DNA of 64,000 nucleotides, taken from Bacteroidales bacterium (lineage in GTDB: Bacteria; Bacteroidota; Bacteroidia; Bacteroidales; UBA12077). Both the position numbers and the translations under genes were made by a program. Location of the stretch: NCBI GenBank assembly GCA_016342685.1, contig JAEINU010000010.1:1-64000 (forward strand). Direction: 5' to 3'. Positions 1 to 64,000 of this stretch are shown in pieces. The number at the start of each line of letters is the position of its first letter. Positions within the stretch are counted from its first letter, which is position 1. The notes below the pieces were generated by a model. The model was not told where the DNA came from. It saw nothing but the letters and a program-made list of their open reading frames with translations, and made no database searches.

Positions 1-32
1 CTGCATTTGTGGGAGAGTAGGTCGTCGCCAAC
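1..32 (+). rRNA. rrf: 5S rRNA, 3' end (partial)
   Basis: The first ~30 bases match the conserved 3' end of bacterial 5S rRNA (GGGAGAGTAGGTCGTCGCCA). A rho-independent terminator follows within ten bases, as expected at the end of an rRNA operon. The rest of the gene and presumably the 23S and 16S genes lie left of the window. The exact mature 3' end is estimated. Confidence 0.85.
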
Positions 33-40
33 TTTATTTA

Positions 41-72
41 AAGCCTCAATCATAACGATTGAGGCTTTTTTT
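41..72 (+). terminator. Terminator of the rRNA operon
   Basis: A perfect 10-bp stem (AAGCCTCAAT / ATTGAGGCTT) with a 7-nt loop is followed by a T tract. It sits directly behind the 5S rRNA end. Confidence 0.9.
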
Positions 73-118
73 GTTTATAAAATATTATAAAAAATAAATC
101 AAACTTCTTCAAAGAATA

Positions 119-150
119 TTTGTTATAAGAAAAGTAAACTCAATACTTTG
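119..150 (+). promoter_or_regulatory. Possible promoter of the transglycosylase gene
   Basis: A TTTG at 119-122 is followed about 20 bases later by ATACTTTG, an imperfect match to the Bacteroidota -7 element TAnnTTTG. It lies about 55 bases before the TTG start and after the rRNA terminator, so a new promoter is needed here. Spacing and -7 match are imperfect. Confidence 0.3.
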
Positions 151-203
151 TAACAAAATCATATTCATAACGTAAATTTATTTGCTAATCAAAACATATT
201 ATT

Positions 204-1637
204 TTGAGAGAATTTAAAAGAATTCTAAAAATATCGTTCATTATTTTTTTATTGATAATAGGCTTGAATACTTGTAGAGAACAAGAAAAGGAATCGTTTG
301 TTAAGCTGAATACTCTTGAGAAAGTAAAGAAAAGAGGTAGTTTAATTGCTGTAATGGACTTTAATTCAACTAATTATTTTATTTACCGAGGCGAGCCGAT
401 GGGGTATCAATATGAATTATTGAAATTGTTGGCAGAACATTTAGATGTAAAACTTGAGGTAGTTCCTGAAAATGATGTAGATAAGAACTTCGAAATGTTA
501 AGAACAAATAAGTGTGATATTATTGCAATTAATTTGGCTATAACAAAAGAACGATCTCAAATTATTGATTATACAAAACCGCACAGTCAAACCCATCAAG
601 TATTAGTTCAACGTAAGCCCGAAAATTGGAAAGTATTAAGGAAATCTGAATTGGAAGCGCAACTTATAAGGAATCAATTGGAATTGGCAAAAAAGGTTGT
701 ATACGTGCAAAAAGGAACTTCATATGCTCAAAGAATTAAAAATCTATCAGATGAAATTGGCGATAGTATTATTATAATTGAAAAGGCTGATTTGGAAGTG
801 GAAGAATTAATCGAACTTGTTGCAAATGGTGAGATTGATTACACTATTACGGATGAAAATGTTGCGTTGGTTAATCAAATTTATTACCCAAACCTTGACG
901 TAAAAACAGCAGTAAGTTTCCCGCAAAATCTCGCATGGGGTTTAAGGAAGGGTGATGATGAGTTTAAAACGGAAGTTGATAAATGGTTATTGGAGTTTAA
1001 GAAAACTAAAAAATATTCTTTAATTTATAATAAGTATTTTAAAAATCGTCGTTCGGTTAAGATTATAGAGAGTGATTTCTATGCACAAAATAGTGGAAAA
1101 GTTTCCGTTTATGATGATTATATTAAAAAGTATAGTGATGAGATAGATTGGGATTGGAGACTACTTGCATCATTAATATATCAGGAATCGAGATTTAAGC
1201 CAAATGTAAAATCGTGGGCAGGAGCATACGGACTAATGCAATTAATGCCTACAACGGCAAAAAGGTTCGGTGTATCAAAGAAATCACAGCCAGAAAAGCA
1301 TATAAAAGCGGGTGTTGATTTTATTAAATGGCTAGATGACAGATTCGTGAATAGAGGAATTAGTGATGATGAAGAGAAAATTAAATTTATTTTAGCTTCA
1401 TATAATGTGGGTTTAGGACATATTCTTGATGCCAGGAGATTAGCTGAAAAGAATGGAAAGGACCCTGATGTTTGGGAAAATAATGTGGATGAGTATATTC
1501 TAAAGAAATCAAATCCTAAGTATTATAAAGACCCGGTTGTAAAATATGGATATTGTCGTGGATCTGAAACTTATAATTATGTATATCAGATATTAGATAG
1601 ATACGAACATTACAAAAATATTATACCAGAAACTTAG
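204..1637 (+). CDS. mltF: Membrane-bound lytic transglycosylase, MltF type
   Basis: The 477-residue protein has the MltF architecture: a hydrophobic N-terminus with a possible lipobox at Cys24 (LNTC, a weak match because Thr precedes Cys), a periplasmic solute-binding type 3 domain at about residues 45-275, and an SLT lysozyme-like domain at about 305-450. The SLT part carries YQESRF with Glu328 as the expected catalytic acid, followed by AGAYGLMQLMPTTA. Family members cleave peptidoglycan to 1,6-anhydromuropeptides. The start is TTG at 204, and no ATG is available upstream of the signal segment. The gene stands alone after the rRNA operon and overlaps the convergent Nudix gene by 17 bp. Confidence 0.9.
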   Translation: MREFKRILKISFIIFLLIIGLNTCREQEKESFVKLNTLEKVKKRGSLIAVMDFNSTNYFIYRGEPMGYQYELLKLLAEHLDVKLEVVPENDVDKNFEMLRTNKCDIIAINLAITKERSQIIDYTKPHSQTHQVLVQRKPENWKVLRKSELEAQLIRNQLELAKKVVYVQKGTSYAQRIKNLSDEIGDSIIIIEKADLEVEELIELVANGEIDYTITDENVALVNQIYYPNLDVKTAVSFPQNLAWGLRKGDDEFKTEVDKWLLEFKKTKKYSLIYNKYFKNRRSVKIIESDFYAQNSGKVSVYDDYIKKYSDEIDWDWRLLASLIYQESRFKPNVKSWAGAYGLMQLMPTTAKRFGVSKKSQPEKHIKAGVDFIKWLDDRFVNRGISDDEEKIKFILASYNVGLGHILDARRLAEKNGKDPDVWENNVDEYILKKSNPKYYKDPVVKYGYCRGSETYNYVYQILDRYEHYKNIIPET

Positions 1638-2253
1638 CGTTATTTTTTTTTACGACCTCTAGGAACTCTGATAACATCATTGCTGTTGCGCCCCATATTG
1701 TAATATTATTAGGATTATAAATTGGAGCTAAGAAGGAGATATCTCCATATGAGAATTCTTTTGTGGTGCAGTTTGTAGGATCTAGTAAATCTTTAAGTTT
1801 TATTTCTAACACCTTTTCAACTTCTACAGGGTCAGCTTTAAATTGTGGTGTAGTTTTGTAAATGCCCATAATAGGAGATACCATAAAATTACTTACAGGA
1901 ATATGCAAGGGAGTTAACTTTCCTAAAATTTTGACTTTACTGGGATTTATTCCTATTTCTTCATGGCACTCGCGAAGGGCGGTGTCAATTATGTTTTTAT
2001 CAAAATCTTCAGCTTTTCCGCCAGGGAAAGATATTTGACCACTATGTGGACCGTTGTATTCTGTTCTTTGAATAAATGCTAGGTATAGTTCTTGATTTTT
2101 TGGAAAAAGAAGAATTAACACTCCTGCTTTTCGAGTTTTATTTGTTGGCTTAAAATAATCTCGAATACCTGGAGACATCTTAACATGTGCTTTTTCTCCA
2201 GGTAAATCCTTTTTTAATTCTTCTTTTAAATTTTTAAAAAAATCAGTAAACAT
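1621..2253 (-). CDS. Nudix hydrolase, CoA pyrophosphatase type
   Basis: The 210-residue protein contains the CoA-pyrophosphatase signature upstream of the Nudix box (IQRTEYNGPHSGQISFPGG) and a Nudix box ending in TALRECHEEIGI. The first Glu of the classical box is replaced, as is common in the NudL/PCD1 branch. The family hydrolyses CoA or CoA derivatives to 3'-phospho-ADP and phosphopantetheine with Mg or Mn. It is the last gene of the gatE-gatD-nudix unit: its ATG follows the gatD stop with no gap (TAAATG), so translation is probably coupled. Substrate choice is inferred from the motif only. Confidence 0.85.
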   Translation of the reverse strand: MFTDFFKNLKEELKKDLPGEKAHVKMSPGIRDYFKPTNKTRKAGVLILLFPKNQELYLAFIQRTEYNGPHSGQISFPGGKAEDFDKNIIDTALRECHEEIGINPSKVKILGKLTPLHIPVSNFMVSPIMGIYKTTPQFKADPVEVEKVLEIKLKDLLDPTNCTTKEFSYGDISFLAPIYNPNNITIWGATAMMLSEFLEVVKKNNAKFLV

Positions 2254-3639
2254 TTATTTTCTAAACTTTTTAATAAAATCTTCAACTTCAGGAACACCAC
2301 CTTGATATATAAGATAACCATTATATGGCTCTCTTGTTGTAATTTCATCATTAATTGGCGTTAGCATTATTTTCTTTATTTCTTCAGGATCTTCAGTTTG
2401 TCCCAAAGCCCATCCTAATTTTATGTATGCTACTTCAGGTAGCATATTTCCTGAAGGAATAATTCCTTTCGCCATCATATCTCTTCCTGTATCATAAACA
2501 AACATATGGACATAACCCCAAAGTGTCTGTAATGTCATATACATAACTACGCCTTTTTTTGTTGCTCTTTCAATAGCTGGGTATAATTCTTTATTTACAT
2601 GGCCCAAACCTGTTCCAACAAAAACAATTCCTTTATAGCCGTTGTCGACTAATGTATCAATGATATCTGGCTTCATTCCCGGATAATAATATAACATTGT
2701 AACTTTATCAGAGAAATAAGGGAGAATATCTACATTTCTATCTTTTCGTCGTTGCTTATAATCTTTTTTAATTGGAGTGATTTTATCTCTATTTACTGTG
2801 GCTAATGGGGTGTCTCCAATTGTGCGAAATGTAGATCTGTAAGATGAATGCATTTTTCGTACTCTAGTACCCTTATGTAATAATCCGTAGTCGTCTGATG
2901 TAGGTCCAAACATACAAACCATTACTTCAGCAATATCTGAATCGCCAGCTGTTTTCATTGCATGCATTAAATTTAGTGCGGCATCAGAACTCGGACGATC
3001 TGAAGATCTTTGAGAACCTACCAAAACAATTGGAATTGGAGAGTTTTGTACCATAAATGTTAATGCAGCACCTGTATGGTGTAAAGTGTCTGTTCCATGT
3101 CCAATAACAATTCCATCAATACCATTTTCAATTTCCTTACCAATGGCAATTGCTAATGCTTTATATTGATCTGGCCCCATATTTTCACTAAATACAGCAA
3201 ATATTTTTTCTGTGGTTAGATTACAGATATCTGCTAGCTCAGGAACAGCACCATAAAGTTCTCCCGGAGAGAAAGCGGGAATAACTGCACCTGTTCTATA
3301 ATCTAATCTAGATGCTATTGTTCCTCCGGTACCAAATAATTTCACATTAGGGAGACCTTCTGTTGTCGGAAATTCTTTTTCTGGAATTTTATAATTGGCT
3401 TTTTGATAGCCAGTTTCCTTCATGTCTTTTATTGTCCCAACATCGATCCCAATGTTATAGCCTGTAATAATTTTTAATACAATATGAAAATCATCATCAT
3501 TTTCGGAACGGGGAAGTACCGTACCTTCGAAATTTCCACGTGTAGTTTCAATACTTGCTTGCCCCCAAACTCGTACATTATATTTTTTTAGTATTTCTAA
3601 TGCTTTGCCTTTATATCCTTGAAAAATATCTTCGCTCAT
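2254..3639 (-). CDS. gatD: Glu-tRNA(Gln) amidotransferase subunit D (archaeal type)
   Basis: The 461-residue protein matches GatD rather than a plain L-asparaginase. A ~95-residue N-terminal domain (SH3-like in GatD family members) precedes the asparaginase fold. The catalytic set is complete: GTGGTIAS with Thr107, GHGTDT with Thr183 and Asp184, and Lys262 in TRVRKMHSS. In the GatDE complex this subunit frees ammonia from glutamine (or asparagine) and passes it to GatE, which amidates Glu-tRNA(Gln). It lies 30 bp downstream of gatE on the same strand. GatDE is regarded as the archaeal enzyme, so its presence in a Bacteroidota genome is notable. Base composition looks like its neighbours, so any transfer is not recent. 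Confidence 0.93.
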   Translation of the reverse strand: MSEDIFQGYKGKALEILKKYNVRVWGQASIETTRGNFEGTVLPRSENDDDFHIVLKIITGYNIGIDVGTIKDMKETGYQKANYKIPEKEFPTTEGLPNVKLFGTGGTIASRLDYRTGAVIPAFSPGELYGAVPELADICNLTTEKIFAVFSENMGPDQYKALAIAIGKEIENGIDGIVIGHGTDTLHHTGAALTFMVQNSPIPIVLVGSQRSSDRPSSDAALNLMHAMKTAGDSDIAEVMVCMFGPTSDDYGLLHKGTRVRKMHSSYRSTFRTIGDTPLATVNRDKITPIKKDYKQRRKDRNVDILPYFSDKVTMLYYYPGMKPDIIDTLVDNGYKGIVFVGTGLGHVNKELYPAIERATKKGVVMYMTLQTLWGYVHMFVYDTGRDMMAKGIIPSGNMLPEVAYIKLGWALGQTEDPEEIKKIMLTPINDEITTREPYNGYLIYQGGVPEVEDFIKKFRK

Positions 3640-3669
3640 TTTCTTAATTTTTACTATTTAACACTGAAT

Positions 3670-5661
3670 TTAATTTTGATCTATTGCTTTTGCTAAATCA
3701 TTTGGGGCAATATTACCAATTGCTGTTTTTTGCAATTCGCCCATTATCCAATGTTTTGCTACTTGATCATTTTTAGAAGTTTTAATTTCCTTAAATTTTT
3801 GTTTTAAGAATGAAATCTTTGATAATATTTCTTCTTTAGGAAGAGATTTGAAATTTATACTTGTAAGAATCGAATCAAAATCCATTTTCGGGTATTGAAA
3901 AAATACAGGAAGCATTCTTTTGCTTAACTGGATCTCTAATTTTTCATCGATTAAATATTTAAATAGATCATAGATCTTGCAATAATCGAAAACATCTGAT
4001 GATGTATAATGACCTTCAACAAACTTTAACTTGTGACCAATAAATGTTCCAATAAACTTTGGATTGATTCTTAATTCTTTAACTATTTTTTCGATTAAAG
4101 GATATAAATTATTTCGGAAGATAAATGTAAATGTATCTTCAGGTACATTCCATTTTTTAAGTTGATTATATCTTTCGATTACATCGCTTGGTACATTTTC
4201 ACTCAGTTTATCAATGTATTCATTTTCTAATGGGATTGGGGCAGAGTCTGTATCGGGATACATCCTATCTGCCCCTGGAAGAACTCTTTCGAAAATTGTA
4301 GTTCCATCGGTAAAAGATTTTCGAGTTTCTTGCGGAACTCCTTCGAATGCCATTAGACATCGTTCTTCGATTGTTTCTAATGCTGTTTTAATATCTTCAT
4401 CTGGAGCCCATATTATAATTTGAGCATCATCTTCACTTGCATTAAAAAGCTCTTTAATCTTGGTGTAATTATCTTCAATAATTTTTGGTTCAAATTCTTC
4501 TGAATGAACCATGTTTGGTTTTTCTAAACAGGCTATTACTTTTAAACGATCTGCTATTTCATTTGCAAAAATCTTTCCTGGTTGAGTGAAGTGAGATAAA
4601 ATACCTTTGAAGTTTGGTAGATTTACTGCAATAATTCTGTATTTGTCTATTAATCCATTCGTAATAGGTTCATATTTTAAATCGAAATCACGATAGTCAA
4701 TTTCCTGATGTTGAATTTTCCAATTGTCAGTATCCTTTGCTCTATCATTAAGTTTTTTCTTAATGTTTAGTAATGCCCATTGTCTGAATCCTTCAATATG
4801 AGATAATTCAGGAATAAGTTTATTGTACGAAACTCCTTTTATCTCAACTCGGGTTCCTCCTTTACAACTTACATTCACATCTTCGCGACCAGCACCACTT
4901 CCTACTCTCACCCTTCCTGTACTTCTGTTTAAGAAACGAATGTATTCGGCAGCTTCTTTTAACTCATCTGGAGTGTACATTTCGGGATAAGTAACCGTTT
5001 CAATTAACGGCATTCCTAATCGATCTGTTTTATAAATTCTCTGATGACGAATATCTGAAATTTCACGACAAGAATCTTCTTCGATACTCAACTGAATCAA
5101 TCTAACTTTTTTATTTTTTAATGGAATTTCGCCCTCGACTCCTAAAATTGCAGTTCTTTGAAATCCGGCAGGAATGCTTCCATCTAAATACTGTTTTCTT
5201 GTAATATGAACCTCACCAACAATATTTAATTTACATAATAGAGAAATTTCAAGTGCATATCCTAAAGCCTCACGATCGATTTTGAATGGTGGTGTATCGT
5301 CGATTTCGTATGTACATGCAGTTTCGTTATTTAATCTATAAACAATTTCTTTTCGCGTTCTATATTCCATTAATGCTGTTCCATCATATTCTCCAAGCTC
5401 ACTAAGTGTAGGACGCATATGACGAATTACTTCAGCATTAAAATCATCGTGTTTATGAAAAATTCCAGCAGGACAATGACAAAATAACTTTTCTTTAGTT
5501 TTTAATTGTTGATGAACCTCTAAGCCTGACATGAAACCAATACGCTCGTAATCGGCTTTTTTAGCTTTTTTTCTTGGAATGTATCCAACTTCCTTAAGCG
5601 TTTGCTCGTAGTTTTGTTTTGGATTAAAATCTTTGGTTTCCGGGGATTTATCTTTTTTCAT
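3670..5661 (-). CDS. gatE: Glu-tRNA(Gln) amidotransferase subunit E (archaeal type)
   Basis: The 663-residue protein is a GatB-family kinase/transamidase subunit of the GatE branch. It shows the cradle start MSGLEVHQQL at 44-53, a Cys-x-Cys pair at 61/63 likely to bind zinc, and the family motif around TTIFERVLPGADRMYPDTD at 454-472. An insertion at about 335-425 (NLPNFKGILSHFTQPG) resembles the AspRS-type GAD domain, which distinguishes GatE from GatB. A helical YqeY-like tail occupies about residues 500-663 and would bind the tRNA elbow. GatE phosphorylates Glu-tRNA(Gln) and amidates it using ammonia from GatD. It is the first gene of the operon. An imperfect -7 element (AATATTTG on the minus strand, 5699-5706) lies about 40 bases upstream. 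Confidence 0.93.
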   Translation of the reverse strand: MKKDKSPETKDFNPKQNYEQTLKEVGYIPRKKAKKADYERIGFMSGLEVHQQLKTKEKLFCHCPAGIFHKHDDFNAEVIRHMRPTLSELGEYDGTALMEYRTRKEIVYRLNNETACTYEIDDTPPFKIDREALGYALEISLLCKLNIVGEVHITRKQYLDGSIPAGFQRTAILGVEGEIPLKNKKVRLIQLSIEEDSCREISDIRHQRIYKTDRLGMPLIETVTYPEMYTPDELKEAAEYIRFLNRSTGRVRVGSGAGREDVNVSCKGGTRVEIKGVSYNKLIPELSHIEGFRQWALLNIKKKLNDRAKDTDNWKIQHQEIDYRDFDLKYEPITNGLIDKYRIIAVNLPNFKGILSHFTQPGKIFANEIADRLKVIACLEKPNMVHSEEFEPKIIEDNYTKIKELFNASEDDAQIIIWAPDEDIKTALETIEERCLMAFEGVPQETRKSFTDGTTIFERVLPGADRMYPDTDSAPIPLENEYIDKLSENVPSDVIERYNQLKKWNVPEDTFTFIFRNNLYPLIEKIVKELRINPKFIGTFIGHKLKFVEGHYTSSDVFDYCKIYDLFKYLIDEKLEIQLSKRMLPVFFQYPKMDFDSILTSINFKSLPKEEILSKISFLKQKFKEIKTSKNDQVAKHWIMGELQKTAIGNIAPNDLAKAIDQN

Positions 5662-5821
5662 AGTTATAAAACTTGTAATTATTTTTTACTAATAAAAGCA
5701 AATATTCCTGCTTAGAAGAGTGTTAATTTAGTAAAAAAAAAGTGAGATCAGAAACCTAATATATAAACAGTTTATTAACAGGAAAAATAATTGCAACTAT
5801 GAACTTTTCAACAGGGCTATC

Positions 5822-7066
5822 TTAGTTGAATTTAATGGTTTTTTCGGGACTTAATCTTGAAATAATATACGAAGGAATAATCAACATTAAGACGGTTATA
5901 AAAAGAGTTCCTACATTAAGAGCAAGAATGTGCCAGACTTTTAGATTAATTGGCACTGCTTCTAAGTAATATGATGTTGGATCGAGTTTAAAAATCTGAA
6001 ATTGAAATTGCAAAAAGCAAATTAAAAGTCCTATAATATTACCCCAGATTAGTCCCTTTGAAATTATAAATCCAGATTGATATAAAAAGATTTTTCGGAT
6101 AGACCAGTTCTTGGTTCCCATTGCTTTTAATATTCCGATCATACTGGTGCGCTCCAGAATAATTATTAATAATCCCGAAATCATATTAAATCCGGCAACG
6201 GCAATCATTAAAATTAAAATCACCCAAACATTCATATCCGTTAGTTTTAACCATTCGAACATTTGAGGGTACTTTTCTTTAATGCTTAATACTTTAAGTT
6301 TTGATCCATCGGGGTTAAAATGAAAGCCAACAATATCGCGAACATCTTCGGTCATTTTATCGAGCCTCGAAAAATCGTTAATCAAAACCTCAAAACCACT
6401 AATTTGATTTTCGTTCCAGTTATTTAGTCTTTGAATATGTTTAATATCAATTAGGGCAAATTTTTCGTCGAATTCGGCAAGGCTAGTTTCATAAATTCCA
6501 GAAATAACAAATGGACGCATTCGCATGGGGTCCTGAATAAAATATGCAATAATCTTATCGCCTACATTTAATTTTAAAAGATTTGCAATGAATTTGGATA
6601 TTAAGATATCATCTGTTTTTGATGAATCATTAACCCTGAAAGATTTTCCATCAACCAAGTTTTGGTCGAAAAACGACCAATCAAAATCTGCTCCTACGCC
6701 TTTCAAAACAACACCTTGGATATCTGTTTTTGTTTTAATAATTCCAGCTTTAATGGCAAACTCTTGTATGTTTTTAATTCCCATTAAATTATTAATATCG
6801 GCATAAAAACTTTGGGCTTTATTTATTGGTTCTGTTTCAAAAGAAATATTTGTATCGTAATTAACAATCTGGATGTGAGATCCAAATCCTATAATTTTAT
6901 TGCTGATTTCTGATTTAAATCCTGTTACAATCGCAACAGAAAGTATCATAACAGCTAATCCAAGAGCGATCCCTACAATGGCAATAGTCATTATGGGTTG
7001 CGATATACTTTTTTTTACGCTTTTATCTGAAAAAATTCTTTTGGCTATAAAAAGTTCTGTATTCAA
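5822..7066 (-). CDS. ABC transporter permease, LolC/LolE-like (FtsX family)
   Basis: The 414-residue protein has the LolC/E layout: one N-terminal membrane helix (about residues 20-45) followed by a large periplasmic MacB-type domain (about 50-265), then three C-terminal helices (about 280-405). The N-terminal AKRIFSDKS and the SMIGILKAMGTKNW segment before the second helix are typical. Proteins of this kind extract lipoproteins from the inner membrane together with a LolD ATPase. No ATPase is adjacent; a LolD-like gene is at 53.5 kb. A -7 element on the minus strand lies at 7089-7096. Confidence 0.85.
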   Translation of the reverse strand: MNTELFIAKRIFSDKSVKKSISQPIMTIAIVGIALGLAVMILSVAIVTGFKSEISNKIIGFGSHIQIVNYDTNISFETEPINKAQSFYADINNLMGIKNIQEFAIKAGIIKTKTDIQGVVLKGVGADFDWSFFDQNLVDGKSFRVNDSSKTDDILISKFIANLLKLNVGDKIIAYFIQDPMRMRPFVISGIYETSLAEFDEKFALIDIKHIQRLNNWNENQISGFEVLINDFSRLDKMTEDVRDIVGFHFNPDGSKLKVLSIKEKYPQMFEWLKLTDMNVWVILILMIAVAGFNMISGLLIIILERTSMIGILKAMGTKNWSIRKIFLYQSGFIISKGLIWGNIIGLLICFLQFQFQIFKLDPTSYYLEAVPINLKVWHILALNVGTLFITVLMLIIPSYIISRLSPEKTIKFN

Positions 7067-7088
7067 TGCTCTTTAGTTTAGATTTTCA

Positions 7089-7096
7089 CAAATGTA
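7089..7096 (-). promoter_or_regulatory. -7 promoter element of the LolC/E-like gene
   Basis: On the minus strand the sequence reads TACATTTG, an exact TAnnTTTG match, 22 bases upstream of the ATG. No clear -33 TTTG is found at the usual distance. Confidence 0.4.
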
Positions 7097-7216
7097 GTAA
7101 AAAATAAAACACGGTTTAATTTGAAAAATTGTGTGCATAATACATTAATTATAAAAGAACTATTCTGAGTTTGTAAAGAAAATTATTAATTTAGGCCTTT
7201 CTTTAAGCTGATTTAC

Positions 7217-8410
7217 ATGACTTATTTAAAATATTATATCATTTTTAGTATTCTTATTGTTTGCAGTTGCGTTGGACAAACTGCCGAAAAAGATAGCCAA
7301 TTAATAAAAACGGGGGCAGAGCAAATAAATAAGTACATTCCCTTATTAAGGAATAAACGTGTTGCAATAGTTGCAAATCATACAACCAATATTAATGGAA
7401 AACATTTAGTTGATTCACTTTTAAGTTTAGATGTTGATATCAAAAAGATTTTTAGTCCTGAGCATGGTTTTCGTGGTAAAGCAGATGCTGGAGAACACGT
7501 AAAAAACTATAAGGATCCAAGGACAGGGTTGCCAGTTATTTCATTGTATGGGAGTAGTAAGAAGCCTAAATTGGAAGATTTAGAAGATATTGATATTCTA
7601 ATTTTTGATTTGCAAGATGTAGGAGTTCGTTTTTATACATATACTTCAACAATGCATTATGTGATGGAGGCATGTGCTGAAATGAATGTTGAGATGTTGA
7701 TTCTTGATCGACCAAATCCAAATGGATTTTATGTTGATGGACCAATTCTAGATACTACATATCGGTCATTTGTTGGAATGCATCCAATACCAATTGTTCA
7801 TGGGATGACAATAGCAGAATATGCACAAATGATTAATGGTGAATCATGGTTGGAGAATGATGTAAAATGTAAATTGGATATTATTAAGTGTAAAAATTAT
7901 ACTCATGATTCAAAATATGAATTGCCAATAAATCCTTCGCCAAATTTACAGAATATGACCTCAATTTATTTGTATCCTTCTTTGGGTTTTTTCGAAGGCA
8001 CAAGTTTAAGTGCAGGGCGCGGAACAGAATTCCCATTTCAAGTTTTTGGTGGCCCGGATTTTAAAGTAACAGATTTTACGTTTACTCCTAAAAGTATAAA
8101 TGGAGCAAGTAAATATCCTAAACATCAAAATAAAAAATGTTATGGCGTTGATTTACGTGAAACTGATCTTAATATGTTAAATTCTCAAAAGCAAATTAAT
8201 TTAGAATGGATTATCTCGGCTTATAATTCTGTTGAAAATAAAGATGAGTTCTTCAAGAAATTCTTTTATAATATTTCGGGAACAAAGGAATTAAAAGAGC
8301 AAATTATAGAAGGGAAAACAGAAAAGGAAATTCGAAAAAGTTGGAATTCAGATTTGAAAAAATTCAAAAAGACTCGTAAGAAATATTTGTTATACAATGA
8401 TTTTAAATAA
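7217..8410 (+). CDS. Exo-beta-N-acetylmuramidase NamZ-like lipoprotein (DUF1343)
   Basis: The 397-residue protein matches the DUF1343 family, whose characterised members (NamZ) remove terminal MurNAc from peptidoglycan fragments. Conserved stretches include NHTTNINGKH, FSPEHGFRG, FDLQDVGVRFYTYTSTM, DRPNPNG and SLGFFEGTSLSAGRGTEFPF. A signal peptide ends in a likely lipobox with Cys18 (VCSC), so the enzyme is probably lipid-anchored and periplasmic. It is a single-gene unit closed by a strong terminator at 8413. A role in MurNAc salvage is inferred from the family. Confidence 0.88.
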   Translation: MTYLKYYIIFSILIVCSCVGQTAEKDSQLIKTGAEQINKYIPLLRNKRVAIVANHTTNINGKHLVDSLLSLDVDIKKIFSPEHGFRGKADAGEHVKNYKDPRTGLPVISLYGSSKKPKLEDLEDIDILIFDLQDVGVRFYTYTSTMHYVMEACAEMNVEMLILDRPNPNGFYVDGPILDTTYRSFVGMHPIPIVHGMTIAEYAQMINGESWLENDVKCKLDIIKCKNYTHDSKYELPINPSPNLQNMTSIYLYPSLGFFEGTSLSAGRGTEFPFQVFGGPDFKVTDFTFTPKSINGASKYPKHQNKKCYGVDLRETDLNMLNSQKQINLEWIISAYNSVENKDEFFKKFFYNISGTKELKEQIIEGKTEKEIRKSWNSDLKKFKKTRKKYLLYNDFK

Positions 8411-8412
8411 AA

Positions 8413-8442
8413 AAACCGAAGTATTTTGCTTCGGTTTTTTTT
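8413..8442 (+). terminator. Bidirectional terminator between namZ-like gene and aminotransferase
   Basis: A perfect 9-bp stem (AAACCGAAG / CTTCGGTTT) with a TATTTTG loop is flanked by A and T tracts. It can end transcription from both convergent genes. Confidence 0.88.
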
Positions 8443-8461
8443 ATTATCAGTATCTATTTAT

Positions 8462-9661
8462 TTACAATGTTCTTCCTGGATAAGCTTTTAATGCAGCCTC
8501 TAATGTTTCCATTGCATTAGCTAAATCTTCTTTCTTTAAAACATAAGCAATACGAACTTCGTTTTTACCTAAGCCTGAAGTTGCATAAAATCCTGTAGCA
8601 GGGGCAACCATAACTGTTTGCTTTTTATATTCAAAATCAGTTAAAATCCATTGAGCAAATCGATCTGCATTATCAATTGGAAGTTTTACAACTGTATAGA
8701 AAGCACCTTTTGGCATTGGGCAATAAACACCTTCCATTTTATTTAGAGCTTCAACCATAAAGTTTCTGCGATCGATATATTCGTTGTAAACTCCTTCGAA
8801 ATAATCGTTTGGAGTATTTAATGCTGCTTCACTAGCCCATTGTCCGAACGATGGTGGACATAAACGAGCTTGAGCAAATTTCATAGCGGCATTAATTACA
8901 TCTTTATTTTTTGTAATCATTGCTCCAATACGAACACCACACATGCTGTAACGCTTAGAAACAGAATCTATCAAAATAACATTGTTTTCTATTCCTTTAA
9001 GATTCATCGCAGAAAAGTGTGTGAGTCCATCATAGCAAAACTCACGATAAACTTCATCAGAATATAAATACAAGTCGTACTTTTCAATTAAAGTTTTTAA
9101 CTGTTGTAATTCATCTTCTGAGTATAAATATCCCGTTGGATTATTTGGGTTACAAATTACAATACCTTTTGTTTTTGGAGTGATTAATTTCTCAAATTCT
9201 TCGATTGAAGGTAAAGCAAAATCATTTGTTATCGAAGCTGTAATTGGTTTAACAACAACGCCTGTAGAAACAGCAAAACCATTGTAGTTTGCGTAAAATG
9301 GTTCCGGAATAATAACCTCGTCACCAGGGTTTAATGTAGATAAAAAAGCAAAAGTTATAGCTTCCGATCCACCAGTTGTTATTAACATCTCAGTATGGTC
9401 TACATCGATACCAACACTTTGATAATATTTTGCCAAACCTTTACGGTACGATTCGTTGCCGGCAGAATGGCTATATTCAATAACTTTTTTGTTTATATTT
9501 TTGACAGCTTCTAATGCTACATCTGGTGTAGGAATATCTGGTTGTCCAATGTTTAAATGATATACCTTATGGCCTTTCTTTTTTGCTTCCTCAGCAAATG
9601 GCACCAATTTTCTAATTGGTGAAGAAGGCATGTTTTGTCCCTTTTGTGAAATTTGTGGCAT
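8462..9661 (-). CDS. Pyridoxal-phosphate aminotransferase, class I/II
   Basis: The 399-residue protein is a fold type I aminotransferase related to aspartate aminotransferases. Visible landmarks are LNIGQPDIPTPD near the N-terminus, NPNNPTG at 171-177, SDEVYREF at 201-208 and the PLP-binding Lys236 in DSVSKRYSM, followed by the phosphate-binding Arg in GVRIGAM. It probably interconverts aspartate or another amino acid and its 2-oxoacid; the exact substrate cannot be read from the sequence. It follows the DUF1573 gene by 30 bases and is probably co-transcribed with it. Confidence 0.87.
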   Translation of the reverse strand: MPQISQKGQNMPSSPIRKLVPFAEEAKKKGHKVYHLNIGQPDIPTPDVALEAVKNINKKVIEYSHSAGNESYRKGLAKYYQSVGIDVDHTEMLITTGGSEAITFAFLSTLNPGDEVIIPEPFYANYNGFAVSTGVVVKPITASITNDFALPSIEEFEKLITPKTKGIVICNPNNPTGYLYSEDELQQLKTLIEKYDLYLYSDEVYREFCYDGLTHFSAMNLKGIENNVILIDSVSKRYSMCGVRIGAMITKNKDVINAAMKFAQARLCPPSFGQWASEAALNTPNDYFEGVYNEYIDRRNFMVEALNKMEGVYCPMPKGAFYTVVKLPIDNADRFAQWILTDFEYKKQTVMVAPATGFYATSGLGKNEVRIAYVLKKEDLANAMETLEAALKAYPGRTL

Positions 9662-9691
9662 GGTTATATGTATTTAAAAATCAAAAAAATA

Positions 9692-10120
9692 TTAATTATT
9701 TATATCTGCAACTACTTGATTTTTTACAGTCCCGGTTATTTTTAAAGTAACTGGCGATGTTTTTGCGTTTGAATAAACTCTTATCGTTTTTGTAAAAGAT
9801 CCTTTAATTTTAGTATTGTATTTTACAACAATTGTTCCTGTTTTTCCTTTTTTTATTGGACTTTTTGGCCAAGTTGGAGTTGTGCAACCACAAGAAGCAC
9901 GAACATTAGTTAATAACAATGGTTCTTTTCCTGTGTTTTTGAATTTAAATTCACAGGTTCCATTTCCATTATACTCAACAGTTCCATAATTGTGTGTTGT
10001 TTCTTCGAAATAAATTTCAGGCATATTTTTAGTGTCCTGATTTGTGTTTATTTCTTCTTGTGAAAATGAGCTAAAAGCAGCTACACTAATGAGTAAAAGG
10101 CTTAAAAGTATTTTTTTCAT
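9692..10120 (-). CDS. Secreted DUF1573 protein
   Basis: The protein (142 residues from the chosen ATG) has a signal peptide (MKKILLSLLLISVAAFSSFS) and one DUF1573 domain with the typical FKNTGKEPLLLTNVRASCGC segment. The domain is an Ig-like fold common in Bacteroidota exported proteins, and its role is not established. An upstream in-frame ATG at 10147 was rejected because it would place nine residues before the signal peptide and overlap a perfect -7 promoter element at 10145-10152. Confidence 0.85.
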   Translation of the reverse strand: MKKILLSLLLISVAAFSSFSQEEINTNQDTKNMPEIYFEETTHNYGTVEYNGNGTCEFKFKNTGKEPLLLTNVRASCGCTTPTWPKSPIKKGKTGTIVVKYNTKIKGSFTKTIRVYSNAKTSPVTLKITGTVKNQVVADINN

Positions 10121-10144
10121 AATTCTGTTATTAAGATTGAAATA

Positions 10145-10152
10145 CAAAGTTA
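10145..10152 (-). promoter_or_regulatory. -7 promoter element of the DUF1573-aminotransferase unit
   Basis: The minus strand reads TAACTTTG, an exact TAnnTTTG, about 25 bases before the chosen ATG. The -33 region is weak. Confidence 0.45.
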
Positions 10153-10309
10153 ATTTTTATTGGCAAAACTAAATATGTTATTTAATATTTATCAGAAAAT
10201 TAACTATGTTTTTTATGATCAGAATGAAACGAAATATGCGAATAAATTTATATTTTTACAGACTTTTCAAAATTGAATTATATTACAAATAAATAGAAAT
10301 AGCATTAAA

Positions 10310-12928
10310 ATGGAAATTCCTGCAAAGTACGATCCAACATTAATTGAAGATAAGTGGTATAAATATTGGATGGATAAAGGCTTTTTTCACTCAGAGCCAG
10401 ATGATCGAGAAGCTTATACTATCGTAATACCTCCACCAAATGTTACTGGAGTATTACATATGGGACATATGTTGAATAATACAATTCAGGATATCTTGGT
10501 CCGTCGAGCAAGAATGCAGGGAAAAAATGCTTGTTGGGTTCCTGGAACCGATCATGCATCAATAGCCACAGAAGCAAAAGTTGTTGCTAAACTTCGTGAA
10601 GAAGGAATCGATAAAAATACTTTAAGTCGTGAAGAGTTTCTTGCTCATGCTTGGGAATGGAAAGAAAAACACGGCGGGATAATTTTAGAACAGCTTAAGA
10701 AATTAGGTGCTTCGTGTGATTGGGAACGAACAAAATTTACAATGGACGACAACATGTCGGAAAGTGTAATTAAAGTTTTTGTTGATTTATATAATAAAGG
10801 ATTAATTTACCGTGGAGTGCGAATGGTAAATTGGGATCCACAAGCAAAAACAGCAGTTTCCGACGAAGAAGTAAATCATAAAGAAGTTCAATCCAAATTA
10901 TATTATGTTCGTTATAAAGTGGAAGGCGAAGATAGTTTTGTAACTATTGCTACAACACGTCCTGAAACTATTTTAGGGGATACCGCAGTTTGTGTTCATC
11001 CTAATGATGAAAGATTTAAAAAACTACATGGTAAAAAAGTTATTGTTCCTTTAGTGAATCGATCCGTTCCTATTATTTTAGATGAGTATGTTGATCAGGA
11101 ATTCGGTACAGGAGCTTTAAAAATAACGCCCGCTCATGATATTCATGATTACGAAATAGGTGATAAGCATAATTTAGAAACCATCGATATTTTTAACGAT
11201 GACGGAACAATGAACGAGAAAGCACAACTTTACGTTGGCGAAGATCGATTTAAAGTTCGTAAGCTAATTGTTAAAGACCTTGAAGCGGCTAATCAAATAG
11301 TAAAAATTGAAGATTATATAAATAAAGTTGGTTACTCAGAAAGAACCGATGCGGTTATCGAACCAAAACTTTCTATGCAGTGGTTTTGCAATATGGAAGA
11401 CTTAGCTAAGCCGGCATTAGAACATGTAATGAATGACGATGTTCAGTTTCATCCTGCAAAATTTAAGAATACATACAAACATTGGATGGAAAATGTAAAA
11501 GACTGGTGTGTTTCTCGTCAATTGTGGTGGGGACAAAGAATACCAGCTTATTATTTACCTGAAGGTGGTTATGTTGTTGCAAAATCAGATAACGAGGCTG
11601 TTGAAATAGCAAAAGAAAAAACAGGAAATCAAAATTTGACGATTGCTGATTTACGTCAGGATGATGATGTTTTAGATACTTGGTTTTCTTCTTGGTTATG
11701 GCCAATTTCAGTTTTCGATGGAATAAACAATCCAGATAATAAAGATTATAACTATTACTATCCAAGTAATGATTTAGTTACTGCTCCAGAGATTTTATTT
11801 TTCTGGGTAGCACGAATGATTATGGCTGGATACGAATATAAAGGCGAGAAACCATTTAAGAATGTATATTTAACTGGTATTGTACGAGATCAACAGCGAC
11901 GAAAGATGTCTAAATCATTAGGGAATTCTCCTGATCCAATTGATCTTATGAAAAAATATGGAGCAGATGGTGTTCGTGTTGGAATGTTATTATGTTCTCC
12001 TGCTGGTGGCGATTTACTTTTTGATGAAAACTTAACAGAACAAGGTCGTAATTTTGGAAATAAAATCTGGAATGCATTCCGTTTGGTTAAAAGTTGGGAA
12101 GTTGATGAAACTTTAGAACAACCAGAATCTGCAAAAAAATCAATCGAGTGGTTTAAGCATAGATTAAATTCTGAAATTGCAAATATTAATGATCTTTACG
12201 AGAAATTCAGATTGTCGGATGCCTTAATGGCGGTTTATAAATTGTTCTGGGATGAATTTTCATCTTGGTATTTAGAGCTAGTTAAACCAGCTTATCAAAA
12301 GCCAATCGATAGAAAATCATACGAAGAAACTTTAGAGTTCTTTAATATTTTAGTTAAAGTTCTTCATCCAATTATGCCTTTCTTAACTGAGGAGATTTGG
12401 CAGTTAATAGAAGAGCGTAAAGAAGGTGAAAGTTTAATGGTTGAAAAAATGCCAGAAGCAGAATCTTCTGATGAAAATATTATTGAAGCTTTTGAAAGAG
12501 TTAAAGAAATTATTTCTGGTGTTCGTAATGTACGTAACGAAAATAATATACCTCAAAAAGAGTCTTTTGATTTAAAAGTTAAAGGCGATTACGACAAGGA
12601 ATATAACGATTGTATAGCCAAGATGGCTAACCTAACGTCAATCGAAAGTACGGATGTTAAAATTGATGGTGCTGTTACATTTATGGTAAAATCTGCAGAG
12701 TTTTATATTGAGTTAGGCGATTTAGTAAATGTAGAAGATGAGCTGAAGAAGCTGAGCGAAGAACTCAAGTACAATAAAGGGTTTTTAATTTCGGTTCAGA
12801 AAAAATTGAGTAACGAGAAATTTGTTAGCGGAGCTCCGGAAAAAGTTGTGAATATTGAAAAGCAAAAAAGAGACGACGCTGAATCTAAAATTAAAGTTTT
12901 GGAAGAAAGAATAGCAAGCTTAAAATAA
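10310..12928 (+). CDS. valS: Valine--tRNA ligase
   Basis: The 872-residue class I synthetase charges tRNA(Val). The HIGH motif appears as HMGH at residues 50-53 within [15 protein letters not shown], and the KMSKS motif lies at 532-536. The editing (CP1) domain contains [14 protein letters not shown] and [12 protein letters not shown]. The last ~70 residues form the Arg/Lys-rich coiled coil typical of ValS. Length is normal for the family. It is followed by a terminator-like hairpin before glnA, so the two genes are probably separate units. Confidence 0.97.
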
Positions 12929-12982
12929 TATTTCTTGCTGATAATAAGTGTTTAAAGTATATTATATTTAATAACATATTTT

Positions 12983-13041
12983 AAAAGGACTCCGAACTAT
13001 CGTTTTTTAAAGAATTCTCACTAGTTTAGTAGTCCTTTTTT
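12983..13041 (+). terminator. Long-loop terminator between valS and glnA
   Basis: AAAAGGACT at 12983-12991 pairs with AGTCCTTTT ending in a T tract at 13041, and an inner AACTA/TAGTT pairing extends the stem. The loop is unusually long (~30 bases). It lies 17 bases before the glnA start, so it could end valS transcripts or act as a leader structure for glnA. Confidence 0.55.
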
Positions 13042-13058
13042 AACATAAATATTGAATT

Positions 13059-14564
13059 ATGAAAGAATTAGAAATTAGATTGAATCCAAATCCATTGGTT
13101 CAATTTCTTAAGAAACCTGCAGCAGAGTTTACTCGTCAGGATATTATATATTTTTGTGAAGAGAACGAAATTGAAATGATTAATTTTCGTTATGTTGGCG
13201 AAGATGGTAAATTGAAATCATTAAACTTTGTTTTAAATAGTAAACAACATCTAGAAGATTTATTATCAACAGGAGAGCGTGTTGATGGTTCTAGTTTGTT
13301 TTCTCATATAGAAGCAGGATCAAGTGACTTGTATGTTATCCCAAGATTTAAAACAGCATTTGTTAATCCTTTTTCTGATTATCCAACATTAGATATTTTA
13401 TGTAGCTTTTATACAAGCGAAGGATTGCCATTAGAAAGTGCACCTGAGCATATTTTAAAGAAAGCGATTAATGAGTTTCGTGAAACTACAGGATATGACT
13501 TCAAAGCAATGGGTGAGTTGGAGTATTATGTTGTTAGCGAAACAGAAGAGTTATATCCTGGAATTGATCAAAAAGGATATCATGAATCGCCACCATTTAC
13601 AAAAAATGGACATATTCGTAAAGAAGCAATGAGTTTAATTTCTCAATGTGGTGGACAAATTAAATATGGACACTCTGAAGTTGGAAATTTTGTAAGCGAC
13701 GATGAACTTTTCGAACAACAAGAAATAGAATTTTTACCTGTTGATCCACAAGATGCAGTTGACCAATTAGTAGTTGCAAAGTGGATTTTAAGAATGCTCG
13801 GCGATGAGTTTGGTGTTAATATTAGTTTTGCACCAAAAATTACTGTTGGAAAAGCTGGTAGTGGATTACATATTCATATGCTTTTAGAAAAAGACGGAAA
13901 AAATATAATGGTTGAAGGTAGTGGTTTAGGTAATGATGCCAGGAAAATGATTGCTGGTATTCTTGATCTTTCTTCTTCATTAACTGCATTTGGAAATACA
14001 ATTCCAACATCTTACTTACGTTTGGTTCCACATCAAGAAGCACCTACAAACATTTGTTGGGGCGATAGAAACCGTTCTGTACTAGTTCGTGTTCCACTTG
14101 GTTGGATTGCAGATACAAGTATGATTCTTGATGCAAATCCACAAGAAACAGGAGCTATTCCTTATGTTGCAGGAAAGCAAACTGTAGAATTACGTTCGGG
14201 TGATGGTTCTGCTGATATCTATTTATATATGGCTGGTATTATTGTAGCTGCTCAACACGGTTTACAAATGCCAAATGCTCTTAAAATGGCTGAAAAATTA
14301 TATATGGATGTAAATATTTTCGATGATGAGCACAAAGATAAATTAGCTAAACTAGAATGTTTACCTCAATCATGTTGGGAATCTGCTGATGCTTTAGCTG
14401 AAAAACGTGAGTTTTTCGAAAAAAGTGGAATTTTCCCTAGTGGAACTATAGATCAGATCGTTAAAAAACTAAAATCATTTGATGATAAAGATCTAAGCGA
14501 AAGATTGTATGGTAAAGAAGATGAGTTAAGAGAATTAGTTATGAAATACTTGCACTGCATGTAA
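13059..14564 (+). CDS. glnA: Glutamine synthetase
   Basis: The 501-residue protein is a GlnA-family enzyme that makes glutamine from glutamate, ammonia and ATP. Recognisable elements are the N-terminal beta-grasp segment with RVDGSSL, the metal-site strand MGELEYYV, the GSGLHIHM loop, and the nucleotide/substrate region VPHQEAPTNICWGDRNRSVL. It is slightly longer than the common ~470-residue GlnA. A monocistronic unit is suggested by terminator-like structures on both sides. Glutamine is also the amide donor used by GatDE encoded nearby, but no direct link is shown. Confidence 0.92.
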   Translation: MKELEIRLNPNPLVQFLKKPAAEFTRQDIIYFCEENEIEMINFRYVGEDGKLKSLNFVLNSKQHLEDLLSTGERVDGSSLFSHIEAGSSDLYVIPRFKTAFVNPFSDYPTLDILCSFYTSEGLPLESAPEHILKKAINEFRETTGYDFKAMGELEYYVVSETEELYPGIDQKGYHESPPFTKNGHIRKEAMSLISQCGGQIKYGHSEVGNFVSDDELFEQQEIEFLPVDPQDAVDQLVVAKWILRMLGDEFGVNISFAPKITVGKAGSGLHIHMLLEKDGKNIMVEGSGLGNDARKMIAGILDLSSSLTAFGNTIPTSYLRLVPHQEAPTNICWGDRNRSVLVRVPLGWIADTSMILDANPQETGAIPYVAGKQTVELRSGDGSADIYLYMAGIIVAAQHGLQMPNALKMAEKLYMDVNIFDDEHKDKLAKLECLPQSCWESADALAEKREFFEKSGIFPSGTIDQIVKKLKSFDDKDLSERLYGKEDELRELVMKYLHCM

Positions 14565-14585
14565 TCATAAACTTAGAATAAATTC

Positions 14586-14615
14586 AAAGCGTACTTTTTA
14601 AGTGCGCTTTTTTTA
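14586..14615 (+). terminator. Terminator after glnA
   Basis: A 9-bp stem (AAAGCGTAC / GTGCGCTTT, one G-U pair) with a TTTTTAA loop is followed by a T tract. It sits about 20 bases after the glnA stop codon. Confidence 0.85.
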
Positions 14616-14702
14616 TTGTTATTATTCCATAAACTCATCGTAAAGAAATGTCATATTAAGCTTTTTGAATAGAGTGTTTTTGAAATTTATTTTGCAATTT
14701 AA

Positions 14703-16793
14703 CTAGCTTAATACATCTTTGAATTCGATGTCTTGAGAAGCTAAAACAAATATTTTGTTTGGAATATCTTTTGTGTTTTCTTTTAGTATTTTGTAGTAAG
14801 CTTTAAAATCTTCGTCTGGGTGTTTTAAACCAATCATTACAACATCACTCTTCGATGATTCCTCCTTAAGGATATTCCAGAAATTTCTTCCGTTCGAAAT
14901 CAAAACCTGAGTGTTAAATCCTACACGCATCTCTGTTAAAATGTTTGTTAGGTTTTGGCGAGCACCTTTGGCTGCTTCTTCGGTTGGAACAGCCATTTTT
15001 ATACAAATATTTGTATGTTGCCAATGCGGACTGTGTTTAATTAAATATCCCAGAATCATCATTAATCCACCGTTACCCTTTAAACCTCCCCACCAAATAT
15101 CAATTTTTTTGTTATTCTTATAATCAAGCTTAAAATGATTTTGTAAGATAATTACATTCCGTTTCGATTTGTAAAAATGATTAATCATTTCTGAATACTC
15201 ATCGTGATGACTAACTTCTTCGGTGTCGCCAAGCAAAATGGTGTTTGGTACTAAAGATCCTAAGCCATAAGAGTTTACAAGCTGAATGGCTCCTTTGAAC
15301 GTATTGTCGGAGCGGGTAACACGAACCAATGTGCGAATATTTTTATCATTTAAATAATCAGAAATTTGCCTTTCATAGTCAACTGTTTTTTCTTGAGCAA
15401 CTTTTGTTTCAGGAAGTATTGTGGCTACAGTAATTAATCCTTTTTCTTGAACTAACCCATATGCAAAATCAATTAAATGCCATCTTTTTTGTGGCATTCC
15501 CGATAAAACAAGAATGTTTGGTCTCCAGCTTTTAGGATCCGATTTAGTATCTAATCTAAGCAATGCATACCGTGCAATTTGGAGTAACATACCACTTCTT
15601 ACATCGCCCCATGTTGTTTTTAATCTTCGCCGGCGTAACCAAAAATATACAATCATAATAAAAAGGATTGCTAATACGGTTGCTAAAGCATTTATCAAGA
15701 ACATTACAGTAAAACATCCTATTGTTCCTAGAATAGAAAATACCCAATGAACCTTGAATTTAGGTCTGAACGATGGACTTTCCAACAAACGTTCAAGTCC
15801 AGCAGTAATGTTTAAAATTCCATAAGTTGCCAAAAAGAACATTGTAAGAATAGGAGCAATGGCATTTAAGTTTCCTAGATAAACTAAAATTATAGTTAGT
15901 AGCATTGTGAAAATTGTCGCCCATCTGGGAATTAATTCAGGGCCCGAACCAATACCTAAGAAAGAAAGTTGTTTGGGTAAAACTTTATCTTTTGTAAGAG
16001 CCTGTAAAACTCTTGGTGCACCCATTAAACTGCCAACAGCGCTAGATAATGTTGCTCCCCACACTCCAAGTAAGATCGCTCCTCCCCAGAATGCAATTTT
16101 GTACATCACTAAGGAATCATCAATTAATGTTTTTTGATCGACCCAAAGAGCTAGGAAAATAGGAATAATCATATAAACTATAAATCCAACACCGATTGCT
16201 AAAAAGGTTCCTTGGGGGATAGATTTTGATGGATTTTGCAAATCGCCAGACATATTAACTCCCGCCATAATTCCTGTTACCGCAGGAAAGAAAACGGCAA
16301 AAACTTTCCAGAAATTTGCTGTGTTTTCAGATGTAATCTTTAAAATCTCTGTTTGAGGTTCACCTATGGGACCGCCCATAAATAGAGAAATAAGCGAAAG
16401 AACTATAACACCCAAAATAATATATTGCAATCGAATAGCAGCTTTGGTTGAAAATAAAGAGAGTATTCCCAAAAGCAATGTTGTTACAATTCCAATTAAT
16501 TTTATGTTTAAAGATGGGAATATAGTAACAACACTTTCTGAAAATCCTATAATATAAAGTGCTACAGAAAAGGCTTGTGCTAAATACAATGGAATTCCAA
16601 CAGCTCCTCCAATCTCGATTCCCAACGATCTACTTATCATATAATAAGCACCACCAGTTTTTACAGGAGTATTTGTTGCAATTGCTGCAATGGATAAAGC
16701 TGTTAAAAATGTTATTGAGGTAGAAAGAGTAACTATTACTAATGTGCCAACTAATCCAACATTACCAACAACCCACCCGAAACGTAAATACAT
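14703..16793 (-). CDS. Cation-chloride-cotransporter-like APC permease
   Basis: The ORF from the first ATG encodes 696 residues: about eleven to twelve membrane helices up to ~390, then a soluble C-terminal domain resembling that of SLC12-type (CCC) transporters. The helix-1 segment MYLRFGWVVGNVGL and the SLMGAPRVLQALTKD segment are typical. The start is uncertain. The reading frame stays open for 39 codons upstream, back to the pdxH stop, and that stretch encodes LNTFGGVFTPSILTILGVI, the usual beginning of helix 1. No ATG, GTG or TTG exists there, so translation may begin at a rare codon such as ATT near 16883-16886. It is the last gene of the nadC-yihY-pdxH run. The transported ion is unknown. 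Confidence 0.85.
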   Translation of the reverse strand: MYLRFGWVVGNVGLVGTLVIVTLSTSITFLTALSIAAIATNTPVKTGGAYYMISRSLGIEIGGAVGIPLYLAQAFSVALYIIGFSESVVTIFPSLNIKLIGIVTTLLLGILSLFSTKAAIRLQYIILGVIVLSLISLFMGGPIGEPQTEILKITSENTANFWKVFAVFFPAVTGIMAGVNMSGDLQNPSKSIPQGTFLAIGVGFIVYMIIPIFLALWVDQKTLIDDSLVMYKIAFWGGAILLGVWGATLSSAVGSLMGAPRVLQALTKDKVLPKQLSFLGIGSGPELIPRWATIFTMLLTIILVYLGNLNAIAPILTMFFLATYGILNITAGLERLLESPSFRPKFKVHWVFSILGTIGCFTVMFLINALATVLAILFIMIVYFWLRRRRLKTTWGDVRSGMLLQIARYALLRLDTKSDPKSWRPNILVLSGMPQKRWHLIDFAYGLVQEKGLITVATILPETKVAQEKTVDYERQISDYLNDKNIRTLVRVTRSDNTFKGAIQLVNSYGLGSLVPNTILLGDTEEVSHHDEYSEMINHFYKSKRNVIILQNHFKLDYKNNKKIDIWWGGLKGNGGLMMILGYLIKHSPHWQHTNICIKMAVPTEEAAKGARQNLTNILTEMRVGFNTQVLISNGRNFWNILKEESSKSDVVMIGLKHPDEDFKAYYKILKENTKDIPNKIFVLASQDIEFKDVLS

Positions 16794-16910
16794 TATTACA
16801 CCAAGAATTGTTAGAATTGATGGTGTAAATACTCCTCCAAAGGTATTTAGGCGATTCTGTATTTTGGGCTCTTGACTTTTAATAATTGTAGAGATTAGGA
16901 TTCTGATTAA

Positions 16911-17552
16911 TTAAGGTGCAAGTCTTCTTATTTTCCAATCATTATCGTCAAGATAGTATTCTAATCTGTCGTGCAAGCGATTGGGTCTACCTTGCCAAAA
17001 TTCAATGGTATATGGTGTTAAAGTATATCCACCCCAATTGCTAGGCTTTTTAATTGGATTGCCTGAGAATTTTTGATTAAATTCTTCTTGTTTATCTTCT
17101 AAATATTTTCTGTTTGGTATTTCCTGACTTTGTGGTGAAGCCCAAGCTCCAATTCTTCTTTTTGCGGAACGAGTTAAATAATATTCTTCTGATATTTCTT
17201 TAGAAGCTTTTTCTATTCTACCTTCAATCCGAATTTGTCTTTCAAGTTCTGGCCAATAAAATAATAAACTTCCGTAATGATTTTCAGAAATTTGATGTCC
17301 CTTTCTACTATCGTAATTTGTATAAAAGATGAAATTTTCATCTTTGATTTCCTTTAAAAGAACCATTCTTGATGATGGCTGAAGATTTTTCCCTACTGTT
17401 GAAAGCGACATTGCTGTAGGTTCTTTAATTCCTGAACTTATTGCTCTGTCAATCCACTTATTAAATTGCTCAAAGGGATTTTGATGAACATCCTTTTTCC
17501 CAAGGGGATTTTGTCTGTAATCATTTCTGATTTTATCATATTTCTTATCCAT
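16911..17552 (-). CDS. pdxH: Pyridoxamine 5'-phosphate oxidase
   Basis: The 213-residue protein is a PdxH flavoenzyme that oxidises pyridoxamine or pyridoxine phosphate to pyridoxal phosphate using FMN. Conserved parts include PTAMSLSTVGKNLQPSSRMV, FYTNYDSRKGHQI, the GAWASPQSQ loop, and the C-terminal EFWQGRPNRLHDRLEY. Length is normal. It sits 12 bases after yihY, and its stop codon is in the same frame as the following transporter, with no spacer in that frame. Confidence 0.95.
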   Translation of the reverse strand: MDKKYDKIRNDYRQNPLGKKDVHQNPFEQFNKWIDRAISSGIKEPTAMSLSTVGKNLQPSSRMVLLKEIKDENFIFYTNYDSRKGHQISENHYGSLLFYWPELERQIRIEGRIEKASKEISEEYYLTRSAKRRIGAWASPQSQEIPNRKYLEDKQEEFNQKFSGNPIKKPSNWGGYTLTPYTIEFWQGRPNRLHDRLEYYLDDNDWKIRRLAP

Positions 17553-17564
17553 AGCAAATGATTT

Positions 17565-18497
17565 TTATTGCTCCGAATTCTCAAGTTGAGCATTGTTTAT
17601 ACTGGCATTAAGCTCAAAACCCAGAATTAGTGCAAAAGAATTAAAATACAACCACAATAAAACAACCATAATTGTTCCGATGGAACCGTACAGTTTGTTG
17701 TATTGTCCAAAATTATTTACAAAATACGAAAAACCTAGCGAAGTTAAAAGTGCTAATATGGTTGCTACCGATGATCCTGCAGAAATAAATTTCCATTGAT
17801 CTTTTTTAGCTGGGGCAAAATAATATAAAAACGAAATTGAAAAGAAGAATAAAGCTATAACTACAAGCCATTTAGCGGCGCTTATTAAATAGTAAATTAA
17901 ATCCGTTTGGATAATGTTAAACTCCACAAGTTTTGTTAAAACAAATTGTCCAAATGTCAATAAAATTACCGAAGCAGAAATCAATACAAAAATCATAAAA
18001 ACCAAGAATGTTGAAACTGCTCTAATTGCAGTCCATTTTCTAGTGTCTATTGTATGGTATGTATTGTTGAAAGCCTGAATTAGTGCATGTACAGCATTTG
18101 TAGAAAATATTAAACTGGCGAATGCACCAAAGGAAAATACTCCAATTTTTTTAACGGTAACAACTGAAACAAGAGTCGATTCAAAATACTGAAAAGCATT
18201 TTGCGGTAAAAATTCCTGAATTAAATGAAGTAATTCAAGCTGTAAATTTTTTACTGGAATAAATGGTATTAGAGTAAATAAAAAGAGCATGGTTGGAAAA
18301 ATTGCCAATGCAAAGTTAAAAGCAATAGCAGAGGCTCGTGTTGCTAAATAACCATTTTTAGCTCCAGAAATAAAAAATGTAATCACATTATAAATGGGAA
18401 CTTTATCAAATCCTGGCAAAGAAATTTCTTTTGCTTTTTCTTTGATTTTAAGAGTTTTGCTTTTTATAAATGATCGTTTTTCGATAGATTCAGACAT
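17565..18497 (-). CDS. YihY/BrkB family inner-membrane protein
   Basis: The 310-residue protein shows about six membrane helices between residues 50 and 300 and the family motifs ASAIAFNFALAIFPTMLFL and YGSIGTIMVVLLWLYFNSF. YihY/BrkB proteins were once annotated as RNase BN; their function is still uncertain, with transport or efflux proposed. It lies between nadC and pdxH in the same direction with short spacers, so it is probably co-transcribed with cofactor genes. Confidence 0.88.
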   Translation of the reverse strand: MSESIEKRSFIKSKTLKIKEKAKEISLPGFDKVPIYNVITFFISGAKNGYLATRASAIAFNFALAIFPTMLFLFTLIPFIPVKNLQLELLHLIQEFLPQNAFQYFESTLVSVVTVKKIGVFSFGAFASLIFSTNAVHALIQAFNNTYHTIDTRKWTAIRAVSTFLVFMIFVLISASVILLTFGQFVLTKLVEFNIIQTDLIYYLISAAKWLVVIALFFFSISFLYYFAPAKKDQWKFISAGSSVATILALLTSLGFSYFVNNFGQYNKLYGSIGTIMVVLLWLYFNSFALILGFELNASINNAQLENSEQ

Positions 18498-18531
18498 TAG
18501 ATTTCTTGGGAGCTATTAACTGTTGTGTAAA

Positions 18532-19374
18532 TTAAATAGCTTTTAAGCTCATATCCAAACTTTTTATCTGATGAGTTAATGCACCAACCGAAATAAAATT
18601 CACACCACATTCTGCATAACCACGAATGGTTTTTTCTGTAATTCCCCCAGATGATTCAGTTTCGTAGGTACTTCCAATTAATTCAACTGCTTTTCGTGTA
18701 TTGTCATAATTGAAATTATCAAGCATAATTCGATCTATTCCGCCAACTTCAAGAACCTCTTTTACTTCGTTAATGTTTCTAGCTTCAATTTCAATTTTTA
18801 TATTTTTGTTTTTTGATTTGATATATTCGCGAGCTTTTGTTATTGCCGGCTTAATTCCTCCTGCAAAATCAATGTGATTATCTTTAAGCATAATCATATC
18901 ATACAATCCCATTCTGTGGTTTTCGCCACCACCAATTTTAACCGCTAGTTTTTCAAGTGTTCGAACACCAGGTGTTGTTTTTCTTGTGTCAAGGATTTTT
19001 GCTTGAGTTCCACGAATCAGGTTAACATATTTTTTGGTTGTTGTTGCAATGCCACTCATGCGCTGCATTATATTCAAAACTAATCTTTCCGATTTTAATA
19101 TAGAATGAATGTTTCCTTCAATAATAAATACTCTGTCGCCATGATTTATTTCATTGCCATCAAATAGAAACTGTTCAAATTTAAGTGAAGGATCAATAGT
19201 GCTAAAAACTCTTTTAGCAACTTCAATTCCAGCTAAAACGCCTTCTTGCTTTATTATAAGTTGAGCTTTGCCATTAGCATCTTTTGGTATACACGAAAGA
19301 GATGAGTGATCGCCATCTCCTACATCTTCGTTAATTGCATTTTCTATAAAAGCATCAAGAAATTTATCAGTCAT
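18532..19374 (-). CDS. nadC: Nicotinate-nucleotide pyrophosphorylase (carboxylating)
   Basis: The 280-residue protein is NadC, which converts quinolinate and PRPP to nicotinate mononucleotide in de novo NAD synthesis. It has the N-terminal EDVGDGDHSS, LNIMQRMSGIAT, ILDTRKTTPGVRTLEKLAVK, GGGENHRMGLYDMIMLKDNH and the C-terminal barrel segment EIEARNINEV. Length is normal. Its start overlaps the end of the upstream DUF4783 gene by 8 bp, which suggests translational coupling. nadA and nadB are not in this window. Confidence 0.96.
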   Translation of the reverse strand: MTDKFLDAFIENAINEDVGDGDHSSLSCIPKDANGKAQLIIKQEGVLAGIEVAKRVFSTIDPSLKFEQFLFDGNEINHGDRVFIIEGNIHSILKSERLVLNIMQRMSGIATTTKKYVNLIRGTQAKILDTRKTTPGVRTLEKLAVKIGGGENHRMGLYDMIMLKDNHIDFAGGIKPAITKAREYIKSKNKNIKIEIEARNINEVKEVLEVGGIDRIMLDNFNYDNTRKAVELIGSTYETESSGGITEKTIRGYAECGVNFISVGALTHQIKSLDMSLKAI

Positions 19375-19774
19375 TTTCCGTTACGATTTTCAATTGGTGT
19401 ATAAATGGTTTATCATTTTTTAATTTTATTAGAATATAAACCCGGAAAGTGCCATTAAAAGTAACAAGTTTTCCAATGGCAAATTTTGTTTCTTCTTTTG
19501 CTCCTTGGTGAATAAACTCAAAACTTTTTGGGTAGTGGTTTGTAAAGAAATTATCAACAATTTGTTGTGCTTGGATTTTACTGTAAACATCTTCTTTATC
19601 GACAATAACAAGCTCAATAGTATTATTAAAGTACTTGGCAAGCTCTTCTGCACTTCCAACTTTAAAAGCAATCGCTATATCACTAGGTATTTCCTGATTG
19701 TAAGTGAATGACCCCAAGTTGAATATAAACGAGAATATTATGATTAATGGCAACGCTTTTTTTAAGGTTTTCAT
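19367..19774 (-). CDS. Secreted DUF4783 protein
   Basis: The 135-residue protein has a signal peptide (about residues 1-28) and a small domain resembling NTF2-like DUF4783, including the segment AIAFKVGSAEELAKYFNNTI and NHYPKSFEFIHQG. The family is common in Bacteroidota and has no assigned function. It is the first gene of the nadC-yihY-pdxH unit and overlaps nadC by 8 bp. Confidence 0.82.
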   Translation of the reverse strand: MKTLKKALPLIIIFSFIFNLGSFTYNQEIPSDIAIAFKVGSAEELAKYFNNTIELVIVDKEDVYSKIQAQQIVDNFFTNHYPKSFEFIHQGAKEETKFAIGKLVTFNGTFRVYILIKLKNDKPFIHQLKIVTEND

Positions 19775-19905
19775 TTTTAATCTTCTTAAGTTTGTGATAT
19801 TATTATCACAAATATCGAACCATAAATTGTACCAGTTTAAGTTAAATTGGCATTTATTTTGCGAAAATTATAAAAAAATACCATATAAAAAAATTAAAAG
19901 GATTT

Positions 19906-20379
19906 ATGAAGATTAAACTTATCCTTATTGGAAAAACAGATTCGAAATATCTTAATGAAGGAAATGCAGAATATCAGAAGAGATTGAAACATTATATACC
20001 TACTGATATAATTGTTATTCCAGATATTAAAAACTCGAAAAATTTATCTGAATTGGAGCAAAAGAAAAAGGAAGGAGATTTAATTCTTAATCAAATTAAA
20101 GAAGGAGATTTAGTTATTCTTTTAGATGAGAATGGAAAACAGTTTTCTTCTGTAGAGTTTTCTAGGTTTATCGAAAAACAAACAATTTCGGGGCTGAAAA
20201 ATCTTGTTTTCGTTGTTGGAGGGCCTTATGGATTTTCTGATGAAGTTTATAAAAAGGCAAGTTCTAACATATCTTTATCAAGAATGACTTTCTCTCATCA
20301 AATGGTGCGATTAATATTTTTGGAGCAATTATATCGTGCAATGACGATTATAAAAGGAGAACCTTATCATCATAATTAA
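19906..20379 (+). CDS. rlmH: 23S rRNA (pseudouridine1915-N3)-methyltransferase
   Basis: The 157-residue SPOUT methyltransferase matches RlmH over its full length. It methylates pseudouridine 1915 in helix 69 of 23S rRNA. The SAM-binding knot is seen in VVGGPYGFSDEV and the conserved C-terminus ends MTIIKGEPYHHN. Length (~155) is that of the family. It is followed after about 50 bases by the large histidine kinase gene. Confidence 0.97.
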   Translation: MKIKLILIGKTDSKYLNEGNAEYQKRLKHYIPTDIIVIPDIKNSKNLSELEQKKKEGDLILNQIKEGDLVILLDENGKQFSSVEFSRFIEKQTISGLKNLVFVVGGPYGFSDEVYKKASSNISLSRMTFSHQMVRLIFLEQLYRAMTIIKGEPYHHN

Positions 20380-20430
20380 TCAGATTTTGTTACCTTGTGC
20401 CTTATCAATTGAATTAATGGTTTGTAATTT

Positions 20431-23400
20431 ATGCAGTTTAAATCTATAATACATCGAAATAAATACTCGCTTTTAGCAATTTTAATATTTTGTTTTGCTT
20501 TCGTTTTGGAGAAAAGCATGAATAATACTGAAAATTATTATCATCGTTTTGAGAAAGCTCAAAGAGTACTTAATCGAAAAATAAAAAAAGTTGATAAAAT
20601 TCTTGAAGATATTGAATTTAAGCTTGACTCGATTGAGTTAGGTGATTTAATGACTGATCAAGGATTTTTAAAAGAGGATATCTATAAAAATGAAGGTATT
20701 GTAATTCTTGGTTTTTCTTCTGACTCTCTGGTTTACTGGTCTGACAATTCAATTCCAGTAGAGAATTATTTTATAGATAATGAGCTCTACAGCAGTGTTG
20801 CAAAATTAAAGAATGGATGGTTTGTCATTAGGCAAAATTATATTGATGATTACGAATTGTTTGCACTTATCCTGCTAAAAAATGAATATTCATATCAAAA
20901 TGAATTTGTAAAAAGCGATTTTTTTCCTGAATATGAAATTGATGTAAGAGCGAATGTTGAGTTGTATGAAGATGTAGGTTTTAATGTTAATGATCTTAAC
21001 AATAATTATTTATTTTCATTTGTACTAGATTCAAATACCAATTCAGGTAGTATAAAATCTGTTATTGTAAGTTTCTTGTATTTATTGACATTGATCTTTT
21101 TGTTTATTGGGGTTAGAGTTTTTTTTAAGAACTATTCAGGTAGGTTCTCCAAAGGATTACTATTAATAATACTGGGTTTTGTTCTGATTCTGATTAGGTA
21201 CTTAATGTTAAAATATCATTTGCCAAACGTTTTTAGGCAATTAGATCTATTTCAACCACATCATTTTGCTATTTCATTTATAGTTCCTTCTTTGGGTGAT
21301 TTGTTGATTCATACAACATTTGCATTTTATTTCTTCTATATCTTTTTTGAGACATTTGAAATCTCTTTTTCACATAATAAATTTGTGAATTATTTAATAT
21401 CTGCAAGCTTCATTTTCTTTTCTTTTGGATTATTCTATTATGTAAATCATTTCTTTAAAAGTTTGATTCTACATTCGAGTATTTCTTTTGAGATTTATAA
21501 ATTCTTCGATCTATCTATATATAGTCTAATTGGTTTTGTGATCGTAATCCTTATGTTAGCTTCGTTCTTTTTGTTTGTAGATCGATTTGCTCAAATAGTG
21601 TCAAAACGAATAAATCTAAAGATATTCCTAATTCTATTTTCATCAATATTAATTTTAATAGCCTTGGCATTCTGGTTAGCAAACATTCAAATAAGTATTG
21701 TGTCGTTTGTTTTTTATATAATCCTAATCGGTTTGGTATTTGTAATACGGGTTAAAAAAGAAAATTACTCGTATGGATTGAATATTGTTTTGCTTCTCCT
21801 TTTTGCGCTTTATACTGTTTTGTTTATTTCGATTACTAGTTCTGAAAAGGATTCAGAAAAAAGAAAAGTGTTAGCGGTAAATCTGTCAAATGAACATGAT
21901 CAGATAGCAGAAATGTTGCTTGCGGGACTTGAGGAAAAAATACAACAAGATACAATTGTTCGAGACTTGCTTAAGTGGCCTCATGAGAATGAGGGTGCAA
22001 TTTTTGAACATCTTCAAATGACATACTTTAGTGGGTATTTTAGAAAATACGATTTGGCAATTGATGTTTGTGCACCTAATGATGATTTAACGCTAGATTT
22101 AGAAAATAGTGTTGAAATAGTTGCATGCTATAATTTCTTTAATGATCTTTTTAAAGATAATGGTACTCAAATACAGGAAAGTTGCTTTTATTTTATTGAT
22201 AATTTAAATGGAGTAGTAAGTTATTCTGGTGAATTTATTTTTAAAAAAATTGAATGGTACTCTGAAGTTTCTTTATTTATTCATTTAGATTCAAAGCTAA
22301 TAAGTCAGGAGTTGGGATATCCAGAGTTGTTGCTAGATAGTAAAATTACTGGGTCAACTATTTTAACAGATTATTCTTACGCAAAATATAAGAATGAGGA
22401 TTTAATGACAAGGTCAGGGAATTTTTCCTATCAACTTACTTTGCCAGATAAATGGAAGTCAGGGGAAGAGTTCTTTTTTATTAACGATAAAGACTATCAA
22501 CATTTATTATATAAAATAGACGAATCTACGATTGTTATTATTAGTAATGTTCGGTTAAAATTTATTGATGTACTTGCATCTTTTTCATACATCTTTGTAC
22601 TTTACTATATCATATTTACTATCGTTTTATTCTTGCTGAGATTCCCTGGAAACATTAAAAATTTTAACTACGATTTTAAGAATAAAATAAAATTTTCCAT
22701 GATTGGAGTTCTTTTATTATCATTAATAATTATTGGTTCAGGAACTATATTTTATAATATAAATCAATTCGAAAAGAAACTGTATGAGAGTATAGGGGAA
22801 AAAATACAATCAGTATTAGTTGAAATGGAACATAAACTAGGCGGGGCGATTGAACTTGACTCTGATTACTCAGATTATTTACCTTACTTGTTAACTAAAT
22901 TTTCCAATGTTTTTTTTACTGATATTAATTTATATGATACAAAGGGTAATTTGTTAGCTTCATCTCAGTCGCAAGTTTTTGAAAAAGGATTAATGGGAAG
23001 TAAAATGAATAACGATGCCTTTAAAGAAATGGTTATTCAAAAAAGGGGTAGATTTATTCATAAAGAATCTATAGGGGATTTAAGTTATTATTCTGCTTAT
23101 GTGCCTTTTAGAAATGACAATAAAGAATTGTTGGCGTATTTAAATTTACCTTATTTTACAAAACAAAGTGCTTTAAAAAAGGAGATTTATACAATAATAG
23201 TTGCTGTAGTAAATATTTATTTCTTTTTAATTCTATTATCAGTAATTGTGGCAATTTTTATTTCAAATAATATTACTAAACCATTGCAATTAATACAAGA
23301 ACGTTTTAAAGCTATAGATTTAGGAAAGAAGAATGAACCAATTGAATACCAAAGCCAAGACGAAATAGGAAGCCTCATTAAGGAATACAATAGAATGGTA

Positions 23401-24120
23401 AGCGAGTTAAGTGAAAATGCAGAGAAATTAGCTAAATCGGAAAGGGAATCTGCATGGCGCGAAATGGCAAAACAAATCGCACATGAAATCAAAAATCCTT
23501 TAACTCCAATGAAGCTTTCTGTTCAATATTTGCAAAAATCCTGGAAAGAAGATATTCCTGATTTTGATAAGAGGCTAGAGAAATTCTCAAACTCTTTAAT
23601 AAGTCAAATAAATAGTCTTTCTAAAATAGCTACAGAGTTCTCAAATTTCGCTAAAATGCCTAGGGCAAGAGAAGAACAAGTGGATATTATTGCAAAACTC
23701 ACAGATGCTATTAGTCTTTTTGAAAATACAGAAAACATAAGATTTACAAATAACTTTAAAAATAAAGAGTATTATGTGTTTGTGGATAAGGAGCAGCTTT
23801 TAATAATCGTCAGTAATTTGATTAAGAATGGAATACAAGCGATTTCTAAAAATCGCAAAGGATTAATTGATATTAAAGTTGAAGACATAACCAATTACAT
23901 AAAGGTTAGCATAACAGACAATGGAACAGGAATTCCAAACGAACTCAAGGATAAATTGTTTATTCCGAATTTTACAACAAAAACGAGTGGAATGGGACTC
24001 GGATTAGCCATTGTAAAGAATATGGTTGAGAATTACGGTGGCGAAATAGGTTATAGTACCGAAATTGATGTTGGAACATCCTTTTTTGTAACATTTCCCA
24101 AATATAACCCTGACAACTAA
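20431..24120 (+). CDS. Very large NtrY-like sensor histidine kinase
   Basis: The 1229-residue protein has a first membrane helix at about 12-26, an extracytoplasmic segment, a cluster of about seven hydrophobic helices from ~210 to ~470, another periplasmic stretch, further helices near 725, 750 and 925, and a HAMP-like linker. The kinase core follows: HisKA with His1018 in QIAHEIKNPLTPMKLS, then an HATPase with NLIKNGIQAI, DNGTGIP and TSGMGLGLAIVKN. The core resembles NtrY-type kinases, but the input region is far larger than usual. No response regulator gene is adjacent, so its partner and signal are unknown. Confidence 0.88.
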   Translation: MQFKSIIHRNKYSLLAILIFCFAFVLEKSMNNTENYYHRFEKAQRVLNRKIKKVDKILEDIEFKLDSIELGDLMTDQGFLKEDIYKNEGIVILGFSSDSLVYWSDNSIPVENYFIDNELYSSVAKLKNGWFVIRQNYIDDYELFALILLKNEYSYQNEFVKSDFFPEYEIDVRANVELYEDVGFNVNDLNNNYLFSFVLDSNTNSGSIKSVIVSFLYLLTLIFLFIGVRVFFKNYSGRFSKGLLLIILGFVLILIRYLMLKYHLPNVFRQLDLFQPHHFAISFIVPSLGDLLIHTTFAFYFFYIFFETFEISFSHNKFVNYLISASFIFFSFGLFYYVNHFFKSLILHSSISFEIYKFFDLSIYSLIGFVIVILMLASFFLFVDRFAQIVSKRINLKIFLILFSSILILIALAFWLANIQISIVSFVFYIILIGLVFVIRVKKENYSYGLNIVLLLLFALYTVLFISITSSEKDSEKRKVLAVNLSNEHDQIAEMLLAGLEEKIQQDTIVRDLLKWPHENEGAIFEHLQMTYFSGYFRKYDLAIDVCAPNDDLTLDLENSVEIVACYNFFNDLFKDNGTQIQESCFYFIDNLNGVVSYSGEFIFKKIEWYSEVSLFIHLDSKLISQELGYPELLLDSKITGSTILTDYSYAKYKNEDLMTRSGNFSYQLTLPDKWKSGEEFFFINDKDYQHLLYKIDESTIVIISNVRLKFIDVLASFSYIFVLYYIIFTIVLFLLRFPGNIKNFNYDFKNKIKFSMIGVLLLSLIIIGSGTIFYNINQFEKKLYESIGEKIQSVLVEMEHKLGGAIELDSDYSDYLPYLLTKFSNVFFTDINLYDTKGNLLASSQSQVFEKGLMGSKMNNDAFKEMVIQKRGRFIHKESIGDLSYYSAYVPFRNDNKELLAYLNLPYFTKQSALKKEIYTIIVAVVNIYFFLILLSVIVAIFISNNITKPLQLIQERFKAIDLGKKNEPIEYQSQDEIGSLIKEYNRMVSELSENAEKLAKSERESAWREMAKQIAHEIKNPLTPMKLSVQYLQKSWKEDIPDFDKRLEKFSNSLISQINSLSKIATEFSNFAKMPRAREEQVDIIAKLTDAISLFENTENIRFTNNFKNKEYYVFVDKEQLLIIVSNLIKNGIQAISKNRKGLIDIKVEDITNYIKVSITDNGTGIPNELKDKLFIPNFTTKTSGMGLGLAIVKNMVENYGGEIGYSTEIDVGTSFFVTFPKYNPDN

Positions 24121-24227
24121 TAATCCATGGTGTTATTTTTGATGAGTTAGTTAAATTAAATTGATATAATACAGATTGTTATTATGATATTTATCGACGA
24201 AAACGCAGAGCGTATATAAAAAATATT

Positions 24228-24235
24228 TATATTTG
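24228..24235 (+). promoter_or_regulatory. -7 promoter element of the T9SS cargo operon
   Basis: TATATTTG matches TAnnTTTG exactly and lies 42 bases before the TTG start of the first gene. No good -33 TTTG is seen at 18-19 bases upstream. Confidence 0.4.
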
Positions 24236-24277
24236 TTTTAATAAGCGTGTGTTCAAGAAAAATTAAACGTATAAGTT

Positions 24278-27200
24278 TTGAAAAGAAAAGATCTATTTTT
24301 ATTTCTTTTATTGTTAATTATAAGTTTTACTAAAACTGTTTACTCCCAAACCTCAATATCTGGAATTATAAATCAGTACACTGCAGTTGATTCAATTTAT
24401 CCTACAAAAGATACTATTGAGGTTAGGAACCCTGCATTTTTTAGTGCAGACGATACGGTAATGGTGTATCAGGCAAAAGGAGCTGATGTTAGAACTGATA
24501 CTACTTCAGATGGATCAAGACACTTATTCGGAACATTTGAAACAAAATACAGTGCAAATAATGCTGGTAATTACGAAATAATTCTAATCGAAAAAGTTAT
24601 TGGGAATCTTGTTATTTTCAAGGTCGGATTAAATAATACATACGACACCGAAGATATTGTACAATTGATTACTGTTCCTGCATATATATCTGCCAGTGTT
24701 GATGCTGAGCTAACATGCAAGAATTGGGTAGATTCCACTGGTGGCGTTTTAGTTCTAATGGTTAGTGATACATTATTTCTTAATGCAGATATTAACGTTT
24801 CTGGCAAAGGGTTTAGAGGTGCTCAACCTTATTTGAGTAATGGAGAATGTGCTAGTACAGATTTTATTTTATATAAATCATATTATTTCGGAGATGATGC
24901 AGATACGATAAGTGCTGGTTTTAAAGGTGAAGGTGTTTCAAAGTTTCATCCTGCTTTCAGAAAAGGCCTTGGAAGATGGGCGAATGGTGGAGGCGGTGGA
25001 AATGGCCGTTTTACCGGAGGTGGAGGTGGAGGTAGTGCTGGAAACGGAGGAAATGGTGGAGCCGAAGACACAACATTTTGCAGTGTAACTTCCTGGCCAG
25101 ATGGTAATTGGAAAGGCTTGGGTGGAAACGATGGATATGGTTTAGACGGAATTATTGGAACAATAAATGATTCAACTATTTTCTTAGGTGGCGGCGGTGG
25201 AGCCGGAACCTATTCTGGAGTTTTAACAGCTTCAAACGGAGGAAATGGTGGAGGAATAGTAATAATTATTGCCACAAATATTAAAACGTCAGGTCATCAG
25301 ATAATTGCAAATGGAGAAACTGTAACAAGCGTAGCAACAGCTTCTGCTGGTGGCGCTGGTGCAGGAGGTGTAGTAGTCTTTGATATTGATACAATTGTTG
25401 GTGATATTTCAGTTTATTGTAATGGAGGAAACGGTGGAAATTCACAATTTGATGGTAAATCAGGACCTGGCGGTGGCGGTGGTGGCGGTGTTGTTTTTTG
25501 GAGAAAATTAAAGCCCGATAATATTACAGTAGTTAGCACAAGTGGCGGTGAAGCTGGTTATGTTCAGGAACTTTACCCCGGAACAGTAAAAAGTTATACT
25601 GCAAGTGATGGAAATATAGGTAGTAAAAAGAATAATGTTAAAACACCATTAACTGGGTTTTTATATAACTCAATCATTGCAAACCAGAATGCATGCTGGG
25701 GTTATGCACCTATGCTTTTAGAGGGAAGTAGTTTGCGCGGGGGAACGGGCACTTATACTTATCAGTGGCAAAGTAGTCCCGACGATAACGCGTGGGTAAG
25801 TATCTCTGGCGCAACTAATGCAGAGTATCAACCAGGAATTGTTACAGATACAATTTATTACAGAAGAATTGGTTATTCAGGACCAATTATTGATTACGGA
25901 AATAGCATAAAAGTAAATGTTCATGCTTCAATTGTAAATAATAATATTTTTGGTGATGATGTATTAACATGTATTAATAATGTTGGCGATACGATATTGG
26001 GTACAAAAGTAACAGCTGGAGGAGATAATATTAGTTACGATTATATTTGGCAATTAAGATTAGATTCCGATACTTGGTCTGATTTTACAAGTGCCGAAAC
26101 AAATGATACAACAATGTTTCCTGGAATAATTTCAGATACAACTTTTGTGCGAAGAATTGTTGTTTCAGGAGCATGTAGGGACACTGTTGCGCCTCCGATT
26201 GAAATTACCGCATTCGCTGAAATTGATAATAATATAATAACTGCGGTTGATGAAATATGTTTTAACGATGATCCAGCTACTATAATAGGTAATACACCTG
26301 TAAATGGAGATGGTTCGTATTTATATCAATGGCAGGAAAGAACAAATAGCACTTCATGGACAGATATATCAGGAGCTGTAGGAAAAGATTTTGATCCTCC
26401 TAACCTAACAGATACAACTTATTATAAAAGATTTGTATACTCAGATGATTGTTTTGACGAAAGTGAAGCTGACACAATAATTGTATTATCGGTAATTAAT
26501 AACAATATTATAACAACAACTAATCCAACTAGTACTTGTTACAACACTCAAAAGCTAGTTGAGGCTTCAATCCCAACCGGCGGTAAAAATATCTATGATT
26601 ACAAATGGGAGGAAAGTCCAGATGGATTTGCTTGGTCCGATGTTTCTGTAGATGGAGAAAATCAAGATTATACAAGTTATAACCTGATTACAAAAACATA
26701 TTTTAGGCGTCATGTTAAATCCGGTGCATGTGAAAATACTTCAGCAAATATAGAAGTTACAATTGATCCTCTTCCTGTAGCTGTTTTGGCTGATTTTGCA
26801 GATACTGTTTGTAGTAACACCGATGTCGATTTAGAATTTACTATTACTACAGGCAGCGAGAATTATATCCTGACATATAACAATGGTGAAAGTGATGTCC
26901 CTGTAATTGGACTTATAGAAAATTCTAATGTAGTTACTGTTAATCCAACAACAGAATTAGAGAGTAAGGATTTCAATTTCACAATTGTTTCTGTTGAGGA
27001 TCAAAATGGCTGTTTTGCAACTGATATTGCTGGAACAGTTGATTTAACTGTTTATGGAAATCCACAAGCAAATCCAGGTATTAACGAGGATAATTGCTCT
27101 TTAAATTATCAGCTTAAAGCAATTCCAACATTAGGATCAGGTATTTGGAGCGAAATTAATAAGCCAGAGAACGGTATTACTGTTTTTGATAATGTAGTAA

Positions 27201-27874
27201 TTTCAAATTCCAATATAAATGTTAGCGAAGCTGGTGAATATACTTATCAGTGGAAAGAAACAAATTGGAATTGTGTTGATTCTTCTAATGTTGAAATAAG
27301 TTTTTACGATCAACTTGAAGATGTTGATGCAGGGAAAGAGTTTGTAAAGCTATTTTATATAGATGAATATACTTTATCAGGAACTTATTTGAATCCCGAT
27401 GGAGAATCGCAAATAACATCAACTTGGGAAAGGATTTCTGATAACGATGGTGAAATTGTTAATCCACAGTCTGCAGAAACGGATATCATCAACCTATTTG
27501 ATAATACAAATAAAGGAATTGTAATTACATGGACAATCCAAAAAGGGGTGTGCCAGGAATTTATAGATACAGTTACTCTTAAATTGGAAGAAGTTTATAC
27601 GCCAACTGGATTTACTCCAAATGGTGATGGCGTTAATGATTATTTGAAATTTTTAGGCTTAGAAAATGCCCAAAGTAATACATTGATAATATATAATAGA
27701 TGGGGAGCAGAAGTTTATAGCACTAGTAACTTCTCAAATGAGCCGGGCTGGAATGGAACAAATAATGATGAAAATGAACTACCCGAGGATACCTATTATT
27801 ATATATTGAATGTTGTAAGTAAAAATGGTTCAAAAGATAATTATAAGGGTTATATAGTTATAAAAAGATTTTAA
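24278..27874 (+). CDS. T9SS type B sorted surface protein, glycine-rich with Ig-like repeats
   Basis: The 1198-residue protein begins with a signal peptide (about 1-24; TTG start). Residues ~230-415 are strikingly glycine-rich (runs such as GGGGGG and GGNGG). From ~485 to ~830 there are about four repeats of ~90 residues, each with a YxYxW(Q/E)xSxD...W core and a TYYRR-like end. The last ~90 residues are the type B gliding-motility-associated sorting domain (PTGFTPNGDGVNDYL ... IYNRWG). Such proteins cross the outer membrane by the type IX system and are displayed or released. The gene overlaps the PorP/SprF gene by one base. An adhesin or matrix role is only inferred. Confidence 0.9.
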   Translation: MKRKDLFLFLLLLIISFTKTVYSQTSISGIINQYTAVDSIYPTKDTIEVRNPAFFSADDTVMVYQAKGADVRTDTTSDGSRHLFGTFETKYSANNAGNYEIILIEKVIGNLVIFKVGLNNTYDTEDIVQLITVPAYISASVDAELTCKNWVDSTGGVLVLMVSDTLFLNADINVSGKGFRGAQPYLSNGECASTDFILYKSYYFGDDADTISAGFKGEGVSKFHPAFRKGLGRWANGGGGGNGRFTGGGGGGSAGNGGNGGAEDTTFCSVTSWPDGNWKGLGGNDGYGLDGIIGTINDSTIFLGGGGGAGTYSGVLTASNGGNGGGIVIIIATNIKTSGHQIIANGETVTSVATASAGGAGAGGVVVFDIDTIVGDISVYCNGGNGGNSQFDGKSGPGGGGGGGVVFWRKLKPDNITVVSTSGGEAGYVQELYPGTVKSYTASDGNIGSKKNNVKTPLTGFLYNSIIANQNACWGYAPMLLEGSSLRGGTGTYTYQWQSSPDDNAWVSISGATNAEYQPGIVTDTIYYRRIGYSGPIIDYGNSIKVNVHASIVNNNIFGDDVLTCINNVGDTILGTKVTAGGDNISYDYIWQLRLDSDTWSDFTSAETNDTTMFPGIISDTTFVRRIVVSGACRDTVAPPIEITAFAEIDNNIITAVDEICFNDDPATIIGNTPVNGDGSYLYQWQERTNSTSWTDISGAVGKDFDPPNLTDTTYYKRFVYSDDCFDESEADTIIVLSVINNNIITTTNPTSTCYNTQKLVEASIPTGGKNIYDYKWEESPDGFAWSDVSVDGENQDYTSYNLITKTYFRRHVKSGACENTSANIEVTIDPLPVAVLADFADTVCSNTDVDLEFTITTGSENYILTYNNGESDVPVIGLIENSNVVTVNPTTELESKDFNFTIVSVEDQNGCFATDIAGTVDLTVYGNPQANPGINEDNCSLNYQLKAIPTLGSGIWSEINKPENGITVFDNVVISNSNINVSEAGEYTYQWKETNWNCVDSSNVEISFYDQLEDVDAGKEFVKLFYIDEYTLSGTYLNPDGESQITSTWERISDNDGEIVNPQSAETDIINLFDNTNKGIVITWTIQKGVCQEFIDTVTLKLEEVYTPTGFTPNGDGVNDYLKFLGLENAQSNTLIIYNRWGAEVYSTSNFSNEPGWNGTNNDENELPEDTYYYILNVVSKNGSKDNYKGYIVIKRF

Positions 27875-28824
27875 TGATAAGATTAACAATATACATAATA
27901 CTTTTATTACAATTGTTTTTTATGAGCGTTGCTAATGCTCAGGAAGCTGATTTAAAAATTGGTCAAAGATACGAACCTGTTTATAGTCAGTACTGGGTAA
28001 ATGGTTTAGCTATTAATCCAGCTTATACTGGCAGTAGAGAGTGTTTTAGCAATACTATATTATACAGGAACCAATGGATGGGATTTGATGGTGCTCCTAT
28101 AACACAAACTTTAAGCAGCCATGCTCCGTTAAAAGGAGAAAAGAATTCAGTAGGACTATTCATATTTCATGAATCGATAGGAGTAACCGATTATTTTGAT
28201 GTATATGGGAATTATGCCTTCAGGTTTCAATTAGGACATGGTAAACTTTCGTTGGGACTAAAAGCAGGAGCAACGTTTTTTCAGGGCAACTATTCCGACA
28301 TCGAAGCAAATCCTGACGATTTAGTTTTGGATCCGATTCTGGAAAATGAATCTGAGATATTTCCTAATTTTGGAGTTGGTGTTTATTATTACACAGATCT
28401 ATTTTATTTGGGATTTTCAGTACCTAAACTACTGTCCTATGAAATTAAGAGCTCACAAAAAACAATGAATATTGGTCCCGAAAATTATGATTTTTTATTC
28501 ACGGGGGGTGTTTTACTTAAAGTATCTGAAATTTTAAAATTAAAGCCTTCACTTTTATTTAGATATCGCTTGGATAATGTATATCAATTAGATGTTGGTG
28601 TAAATGCAATACTATTTGATAGTTTTTGGTTAGGAGGATCTTTTAGATGGGAAGATGAGTTAGCACTTATGTTTGAATATCAGTTAAATGATCAAATTAG
28701 AGCAGGTGCAGCATATGATTGGGGAATAGGAGATTTAGCAGGTAAGCATGGAGGCTCATTGGAGTTAATTTTACGATACGAATTTAAATATAAAATAAGA
28801 GCGGTAAACCCAAGATATTTCTAA
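27874..28824 (+). CDS. PorP/SprF family type IX secretion membrane protein
   Basis: The 316-residue protein has a signal peptide and the PorP/SprF start YSQYWVNGLAINPAYTGS, followed by a beta-rich barrel-like region with SVGLFIFHESIG and a long C-terminal part. Members are outer-membrane partners that often sit next to a single large type B cargo gene and help anchor or export it. It directly follows such a cargo gene with a one-base overlap and is abutted by the next gene without a gap. Confidence 0.92.
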   Translation: MIRLTIYIILLLQLFFMSVANAQEADLKIGQRYEPVYSQYWVNGLAINPAYTGSRECFSNTILYRNQWMGFDGAPITQTLSSHAPLKGEKNSVGLFIFHESIGVTDYFDVYGNYAFRFQLGHGKLSLGLKAGATFFQGNYSDIEANPDDLVLDPILENESEIFPNFGVGVYYYTDLFYLGFSVPKLLSYEIKSSQKTMNIGPENYDFLFTGGVLLKVSEILKLKPSLLFRYRLDNVYQLDVGVNAILFDSFWLGGSFRWEDELALMFEYQLNDQIRAGAAYDWGIGDLAGKHGGSLELILRYEFKYKIRAVNPRYF

Positions 28825-30288
28825 ATGGAAAGACATAAAAAAATATTGTTCTATTTTCTTTTTAGCTTTTTAAGCATAAACTTGCTCGCACAAGATTATT
28901 CAATTAGTATGTTACCCTTTAATACTGATAAATATGATGAATTTTCACCTATTTATCATAAAGGTGATATTGTATTTTGTTCGAACAGAAAAAATACTAT
29001 TTTTATAACTTATACCGACGAAAAAAAGAATTTGCCTCTTTTAGATATATATAAAGTTATTGAAGAAGGAAAAAATAAATGGGGTAAAGTAGAATTGTTT
29101 TCTGAGACATTTAAATCTCCATTTTATGAGGGGCCAGCAACATTTAATGATCAAGGTTCTGTAATTTATTTCACAAGAAATATTGAAATTAAGAAGAGAG
29201 TAGGAAACTCAATTTCAAAGAAAAATAAACTTGGTATTTATTATTCTAAATATAACAGACGAAGCAATGTTTGGAGTACTCCAACACCATTTGTCTATAA
29301 CGATTCTGAATTTAATTTTGCTCATCCCTCACTAAGTGAAGATGGTAATTCTTTATTTTTTGTTTCAGATAAGGATGGTGGTTATGGAGGTACAGATCTT
29401 TATGTTTGCAAGTTAGTTAATGGAGGATGGTCAGAGCCAGAAAATTTAGGATCTACAATAAATACAATTGGAAATGAATATTTCCCGTTTATTCACAGTA
29501 CAGGACGTTTATATTTTTCTTCTGATGAACATGAAGGTTTGGGGCGTTTAGATATTTTCTATTCTGAAATTGTAAATGGCAATTGGCATAAACCTATTCA
29601 TATGGACGCACCTATTAACTCGCGCTATAACGATTTTGGGTTGATAATTGATGCTTTCAAAAAAAGTGGAATGTTTTGTTCAGACAGACAACGAACATCT
29701 GATGATATTTATTCGTTTACACCTTTATATCCAATGTTTGACAATTCTACTCGGCAAGTAGAAAATGATTATTGTTATGTATTATATGAAGCTGGAGCTG
29801 AGAATCCCGATTCAACTATGTTTGATTACGAATGGAATTTTGGGGATGGAAAAAAGACTAGAGGTATAGAAGTTGATCATTGTTTTAATGGTCCTGGTGA
29901 TTTTACAGTTGAATTAAACGTAATTGATAAACTTACAGGAGAAGTTTATTATACTCAAGCTACGTATCCTTTACAAATAGAAGATGTGAAACAAGTTTAT
30001 ATCAATGCACCTGATACAGTAAAGGTAGGACAGGAAATTTTATTTGACGGTCGTCAGACAAATATAGAAGATTTCAAAATCTATAAATATTATTGGGATT
30101 TTGGAGATGGTCGTAAAACAAGAGGAATTGAAGCACAACATATTTATACAACACGGGGAAACTTCATTGTCCAATTGGGCGTTGTAAGTAAAAAGGACAA
30201 AGGAGGAAACACTCAAAAAAGAGGAGTTTATAAGAATATCGTTGTTGTTGGAGACGCAAAAGAGCGAGGACGTCGTGTTGGAAATTAG
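28825..30288 (+). CDS. PD40/PKD-domain secreted protein
   Basis: The 487-residue protein has a signal peptide (about 1-22), a PD40-type beta-propeller region at about 30-300 (e.g. HPSLSEDGNSLFFVSDKDGG, GRLDIFYSE), and two PKD-like domains at about 315-480 containing WNFGDGKKTRG and WDFGDGRKTRG. Similar propellers occur in T9SS-associated periplasmic proteins that usually end in an OmpA domain; here no OmpA domain is present and PKD repeats take its place. It is translationally adjacent to the PorP/SprF gene. Confidence 0.83.
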   Translation: MERHKKILFYFLFSFLSINLLAQDYSISMLPFNTDKYDEFSPIYHKGDIVFCSNRKNTIFITYTDEKKNLPLLDIYKVIEEGKNKWGKVELFSETFKSPFYEGPATFNDQGSVIYFTRNIEIKKRVGNSISKKNKLGIYYSKYNRRSNVWSTPTPFVYNDSEFNFAHPSLSEDGNSLFFVSDKDGGYGGTDLYVCKLVNGGWSEPENLGSTINTIGNEYFPFIHSTGRLYFSSDEHEGLGRLDIFYSEIVNGNWHKPIHMDAPINSRYNDFGLIIDAFKKSGMFCSDRQRTSDDIYSFTPLYPMFDNSTRQVENDYCYVLYEAGAENPDSTMFDYEWNFGDGKKTRGIEVDHCFNGPGDFTVELNVIDKLTGEVYYTQATYPLQIEDVKQVYINAPDTVKVGQEILFDGRQTNIEDFKIYKYYWDFGDGRKTRGIEAQHIYTTRGNFIVQLGVVSKKDKGGNTQKRGVYKNIVVVGDAKERGRRVGN

Positions 30289-30338
30289 AACATTCTAGAT
30301 TAATCGTGGTATATATACTGAACCGAAATTTTTTAAAC

Positions 30339-31307
30339 ATGAAACACTTAACTACTATTTTTTTAATCTTTAGTATTAGCATAAATTTATTTGCTCAACC
30401 CGTTCCTGCAGAGGATGAAAATATACCTTTTCTTATGACTTTTGGTCATAAAGCAGAAACTTCGTGGGGTGATGATGATTTTTCACAAACATTCTTTTTT
30501 GTTATTCCAGCAGAACATACAAGCCCTATATTTATTAGAGTTTTTGATGCTGATTGTGGAGGTCTGGTTGATGAAATTAATGGAATATGGGATACAAAAA
30601 TCACTTACTCTGTTTATGGTGGTGTTGAATGCTATTCTAATAAAGATGCTCAGGGAATTGATCCCGTAGGAAATTACAAAAGCGGTAATTTGTTAGCTAC
30701 AAAGACGTTTGGTGAGAATCCAAGATACGATAATAAGTGGTATACGTTTGGACCTTTTAATCCTACCGAAGGTGAGTTAATTGAAAAATATGGTGGCTAT
30801 ATATTTAAGATTGTATGTGAAGGTTTTAATGGTGATGATGGTAATATGTATCGTTACTTTGTAAGTACAGCACAAAATGAGAATAAGAGAATTGAAGGAG
30901 CCAATGCATTTGCTTATGAGTATAGTTTTAGAATGCATAACGATCCTAATGAGGTATCTCATATTTATCCATATATTGATGATAGAACTATTTCGGTTGA
31001 ACAAAAGAATTTCGATTGGGATAGGGATGGAATAATACGTGTTGTATCAGTTGGCAGAGCTGGATTGCCATGTAAGATTTCTGGAGATGATGATTGGAAT
31101 CAAAATCAATTTAAAATTCTGGAAGAAGAGGTAAATTCATCCTTAGATTTTCAGTTTATCAAGAGGAAATCACCAGCAGTTAAAAATAACAATGTGGTAA
31201 TTTCTGTTAAGAACCAGTATGGTGAATTATTACCATTTTATACGATTCCTATTGGAGGAGTTCCTAAATATAAGTATTCTATTGGTGTTAAAAAGAAATC
31301 AAATTAG
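30339..31307 (+). CDS. Secreted protein of unknown function in T9SS cluster
   Basis: The 322-residue protein starts with MKHLTTIFLIFSISINLFAQ, a clear signal peptide; an upstream in-frame GTG at 30306 was rejected because it precedes the signal by eleven residues. The rest is rich in Gly, Asp and aromatic residues and predicted beta-rich (e.g. IFIRVFDADCGG, YSVYGGVECYSN). I do not recognise a named domain. It lies between the PD40/PKD gene and the SpoIIE sensor (6 bases downstream), so it is likely to act in the same surface process. Confidence 0.75.
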   Translation: MKHLTTIFLIFSISINLFAQPVPAEDENIPFLMTFGHKAETSWGDDDFSQTFFFVIPAEHTSPIFIRVFDADCGGLVDEINGIWDTKITYSVYGGVECYSNKDAQGIDPVGNYKSGNLLATKTFGENPRYDNKWYTFGPFNPTEGELIEKYGGYIFKIVCEGFNGDDGNMYRYFVSTAQNENKRIEGANAFAYEYSFRMHNDPNEVSHIYPYIDDRTISVEQKNFDWDRDGIIRVVSVGRAGLPCKISGDDDWNQNQFKILEEEVNSSLDFQFIKRKSPAVKNNNVVISVKNQYGELLPFYTIPIGGVPKYKYSIGVKKKSN

Positions 31308-31313
31308 TAGACC

Positions 31314-34300
31314 ATGAGTAATTTAAAAAATAAGATCCCAGCATTATTAATAGTATTATTTTTTGCTCAAAGCGTTTTTGCACAGATATATCAGTTTAAA
31401 GAATATAACATTGAAGAAGGTCTTAGTCACCCTATTGTTTATACAATAAGTGAAGATAAGAATGGCTTTGTATGGATTGGAACAGGGGAAGGTTTATGTC
31501 AGTTTGATGGATTCAACTTTGCAGTTAGTGAAGTTGATGCCAGTTTAACAGATGGATTTGTTTCATCAAGTTATCTTGATAAAAATGGAATTTTATGGTT
31601 TGGACATAATACTGGTCAAATTACCTATTACAATGGAGTTAAGTTTTCCTTATTAGATACAAAAGATTTGTTTAATAGTAGTATTACAGATATTTCTGGA
31701 GATGCTGAAGGAAATGTTATAATTGCATCTCAAAACAACGGATTTATACAAGTTAAGAAGGATTTAACTTTTAATATTTTCAATGAAACATTCTCAGGTA
31801 AAATTATATATTCTCTTAAATCTGTTGGCAGTAATCAATTGTTAATTGGAACAGGAGAAGGATTGAGTTTGTATAAATTATCTAAAGGATTAATAGAAGA
31901 GGTTTATTCTATTAAAGAATTGGAATATTTAGGGATTCAGTCAATTGATATTGGATCAAGACCAGGGACTTTTTGGATTGGTACAGAAGATTCTGGATTC
32001 TACCTTTTAAAAAGTAAAGGAGATTCCTTTGAATCTTACGAATTGAAAAATATTGGGGAATCTTATAATTTAGGATTAGATAATATTCAATCTGTTCTTG
32101 AGGATTCGGAGAATACATTGTGGGTGAGTACTTTTGGGAAAGGGATTTATAAATTAATACCGGGGGATTCTGATTATAGCTATAGTAAAACGATACACTT
32201 TTCAACCTCGAATGGTTTAGCAGATAATTTCATCAAGAAAGTTTATCAGGATTGGGAAGGAAATTATTGGATAGCTACTTTTGGCAAGGGGTTATTGTTT
32301 TCTGTCGATGAGGCTTTTACAATGCATTTTCAGGATATTGCTGAATTAAAAGGAAATGTTTTAGCAATAGAAGAATCCGATAAATATTTATGGTTAAGTG
32401 GAGTAGGAGTGCTTGTTAGAGTAAATAAAGAAAATAATGAATATGATATCATAAACAAATCAAATGGTTTACCTTCAGATAAGATTATTGATTTATACAT
32501 TGATATTGAAGATAATTTATGGATTGGAACTGAAAAAAGCGGTGTTTACAAATTAAATATTGAAACAAAAAGAGTTCGAAGTTTTTATCAATCAGATAAT
32601 AATCTCGGAAATAGTATAAATTCAATTACAGGGGCAAAAAATTTGGTGTATGTTTCTACCCAGAATGGAGTGCGGGTTTTTGATATAAAAGCAAAAACAA
32701 GTAAGTTGTACAATACAGCACAAGGATTGCCACATAACGATATTAAAGCTGTTTGCATCGATTCGCATAATAACCCTTGGATAGCAACAAAAAGTAATGG
32801 AATATTTGTTTTAAATTCTGATCACAAATTTACAATTGAAGGAAATGCAAATCTAAAATTTACATCTATAACTGAAGATATTGACGGAAATTTATGGGCT
32901 GCGACTTATGGAGTTGGGATATTTAAGTTTGAAGAAGATACTTTAAAATATTACTCTACAGATATTGGTTTAAAATCAAACTATTGTTACAGTATTATAG
33001 CCGATGATTATGGTAAAGTGTGGGTTGGACATCAATTAGGTATGAGTAGTATTGATGTTAAAACCGATGAAATAAAAGTATTTGGTACGGAAATTGGCAT
33101 AACTGGTGATTGTAATAATAATGCTGTGTTTAAAAGAAAAACGGGCGAAATATTAATTGGAACTACCAAAGGAATGGTATATTATGATGGCTCTAAAGAA
33201 AAGAAAAATAATCATATACCAAGATTAAACATTACAAGGCTTGAATTTTCAGACAATCAAGTTGATTTCAAAAAGCCTGTAAATCTTCCTTTTCAGATTT
33301 ACAAAATGAGAATTTCTTTTGTTGGACTAAGTTATCAGAATCCTGAGGGTGTATCGTATCAGTATAAACTGGATGGCTATGATCTGGAATGGTCTAATGC
33401 TTCAAATGAAAGAGAAGTTTATTATCCAAGAATAGAGGATGGAAATTATACATTTCAATTAAAAGCATGCAACTCAGATGGGTTTTGTGTTGAAAAACCG
33501 CTCGAAATAAAAATTTCTATTAAACCTCCAGTATGGAAAAGGTGGTGGTTTATTACATTGGTTGTTTTAGTTATTATTGGCTTAATATTTTGGTATATAA
33601 GTTATCGTGAACGAAAACAAAAAGCTTTACAAGAGTATCTTGAAACGGAGCTGACAGCTCGTACTAAGGAAGTTGTTGCACAAAAAGAAGAGCTTGAAGT
33701 AAAAAATCGAGATATAACCGATAGTATTAATTATGCGCAACGTATTCAACAAAGTATATTACCTTCGGTAATTACAATAAACGACAATTTCTCGGGAGCA
33801 TTTGTTTATTACCAGCCAAGAGATATTGTTAGTGGTGATTTTTATTGGTACGATAAAGTTAATGAAGATAAGTTTTTGATTGTTTGCGCCGATTCAACTG
33901 GACATGGTGTTCCAGGAGCGTTTATGTCGATGATTGGAACTACTTTAATTAAAGATATTTGTTTGCGTAAAGATATTAATTCGCCATCTGCTATTTTGCA
34001 AAGTCTCGATAAGGAACTTCAAAGCACACTTAATCAGAATGTGGAAGCGGAAAGAGCAAACGATGGTATGGATATTATTGTTTGTGAAATAGATGTTAAT
34101 ACACATTACATGCGATTTGCTTCGGCAATGCGCCCATTGATTCTTTATAAAGATAAAGAATTGCAATATGTTAAGGGAACAAAAGCATCAATTGGTGGAG
34201 ATCCTAAGGCAGAAAAACAATTTGAGAATGTGGGTTTCCAACTCGCTAAAGGGGATATTATTTATATGTTTTCAGATGGTTATCCTGATCAGTTTGGTGG

Positions 34301-34466
34301 TCCACGTGGCAAGAAGTTTAAAATGGATAGAGTAAAAAATATGTTAGCTGATGTTTGTGATAAACCAATGGAAATCCAACAAGAACATGTAAATCAAACG
34401 TTTAGTAAGTGGAGAGGTAAGCTGCAACAGGTAGATGATGTGTTGTTTATGGGTGTTAGAGTTTAG
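31314..34466 (+). CDS. reg_prop / Y_Y_Y sensor with SpoIIE-type PP2C phosphatase
   Basis: The 1050-residue protein has a signal peptide, two seven-bladed-type reg_prop propeller repeats over about residues 25-640 (recurring WIGTxxxG motifs), a Y_Y_Y domain near 650-735, one membrane helix at ~745-765, a coiled coil, and a SpoIIE phosphatase domain at ~800-1050. The PP2C metal-binding elements are visible as SGDFYWYD, CADSTGHGVPGAFMSM and SDGYPDQ. It would sense a periplasmic ligand and dephosphorylate a cytoplasmic partner, perhaps an anti-sigma antagonist, though none is nearby. It is the last gene of the T9SS cargo operon and overlaps the convergent LuxR gene by 4 bp. Confidence 0.9.
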   Translation: MSNLKNKIPALLIVLFFAQSVFAQIYQFKEYNIEEGLSHPIVYTISEDKNGFVWIGTGEGLCQFDGFNFAVSEVDASLTDGFVSSSYLDKNGILWFGHNTGQITYYNGVKFSLLDTKDLFNSSITDISGDAEGNVIIASQNNGFIQVKKDLTFNIFNETFSGKIIYSLKSVGSNQLLIGTGEGLSLYKLSKGLIEEVYSIKELEYLGIQSIDIGSRPGTFWIGTEDSGFYLLKSKGDSFESYELKNIGESYNLGLDNIQSVLEDSENTLWVSTFGKGIYKLIPGDSDYSYSKTIHFSTSNGLADNFIKKVYQDWEGNYWIATFGKGLLFSVDEAFTMHFQDIAELKGNVLAIEESDKYLWLSGVGVLVRVNKENNEYDIINKSNGLPSDKIIDLYIDIEDNLWIGTEKSGVYKLNIETKRVRSFYQSDNNLGNSINSITGAKNLVYVSTQNGVRVFDIKAKTSKLYNTAQGLPHNDIKAVCIDSHNNPWIATKSNGIFVLNSDHKFTIEGNANLKFTSITEDIDGNLWAATYGVGIFKFEEDTLKYYSTDIGLKSNYCYSIIADDYGKVWVGHQLGMSSIDVKTDEIKVFGTEIGITGDCNNNAVFKRKTGEILIGTTKGMVYYDGSKEKKNNHIPRLNITRLEFSDNQVDFKKPVNLPFQIYKMRISFVGLSYQNPEGVSYQYKLDGYDLEWSNASNEREVYYPRIEDGNYTFQLKACNSDGFCVEKPLEIKISIKPPVWKRWWFITLVVLVIIGLIFWYISYRERKQKALQEYLETELTARTKEVVAQKEELEVKNRDITDSINYAQRIQQSILPSVITINDNFSGAFVYYQPRDIVSGDFYWYDKVNEDKFLIVCADSTGHGVPGAFMSMIGTTLIKDICLRKDINSPSAILQSLDKELQSTLNQNVEAERANDGMDIIVCEIDVNTHYMRFASAMRPLILYKDKELQYVKGTKASIGGDPKAEKQFENVGFQLAKGDIIYMFSDGYPDQFGGPRGKKFKMDRVKNMLADVCDKPMEIQQEHVNQTFSKWRGKLQQVDDVLFMGVRV

Positions 34467-35059
34467 TTGGCCTCAGTATCGTTAATATCAATAATTTTAT
34501 TTATTATAGCATAAATTGTTAAACCCGGAGCTGTTTTAATACCCAGTTTCCGGGTTATGTTTTTGCGATGAGTGACAACAGTATGCACACTAATAAACAG
34601 TTTATCAGCAATTTCTTTGTTCGAATAGCCAAGAGCAATTTCTTTTAAAATATCAGCTTCTCGTTTGCTTATCTCGTCGGGAATATTAGGCGCAGTATCT
34701 AGTTTATTCTTGTTTCCTGAAAGTTGGTTTAATTTTTTTAGTATTTCGGCTTGAGAATCAGTTAAGTTAATTATTTCAGCAAAATCTGATAGATTCTGAT
34801 TGTTGGAGCTGTTAGAAATTGCAATTAATTGATTTTTACCGTATTTGTTTTTTATTTCCTTGAACAGATTTGTAGATTTAAGAATATTAGTATCTAATAG
34901 GAGAAAATCAGTTTCTTTGGTTTCTATTAATTCAGGAATTTCTTCGAAACTATCAGCTTGATTTGTAATATGCGCATCATGCATTTTATCGATAATAGAA
35001 ATTAATCCTTTTCGAATTATGTATGATGGACTATATAATATAAAGCTTGTTGCTCTCAT
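34463..35059 (-). CDS. LuxR-type regulator with degenerate receiver domain
   Basis: The 198-residue protein has a receiver-like N-terminal domain (1-115) and a GerE/LuxR helix-turn-helix at about 130-190 (SKREADILKEIALGYSNKEI, HTVVTHRKNITRKLGI). The phosphoacceptor position is kept (Asp56 in DFLLLDTNI), but the acidic pair normally found after strand 1 is missing (ATSFILYSPSYI). Phosphorylation is therefore doubtful and control may be by another route. It lies 8 bases downstream of the hemerythrin-like gene and is probably co-expressed with it. Confidence 0.85.
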   Translation of the reverse strand: MRATSFILYSPSYIIRKGLISIIDKMHDAHITNQADSFEEIPELIETKETDFLLLDTNILKSTNLFKEIKNKYGKNQLIAISNSSNNQNLSDFAEIINLTDSQAEILKKLNQLSGNKNKLDTAPNIPDEISKREADILKEIALGYSNKEIADKLFISVHTVVTHRKNITRKLGIKTAPGLTIYAIINKIIDINDTEAN

Positions 35060-35067
35060 ATCACTGC

Positions 35068-35805
35068 TTAATATTTCGCAAATCTTTGATGAATCATCTT
35101 TTCCATTTCTCTAATCTTAGGAACTAAAACTTTATCTTCTATTCTGGAATGGTCATTTAAATCCTGTTCCAGAATAAAAAGTTCCTGAATTAGCCTATTG
35201 CACAATCTTACATCTTTAGGTTGAGGAAGATATTTGATAATGATATTCTTTAGATCATAAAGTTTTTCTTCAATATCGTCGTGTTCAGTTTTAAAAATAT
35301 CGATAGAATATGTTTCCATTAATTCTATAATTGATGTGTCAATCTTTTCTTGATTAAATGCCTTTTCTATTGATAAGGTGTAAGGATACACAACCTCTTC
35401 CTCGCGTTGGGTGTGATTTAGTAATTCTTGTTTGTAATCATTAAAAAAACGCTTAAGAAGTATAAGAGTGTCTTTTTGAGTGTAGCATGAATCAACCATT
35501 TCGTTAATCAATGATTCAATTTCAGGAACTTTTACTTGATGGTAGAAGGCATGGGTTTTTGACAAATATTCTGTTATAAGTCCAACGGAAAAAGTTTGCA
35601 AGTGTTTCTTTGGAAAATAATCTTTGTCAATAAAAGCATTCAGAATCTCTAAAAAGAAATTTACATCAACATTTTTTTCTTTGCAGGTTTCTTCAATTGT
35701 TTTATCTCCAAATCCCAAAACAATTCCAAAGCGATTTAAAACTGAAAGAGTATGGTAATTCATGTGAATTACATCAGCCATTTTTATATTTTTTGTTAAA
35801 ATCAT
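35068..35805 (-). CDS. RIC/ScdA-like hemerythrin domain protein
   Basis: The 245-residue protein has an N-terminal ScdA_N-like part (about 10-70) and a di-iron hemerythrin domain (about 80-235). Likely iron ligands are in THAFYH, HTQREEE, EHDDIEE and HSRIEDK, which include two HxxxE motifs. RIC proteins (YtfE, ScdA) repair iron-sulfur clusters after nitrosative or oxidative stress. In this protein the Cys pair of the N-terminal domain is absent (GIVLGFGD replaces the usual Cys-containing segment). It is followed by the LuxR regulator, which suggests a redox or NO sensing pair. Confidence 0.83.
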   Translation of the reverse strand: MILTKNIKMADVIHMNYHTLSVLNRFGIVLGFGDKTIEETCKEKNVDVNFFLEILNAFIDKDYFPKKHLQTFSVGLITEYLSKTHAFYHQVKVPEIESLINEMVDSCYTQKDTLILLKRFFNDYKQELLNHTQREEEVVYPYTLSIEKAFNQEKIDTSIIELMETYSIDIFKTEHDDIEEKLYDLKNIIIKYLPQPKDVRLCNRLIQELFILEQDLNDHSRIEDKVLVPKIREMEKMIHQRFAKY

Positions 35806-35823
35806 TTTATGTTTTTTGAATTT

Positions 35824-36330
35824 TTATAAGAAAACAAAATGAGTGGCCTTTTGTTGCACTAATTCAGAGTAAATTATTATTGGGGTCGTTTCTGTATTGC
35901 TTATATTGTAAGCTCTGTCTTGAATATAGAATTCATACCGAGCAGTGTCTTCAGATGAAATTATACGTGTAAGTTCAATGTCAATGGTTCCTTTCAGAAA
36001 CGTTCGATAAATACCTTCTTCAAAATAAGGCATCCAATAGTTTGTGGTGTCGTTTAGAACAAATTCCCCATTTACCTTAACATATTCGTAAATAAATACA
36101 TCATAAATTGTAGGGGTTTCTGGATTTGTATTTTCGTTAAACCCAATATTACCATCGCCATCTATAAAAGAAAAAGTAAGCGTACCAACGATATTATTAC
36201 CTAAAGGACCATTGTCATATGATGCACTAAAATCAATATATTCTATTTCCGGAATTGCAGAATAGCTTTCTTCTTTTTCGCATCCCGAAAATAGAAATAC
36301 AATACTTAATATGTAAAGTAATCGTTTCAA
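35824..36330 (-). CDS. Small lipoprotein of unknown function
   Basis: The 168-residue protein has a lipoprotein signal ending in FSGC with Cys17. The mature part is acidic and beta-rich (TLTFSFIDGDGNIGFNENT) and resembles Bacteroidota Ig-like lipoproteins of unassigned function. It starts 3 bases after der and 18 bases before the hemerythrin gene, all on the minus strand, so it is probably part of the era-der transcript. Confidence 0.78.
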   Translation of the reverse strand: MKRLLYILSIVFLFSGCEKEESYSAIPEIEYIDFSASYDNGPLGNNIVGTLTFSFIDGDGNIGFNENTNPETPTIYDVFIYEYVKVNGEFVLNDTTNYWMPYFEEGIYRTFLKGTIDIELTRIISSEDTARYEFYIQDRAYNISNTETTPIIIYSELVQQKATHFVFL

Positions 36331-36333
36331 GTA

Positions 36334-37632
36334 TTATTTTTTACGCATATAAACGGTAACAGGACTGCCTGTGAAACCAAAATGCTCACGTAATTTATTT
36401 TCCAAATATCTTTTGTAAGGATCCTTAACGTACTGTGGTAAGTTGCAGAAAAACACAAAAGATGGATAATATGTACTTAATTGTGTAATGTATTTTATTT
36501 TAATAAACTTCCCTTTTGTTGAAGGTGGACTGTGTTGAGCAATAGCTTCTTGCATTACTTCGTTAAGCTTTGCAGTTGGGATTTTTTTTCTGCGATTTTC
36601 ATATACCGTTTTAGCTTCCTCGAGTACTTTATGTATACGTTGTTTTGTTAATACCGAAGTAAAAATAATTGGTACATCGGTAAATGGAGCAATTCTGCTT
36701 TTTATTTTTTCGGTAAAATCTTTTGCAGTATTGGTGTCTTTATCAATTAAATCCCATTTATTTACCAAGATAACTATTCCCTTATTGTTTTTCTGAATAA
36801 GCGAAATAATATTTAGATCCTGAGATTCAATTCCATTTTCAGCATCAAGCATAAGTAAACATACATCAGCTTCTTCCAAAGCACGAATCGAGCGTAAAAC
36901 AGAATAGAATTCTAAATCTTCTTTTACTTTTGCTTTTTTTCTGATTCCTGCGGTATCAACCAAATAAAAATCCTGATTAAATTTATTATATCTGGTATTT
37001 ATTGAATCTCGTGTTGTTCCCGAAATTGGAGTTACAATATTTCTTTCTTCACCAATAAGTGCATTTATTAAAGATGATTTGCCAACATTAGGACGACCTA
37101 TAACAGTATATTTCGGAATGTCAAGTTCTTCGTCAGCTTCTTCTTCTTTTATATAACTTACAATTTTATCGAGTAACTCACCAGTTCCACTTCCATTTAT
37201 TGACGATATGCACATTGGATCACCTAAACCAAATTTATAGAATACATTGGATTCTATTATTCGTGCATTATTATCAACCTTATTTGTAACAAGAATTACA
37301 TCTTTTTTCGAACGACGCAAAATTTGTGCAACCGAGTCGTCTAAATCGGTAACTCCATTTTCTACATCAACAACAAAAAGAATAAGATTTGCTTCTTCAA
37401 TAGCAATATCAACTTGTTTTCGAATTTCTTCTTCGAAAATATCATCTGAATTACGAACATATCCTCCTGTATCAACAACCGAAAAAGTTTTTCCTATCCA
37501 TTCGGCTTTTCCGTATATTCTATCCCTCGTAACCCCGGCAGTTTCATCAATAATCGCATGTTTAGTTTCCGTTAAACGGTTAAATAGAGTTGATTTACCT
37601 ACGTTAGGTCTTCCTACAATTGCTACAATCAT
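36334..37632 (-). CDS. der: Ribosome assembly GTPase Der (EngA)
   Basis: The 432-residue protein has the tandem GTPase domains unique to Der, with P-loops at 7-15 (GRPNVGKST) and 179-187 (GRPNVGKSS), the G3 motifs DTGGY and DTAGI, G4 motifs TNKVD and VNKWD, and a C-terminal KH-like domain ([20 protein letters not shown]). Der matures the 50S subunit. It starts 5 bases after a small helical protein gene and sits in the same run as era. Confidence 0.97.
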
Positions 37633-37637
37633 GGTAT

Positions 37638-37979
37638 TTAATAAATTAATTTCTGTATTATGATATCTAATTGATTAACAATTAATTTTGTTTCTTCAAT
37701 TAATTTCTTCTTTTCTTCGTTTAGATTTTGACTGGTAATTTCGTCCATCGATTTTAATAAATCAAGAGATTTAAGAGCACTTGAATATGATTCTCTTAGA
37801 AATTTAGCAAAATCATCTGTTTCATTGGCATCAAGAGCATCCATAAATTTTATAGATACTTTCCCAATATTTTGTTTTAATTCGGAACTTAACAATTCAG
37901 GAAATTCTTTTTCTAAGCTTTTTACCAAACTAATTCCCTTAACCGTATATTGATATGTTTTTTCTTCAAGTTCTTTCAT
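37638..37979 (-). CDS. Small helical protein, possibly four-helix-bundle (23S-IVP-like)
   Basis: The 113-residue protein is nearly all helical, rich in Lys and Glu, without signal peptide or cysteine. The spacing of its hydrophobic heptads and segments such as [38 protein letters not shown] and [11 protein letters not shown]-like tail recall the four-helix-bundle family first seen in 23S rRNA intervening sequences (TIGR02436), but the match is from memory and weak. It lies between era (62 bases upstream) and der (5 bases downstream), two ribosome assembly GTPases, which hints at a ribosome-related role. Confidence 0.7.
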
Positions 37980-38041
37980 CAGGTATTCATATTTATATTC
38001 AGATAAAATTCAAAATTATTATTGATATCTGATTTTACATA

Positions 38042-38917
38042 TTAATATCCAAAATTTCTTAATGGTCTGTCTTTATCTCTCCAGTCTTTACTAACTTTTA
38101 CATACATTTCAAGAAAAACCTTCTTACTAAAAAATGCTTCAATGTCTAATCTTGCTTCAGTTGCAGTTTTCTTTAAAGCCTGTCCTTTATGTCCAATTAT
38201 AATTCCTTTTTGAGATGGACGAATAACATGAATAAGAGCTCTTATTCGCAATAATTTCTCGGTATCTTTGAATTCTTCAACCTCAATTTCAACCGAGTAA
38301 GGAATTTCTTTTTGATAATTCAATAATATTTTTTCGCGAATAATTTCCGAAACAAAGAATCGTTCAGTTTTGTCTGTTAACGAATCTTTTGGGAAATATG
38401 GAGGACTCTCCGGTAGTGTTTCCAAAATTCGTTTAAGCACAACATCTAAATTAAAATCGTTTAATGCCGATATTGGGATTATTTCTGCTTTTGGAAGTAT
38501 TTTACTCCATGTTTCGACTAAAGTCTCTAGTGTTTCCTGATCTGTTAAGTCAATCTTATTAACTAAAATCAGTACAGGTATATCTACGTTTATAAGCTTA
38601 TCGATGTATTGTTGATTTTTATCTAAAGTCTCAACAACATCAGTTATATAAAGCATTACGTCGGCATCTTCAAAGGCGCCACCAACAAAACGCATCATCT
38701 TTTCTTGTAACTTATAATTAGGTTTTAAAATTCCCGGAGTATCTGAATATACTATTTGAAAATCGTCTCCATTGACAATTCCCATTATTCTATGTCTTGT
38801 TGTTTGTGCTTTTGAGGTTATTATAGAAAGTTTTTCACCAACCATTGCATTCATCAAAGTTGATTTTCCAACGTTCGGATTTCCAATAATATTAACAAAA
38901 CCTGATTTATGTGGCAT
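38042..38917 (-). CDS. era: GTPase Era
   Basis: The 291-residue protein matches Era: P-loop GNPNVGKST (residues ~12-20), SDTPGI, VNKIDLTD, and a C-terminal KH domain with the HKGQALKK and FLEMYVKVSKDWRD segments. Era binds the 3' end of 16S rRNA and helps 30S maturation. A perfect -7 element lies 34 bases upstream, and the downstream genes (helical protein, der, lipoprotein, hemerythrin, luxR) follow in the same direction. Confidence 0.97.
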   Translation of the reverse strand: MPHKSGFVNIIGNPNVGKSTLMNAMVGEKLSIITSKAQTTRHRIMGIVNGDDFQIVYSDTPGILKPNYKLQEKMMRFVGGAFEDADVMLYITDVVETLDKNQQYIDKLINVDIPVLILVNKIDLTDQETLETLVETWSKILPKAEIIPISALNDFNLDVVLKRILETLPESPPYFPKDSLTDKTERFFVSEIIREKILLNYQKEIPYSVEIEVEEFKDTEKLLRIRALIHVIRPSQKGIIIGHKGQALKKTATEARLDIEAFFSKKVFLEMYVKVSKDWRDKDRPLRNFGY

Positions 38918-38950
38918 TCTGTTTGTTTTTATCTTTTAATAATTTTTTTG

Positions 38951-38958
38951 CAAAGATA
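38951..38958 (-). promoter_or_regulatory. -7 promoter element of era
   Basis: On the minus strand the bases read TATCTTTG, an exact TAnnTTTG, 34 bases before the era ATG. The -33 region is weak. Confidence 0.45.
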
Positions 38959-39109
38959 AGAGAAATTTTGTCTAATTGCCTCGTTTATGATTTTGTTATG
39001 CAGTAGATTGATAACATATTTTGTTCTTTCATAGATTATTTAATTTAATATTTGTTTGATCTGAAAACAGGCCTTACTTTTGTTATCGATTTTTAATAAT
39101 TTATTGTTG

Positions 39110-39712
39110 ATGAATTTTCTTTATTATTTCGATTTGCTAGGAACTTTTGTGTTTGCAATAAGCGGAGTTTTAACAGCCTCAAATAAAAAATTTGATGTTT
39201 TTGGAGCATCTGTAATAGCCTTTGTAACTGCAATTGGGGGCGGCACTTTACGCGATATCTTAATAGGAGATTTTCCGGTAGGATGGATTAACGATTTAAA
39301 TTACTTATATGTTGTTTTGTCGGCAATAATAATTAGTACTATTTTTAAAAAATACATTGCGCAACTTCGAAAAACACTATTTCTTTTCGATACGATAGGA
39401 ATTGGTGTATTTACAATTATTGGTATTCAAAAAGCATTGCTGTTCGATATTTCTCCAATTATAGCTGTTATGATGGGAACGATTTCTGCAGTATTTGGCG
39501 GCGTATTGCGCGATATATTATGTAACGAAACACCTCTTATTTTCAGAAAAGAGATTTATGCCACTCCTTGTATTTTGGGTGGGTTTACTTATTTAGTCCT
39601 TTCGCACCTTGACGTGCATTTAAACATTATTTCACTTGTAACAGCATCGTTAATAATAAGTGTTAGACTCTTTGCTGTTAAAAAGAATTGGTCTCTACCT
39701 CGGTTTAATTAA
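39110..39712 (+). CDS. TRIC/YadS family membrane protein
   Basis: The protein (200 residues from ATG 39110) has about six to seven membrane helices in two similar halves. The paired glycine-rich motifs AIGGGTLRDILIG and AVFGGVLRDIL mark the family (UPF0126), whose members are prokaryotic homologues of trimeric intracellular cation channels. A TTG at 39080 also opens the frame, but it would add ten residues before the first helix. The gene stands alone. The ion conducted is not evident. Confidence 0.87.
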   Translation: MNFLYYFDLLGTFVFAISGVLTASNKKFDVFGASVIAFVTAIGGGTLRDILIGDFPVGWINDLNYLYVVLSAIIISTIFKKYIAQLRKTLFLFDTIGIGVFTIIGIQKALLFDISPIIAVMMGTISAVFGGVLRDILCNETPLIFRKEIYATPCILGGFTYLVLSHLDVHLNIISLVTASLIISVRLFAVKKNWSLPRFN

Positions 39713-39818
39713 TAGATAATTAGTATTATGTGGATTTATTCGATTGTGATATATATTATTTTTGAAATAAATACTATAATTATAGTATGTGGTTCAAAAA
39801 AAGTGGAGCTTTAATTTT

Positions 39819-42182
39819 TTACAATCCAATCGTCAAACTTAATTTATAAGAAAAGTTGTTGGCTGTTTTGTTGAATGAATAAGGTCCGTAACGATAGAAT
39901 ATTCCAAATCCATATCCTAAAAAGGATTGGTTTAGTATATTGTTAATTAAAATTCCACCTTCGTAAAAGCCTTTTTCTATTGATTGCAATGGAATATCGG
40001 TAATGTGATTTGATTTTGAACTTAATGAACCGATACCATAATTATGAACTAGCGAAAATTTTGGAGAAAATTTTTCTGAGCGAATTAGGATGTTTCCAAA
40101 ATCGTGTTTCACGAAAATTGAGAAAAATCTATCTGAGTAAAATTCACCCATTCTCATGGTTCCAAAACTATTTTCAGATTCAATACTAAACGATTGATAA
40201 CTTCCGTGTCCGTTGTAAAGTTTTGAAATAGGAACATTGCCTTTCACTAAACCACCTACCAATGTAATTTTTGTTTTTCCTAAACTTTTTGATCTAAACG
40301 ATTTTGTGATTTTAGCTTCGTACTTTGCGTATTCGTATTCGCCATCAATCCAGTTTACACCTTTTACAATATTTCCAAAAAATATTGGATAGTTTGTTCC
40401 TAAAGTATATTTAGATCGCAAAGTTTGCATAAACTTTTCGTTGTAGGCATATCTAAACTTTAGTCCTATTTCATTAAAAGTAAACTCATTAACTAAGTTG
40501 GTTGGATTTTGTGTAAAGTCATAATTGTTTGTTGGGCTTACTACAGACTGATTAAAGAAAATATTGGAACTTAAATATTGTAAACTTTGAAAGGAGTACG
40601 ATGCCTCATACATTTCCACCCAATCCATATTTTCAATCATATACTTTCTATAAATTTCTGTTGTTGTGAAATCAGGTTTTTCGTTGAATTTATATCCCGA
40701 TCTTTCTTTAACATCTTTAGAATATGAAAAATGAATTTTACTTTCCGATTTTTTGTGCACATTTAATATTAAATCACCACCATATTTCCATTCTTCATCT
40801 TTAAAACCATAACCAAAATATCCACCAATTGAGAAAAGTTTAGAAATTTTATCGTTCGTCATAATGCCAAGTCCTAATCGATAACCCTCGTAGTCGTTAT
40901 AATCCATTATTTTATTCAGAGGGAGGTCAAAGCATTTAACAGGAATATTTCCATTTATGATTATTTCCAGATTTCTTAATTTTCTATCCAAGTTATAAAC
41001 TTCACTTATACTATCTATTATATGGTAGGTTCTTTTATCCATCTCAGTTAATGCCTGAGTCCTGTTAATATCCCAATACTGATCTGTTTTATTTTGAATA
41101 TCATCAGCCATTTTAAGTTCTACATTTCCAAACTCTTTTTCGTTAAGATCTGGATTTAAATCGATATTGGAAATGTAGCTTTTGCCTTTAGCAATTAAAT
41201 TGTTTTTGTCGAATGTTATTTCTGTAATTAATTCTTTAGGAAACCATTGAGTGTTTTCAATCCATTCGTAGTTTTGTTTGATTTTTATTCCCATTCCCTG
41301 ATCTTTTTCCAAGGGCTCAGCCAAAACAGATTGAACGGCATACCGATTCGTATTAATATGTAAAAATCCCTTTAACCCAATAAAGTTTTTTCCTTTTTTT
41401 GGACGGTAAGAAATTACAAAAATAGAATCGCCACGCTCATTAAAAAGAGTATCTTCAAGCATAAAAAAGTATCTATTAATACTTCCTTTACTTATAGGAT
41501 TTATATAAGCTTTATCCATAATTGTAAAAAACTCATTGTAAAAAGATAAAGCTTGAACCTGCGAAGCAATAAGAGAAAAAATAGGGTCGCTAAAACCCGA
41601 AACTTTCGAAGCTAGAATTGTTTCGTTGTATTTGTCGGGTCGAATAAATTTTTTCTCATTCACAGTTTCCATTACCAAAACATGCTGATCTTTAAATAAG
41701 TAATCAGAATTAATAGAGGAGTCTATCTCTGGTTTGGTTTCCAATTCTTCTGTGAAAATCATTTTATTGTAACTCTGAAACGAAAATGATTGCATTTTCT
41801 CCGGGTTATTCAAATCTCTATTTTCAATAACTTTTTGTATTATTCTATTTGCAGGATTTTCGCCAGGTAATATAATAACTTCTTCTAAGTTATATGTTTT
41901 AGGCTGTAGCTCAATTGTTATTTTGGATTCATCTACAAGTATAGTGTCGTTGTAGTATCCTAAATAGCTAATGTGTAGCTTTTTGATGTTGTTCCCATTA
42001 ATATTAAATACTCCATCTATATTTGTGGTAGTTCCATGGCCTTGATCATTATAAATAATATTTACAAATGGAAGAGGGGTTTTCGTTTTAGAGTTTATTA
42101 CGATCCCCTCAATGTCTTGAGCTATAGATGTATTGTATAAGCACAATAATACACATAAGAATACAATTACTTTTCTACACAT
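39819..42182 (-). CDS. DUF5686 outer-membrane protein with CarboxypepD_reg-like domain
   Basis: The 787-residue protein has a signal peptide (1-22), an N-terminal beta-sandwich CarboxypepD_reg-like domain at about 23-105 (VVINSKTKTPLPFVNI, DGVFNI), a central DUF5686 region, and a C-terminal half with alternating strands that fits a beta-barrel, ending in an aromatic-poor LTIGL strand. This layout is common among Bacteroidota outer-membrane proteins of unknown function. It is a single gene between convergent and divergent neighbours. Confidence 0.85.
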   Translation of the reverse strand: MCRKVIVFLCVLLCLYNTSIAQDIEGIVINSKTKTPLPFVNIIYNDQGHGTTTNIDGVFNINGNNIKKLHISYLGYYNDTILVDESKITIELQPKTYNLEEVIILPGENPANRIIQKVIENRDLNNPEKMQSFSFQSYNKMIFTEELETKPEIDSSINSDYLFKDQHVLVMETVNEKKFIRPDKYNETILASKVSGFSDPIFSLIASQVQALSFYNEFFTIMDKAYINPISKGSINRYFFMLEDTLFNERGDSIFVISYRPKKGKNFIGLKGFLHINTNRYAVQSVLAEPLEKDQGMGIKIKQNYEWIENTQWFPKELITEITFDKNNLIAKGKSYISNIDLNPDLNEKEFGNVELKMADDIQNKTDQYWDINRTQALTEMDKRTYHIIDSISEVYNLDRKLRNLEIIINGNIPVKCFDLPLNKIMDYNDYEGYRLGLGIMTNDKISKLFSIGGYFGYGFKDEEWKYGGDLILNVHKKSESKIHFSYSKDVKERSGYKFNEKPDFTTTEIYRKYMIENMDWVEMYEASYSFQSLQYLSSNIFFNQSVVSPTNNYDFTQNPTNLVNEFTFNEIGLKFRYAYNEKFMQTLRSKYTLGTNYPIFFGNIVKGVNWIDGEYEYAKYEAKITKSFRSKSLGKTKITLVGGLVKGNVPISKLYNGHGSYQSFSIESENSFGTMRMGEFYSDRFFSIFVKHDFGNILIRSEKFSPKFSLVHNYGIGSLSSKSNHITDIPLQSIEKGFYEGGILINNILNQSFLGYGFGIFYRYGPYSFNKTANNFSYKLSLTIGL

Positions 42183-42251
42183 TCTAACTTTTATTTTTTC
42201 AGTAGGTAGATAAAGATTGTAATTTATTACAAATCAATTAAGAAAAATATA

Positions 42252-43079
42252 TTATTTGTAAGATTTTCTTTTTAGCATACTAATTTCAACAGGTGTGAGG
42301 TGTCTAAATTTTCCTCTTGGGAGATTTTTTTTGGTTAAACCAGCAAAATATACTCGATCAAGTTTCTTTACCTTATAATCTAAAGATTCGAAAATTCTGC
42401 GAACAACTCTGTTTTGTCCCGAATGAATTTCAATGCCTACCTGCGATTTATCACCATCTTCAACATAATTAATAGCATCTGCTGCAATAAGATCATCATC
42501 TAATTGAACACCTTCTGCAATTTTAATTAAATCGTTTTTAGTTAAATCTTTGTCTAGATGCACATGATAGATCTTCTTTTTCCGAAAGCTTGGATGTGTA
42601 AGTTGTTTCGTTAGTTCGCCATCATTAGTCAAAAGAAGCACGCCTGTTGTATTTTTATCTAATCTTCCAACAGGATAAATTCTTTCTGTACATGCATTTT
42701 TAACAATGTCAATTACCGTTTTTTCAGCATGATCATCCTTAACTGTAGTAACAACATCTTTAGGTTTGTTAATTAGAATATAAACCTTTTGTTCGCGAAT
42801 AGCTTGTTTCCCCTTGTGTTTAACATCATCTTTTGGAGATACTTTTGTCCCCAATTCTGTAACTACTTTTCCATTAACAGTTATTTCTCCAGCTGTTATT
42901 AAATTATCTGCATCACGGCGAGAACATATACCCGCATTCGATAAAAACTTGTTCAAACGAATAGGTTCATTTGTAAAGATTTTTTTATCTTCAGGTTTTC
43001 CTTTTGTATTCTTATTTTTACTAAATGAAGATTTTTCTTTTGAAAAACTTTTCTTCTTATCCCTGTTCGCTCTCTCCAT
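42252..43079 (-). CDS. RNA pseudouridine synthase, RluB/RsuA family
   Basis: The 275-residue protein has a Lys/Ser-rich basic tail at residues 1-35, an S4 RNA-binding domain at about 38-95 (RLNKFLSNAGICSRRDAD), and an RsuA/RluB catalytic domain with Asp141 in GRLDKNTTGVLLLTNDGEL. It probably modifies 23S rRNA like RluB, but RluE/RluF/RsuA-like sites cannot be excluded. The basic N-terminal extension is typical of Bacteroidota copies. A -7 element lies at 43115-43122. Confidence 0.9.
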   Translation of the reverse strand: MERANRDKKKSFSKEKSSFSKNKNTKGKPEDKKIFTNEPIRLNKFLSNAGICSRRDADNLITAGEITVNGKVVTELGTKVSPKDDVKHKGKQAIREQKVYILINKPKDVVTTVKDDHAEKTVIDIVKNACTERIYPVGRLDKNTTGVLLLTNDGELTKQLTHPSFRKKKIYHVHLDKDLTKNDLIKIAEGVQLDDDLIAADAINYVEDGDKSQVGIEIHSGQNRVVRRIFESLDYKVKKLDRVYFAGLTKKNLPRGKFRHLTPVEISMLKRKSYK

Positions 43080-43114
43080 GATCTGATTATTTAATTATCT
43101 TCAATTTATTGCTG

Positions 43115-43122
43115 CAAAGGTA
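43115..43122 (-). promoter_or_regulatory. -7 promoter element of the pseudouridine synthase gene
   Basis: The minus strand reads TACCTTTG, an exact TAnnTTTG, about 36 bases upstream of the ATG. No clear -33 element. Confidence 0.45.
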
Positions 43123-43260
43123 ATATAATTTAATAATTTTGTGCTTCTGAATTTCTTCTATAATAAAAGTTAAAATATCTTAAATTATAATTCAGCTAAG
43201 ATGATTTATTTATCTTTAATGGAATTTTAAACTTGTACAAAAAAATAAAGTCTATTTCAT

Positions 43261-44646
43261 ATGACATTAATAAAATCAATATCAGGAATAAGAGGAACAA
43301 TTGGCGGAAGAGCTGGAGATGGATTGAGTCCTTTGGATACAGTAAGATTTGTTGGGGCTTATGCTCAGTGGGTTATCAATCGTTCTAACACAGAAAAGGT
43401 GAAAGTAGTTGTTGGGCGAGATGCACGAATTTCGGGAGAAATGGTAAATCAAATAGTTACAGGAACACTTATGGGAATGGGGCTTGATGTTATTGATATT
43501 GGGTTAGCAACTACTCCTACAACAGAAATAGCAGTTACAAATGAAAAGGCCCAAGGGGGAATAATATTAACTGCAAGTCATAATCCAAAACAATGGAATG
43601 CATTAAAGCTACTAAATGAAAAAGGAGAATTTCTTTCTGGCGCAGATGGAACTGAGGTGCTGTCTATCGCCGAAAAAGAAGATTTTGTTTTTGCTGATGT
43701 AGATGATCTTGGTAAAATTGTGGAAAAAAGTACTTATTTAGATTTTCATATAAAAAAAATTATAGATCTTGCCTTAGTTGATATTCAAGCTATAAAAGCA
43801 GCAAATTTTAAGATTGTGATCGATGGAGTTAACTCTGTTGGAGGAATCGCAATTCCAGCTTTATTAAAAGCAATTGGAGTATCCGATGTGGTTGAGCTAT
43901 ACTGCGAACCAAATGGGATTTTCCCTCACAATCCGGAACCACTGCCTGAGCATTTAACCGAAATATCAAAGTTGGTAAAGAAAGAAGAAGCACATTTAGG
44001 TTTTGTTGTCGATCCTGACGTTGATCGATTAGCAATTGTAAATGAAGATGGAACAATGTTTGGCGAAGAATATACTTTGGTTGCAGTTGCCGATTATATC
44101 TTGCAAAATAAAAAAGGAAACACTGTTTCTAATATGTCATCATCTCGCGCTTTACGCGATGTAACGAATAATCATGGTGGAAATTATTTTGCTTCGGCTG
44201 TTGGCGAAGTAAACGTTGTTGAAAGCATGAAAGCAAATAATGCAGTAATTGGCGGAGAAGGAAATGGAGGAATCATTTATCCGGAATTGCATTATGGACG
44301 AGATGCTTTAGTCGGAATAGCCCTGTTTTTAACTCACTTGGCAAAAAGTGGAAGACGTTGCTCTGATGTGCGATCTCAATATCCTGAATATGTAATTGCA
44401 AAAAAGAAAATGCAATTAACTCCTGAAATTAATGTTGATAACATACTTGAGTCTGTAAAACGTAAGTTTAAAGATTATGAAATAAATGATATTGATGGTG
44501 TTAAGATTGAATTTGATCATGGATGGGTTCACCTGCGAAAATCAAATACAGAACCAATCATTAGAATTTATGCAGAAAGTAGAGATGCTGCAAGCGCCGA
44601 CGAATTAGCCGATAAAATCATAAATGAAATAAAATCACTGTTATAA
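43261..44646 (+). CDS. glmM: Phosphoglucosamine mutase family protein
   Basis: The 461-residue protein belongs to the alpha-D-phosphohexomutases. The phosphoserine loop is TASHNPKQWN with Ser106, the metal loop DPDVDRLA, the sugar-binding GEGNGG and the C-terminal phosphate loop RKSNTEPIIRIYAES. The C-terminal motif and N-terminal GIRGTIGG fit phosphoglucosamine mutase, which makes glucosamine-1-phosphate for peptidoglycan and LPS; a phosphomannomutase activity cannot be excluded. The next gene follows after 11 bases. Confidence 0.88.
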   Translation: MTLIKSISGIRGTIGGRAGDGLSPLDTVRFVGAYAQWVINRSNTEKVKVVVGRDARISGEMVNQIVTGTLMGMGLDVIDIGLATTPTTEIAVTNEKAQGGIILTASHNPKQWNALKLLNEKGEFLSGADGTEVLSIAEKEDFVFADVDDLGKIVEKSTYLDFHIKKIIDLALVDIQAIKAANFKIVIDGVNSVGGIAIPALLKAIGVSDVVELYCEPNGIFPHNPEPLPEHLTEISKLVKKEEAHLGFVVDPDVDRLAIVNEDGTMFGEEYTLVAVADYILQNKKGNTVSNMSSSRALRDVTNNHGGNYFASAVGEVNVVESMKANNAVIGGEGNGGIIYPELHYGRDALVGIALFLTHLAKSGRRCSDVRSQYPEYVIAKKKMQLTPEINVDNILESVKRKFKDYEINDIDGVKIEFDHGWVHLRKSNTEPIIRIYAESRDAASADELADKIINEIKSLL

Positions 44647-44657
44647 AATTGATATAG

Positions 44658-46034
44658 ATGAAAAGGAAGCATTATATTATAATTTCAACTGTTCTAGTCG
44701 TTATTTTAGGAATTTTACTATTTAGACCCGGTAAAGGCGATAACTTAAAAGACCTAACTGTTAAGGTTGAAAAAGGTGAGTTTGAAATCTTAGTTACGAT
44801 AACAGGAGAATTACAAGCAAAAAGTTCAGTTGATATAATGGGGCCTTCAGAGTTGCGTAATAGTAGGGAGCTTAGAATTAGAGAGATAAAAATACAAGAT
44901 TTAGTTCCGGAAGGTACTGTTGTTGATTCCGGGCAATATGTTGGAACTTTAGACAGAACAGAGGTAAGTACAAGTTTAAAAGATTTACAAGATGAGCTAG
45001 AAACATCCGAATCTCAATTTATAAAAACACAGCTCGATACTACAATGCAATTAAGAGAATTGCGCGATCAATTAGTGAATTTGCGATTTGCAATGGAAGA
45101 AAAACAAATTGTACTTGATCAGAGTAAGTTTGAACCTCCTGCAACTATTCGTCAAGCAACAATTGAACTGGAAAAATCAGAAAGAGCGTATAATCAAGCA
45201 AAGGATAATTATTCCTTAAAAGTTCAGCAAGCAAATGCAAATATGCGCGAATCAAACATTAATCTCGATCAAGCAAAAAGAAAAGTTCAGCAGCTCAACA
45301 ATGTAATTAGCAAGTTTACAATATTTGCTCCGCAGGGAGGAATGGTAATTTATAAAAAAGAGTGGAGTGGTCAAAAACGAAAAGTTGGTGGTACAATTAA
45401 TCCATGGGATCTTGCAGTTGCAACGCTTCCCGATTTATCTGTTATGAATTCGAAAACCTATGTAAATGAAATAGACATTAGTAAAATTAAAACAGGGCAG
45501 TTGGTTCGATTAGGAATTGATGCTTTCCCCGACCGAAAATATACTGGCGAGGTTGTCGAAGTTGCAAACATAGGAGAGCAGCTTCAAAACACCGATGCTA
45601 AGGTTTTTGAGGTGTTGATTAGGGTGGATCAGTCGGATAGTATTATGAGACCTGCCATGACTACAAGTAATCAGATTATTACTAATGTGTATAACGATGT
45701 GTTGTTTTTACCTTTGGAAGCCATACATAATGAGGATAGTTTAAGTTTTGTTTATACAACAAATAATAAAAAGCAAATTATTGTTCCGGGCAAAACAAAT
45801 GAGAATTATATGATAATTGAACAAGGTGTTGTTTTGGGAGATGAAATTCTTTTATCGATTCCAGAAAATATAGATAAGTTTAAACTTTCGGGTGAAGAGT
45901 TATTAGAGGTTATTAAAGAGCGGAAAGTACAAAAAGAGTTAGCGGAAAAGCAAAGGGAAGAACGGAATAATAAATCCGACAGAAATCCTAAAAGATCAAA
46001 AATGCAAGGACATCGAACTTCAAGCTCTAACTAA
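44658..46034 (+). CDS. Efflux periplasmic adaptor (HlyD/MacA family)
   Basis: The 458-residue protein has one N-terminal membrane helix (about 6-22), a lipoyl/barrel-sandwich region split by a long coiled-coil hairpin (about 105-220), and a beta-barrel domain (KTYVNEIDISKIKTGQLVRL). It ends in a charged, Lys/Arg-rich tail. Adaptors of this type link an inner-membrane ABC permease to a TolC channel. The permease (9 bases downstream) and TolC-like gene follow directly. Confidence 0.88.
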   Translation: MKRKHYIIISTVLVVILGILLFRPGKGDNLKDLTVKVEKGEFEILVTITGELQAKSSVDIMGPSELRNSRELRIREIKIQDLVPEGTVVDSGQYVGTLDRTEVSTSLKDLQDELETSESQFIKTQLDTTMQLRELRDQLVNLRFAMEEKQIVLDQSKFEPPATIRQATIELEKSERAYNQAKDNYSLKVQQANANMRESNINLDQAKRKVQQLNNVISKFTIFAPQGGMVIYKKEWSGQKRKVGGTINPWDLAVATLPDLSVMNSKTYVNEIDISKIKTGQLVRLGIDAFPDRKYTGEVVEVANIGEQLQNTDAKVFEVLIRVDQSDSIMRPAMTTSNQIITNVYNDVLFLPLEAIHNEDSLSFVYTTNNKKQIIVPGKTNENYMIIEQGVVLGDEILLSIPENIDKFKLSGEELLEVIKERKVQKELAEKQREERNNKSDRNPKRSKMQGHRTSSSN

Positions 46035-46042
46035 TATAAATT

Positions 46043-47410
46043 ATGTTTAGTAGATACTTTCACGATATAGAAATTGCTATTGAATCAATTCTGGGGAATA
46101 AATTAAAGTCAATATTAACGGCTTTGGGAATTATCTTTGGTACAGCTGCTGTAATAGCAATGCTTGCAATTGGTAATGGAGCTCAGCAAGAAATATTAGA
46201 ACAAATTAAAATGGTTGGAGTTAATAATATTGTTATATCTCCAAGCATTGATCTTACCGAGAATGGTGATGAAAATGGTAATGGTTCTGAAACTGAAAAC
46301 AATAAAAAGAAAAAGAAGTTTTCGCCAGGTCTTACCATGAAGGATATAGATGCAATAAAACGTATTGTTCCTTCTGTTAAGAGAATTACTCCTGAGATTA
46401 TTGCTAATTCTTTTGTTGTGCAAAATGGAAAAAGGGTTCCTGCAAAAATTATTGGAATAAGTAATGATTATTTCGACATATATAATATTAACCTCGAAAA
46501 GGGACACCTTTTTAGTGATTATCAAACCGAAATAGGTACTCCAATTTGTGTTATTGGTGCGAATATAAGTGCAAAAATATTTAGTGATGTTGATCCTATT
46601 AATCAGTATTTAAAGTTTGGACATGTATGGTTAAAAGTTGTAGGTGTTCTAGAAAAATCAAGTGTTAATCTTTCGGCAGCCGATAATGCAGGTGTAAACC
46701 TAGTGAACGACAATGTTTATATTCCAGTACAAACAATGCTTTTGCGATATAAAAACCGAGCATTGGTCAATTCTAAAAGTTTGGGTGGGGGAACCGGTTT
46801 TGGAGGAGGTTTTTTCTTTTCCTTTTCAGGAGGAAATGAAAAGTCTGCATTGTCCAATTACAATCAACTTGATAAAATAATCGTACAGGTTGAAGAAACA
46901 GAGCAGCTAACATTAACAACCGAAGTGTTGAGTAGAATGATTTTGCGTCGCCATATGGATGTGCAAGATTTTGAAATAACTGTGCCCGAATTGCTCCTAA
47001 AGCAACAGCAAAGAACGAAAGATATTTTTAACATAGTGCTTGGTGCAATTGCAAGTATTTCATTAATTGTTGGTGGAATTGGAATTATGAATATCATGTT
47101 TGCAACAGTAATGGAACGGATAAAAGAAATAGGTATTCGATTAGCACTAGGGGCAAAAAAAGCGGATATCATTGCTCAGTTTTTATCTGAAGCGATATTA
47201 ATTAGTGTTTCAGGAGGTTTAATAGGTGTTTTCTTTGGGGTTGTTTTTTCAAAGCTAATAACAAAATTTGCTGATATATTAACGATAATATCACCGGGGT
47301 CAATAATTGTAGCTTTTGGTGTAAGTGCGATGATCGGGGTTATATTTGGTATTTCGCCGGCAAAACGTGCAGCAGAAAGAGATCCTATAGAATCATTACG
47401 ATACGAATAA
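46043..47410 (+). CDS. MacB-like ABC transporter permease
   Basis: The 455-residue protein has one N-terminal helix (SILGNKLKSILTALGIIFGT), a large periplasmic domain, and three C-terminal helices that include GGIGIMNIMFATVMERIKEI. It lacks an ATPase domain. A Gly/Phe-rich patch (GGGTGFGGGFFFSFSGG) near residues 250-270 is unusual. It lies between the adaptor and the TolC-like gene. An ATPase must come from elsewhere; the 53.5 kb LolD-like protein is a possible partner. Confidence 0.88.
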   Translation: MFSRYFHDIEIAIESILGNKLKSILTALGIIFGTAAVIAMLAIGNGAQQEILEQIKMVGVNNIVISPSIDLTENGDENGNGSETENNKKKKKFSPGLTMKDIDAIKRIVPSVKRITPEIIANSFVVQNGKRVPAKIIGISNDYFDIYNINLEKGHLFSDYQTEIGTPICVIGANISAKIFSDVDPINQYLKFGHVWLKVVGVLEKSSVNLSAADNAGVNLVNDNVYIPVQTMLLRYKNRALVNSKSLGGGTGFGGGFFFSFSGGNEKSALSNYNQLDKIIVQVEETEQLTLTTEVLSRMILRRHMDVQDFEITVPELLLKQQQRTKDIFNIVLGAIASISLIVGGIGIMNIMFATVMERIKEIGIRLALGAKKADIIAQFLSEAILISVSGGLIGVFFGVVFSKLITKFADILTIISPGSIIVAFGVSAMIGVIFGISPAKRAAERDPIESLRYE

Positions 47411-47428
47411 ATATAAATCGAAAAATAA

Positions 47429-48907
47429 ATGAAATCATTTAGTGTAATTTTTATTCTATTAATTAATTTAACGTGTTCTTCTATAATTGCTCAAGATATT
47501 TATGATCAAGAGCTAACTTTCGATGAGGTTGTTCAACTTGCCCGCGAACAATCACCTGATGCAATAATGGCAAAGCATCGTTATCGTGCAAAATTTTGGG
47601 AATTCAGTACATTTAAAGCAGAATTCAGACCAAGTGTCAGGCTTTCAACTACATTTCCAAACCTGAATAGAAGCTACAGCGAATTCGACGACTCAACCGG
47701 CACATATTATGTAAAATTAAATAAGAATACAACCAACTTAAATTTAGACATAACGCAAAATATACCTTATACAGGTGGTCAGTTGTCGGTTAGAACCGAT
47801 TTATCTCGATTAGATAACCTAGAGGATGATACTTACTCATATAACTCTACACCATTTTCAATAACTTATAGCCAGCCGGTTTTATTTTATAACGAATTTC
47901 GATGGCAAAAGAAAATTGAACCACTCAAGTACGAGGAAGCTAAAGGAGATTATATTTCGGCAATGGAAGATGTTGCATTAAAAGCAGTAAACTACTTTTT
48001 TGATTTGGCTCTTGCGCAGCAAAATTTGCAGGTTGCAAAAATAAATTATTCAAATGCAGATACTTTATATCAGATAGCAAACGGTCGATACAATATAGGG
48101 ACAATTGCTGAAAATGAATTAATGCAAATGGAACTAAGTTTGTTAAATGCTGGATCATCGTTAAATTCATCTAAGGTTGATTTAGAAATCAAGAAATATC
48201 AATTAAGATCATTTTTAGGATTTAACGAAAAAGTGAATCTGCAATTGATTATCCCGAAGGTGATTCCAAAGGTTGATGTAAATGTTGAACAGGCATTGGA
48301 AATAGCTAGAGTAAATAACCCTGAAATTTTAAATTTTGAGCGACAATTAATCGAATCTGAAAGAGATGTTGCAAAAGCAAAATCACAAAAAGGAGTACAG
48401 GCTAGTTTATTTGCAAGTCTTGGTTATACGCAACAAGCTGCTCAAATTAAAGATGCTTATGTTGATCCCCAAAGTCAGCAAAATTTAACACTTGGAATGC
48501 AAATTCCTATTCTTGATTGGAAATTGGGAAAAGGTCGATACAAAATGGCACAATCAAGTCAGGAGGTTATTCGTACAACAGTTGATCAGGCAAGAACGGA
48601 TTTTGTGCAAAATGTGTATTTGAATGTTATGCAGTTTAATTTACAAGACGATCAATTTGTAATCGCAGCAAAAACTGATACAATTGCGCAAAAACGTTAT
48701 GATATGACAAAACAACGATTCTTAATCGGGAAAGTTGATGTTTTGGACCTGAATGTGGCCCTGTCGGAGAAGGATGCCGCTAAAATTAACTATATTTCTG
48801 CTTTACGTAAGTATTGGTCAAACTTCTATAGTCTTAGAAGAATTACGCTTTATGACTTTATAAAAGATGAGTCATTAGGTGCTGATTTTGATGAGTTAAT
48901 AGAGTAA
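47429..48907 (+). CDS. TolC family outer-membrane channel
   Basis: The 492-residue protein has a signal peptide and two long coiled-coil repeats typical of TolC/OEP (LTFDEVVQLAREQSPDAIMA near the N-terminus; NVEQALEIARVNNPEIL at the second repeat). It would form the outer-membrane exit duct for the adaptor and permease encoded just upstream. The three genes are closely spaced. Confidence 0.9.
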   Translation: MKSFSVIFILLINLTCSSIIAQDIYDQELTFDEVVQLAREQSPDAIMAKHRYRAKFWEFSTFKAEFRPSVRLSTTFPNLNRSYSEFDDSTGTYYVKLNKNTTNLNLDITQNIPYTGGQLSVRTDLSRLDNLEDDTYSYNSTPFSITYSQPVLFYNEFRWQKKIEPLKYEEAKGDYISAMEDVALKAVNYFFDLALAQQNLQVAKINYSNADTLYQIANGRYNIGTIAENELMQMELSLLNAGSSLNSSKVDLEIKKYQLRSFLGFNEKVNLQLIIPKVIPKVDVNVEQALEIARVNNPEILNFERQLIESERDVAKAKSQKGVQASLFASLGYTQQAAQIKDAYVDPQSQQNLTLGMQIPILDWKLGKGRYKMAQSSQEVIRTTVDQARTDFVQNVYLNVMQFNLQDDQFVIAAKTDTIAQKRYDMTKQRFLIGKVDVLDLNVALSEKDAAKINYISALRKYWSNFYSLRRITLYDFIKDESLGADFDELIE

Positions 48908-49032
48908 GTTGTGTAAGCTAATTTTAATGTATTTTTAAAATTATATTAGCGGAATCATTGATCTATTCATGAGTAATTGAAGGTGTCTATATCTTTAATT
49001 CTTTGAAAAAGTGTGATTCTAAAAAATAATTT

Positions 49033-49040
49033 TATCTTTG
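49033..49040 (+). promoter_or_regulatory. -7 promoter element of secDF
   Basis: TATCTTTG is an exact TAnnTTTG, about 60 bases before the secDF ATG. A TTTG at 49002 is too far upstream to be a standard -33 element. Confidence 0.45.
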
Positions 49041-49099
49041 CACGACAATTTGTATAATAGGAAAATAAAATAATAATATCAATAAAAATAGTTTAACAA

Positions 49100-52096
49100 A
49101 TGCAAATTAAAGGAGCTATTAGATTTTTGGCCAGTATGATGGTCGTAATCTGTATTTACTACCTGTCTTTTACTTGGATAACTACAGGGATTAACAATGA
49201 TGCTAAAGAATATGCACAAGGTAATGTAGATAAAAAATATGAATATCTGGATTCTATGTCCGGTATTGTAGTTTATAACCTTGGTTTTAGAGAGTATACA
49301 TTTAGAGAATGTCAGGAAAGAGAAATTAATCTTGGTCTTGACTTACAAGGTGGAATGGATGTTATTCTTGAAATATCGGTTGAAGATATTATCAAAGCAA
49401 TGGCAAACAATAGTAAAGATTCTACTTTCCAACAAGCAATAGTGCGTGCAAAGGAATATGGTAAAGATAGTCGTGATGATTTTGTTACTTTATTTGGAAG
49501 AGCTTTTAACGAGATCGATCCGAATGCAAAATTAGCTGCTATTTTTAATACTATTGAACTTAAAGGTAAAATCGAGTTTAATTCAACCAACGAAGAAGTT
49601 CTTAAAGTTATTCGCGAAGAGTCGAAGAGTGCTATCGATAATTCGTTCAATATTCTTAGAAGTAGAATCGACCGTTTTGGAGTTGTTCAGCCAACTATTC
49701 AACAGCTCGATAAAGAAGGTCGTATAATGGTTGCATTGCCAGGTGTAGATGATCAGGACCGTGTTCGTGATTTATTACAAGGTACTGCAAATCTAGAGTT
49801 CTGGGAAACTTACGACAATACAGAAGTGTATAGTTATTTGTTACAAGCAAACGAAATAATCTATGGTGTTGAAGAAGCTCGTAAAGATCTTGAAAGATTA
49901 GAAGGAGAAGTTGAAGAAGTTGAAACTGTTAAAGAAACTCCAACTAAAGAAGAAGGTGAAGATTTAGCTTTACTTGATCAATTAGACGAAACAGAAAAAG
50001 GTGATTCAGCATCTGTTGCCGATGGTCAGATTGCAGAGAGATATCCATTGTTTTCTGTTTTACGTCCGAGTATAAATCCACAATCAGGTCAACCTAAGGA
50101 AAGTTCTGTTGTTGGTATGGCACATTATTCAGATACATCTGTGGTTAACTCATATCTTAAATTAAAACAAGTTAGTACTGTTTTTCCTAGAGATATGAAA
50201 TTTAGATGGCATGTTAAGCCATTTAAATATGATGATTCTAAAAGCTTTTATGAGTTGCATGCTATAAAAGTTACAGGTCGTGATGGAAAAGCACCACTTG
50301 ATGGTGATGTTATTACTGATGCTAGATCTGAATTTGATCAAAATAGTGGTGCCGCTGAGGTTTCTATGTCAATGAATGTTGAAGGAGCGAAAATTTGGGC
50401 TCGATTAACAAAAAATAATGTTGGTAATTCTATTGCTATTATTCTTGATGGCTATGTTTACTCAGCACCACGTGTAAGTGGAGAAATCCCTGGTGGTCAT
50501 TCATCAATCTCAGGTGATTTTACAGTAAACGAAGCAAAAGATTTAGCTAATATATTAAAGTCGGGTAAATTACCTGCTCCAGCAAGAATTATTCAAGAAG
50601 AGATCGTTGGGCCTTCATTAGGACACGAAGCGATTCAATCAGGTTTAAATTCATTCTTGTTGGCATTTCTTGTTGTTATGGCTTATATGATTTTCTATTA
50701 TAGTCGTAAAGCTGGTTTAGTTGCTGATATTGCCTTAATAGTAAATATGTTCTTTATAATGGGAGTGCTTGCTTCTTTAGGAGCGGTTCTTACATTGCCT
50801 GGTATTGCCGGTATTGTTTTAACAATTGGTATGTCGGTTGATGCAAACGTACTTATATATGAACGTATTCGTGAAGAATTAGCTGCAGGAAAAGGGATTA
50901 AATTAGCTGTAAAAGATGGTTATAAAAATGCTTATTCTGCAATTATTGATGCCAACGTTACTACCTTATTAACTGCAATTATTCTTAATGTATTTGGAAC
51001 AGGACCAATTAAAGGTTTCGCAACTACATTATTAATCGGTATTTTAACTTCTTTATTTACTGCAATATTCTTAACAAGATTAATCTTCGAATGGTATCTT
51101 AAAAGAAATAAAGAAATTACTTTTTCTACAAAAATTACTAAAAAAGCATTCAAGAACACAAATATTAAGTTTCTTGAAAAACGTAAAATATTCTATGTTA
51201 TTTCTGGAGTTTTAGTTCTAATTAGTTTAGGATCATTATTCACTAGAGGATTAGATCCAGGCGTTGATTTTACAGGAGGTAGATCTTATATAGTTCGTTT
51301 CGAAGAGGCGGTAAATACAAGCGATGTTGCAATCTCCCTTGAAAAAGAGTACGGTAGTGCTCCAGAAGTAAAAATATTTGGTGATGACAATCAGGTTAAG
51401 ATTACCACTAAATATAGAATTGAAGAAGATGCTGCAGAGGTTGATCACGACGTTGAAACAAAATTGTATAACGGACTTAAGAGTATTTTAGGTGACGATG
51501 TAAGTTTTGAAGATTTCAATGCAAATCATAGAATGAGTTCTCAGAAAGTGGGAGCCACTATTGCTGATGATATTCTTTATAAATCATTAGTAGTTATTGT
51601 ACTTGCTCTTATCTTGATGTTTGTTTATATCTTCTTTAGATTTAAAAACTGGCAATATGGATTAGGTGCTATTGTAGCTTTAATGCACGATGTTTTAATC
51701 ATTCTTGGTATATTCTCGTTAGCGCAAGGGATTTTCCCATTCTCTCTCGAAATTGATCAGGCGTTTATTGCAGCGATACTAACGGTTGTTGGTTACTCGA
51801 TAAACGATACAGTGGTTGTATTCGACCGTATTAGAGAATATGTAACCTTATATCCAAAAAGAGATCGTCATTCAATATTGAATGGAGCATTAAATAGTAC
51901 TTTGAGTCGTACTTTTAGTACTTCGTTAAGTACATTCTTAGTTTTACTTACTATCTTTATTTTAGGTGGTGAAGTAATTCGTGGATTTGTATTTGCATTA
52001 TTAGTTGGTGTTGTTGTTGGTACATACTCATCACTATTTATTGCAACTCCGGTAGTTTATGATACAGTTCATAAAAAAGGTGAAGAAAAGAAATAA
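49100..52096 (+). CDS. secDF: Fused protein translocase SecDF
   Basis: The 998-residue protein combines SecD (to about residue 690) and SecF (from about 700) in one chain, as is usual in Bacteroidota. SecD marks are LGLDLQGGMDVILEI, IAGIVLTIGMSVDANVLIYER and the periplasmic NILRSRIDRFGVVQP; SecF marks are GLDPGVDFTGGRSY and AILTVVGYSINDTVVVFDRIRE. It uses the proton gradient to assist Sec export. A Glu-rich insert at about 255-310 lies within the first periplasmic domain. A strong terminator follows. Confidence 0.96.
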   Translation: MQIKGAIRFLASMMVVICIYYLSFTWITTGINNDAKEYAQGNVDKKYEYLDSMSGIVVYNLGFREYTFRECQEREINLGLDLQGGMDVILEISVEDIIKAMANNSKDSTFQQAIVRAKEYGKDSRDDFVTLFGRAFNEIDPNAKLAAIFNTIELKGKIEFNSTNEEVLKVIREESKSAIDNSFNILRSRIDRFGVVQPTIQQLDKEGRIMVALPGVDDQDRVRDLLQGTANLEFWETYDNTEVYSYLLQANEIIYGVEEARKDLERLEGEVEEVETVKETPTKEEGEDLALLDQLDETEKGDSASVADGQIAERYPLFSVLRPSINPQSGQPKESSVVGMAHYSDTSVVNSYLKLKQVSTVFPRDMKFRWHVKPFKYDDSKSFYELHAIKVTGRDGKAPLDGDVITDARSEFDQNSGAAEVSMSMNVEGAKIWARLTKNNVGNSIAIILDGYVYSAPRVSGEIPGGHSSISGDFTVNEAKDLANILKSGKLPAPARIIQEEIVGPSLGHEAIQSGLNSFLLAFLVVMAYMIFYYSRKAGLVADIALIVNMFFIMGVLASLGAVLTLPGIAGIVLTIGMSVDANVLIYERIREELAAGKGIKLAVKDGYKNAYSAIIDANVTTLLTAIILNVFGTGPIKGFATTLLIGILTSLFTAIFLTRLIFEWYLKRNKEITFSTKITKKAFKNTNIKFLEKRKIFYVISGVLVLISLGSLFTRGLDPGVDFTGGRSYIVRFEEAVNTSDVAISLEKEYGSAPEVKIFGDDNQVKITTKYRIEEDAAEVDHDVETKLYNGLKSILGDDVSFEDFNANHRMSSQKVGATIADDILYKSLVVIVLALILMFVYIFFRFKNWQYGLGAIVALMHDVLIILGIFSLAQGIFPFSLEIDQAFIAAILTVVGYSINDTVVVFDRIREYVTLYPKRDRHSILNGALNSTLSRTFSTSLSTFLVLLTIFILGGEVIRGFVFALLVGVVVGTYSSLFIATPVVYDTVHKKGEEKK

Positions 52097-52116
52097 TAAA
52101 TATATTCTTATATAGA

Positions 52117-52149
52117 AAAGAGCTCCTTTAACAAAGGGGCTCTTTTTTT
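52117..52149 (+). terminator. Terminator after secDF
   Basis: A 13-bp stem (AAAGAGCTCCTTT / AAAGGGGCTCTTT, one G-U pair) with a 3-base loop is followed by a T tract. Confidence 0.9.
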
Positions 52150-52289
52150 GTTTAATTTACTTGAAGAGTTGAAAATGAACTGCAGAATCTATGTTTTTTA
52201 TATTCTAAGATAAACGAATAGTGTATGTTTAAAAGAATTCTAAGTTTGATAAAATATAGTCTTATTTATAAAATGACTTAAACAAAATG

Positions 52290-52297
52290 TATATTTG
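52290..52297 (+). promoter_or_regulatory. Possible -7 element before tatA
   Basis: TATATTTG matches TAnnTTTG exactly and ends at the first base of a possible GTG start codon (52297). If it is used, transcription starts after that GTG, which favours the ATG at 52312. Confidence 0.4.
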
Positions 52298-52311
52298 TGA
52301 AAAAGAATGTT

Positions 52312-52557
52312 ATGATTGGTAGTTTTCTTTTTATTAGTGGTCAAGAGATCGTAATTATTTTATTAGTTGTTTTGTTATTGTTTGGAGCAAATAAAATTCC
52401 AGAAATTGCAAAAGGACTTGGAAAAGGTATGCGGGAGTTCAGAAAGGCAACTGAAGATATAAAAAGAGAGATGAACGATTATACAGATGATGTAAAAAAA
52501 GATTTCACAGACGTGAAAGATGAGATCAGCAAAACAAAGGATGATCTAAAAGTGTAA
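52312..52557 (+). CDS. tatA: Twin-arginine translocase subunit TatA/TatE
   Basis: The 81-residue protein (from ATG 52312) has the TatA layout: a short N-terminus, one membrane helix ([20 protein letters not shown]), an amphipathic helix with [16 protein letters not shown], and a charged tail. It forms the Tat pore for folded proteins. A GTG at 52297 would add five residues but falls on a candidate -7 element. tatC is not in the window. Confidence 0.93.
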
Positions 52558-52574
52558 AACATGAATATTAATTA

Positions 52575-53513
52575 ATGGATTATATATATCTTCTAACAGG
52601 ATTCTTACTTCTTACATTAAGTGGTGATTTTTTAGTTAAAGGAAGTGTTTCTTTAGCAGGGCATTTTAAAGTATCAAAACTAGTTATTGGTGTTGTAGTA
52701 GTTTCATTTGGAACGTCGGCTCCTGAATTGGTGGTTAGTTTAGATGCTGCTCTTAAAGGACATCCTGATATTGCTATTGGAAACGTGATTGGTTCTAACA
52801 TTGCCAATATTGCATTGGTTCTTGGTTTAACAGCAATCATTCTACCCATAAAAGTTAAGAAAAATTCAATACATTTCGATTGGATAGTAATGATGCTTGC
52901 AAGCATTCTTTTTTATGCGTTTAGCTTAAATTACGAACTGGGTTTCTTTGAAGGTTTGGCATTTGTAATTCTTTTGGGTGCTTTTATTTTTAAATCGATT
53001 TATTCTTCACGAAAAAGTAATAAGAATAATGAGGAAGAAACCGTTAAGCCAAAACTAAGCTTGTTTGTTTCTTTTTTGTTGGTAGTTCTAGCATCAATAG
53101 GTTTAGTTTATGGGGCAGAATTTTTAGTTAGAGGAGCTTCTAGTATAGCTTCAAGTATTGGTATTGATGATCGAATAATCTCGGTTTCTGTAATCGCACT
53201 TGGTACGAGTTTGCCGGAATTGGCAGCTTCAATTTCTGCGGCTATAAGAAAGGAACTCGATATATTTATTGGAAATATTATTGGTTCGAACATTTTTAAT
53301 ATTATGGCAATTTTAGGATTTACAAGTATGATAAAACCTATTCATGTAAATCCAATGGTGTTAAAGTTTGATATATTTTGGATGTTTGGAATATTTCTTC
53401 TTCTTTTTATCTTTATCTTACCTTTAAGAAAAGCAGTAGTAACAAGATGGAAGGGCTTGGTATTTGTATGTATATATGTGGCTTATATTTATCTAATATT
53501 TGTTCAGAGTTAA
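52575..53513 (+). CDS. Calcium/sodium antiporter (CaCA family, YrbG-like)
   Basis: The 312-residue protein has about ten membrane helices in two inverted repeats. Each repeat carries the alpha motif: GTSAPELVVS with GNVIGSNIANI, and GTSLPELAAS with GNIIGSNIFNI. These residues bind the cations in the family. It lies 17 bases after tatA and 13 bases before the lolD-like gene, so the three are probably one transcript with trailing genes. Confidence 0.93.
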   Translation: MDYIYLLTGFLLLTLSGDFLVKGSVSLAGHFKVSKLVIGVVVVSFGTSAPELVVSLDAALKGHPDIAIGNVIGSNIANIALVLGLTAIILPIKVKKNSIHFDWIVMMLASILFYAFSLNYELGFFEGLAFVILLGAFIFKSIYSSRKSNKNNEEETVKPKLSLFVSFLLVVLASIGLVYGAEFLVRGASSIASSIGIDDRIISVSVIALGTSLPELAASISAAIRKELDIFIGNIIGSNIFNIMAILGFTSMIKPIHVNPMVLKFDIFWMFGIFLLLFIFILPLRKAVVTRWKGLVFVCIYVAYIYLIFVQS

Positions 53514-53526
53514 AAACTGTTAAAGA

Positions 53527-54180
53527 ATGATATCAGCAAAGAATATAAAGAAATCCTATGGAGATCTTCAGGTCTTAAAAGGAATTGATTTGGAGATTAA
53601 AAAAGGGGAAATTGTTTCTATCGTTGGACCGAGTGGTGCAGGTAAAACAACGTTTCTTCAGATTTTAGGGACTCTAAGTCGCCCAAATTCTGGGCAGATA
53701 CTATTCAACAATCAAGAGGTTAGTAAATATAAAGATAAACAACTGGCTGCATTCCGAAATTCTAACATTGGATTTGTATTTCAGTTCCATCATTTATTAC
53801 CAGAATTTACGGCTTTAGAAAATGTTTGTATTCCTGCCTTTATAGCTAAAGTTTCAAAAAGTGAAGCAGAAAGAAAAGCGAAGGAGATATTGCGCTTTCT
53901 TAAGTTAGAACATAGAATTGATCATAAACCGAATGAATTATCAGGAGGAGAACAGCAGCGTGTTGCTGTAGCAAGAGCCTTAATAAATGAACCTTCTGTA
54001 ATTTTTGCTGATGAACCATCGGGAAACTTAGATTCTGAGAATAAAACAGAACTGCATAATTTATTTTTATCGCTTCGCGAAAAGTTTAATCCGTCAATTG
54101 TAATCGTCACGCACGATGATGATTTAGCCGGATTAGCTGATAAAAAATTAACTATGAAAGATGGATTATTCCTTTCCTAG
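53527..54180 (+). CDS. ABC transporter ATPase, LolD-like
   Basis: The 217-residue protein is a complete nucleotide-binding subunit with Walker [10 protein letters not shown] (34-42), Q-loop [12 protein letters not shown], signature LSGGEQQRV, Walker [13 protein letters not shown] and the switch His in IVTHDDD. The [14 protein letters not shown] segment fits LolD, the lipoprotein-release ATPase. No permease is adjacent; the LolC/E-like permease at 5.8 kb or the MacB-like permease at 46 kb are possible partners in the window. It overlaps the next gene by 20 bp. Confidence 0.92.
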
Positions 54181-54961
54181 ATTACCAAATCAATCAGATT
54201 TAAGCGAGATTAAGGAATTCTTGGATGAAAAAACTGAGAAATATAATAATCTTGATTTTATTGGAACTGATCCTATTCAAATACCACATCAATTTACCGA
54301 ATCTCAAGATATAGAAATTTCTGCTTTTCTTGCTTCGACAATTGCGTGGGGGCAAAGAGTCACAATTATTAAAAATATGCAAAAATTAATTGCGTTGATG
54401 GATAATGCTCCTTATGATTTCATAACAAACTCTAAGGAGTCTGATCTAGACCGATTTACACATTTCAAGCATAGAACTTTTAATGGTGATGATTGTAAGT
54501 TCTTTATTCAATCCTTAAAAAATATATATAAGAATCGTGGAGGCTTAGGAGAGGTGTTTGAGAATCTTTTTATTGAGGAAGGAAGCGTTTTTAAAACTTT
54601 AGCAAAATTTCGTGATGTCTTCTTTGAGATTCCCTATCAAGAGAGAACGCAGAAGCATGTTTCGAATGTATTAAAAAATTCTTCGGCAAAGCGACTGAAT
54701 ATGTTTTTGCGCTGGATGGTTCGAAAAGATAATTCTGGAGTTGATTTTGGATTGTGGGAAAAAATTCCGATGTCCGAATTATTTTTACCTTTGGATGTTC
54801 ATACTGGAAATGTGGCTAGAAAGCTTGGGTTGTTAAATAGAAAACAAAACGATTGGAAATCGGTTAATGAAGTTACACAGATCCTTCGGACTTTAGATCC
54901 TATTGATCCAATAAAGTATGATTTTGCCTTGTTTGGTTTAGGTGTTTTTGAAAAATTCTAA
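54161..54961 (+). CDS. TIGR02757 family protein
   Basis: The 266-residue protein matches the Bacteroidota family TIGR02757: an N-terminal [39 protein letters not shown], the conserved [20 protein letters not shown] and [19 protein letters not shown]. The last stretches resemble the helix-hairpin-helix DNA glycosylase type of fold, but no activity is known. It overlaps the ATPase gene by 20 bp and is 3 bases from the next methylase. Confidence 0.85.
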
Positions 54962-54964
54962 GTT

Positions 54965-55678
54965 ATGCCCAATAATTATTTTAAGTTTAAACAGTTTACG
55001 GTATTTCAAGATAAATGCGCTATGAAAGTTGGAACTGATGGCGTTTTACTGGGAGCATGGGCAAACTGTAATGAGTCAATCAGAGTTCTGGATATAGGCA
55101 CAGGAACAGGTCTTATCTCATTAATGATAGCCCAACGAAGCAATGCTCAAATCAATGCTCTCGAGATTGATGCTGAAGCTTGTGATCAAGCAAATCAAAA
55201 TATTCTTAAATCACCATGGGGCAGCAGAATAAATGTTATTCATAGATCAATACAAGAATATACCGTAGAATCGGATTTAAAATATGATTTAATAGTATCA
55301 AATCCACCGTATTTTCAGAATTCACTTTTTGCACCAGACGAGAAAAGAACAAAAGCTCGTCATAACTCAGATTTTGAATATGAAGATTTAATTAAAGCGT
55401 CCTTAAAGTTTTTAAATACTAATGGGGTTTTGTCAATAATACTTCCTTACTTAGAAGGTACCATGTTTATTTTGCAAGCTGCAGAAAGCGGATTGTTTTG
55501 TATTCGACAAACAAATGTATTGCCAAATCCCGGTCGGGAACCTAAACGATTGTTGTTAGAGTTTATGAAAATAAAAAAGCCGCTTGTTGAGCAAGAACTT
55601 ATTATTGAACTCAACAAACGGCATCAATATTCTGAAGCTTATAAAAATCTAACGAAAGATTTCTATTTAGCTTTTTAA
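54965..55678 (+). CDS. trmN6: tRNA1(Val) (adenine37-N6)-methyltransferase-like protein
   Basis: The 237-residue protein is a class I SAM methyltransferase of the TrmN6/YfiC type. It begins FKFKQFTVFQDKCAMKVGTD, has the SAM motif LDIGTGTGLISLM and the N6-adenine motif SNPPYF. In E. coli the enzyme methylates A37 of tRNA(Val). It ends 4 bp into the convergent saccharopine dehydrogenase-like gene. Confidence 0.92.
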   Translation: MPNNYFKFKQFTVFQDKCAMKVGTDGVLLGAWANCNESIRVLDIGTGTGLISLMIAQRSNAQINALEIDAEACDQANQNILKSPWGSRINVIHRSIQEYTVESDLKYDLIVSNPPYFQNSLFAPDEKRTKARHNSDFEYEDLIKASLKFLNTNGVLSIILPYLEGTMFILQAAESGLFCIRQTNVLPNPGREPKRLLLEFMKIKKPLVEQELIIELNKRHQYSEAYKNLTKDFYLAF

Positions 55679-57012
55679 TCTAAATCTATTTCTTTTTCAA
55701 TAAATACAATACCATATTCTTCTAATTCTTTAAGAACTGGTTGGTAAACATCTTTCATAGTTGGAACAATAACTCCTTTTTGGTTAATAACTCCCGTAAG
55801 GAATAGTTTTGTTGCAATTGCAACAGGAGTACCAACAGTTATCGCCATAGCAGTATGAACTTGATCTTTTCCTCTAACTACTAATGAAGAAGTGATCCGC
55901 TTTGTTTTTCCATTTAAACTATAGTCAAACTGGTGTTGCATAACAATTATATCCTTATCTTCTGCTCCTAAAGCCCACTTTTCTTCTAATAATTTTTGTA
56001 AAATTTGAGCAGGAGTTGCATTTTTTAGACCAATCTTTGTTTCTTCAAAAATACCAAGCCATTTTAAACGACTCATTGTTTCAGATTCCATTTCAAGTCC
56101 CACAAAATCACAAACCTTCTGCTCAACAGTATCTTCCAAGTTATATGGAAGAAAACTATTAATAAATTCTCTATAGGTAAGATTTTCTGAATGCCCAATA
56201 GTATATGTGTCGTCGGTAGCTCCAATTTGTACAAAAACATTCCATCCAGCACAATAACCTGGACGTCGTAATGTTCCGCGTAGTAATGTTGGAATATCTT
56301 GTAAGCCATATGTTTCTCTATAGCTTAACGAATCTCTGTTTGGATACATCTCAAATTCTCCAACATCTAAGATTGACATTTTCTCTGTTCTCTTGAAAAG
56401 TTGATTGTATGGAACATATTTGTATTTTCCATGATCGATGTATTGAGCTACCGATTGACCAGCAACTACAACGTTTCTTGGATTCCAAGTAAATTTATAG
56501 TTCCAAGGATTGTTATCAAACTCAGGAGCAACCAAACCACCAGTACTTGATTTGAAAGCAAGAAGTTCACCACCTTTTTCTCTTATTTCATTGATAACTT
56601 TCATTGCAGACATGTGATCAATTCCTGGGTCAACACCAATTTCGTTTAATAGCATTAAACCTTTTTCTTTTGCCTGATCGTGCAATGCCAAAACTTCTTT
56701 CGATACATAAGATGCTGTTACCATGTTTTTTCCAAACTCAACACATCTTTCAGCAACTAAATGGTGGAAACGAGCAGGAAGCATTGAAATAACTACATCT
56801 GCATTTTGAATTTCTTCAATTCTTTGTTGTTCGTTAAAAACATCGAATTCTACTGCTTCACCATTTTCATGGTTGTTTACTTTTCTTTTAGCAACCTCTA
56901 ACGACATATCACCAACTCTAATTTTCCAATTGTGTTCTTTAGAGTGATCTAATAAATACTTTATTAAACTTGATGATGATAATCCTGCGCCAAGAATTAA
57001 TATCTTTTTCAT
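55675..57012 (-). CDS. Saccharopine dehydrogenase-like oxidoreductase
   Basis: The 445-residue protein has an N-terminal Rossmann fold (ILGAGLSSSSLIKYLLDHS, ADVVISMLPARFHHLVAERC) and the C-terminal domain of saccharopine reductases (GVDPGIDHMSAMKVI, GTLRRPGYCAGWNVF). Family members form or cleave saccharopine in lysine metabolism with NADP; related carboxynorspermidine enzymes exist. Substrate is not provable here. It is a single gene opposite to its neighbours. A weak -7 element (TACATTAG, minus strand) lies at 57055-57062. Confidence 0.85.
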   Translation of the reverse strand: MKKILILGAGLSSSSLIKYLLDHSKEHNWKIRVGDMSLEVAKRKVNNHENGEAVEFDVFNEQQRIEEIQNADVVISMLPARFHHLVAERCVEFGKNMVTASYVSKEVLALHDQAKEKGLMLLNEIGVDPGIDHMSAMKVINEIREKGGELLAFKSSTGGLVAPEFDNNPWNYKFTWNPRNVVVAGQSVAQYIDHGKYKYVPYNQLFKRTEKMSILDVGEFEMYPNRDSLSYRETYGLQDIPTLLRGTLRRPGYCAGWNVFVQIGATDDTYTIGHSENLTYREFINSFLPYNLEDTVEQKVCDFVGLEMESETMSRLKWLGIFEETKIGLKNATPAQILQKLLEEKWALGAEDKDIIVMQHQFDYSLNGKTKRITSSLVVRGKDQVHTAMAITVGTPVAIATKLFLTGVINQKGVIVPTMKDVYQPVLKELEEYGIVFIEKEIDLD

Positions 57013-57248
57013 AGGGTGATTATAATTAATAATTAAACTTTAAATTTTGAACCGCTAATGTAAAATTATATTTGAATAAGAAAAATGGTTTTTGACAGTT
57101 TTTAATAGTTTTTGATAAATCAAACAGATTCTTTAGCATAATGTTTAAATAATGAAAAAGATTAGGATTTAAAATTAATATAAAGATCTTAATATCAAGT
57201 GTTCTAGATTTTTTTGTAATTTAAGGGCAATTAAAAAAAAATAAGTTT

Positions 57249-57278
57249 TTTGTTTTTCGAAAAAAGTTATTACTTTAG
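57249..57278 (+). promoter_or_regulatory. Candidate promoter of a small RNA
   Basis: TTTG at 57249-57252, then 18 bases, then TACTTTAG (one mismatch to TAnnTTTG). A terminator hairpin follows at 57335-57364, with no open reading frame between them. Confidence 0.4.
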
Positions 57279-57284
57279 CGATAC

Positions 57285-57364
57285 GGAAAAATTAACCCCT
57301 AAAAATTTTACCTGAAAAAATATTATATTTTTAAAGTCCTTGTATTTTCAAGGACTATTTTTTT
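57285..57364 (+). ncRNA. Candidate ~80-nt small RNA
   Basis: The 485-base gap between the saccharopine dehydrogenase-like gene and mutS holds a promoter-like pair, then ~80 bases without a coding frame (containing ATTAACCCCTAAAAATTTTACC), and a perfect terminator. mutS has its own promoter further on. I do not recognise an RNA family. Apart from this unit, the mutS promoter and a weak minus-strand promoter, the gap holds only AT-rich spacer. Confidence 0.4.
57335..57364 (+). terminator. Terminator of the candidate small RNA
   Basis: A perfect 8-bp stem (AGTCCTTG / CAAGGACT) with a TATTTT loop and a following T7 tract. No gene in this orientation lies upstream of it except the candidate small RNA. 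Confidence 0.8.
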
Positions 57365-57434
57365 GCTCATACCCCAAAGAACATGCTTCAATCTTACATA
57401 ATGATATTCTGTTAATAAAAGGCATTTTATATTT

Positions 57435-57465
57435 ATTGAAAAGTAAATGATAAATCTTAATTTTG
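57435..57465 (+). promoter_or_regulatory. Promoter of mutS
   Basis: TTG at 57436-57438 and TAATTTTG at 57458-57465 are separated by exactly 19 bases, the standard Bacteroidota spacing. The mutS start is 33 bases downstream. Confidence 0.65.
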
Positions 57466-57497
57466 TTCAAGTTAATAATGATTTAATATCTTAGATT

Positions 57498-60113
57498 TTG
57501 GCTGAAAAAAAGAAGTATGCGGAAACGCCCTTAATGAAACAATATTATGAAATCAAGAGTAAACATCCTGATGCAATTCTATTGTTTAGAGTGGGTGATT
57601 TTTATGAAACATTTGGCGAAGATGCTATAAAGGCTGCTGGGATATTAGGAATTACTTTAACAAAAAGAGCAAATGGATCCGCTTCATTTGTTGAATTGGC
57701 AGGAGTTCCTTATCATGCATTAGATACTTATTTGCCCAAATTGGTAAGAGCCGGACAACGAGTTGCAATTTGTGAGCAATTAGAAGATCCTAAAAAAACT
57801 AAAAAGATCGTAAAAAGAGGAGTAACCGAAATGGTTACTCCTGGCGTGTCTTTTAATGATAATGTATTAGACCACCGCGAAAATAATTTTCTTGCTGCTG
57901 TACATTTAGAAAAAAACGTTGCTGGAGTTGCATTTTTAGATATATCAACTGGAGAGTTTTTAACTGCCGAAGGAAGTTTTGAATATGTCGATAAACTTTT
58001 AAATAGTTTTCAGCCAAAAGAAGTATTGTTTGAGAGAAGTAAACAACAATTGTTTAAAGATGTTTTTGGTGATAAGTTCTATACTTATAAATTGGACGAT
58101 TGGGTTTTTACTCAAGAAAATACGCAAGAAAAACTTTTAAAACGATTTCAAACATCGTCATTAAAAGGTTTTGGAGTAGAAGGGTTGCAATTTGGAATAA
58201 TAGCAGCAGGATCTATATTGCAATATCTTGAGATTACGCATCATGAAAAACTTCAGCATATTTCAACCTTATCAAGAATCGAGGAGGATAATTACGTTTG
58301 GCTTGATAAATTCACGATACGTAATTTGGAATTGTTCTTTTCAATAAATGAAGGAGCTAAAACCTTGGTTGATGTTATTGATCGGACAATTTCTCCAATG
58401 GGAGCTCGATTATTAAAACGTTGGGTTGCCTTACCTTTAAAAGATGAAAAACCAATAAAAGAACGACACGATGTTGTGGAGTTTCTAAATAAAGATATTG
58501 ATTCAAAAGAACTATTTTCTGAGCATGTAAAGGAGATTGGCGATTTAGAAAGAATAATTTCGAAAGTGGCTACAGGAAGAGTTAATCCTCGCGAGGTTGT
58601 GCAACTTAAAAATGCTTTAACGGCAATTGAGCCAATTAAAGAAGCCTGTTTGAGTTCAGGAAATGAAGCATTGATTAAAATTGGTGATCAATTAAATCCA
58701 TGTTTGAATATTCGAGATAGAATCGAAAAAGAAATTTTTCCAGATCCGCCTGCATTATTGAGTAAAGGAAATTATATTGCTGATGGTGTTTCTTCAGATT
58801 TGGATGAGTTCAGGAAATTGGCATATTCAGGAAAAGATTATCTTGTTCAGATTCAACAACGAGAGATTGAGCGAACAGGAATTACTTCACTAAAAATCAG
58901 CTTTAATAATGTTTTCGGTTATTATATCGAAGTAAGGAATACACATAAAGATAAAGTTCCTCCAGAATGGATTCGTAAACAAACATTGGTAAGCGCAGAA
59001 AGATATATTACCGAAGAGTTAAAAGAGTACGAGGTAAAGATTTTGGGTGCAGAAGAAAAAGCCTTTGGTCTTGAGCAAAAGATTTATATTGATTTAGTAA
59101 CGAGCCTTGAAGATTATATTTCGGCAATACAATTAAACGCTGCGTTAATAGCAAAACTTGATTGTTTGTTGTCCTTCTCATTAATATCAGAAGAAAATAA
59201 GTATGTGCGGCCTACAATTAACAATTCAGAGGTAATTGATATAAAAGATGGAAGACATCCTGTAATTGAAAAAATGTTACCGATTGGAGAGTCCTATATT
59301 TCAAATGATGTATTTCTGGATAATGATCAACAACAAATTATTGTTATTACCGGACCTAATATGTCAGGTAAATCAGCTTTGTTAAGACAAACAGCATTAA
59401 TTGTTTTATTAGCTCAGATTGGTAGTTTTGTTCCAGCCAAAGAGGCTAAAATTGGTTTGGTTGATAAGATTTTTACTCGTGTTGGTGCATCCGATAACAT
59501 ATCACAAGGTGAATCAACCTTTATGGTCGAAATGCACGAGGCTGCAAGTATTTTAAATAATGTTTCGCAACGAAGTTTAATTTTACTTGATGAAATTGGA
59601 CGAGGAACAAGTACTTATGATGGTATTTCTATTGCTTGGGCTATGGCTGAATATATTCATGAGCACCCTAGTGCAAAAGCAAAAACACTTTTTGCTACCC
59701 ATTATCATGAGCTGAATGAAATGGAAAAATCATTTAAAGGGATTAAAAATTACAATGTTTCAGTTAAGGAATTGAATGATAAAGTTATTTTTCTGCGTAA
59801 ATTAAAACGAGGAGGAAGTGAACATAGTTTTGGGATTCATGTAGCACAAATGGCTGGAATGCCTAAAAGTGTTGTTCAAAGAGCCAATGAAATATTAAAG
59901 GATCTAGAGAAATCAGGAAATAAAGAATCGCTATCAAAACCTGTTAGTGAAATTGCAAAGCATCGAGAAGGATTCCAAACAACGATTTTTCAATTAGACG
60001 ATCCGGTGTTGGTTCAAATTCGTGATGAGATTAAGGAGCTTGATATAAACAACTTAACTCCGGTGGAGGCTTTAAATAAGTTAAATGAGATTAAAAAGTA
60101 TATTGGATTATAG
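57498..60113 (+). CDS. mutS: DNA mismatch repair protein MutS
   Basis: The 871-residue protein is a full MutS. The mismatch-recognition F-x-E is in [10 protein letters not shown] near the N-terminus, followed by connector, lever and clamp regions. The ATPase has Walker A GPNMSGKS (619-626), Walker [16 protein letters not shown] and ATHYHELNE. It binds mismatches and recruits MutL. The start is TTG (57498); the typical N-terminal text [20 protein letters not shown] follows closely, so the start is credible. Confidence 0.97.
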
Positions 60114-60152
60114 ATTTAGGATAAAAAAAGTTCAATATTTTTAAAATATATT

Positions 60153-60182
60153 TTTGCAAAATAAAAAAAATAGATATATTTG
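60153..60182 (+). promoter_or_regulatory. Promoter of the tRNA-Gly/tRNA-Leu unit
   Basis: TTTG at 60153-60156 and TATATTTG at 60175-60182 are 18 bases apart and match the Bacteroidota consensus exactly. The first tRNA starts about 70 bases downstream. Confidence 0.75.
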
Positions 60183-60251
60183 CAACCGCTAATCAAGGAA
60201 GCAACAATGCTGATGAGATTAGTAAAGTTCTTAAAACTTTGTAATAAAAAT

Positions 60252-60327
<76 letters not shown>

Positions 60328-60332
60328 AATGC

Positions 60333-60416
60333 GCCCGGATGGCGGAATTGGTAGACGCGCTGGACTTAAAATCCAGTGACCATTAGGTTGTGCGGGTTCA
60401 AGTCCCGCTCCGGGTA
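60333..60416 (+). tRNA. tRNA-Leu (TAA)
   Basis: A class II tRNA with acceptor GCCCGGA / TCCGGGT, D-arm GGCGGAATTGGTAGACGC, anticodon loop CTTAAAA (anticodon TAA), a variable arm (TGACCATTAGGTTGT region) and T-loop TTCAAGT. A full CCA end is not encoded (ACAAAG follows), so it must be added after transcription. It lies 5 bases after tRNA-Gly. Confidence 0.95.
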
Positions 60417-60419
60417 CAA

Positions 60420-60447
60420 AGCCGATCAGATTTCTGATCGGCTTTTT
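60420..60447 (+). terminator. Terminator of the tRNA unit
   Basis: A perfect 11-bp stem (AGCCGATCAGA / TCTGATCGGCT) with a TT loop runs into a T tract immediately after tRNA-Leu. Confidence 0.92.
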
Positions 60448-60510
60448 GCGTTTATATACTTTGTTAAAGTGGAAAAAAGTATTAATTTCATGAATTGTTA
60501 AAAATGATTT

Positions 60511-61269
60511 ATGAGAAAAAATATTTTGATGGGCATTCTTCTTGCCTTGTTTTTTGCTACAGTGGCAAAAGCTCAATATGAAGTTCCTACCAAGGCTATT
60601 ATTTCTAATGTTAGATTTAATGTTTATACTGAAAATGTAATAATTGCTTTTGATATCTTAAATGCTAGAATAATAGATCGTTTCGATGTTAACATTAAAG
60701 CTTTTTATAATGATGGTAAAGAATTGCCAATGTATAGTATTTATGGCGACTTAAAAAATGTTACTCCTGGTGAAAATAAAACTATTACATGGGATATAGG
60801 TATGGATTTAGAGCGGTTAGATGATTTAATTTATTTTGAAGTATCTGCAGAATTACTAACTCCTGAAATAATAAAGCCTGTAAAAAAAACAAAAGCTTAT
60901 TTATATTCAACACTTTTTCCTGGTTGGGGAACTTATAATTTAACAGCTAACAAATATCATTTAACGAAAGGGGTTGTTTCTTACGGTTTAATTATAGCAT
61001 CTATTAGTAGTAAATTAAAATCAGATAAATATTATGATGATTATTTAAATTCGTTAGATTTTAAAGAAAGAAATAATTTATATGAAGATGCAGATAATAG
61101 GCAGAAGTTGGCAGGAGCCTTTGCTATCGGAGCAGTATCTATTTGGCTGTTGGAATATGTAAATATATATTTTGCTGAAAATAAAGTACTGAATAGTAAT
61201 ATGGAATTAGGAGTAAATATAGATAAAGTTTCAGGACTCCCAGTTATGTCATTAAATTTAAAATTTTGA
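60511..61269 (+). CDS. Secreted protein with C-terminal membrane-helix region (DUF5683-like)
   Basis: The 252-residue protein has a signal peptide (about 1-21), a beta-rich N-terminal domain with NVYTENVIIAFDILNARI and TITWDIGMDLERL, and a C-terminal part (YLYSTLFPGWGTYNLTANKY followed by two hydrophobic segments) that recalls DUF5683, a Bacteroidota family of unknown function. The last 22 codons are repeated at 63836 (see the duplication). The next gene begins 2 bases after the stop. Confidence 0.75.
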   Translation: MRKNILMGILLALFFATVAKAQYEVPTKAIISNVRFNVYTENVIIAFDILNARIIDRFDVNIKAFYNDGKELPMYSIYGDLKNVTPGENKTITWDIGMDLERLDDLIYFEVSAELLTPEIIKPVKKTKAYLYSTLFPGWGTYNLTANKYHLTKGVVSYGLIIASISSKLKSDKYYDDYLNSLDFKERNNLYEDADNRQKLAGAFAIGAVSIWLLEYVNIYFAENKVLNSNMELGVNIDKVSGLPVMSLNLKF

Positions 61270-61365
61270 TTATGAAAAAGTTATTTAATTTATTGTTTTT
61301 TCTAGTTTTTTTTCAATTAACTAGTTTTGGGCAAAATGAACAGTTAATCACAGGGAAAAGTGAAA
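61201..61365 (+). repeat. Left copy of a ~165-bp tandem duplication arm
   Basis: This segment covers the end of the 60511 gene and the start of the 61272 gene. It aligns without gaps to 63836-64000, 2635 bases away, with about 22 differences in 165 positions counted by eye. The right copy is cut by the window edge. Confidence 0.9.
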
Positions 61366-62123
61366 TAGAAAAGATAAAGAATGGCGATGAGAATGAATTT
61401 AAATTTAATAAAATGGGATCTCAAGTTGAGATGGGAAATTACATTCTTGTTGATCCAAACCGGAATAGTATTCTAGATTTTGGTGAGGATGCACAGATTA
61501 AGTGTTTCATCCAAAATAGTTCAATGGATATTTTTGAAGATTTAGAATTAAGAATCTCTTCGAACTGGAGCCATGATGATATAATATTCCCATCTGTTAT
61601 AAACATTAAAAAGTTAAAGCCAAATGGTATTTTTGAAGTTGTAATCCCAATAAAGAATAATAGTTCAGATTTAGAAATGAAAGAAATAATGGAATTTTCT
61701 TTTAATCTGATCTATGATGAAATTGCTATAGCGAATAAAAGTTTAAATCTAGAAATTGGTAAAAAAAACAACCCAAATTTCTTAATCACAGTGCCTTCCT
61801 CTTCGTTTGTTAATAAAAATAAAAGAGCAGATGAAAGTGCGGAGACGGTTAATTTGATAAAATTAAGTATGTTATTAAAAAATGAAGGAAATTTTTCTTT
61901 GTTTAAAGTAAAAGGATCGGTAAAGATATTTGATGTAGATGGACAATTGCTATTTAAGAATGATTCGTATTATTTAGAAGGTATTAACCAGAAGGAAGAA
62001 AAAGAAATAAGATTAAATTTTATAACAGGTTTGATTAAGGATAATAAAATCATAATGAAAGTTGAATTTAAAGGGAATAATAATACAATTTATATAAATA
62101 AAAAATTTGAAATTGATTTATGA
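61272..62123 (+). CDS. Secreted protein of unknown function, duplicated gene (first copy)
   Basis: The 283-residue protein has a signal peptide (MKKLFNLLFFLVFFQLTSFG) and a mature region with two Ig-like beta-sandwich stretches (e.g. EDAQIKCFIQNSSMDIFEDL, KLSMLLKNEGNFSLFKVKGS) resembling CARDB-type adhesion repeats. No enzyme motif is visible. A TTG two codons upstream (61266) was rejected in favour of the ATG. It overlaps the next lipoprotein gene by 4 bp. A second copy of its start appears at 63907. Confidence 0.78.
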   Translation: MKKLFNLLFFLVFFQLTSFGQNEQLITGKSEIEKIKNGDENEFKFNKMGSQVEMGNYILVDPNRNSILDFGEDAQIKCFIQNSSMDIFEDLELRISSNWSHDDIIFPSVINIKKLKPNGIFEVVIPIKNNSSDLEMKEIMEFSFNLIYDEIAIANKSLNLEIGKKNNPNFLITVPSSSFVNKNKRADESAETVNLIKLSMLLKNEGNFSLFKVKGSVKIFDVDGQLLFKNDSYYLEGINQKEEKEIRLNFITGLIKDNKIIMKVEFKGNNNTIYINKKFEIDL

Positions 62124-63826
62124 GACACATTTCAAGTGTTTTAAAGTTTGCATTTATAATTCTCATTTTTGAAACGTCTTGTTTAAATGAAGAATTAGAA
62201 AGAGAAATTTTAATTGAAACAGGTGAAGCTATAGAGGTGCTTGTTTCAGAGGCAGTATTAAAAGGAGATATAATTGATTTTGGTAAAGGAATTGATCAGT
62301 ATGGGCATTGTTGGTCAAGAAATGAGATTCCAACACTTGAAGATAGTATTACTGTATTTCAGAATGATGAAAAAAGAGAATATGAAAGTGTACTTTCTAA
62401 TCTTAAAGGAGGTGTAACATACTTTTATAGAGTTTATTCTATTTCAGGAAATGAAATAAAGTACGGAGAAATAAAATCTTTTAAAACAGAACCTTATTTT
62501 CTTCCTATGGTTCATTTAGAAATTGATGAAGCTTTATATATGACTGTGACCGGGAAAATAGAATTATTAAGTTTAGGAGGTTATGACGAAATAAGTGAAA
62601 TAGGAATTTGCCTATCAACTGTAACAGATCCCTTAATTAATAAAAGAGTATTTTACATTAATAATGTAGATACTTCTGGTTATTATACATTTAATGTTGA
62701 TAATTTAATTGCCGGTAAAAAATATTACATTAAATCTTATGCTGTAAATAAAGTAGGTGTTAAATATAGCTTTCAACAGACATTTACTACGAAAAATATT
62801 TCCTTAGCTGAGATATCTATAGAGTCTATTTCTGATTATACTGAAACTAGTTCTAAAGTTCAACTAAATCTTATTAATTTCGGAGGGATGGATTATTTGT
62901 TAGATTATGGTATTTGTATATCTGAAACTCCAACTCCAACGTTTAACAGTTCATCCATTTGTTTAGGAAGCACAAATTACTTTGGAGAAAGAATTGTTGA
63001 ATTAAAAGATTTAAAACCATATACTAAATATTATATAAGAGCTTTTGCAAAGAATAATGGAGGCATGAGTTATTCAGGTGAAAAAACTTTTACTACACGA
63101 GGATTAGTATCCTATTTTCCATTTAATGGAGATCTGAGTGATTATAGTGGAAATATGAATCATGCAATTAATTACGGCGCCACTCTGACTTCTGATAGAT
63201 TTGGAAATTCAAATTCAGCTTGTAGTTTTGATGGGCTTAATGATTATATAGAGTTATCAAAAGATATAAATACTTTACATGGAATTACAGCATCATTTTG
63301 GATAAAGAGCAAAGGAGCTCAAGTAGGACAGAATAATGGTATTGTAATTTCAAAATATAGTGCTGTTCATGGTGCTAGAAATCTTTATATAAGTTCTTTT
63401 GGATCTTATACTGAAAATTCGGATAATAGGATTTATTGTCAATTTTTTAGGTATAATGCAACAATTTCTTATTCTGATGCTGTTTCTTCAAATTGGACCC
63501 TAGCAACTTTGCCTGATTCTTTCGAAGAGAATTTATATAACTTTAATAATCCTTCTGACCTTATTCTTTATTCTTGGAAATTTATAGTTGTAAATATGAC
63601 AGAAAAGGAATTGCAAATATGGATAGATGGGAATTTGTCGGTTTCAAAAACTAGAGAATTTCTAGTTTATGCAAATTCAAATGAAAAGATTTATTTAGGA
63701 AATTCTTTTAGTCTAGGAGGTGAAGCAAATAATCATTTTAATGGGGAATTGGATGATATTAGAATATATAATCATCCTTTAACTGAAAATGAAATTAAAG
63801 CACTATACCATGAAGGTGGTTGGTAG
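62120..63826 (+). CDS. LamG-domain surface lipoprotein with fibronectin-like repeats
   Basis: The 568-residue protein has a signal sequence ending at a possible lipid-anchor Cys21 (ETSC), about three fibronectin-type-III-like repeats of ~95 residues (recurring Y-Y-x-(K/R)-x-(Y/F)-(A/S)-x-N/S-x-G pattern such as KKYYIKSYAVNKVGVKY and TKYYIRAFAKNNGGMSY), and a C-terminal LamG/concanavalin-like domain from ~330 (YFPFNGDLSDYSGNMNHA, FNGELDDIRIYNHPLTENEI). LamG modules bind sugars or proteins, so a surface binding role is likely. It ends just before the second copy of the duplicated cassette. Confidence 0.85.
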   Translation: MRHISSVLKFAFIILIFETSCLNEELEREILIETGEAIEVLVSEAVLKGDIIDFGKGIDQYGHCWSRNEIPTLEDSITVFQNDEKREYESVLSNLKGGVTYFYRVYSISGNEIKYGEIKSFKTEPYFLPMVHLEIDEALYMTVTGKIELLSLGGYDEISEIGICLSTVTDPLINKRVFYINNVDTSGYYTFNVDNLIAGKKYYIKSYAVNKVGVKYSFQQTFTTKNISLAEISIESISDYTETSSKVQLNLINFGGMDYLLDYGICISETPTPTFNSSSICLGSTNYFGERIVELKDLKPYTKYYIRAFAKNNGGMSYSGEKTFTTRGLVSYFPFNGDLSDYSGNMNHAINYGATLTSDRFGNSNSACSFDGLNDYIELSKDINTLHGITASFWIKSKGAQVGQNNGIVISKYSAVHGARNLYISSFGSYTENSDNRIYCQFFRYNATISYSDAVSSNWTLATLPDSFEENLYNFNNPSDLILYSWKFIVVNMTEKELQIWIDGNLSVSKTREFLVYANSNEKIYLGNSFSLGGEANNHFNGELDDIRIYNHPLTENEIKALYHEGGW

Positions 63827-63835
63827 AATAATAAT

Positions 63836-63904
63836 ATGGAATTAGGAGTAAATATAGATGAAGCTTCAGGATTCTTAGTTGTGTTATTAGATTTAAAGTT
63901 TTGA
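63836..63904 (+). pseudogene. Remnant of the 60511 gene C-terminus (duplication scar)
   Basis: The 22 codons plus stop starting at ATGGAATTAGGAG repeat the last codons of the 60511 gene with the frame still open (MELGVNIDEASGF...). It lies between the LamG gene and the second gene copy, and has no upstream part, so it looks like a scar of the duplication rather than a gene. Confidence 0.8.
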
Positions 63905-63906
63905 TT

Positions 63907-64000
63907 ATGAAAAGATTATTTAATTTATTGTTATTTCTTGTTTTTTTTCAGTTAATTAGTTTTGGGCAAAATCAACAAACAATTAAAGGGAAAAGTGAAG
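63907..64000 (+). CDS. Second copy of the duplicated secreted protein gene (partial)
   Basis: The first 31 residues (MKRLFNLLLFLVFFQLISFG then QNQQTIKGKSE) align to the start of the 61272 protein with 25 of 31 identical. The open frame runs off the window, so the full length and whether the copy is intact cannot be told. Confidence 0.8.
   Translation, partial: MKRLFNLLLFLVFFQLISFGQNQQTIKGKSE

Follow-up and report, generated by a model that had tools for sequence, protein, structure and literature searches.

The GatD subunit of GatDE amidotransferases accepts Asn as well as Gln, and in archaea the tail domain of the GatE subunit reads the tRNA elbow. Bacterial GatCAB catalyses the same type of reaction and its GatB subunit has the catalytic domain of GatE, but it requires GatA and GatC in addition. 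According to a 2022 review (PMC9499178), GatDE is today confined to archaea, where it reads the D-loop and the A1:U72 pair of tRNA-Gln; its arguments about LUCA and the absence of GlnRS from archaea build on how GatDE and archaeal tRNA-Gln co-evolved. Two other papers describe tRNA recognition by archaeal GatDE as shape complementarity at the elbow (PMC4810234) and word the distribution as "only in archaea missing AsnRS" (PMC8007984). For Bacteroidetes, we read a table in PMC3927822 as giving 12 of 14 with GlnRS and no gatCAB. A search of the open literature for GatDE described in bacteria found no such paper. These genes presumably already receive their names from automated annotation with equivalog models, the biology not being thereby described.

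The Bacteroidales stretch analysed here (the window, 64,000 nucleotides) is part of a 117.6 kb contig in a genome of 4.77 Mb (54 contigs, listed as 100% complete). An earlier note on this DNA had reported gatE and gatD in tandem with a 30 bp gap, and both ORFs were found as described, on the minus strand with gatE first. The gatE gene (3670 to 5661) is an intact ORF of 663 aa that passes its equivalog models, and gatD (2254 to 3639) is an intact ORF of 461 aa with a GatD_N domain followed by an asparaginase-type, ammonia-releasing domain. A Nudix hydrolase ORF (1621 to 2253, minus strand; Pfam NUDIX) starts immediately behind the gatD stop, with no base between; it is perhaps co-transcribed with the pair and is not part of the enzyme. 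The contig neighbours of the pair are bacterial genes, and comparison with six of them bore out the claim that its base usage is that of its surroundings: GC is 0.32 in gatE and 0.35 in gatD (neighbours 0.31–0.34), codon rank correlation is 0.91 and 0.88, respectively (neighbours 0.77–0.91), and GC3 is 0.20–0.21, slightly under the 0.21–0.27 of the neighbours.

Against the NCBIfam GatD equivalogs, GatD scores 499.8 bits (NF003217, cut-off 310) and 496.6 bits (TIGR02153, cut-off 324). Type I asparaginases have the same catalytic fold, and GatD also passes their broader subfamily model TIGR00519, but with a lower score (376.9 bits, cut-off 260.5); GatD differs from them by its additional GatD_N domain and its partner GatE. 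It falls below cut-off on the type II asparaginase model and on the two plain asparaginase equivalogs listed, and Pfam GatD_N, Asparaginase and Asparaginase_C are all over cut-off. Its best PDB sequence matches are the two solved archaeal GatD proteins (381–385 bits versus 139 bits for plain asparaginases), and alignment gives 44–47% identity to archaeal GatD. Thr107, Thr183, Asp184 and Lys262, the catalytic set listed in the earlier note, are indeed present: they align with T101, T177, D178 and K254 of Methanothermobacter GatD, which we take to be catalytic, and are invariant in all 104 aligned GatD rows.

GatE scores 472.5 bits on NF003107 (cut-off 456) and 408.1 bits on TIGR00134 (cut-off 319.55), and stays under cut-off on all GatB models listed, the best two giving 120.4 bits (cut-off 338) and 104.4 bits (cut-off 314.8). 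Pfam GatB_N, which marks the GatB/GatE catalytic domain, is over cut-off, and a PDB sequence search ranks the two solved archaeal complexes first, well above GatB; identity to archaeal GatE is 32% in alignment. Residues E48, H50, E194, E195 and E221 align with Methanothermobacter E13, H15, E157, E158 and E184, presumably catalytic residues and metal ligands, and are identical in 128 of 128 aligned rows (D196 in 127). The GAD insertion and YqeY-like tail proposed for GatE stand as to order and place, but both have diverged to under the Pfam cut-offs: GAD matches at 337–423 (E 0.0067), a region that aligns through with archaeal GatE, and GatB_Yqey at 524–661 (E 0.0073), its expected position, where the AlphaFold2 model is helical. 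The best fold matches of this model (pLDDT 84.3) are 1zq1_C and 2d6f, which serve as a consistency check only because both structures were perhaps in the AlphaFold2 training data.

At its N-terminus, GatE is about 30 residues longer than the solved archaeal proteins, a feature absent from the earlier note. Counted from the ORF start, 45 residues precede the first GatE motif in the window protein, the median being 39 for the 93 Bacteroidales-like rows and 24 for the other 27 (four rows without the exact motif were left out), compared to 10 and 17 by chain numbering in the two solved archaeal chains; the extension is conserved in bacterial GatE. The archaeal enzymes of Pyrococcus abyssi (1ZQ1) and Methanothermobacter thermautotrophicus (2D6F) share both subunits, domain order, GatD and GatE catalytic residues and predicted GatE fold with the window pair, which differs from them by the extra N-terminal residues, the diverged tail and a bacterial host with GlnRS and U1-A72 tRNA-Gln. 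Judged by family membership, the pair is a genuine and complete bacterial GatDE.

The earlier note had considered either a replaced or a second, parallel route to Gln-tRNA(Gln) and had suggested searching the full genome for glnS, gltX and gatCAB. This search recovered GlnRS and a bacterial GluRS and neither GatA nor GatB. The GlnRS is full length and scores 780.9 bits against an equivalog cut-off of 425.8; AspRS and AsnRS are also encoded in the genome, as is a third class II synthetase taken for LysRS by eye. GatA was not found in the genome, its sole amidase reaching 192.3 bits in the genome search and 216.8 bits as a whole protein (cut-off 481.1), and neither was GatB, the single GatB/GatE-type match being the window GatE (GatC was outside this search). 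Thus, GatDE has not replaced GlnRS, and since AspRS and AsnRS are both present, a role in Asn-tRNA formation is not obviously needed. A second, parallel route beside GlnRS would fit this gene content. By eye, the sole amidase-signature protein (L004:1429-3009; L and G numbers are our labels for loci and genomes) begins with what looks like a lipoprotein signal; its matches are amidases of the PRK08137 type and not GatA.

In the host genome, 37 tRNA genes were found by scoring 150 of 413 candidates, so some are perhaps missed; one of them is a tRNA-Gln (anticodon UUG), and BLAST with it returned one copy. A search of 36 genomes for tRNA-Gln gave no match in 11 and 35 matches in the other 25, from which 32 genes were read. 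All 32 carry U1-A72; the A1:U72 pair of the archaeal GatDE substrate, a feature of the substrate and not of the protein family, is absent from every one. Bacterial GatE would therefore have changed its recognition or use another substrate. In GluRS, no alignment column separated 22 GatE-positive from 15 GatE-negative members of the order beyond shuffled labels, the best column value being reached in 19 of 200 label shuffles. We also considered the position of T. thermophilus GluRS residue 358, which we assume to be a marker site for non-discriminating GluRS. It is Arg in 62 of 62 sequences and is uninformative because Arg also occurs in G345 and G371, which lack a GlnRS match.

How widespread is the pair? 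Of 59 relatives, 33 have a GatE over cut-off: 18 of 20 genomes of the genus (window genome included; G002 has a fragment and G004 none), 3 of 5 from a second genus in the family, and 12 of 34 from outside the family but within the order. In an even sample of the order (at least 95% completeness), 99 of 246 genomes are over the GatE cut-off and 147 under. Presence is patchy even inside genera: in g3, for example, G025 (99% complete) is without GatE and G516 and G582 have it, as expected of a useful but dispensable gene pair. A sample of 392 genomes of the phylum yielded 31 over cut-off, namely the window genome plus 30 that belong to other classes; besides the window genome, no same-class or same-order genome in this sample was over the cut-off. 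The searches of relatives, order and phylum together gave 147 non-overlapping genomes with GatE.

A scan of public genomes confirmed at least 568 of 584 pattern stretches as relatives, archaea and GatB possibly included. Among the best 80 of these, 43 are titled Bacteroidales and none is titled archaeal. Records titled as isolates among the best 80 include Perlabentimonas gracilis, Labilibaculum euxinus and Marinifilum flexuosum, which carry both genes; the bins include Saprospiraceae, Cloacimonadota, Zixibacteria, Aminicenantes, Calditrichota, Acidobacteriota, Planctomycetota and Archangium, single bins being perhaps mis-binned. GatE is present as well in G641 and G579, each listed as a single contig. 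With genus, order and isolates carrying GatE and composition matching the neighbours, the pair is native to its host, neither recent nor a contaminant, as the earlier note had argued. Mobile carriage found no place: 18 plasmid records contained one GatE-type match, on a haloarchaeal replicon, the other 17 being short matches at 23–27% identity, several annotated gatB; five phage records were all short matches at 23–25% identity, and the viral contigs searched held no GatE.

We then surveyed the company of GatE in 80 genomes, 64 GatE-positive (the G002 fragment counted) and 16 GatE-negative. GlnRS is over cut-off in 74, comprising 58 of 64 GatE-positive and 16 of 16 GatE-negative genomes; the six without it are all GatE-positive. 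Its absence from G013, which is also without a GluRS match, and from G309, where the GluRS match is short only, looks like assembly gaps. G371 and G345 (99%) seem truly to be without GlnRS, and both have GatA and a GatB-like frame. Two drafts have GatE and no GlnRS or GatA match, G033 (88% complete), with GatB-like pieces, and G058 (96% complete). A GlnRS-less Bacteroidales lineage, as G058 might represent, was rejected, both other genomes of its family examined having GlnRS. GatA is over cut-off in 24 of the 80; apart from G037, all of these are among the 30 GatE-positive genomes from other classes, 23 of which have it. From these counts, GlnRS or GatA is present in 61 of 64 GatE-positive genomes, the rest being the drafts G013, G033 and G058, and GatDE was shown to be the sole route in no well-assembled genome among those examined.

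In a GatE tree of 128 rows (125 bacterial and 3 archaeal, support by SH-aLRT only), bacterial and archaeal rows split at support 100. The window GatE groups with the other members of its genus in a clade made up mostly of Bacteroidales, which also takes rows titled Planctomycetota, Archangium, Chlorobiota and Saprospiraceae. Cloacimonadota lie around this clade, and Aminicenantes, Zixibacteria, Calditrichota and Acidobacteriota further out and poorly separated; of the rows from other classes, 27 fall together in a second bacterial clade. The first 60 lines of the GatD tree (105 rows; 102 once rows under 350 aa are dropped) show the same broad split. The pair is not peculiar to the window operon and belongs to a widespread bacterial clade. 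Because archaeal rows are few (3 GatE, 2 GatD) and their branches long, root and transfer direction are unsafe; an ancient transfer is a possible origin of the bacterial pair, its direction left unset by the trees. Two loci depart from these groupings. L048 (G214), from another class, has a Bacteroidales-like GatE (64% identical to that of the window), likely a transfer between classes; four other genomes sharing its family code f70 (G190, G415, G242 and G352) carry the other bacterial type. The GatE of L046 (G403) is bacterial but divergent (35% identity to the window protein), and its long branch lies in neither of the two bacterial groups; the GatD of this genome, by contrast, groups with GatD rows of the family to which the genome belongs (code f68).

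Across 101 loci, distances in GatE correlate with those in GatD (r = 0.913), and the genes are in tandem at 103 of 125 loci. Among the rest, the sequence ends after gatE at 11, the genes are not in tandem although there is room at 9, and a shadow ORF hid gatE at 2; the synteny counts omit these two loci, and the tree includes them again. In the 79 loci counted, no gene neighbour is conserved outside close relatives; common only to these are a Nudix gene next after gatD (10 of 79) and a LolC-like permease (11 of 79). Against nine close relatives, dN is 0.04–0.13 and dS ranges from 1.1 to saturated, similar to one GlnRS pair taken for comparison (dN 0.077, dS 2.15). The pair is under strong purifying selection.

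What is the function of GatDE in a cell with GlnRS? The simplest reading of the sequences is that the bacterial pair would keep the known reaction. We lean towards the view that bacteria have a GatDE clade of their own in which amidation of Glu-tRNA(Gln) persists, giving the cell, next to GlnRS, a second or rescue route that it can do without; activity, substrate and role are inferred here. GatD would free ammonia from Gln or Asn, and GatE would use ATP to activate the glutamate on Glu-tRNA(Gln) and amidate it to Gln-tRNA(Gln). The rescue may consist in converting Glu-tRNA(Gln) that arises by misacylation or, as we hypothesise, in keeping up the supply of Gln-tRNA(Gln) once free glutamine drops below what GlnRS needs. 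Family scores, kept residues, co-varying distances, tandem order, low dN and the company of GlnRS count for such a route; the U1-A72 tRNA-Gln, the lack of a sign of non-discriminating GluRS, the diverged tail and the finding of no well-assembled genome with GatDE as its sole route count against it. Alternatively, GatE could have been repurposed to amidate another misacylated tRNA or a different acyl substrate once GlnRS took over Gln-tRNA(Gln). GlnRS in 58 of 64 GatE-positive genomes, the bacterial type of tRNA-Gln, the diverged tail and the conserved N-terminal extension would agree with repurposing, but we hold it rather unlikely because the catalytic residues and all domains are kept in order, GatE best matches archaeal GatE, well over GatB, and conserved neighbourhoods contain no candidate substrate gene.

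Could GatDE instead be the main route, with GlnRS minor or inactive? The drafts G058 and G033 point that way, as do G371 and G345, although the latter two have GatA and a GatB-like frame. However, the host GlnRS is full length with an equivalog score, G058 has relatives with GlnRS, 147 of 246 order members lack GatE over cut-off and all 16 GatE-negative genomes tested have GlnRS, making a main route very improbable. The patchy presence in the order might also suggest a decaying relic without function, but dN far under dS, intact residues and the kept tandem make decay extremely unlikely. Nothing was found in favour of archaeal contamination or a chimeric contig, and the chance of either is negligible given the length and bacterial neighbours of the contig, the congeners, isolates and one-contig genomes that carry the pair or its GatE, the matching composition and the bacterial clade in the tree.

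Returning to the parallel route beside GlnRS, we tentatively extend it to several bacterial phyla, which would run GatDE beside GlnRS and sometimes GatCAB, with a GatE re-adapted to U1-A72 tRNA-Gln; at low glutamine, Glu and Asn-derived ammonia may be their source for charging tRNA-Gln. If the parallel route is real, GatDE is not confined to one domain of life. A wide bacterial GatDE clade beside GlnRS and bacterial tRNA-Gln contradicts the archaea-only distribution given in PMC9499178 and puts the co-evolution argument made there to test. Wide carriage beside an ordinary GlnRS makes the role of GatDE in bacteria a testable question, and the three isolates that carry the pair open it to experiment.

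Several features of tRNA-Gln genes were observed along the way. A tRNA-Gln like that of the host (L164:1500-1573 and others) occurs in 15 of 16 GatE-positive and 3 of 12 GatE-negative genomes of the order, a link that relatedness may explain. From other classes, only GatE-positive genomes were compared, and 7 of 8 have such a tRNA-Gln. A UUG and a CUG isoacceptor occur together in several relatives; in the window genome, UUG is the only one among the tRNAs found. In G048, G029 and G030 (L253, L269 and L247), a tRNA-Gln(CUG) gene directly adjoins the GlnRS gene.
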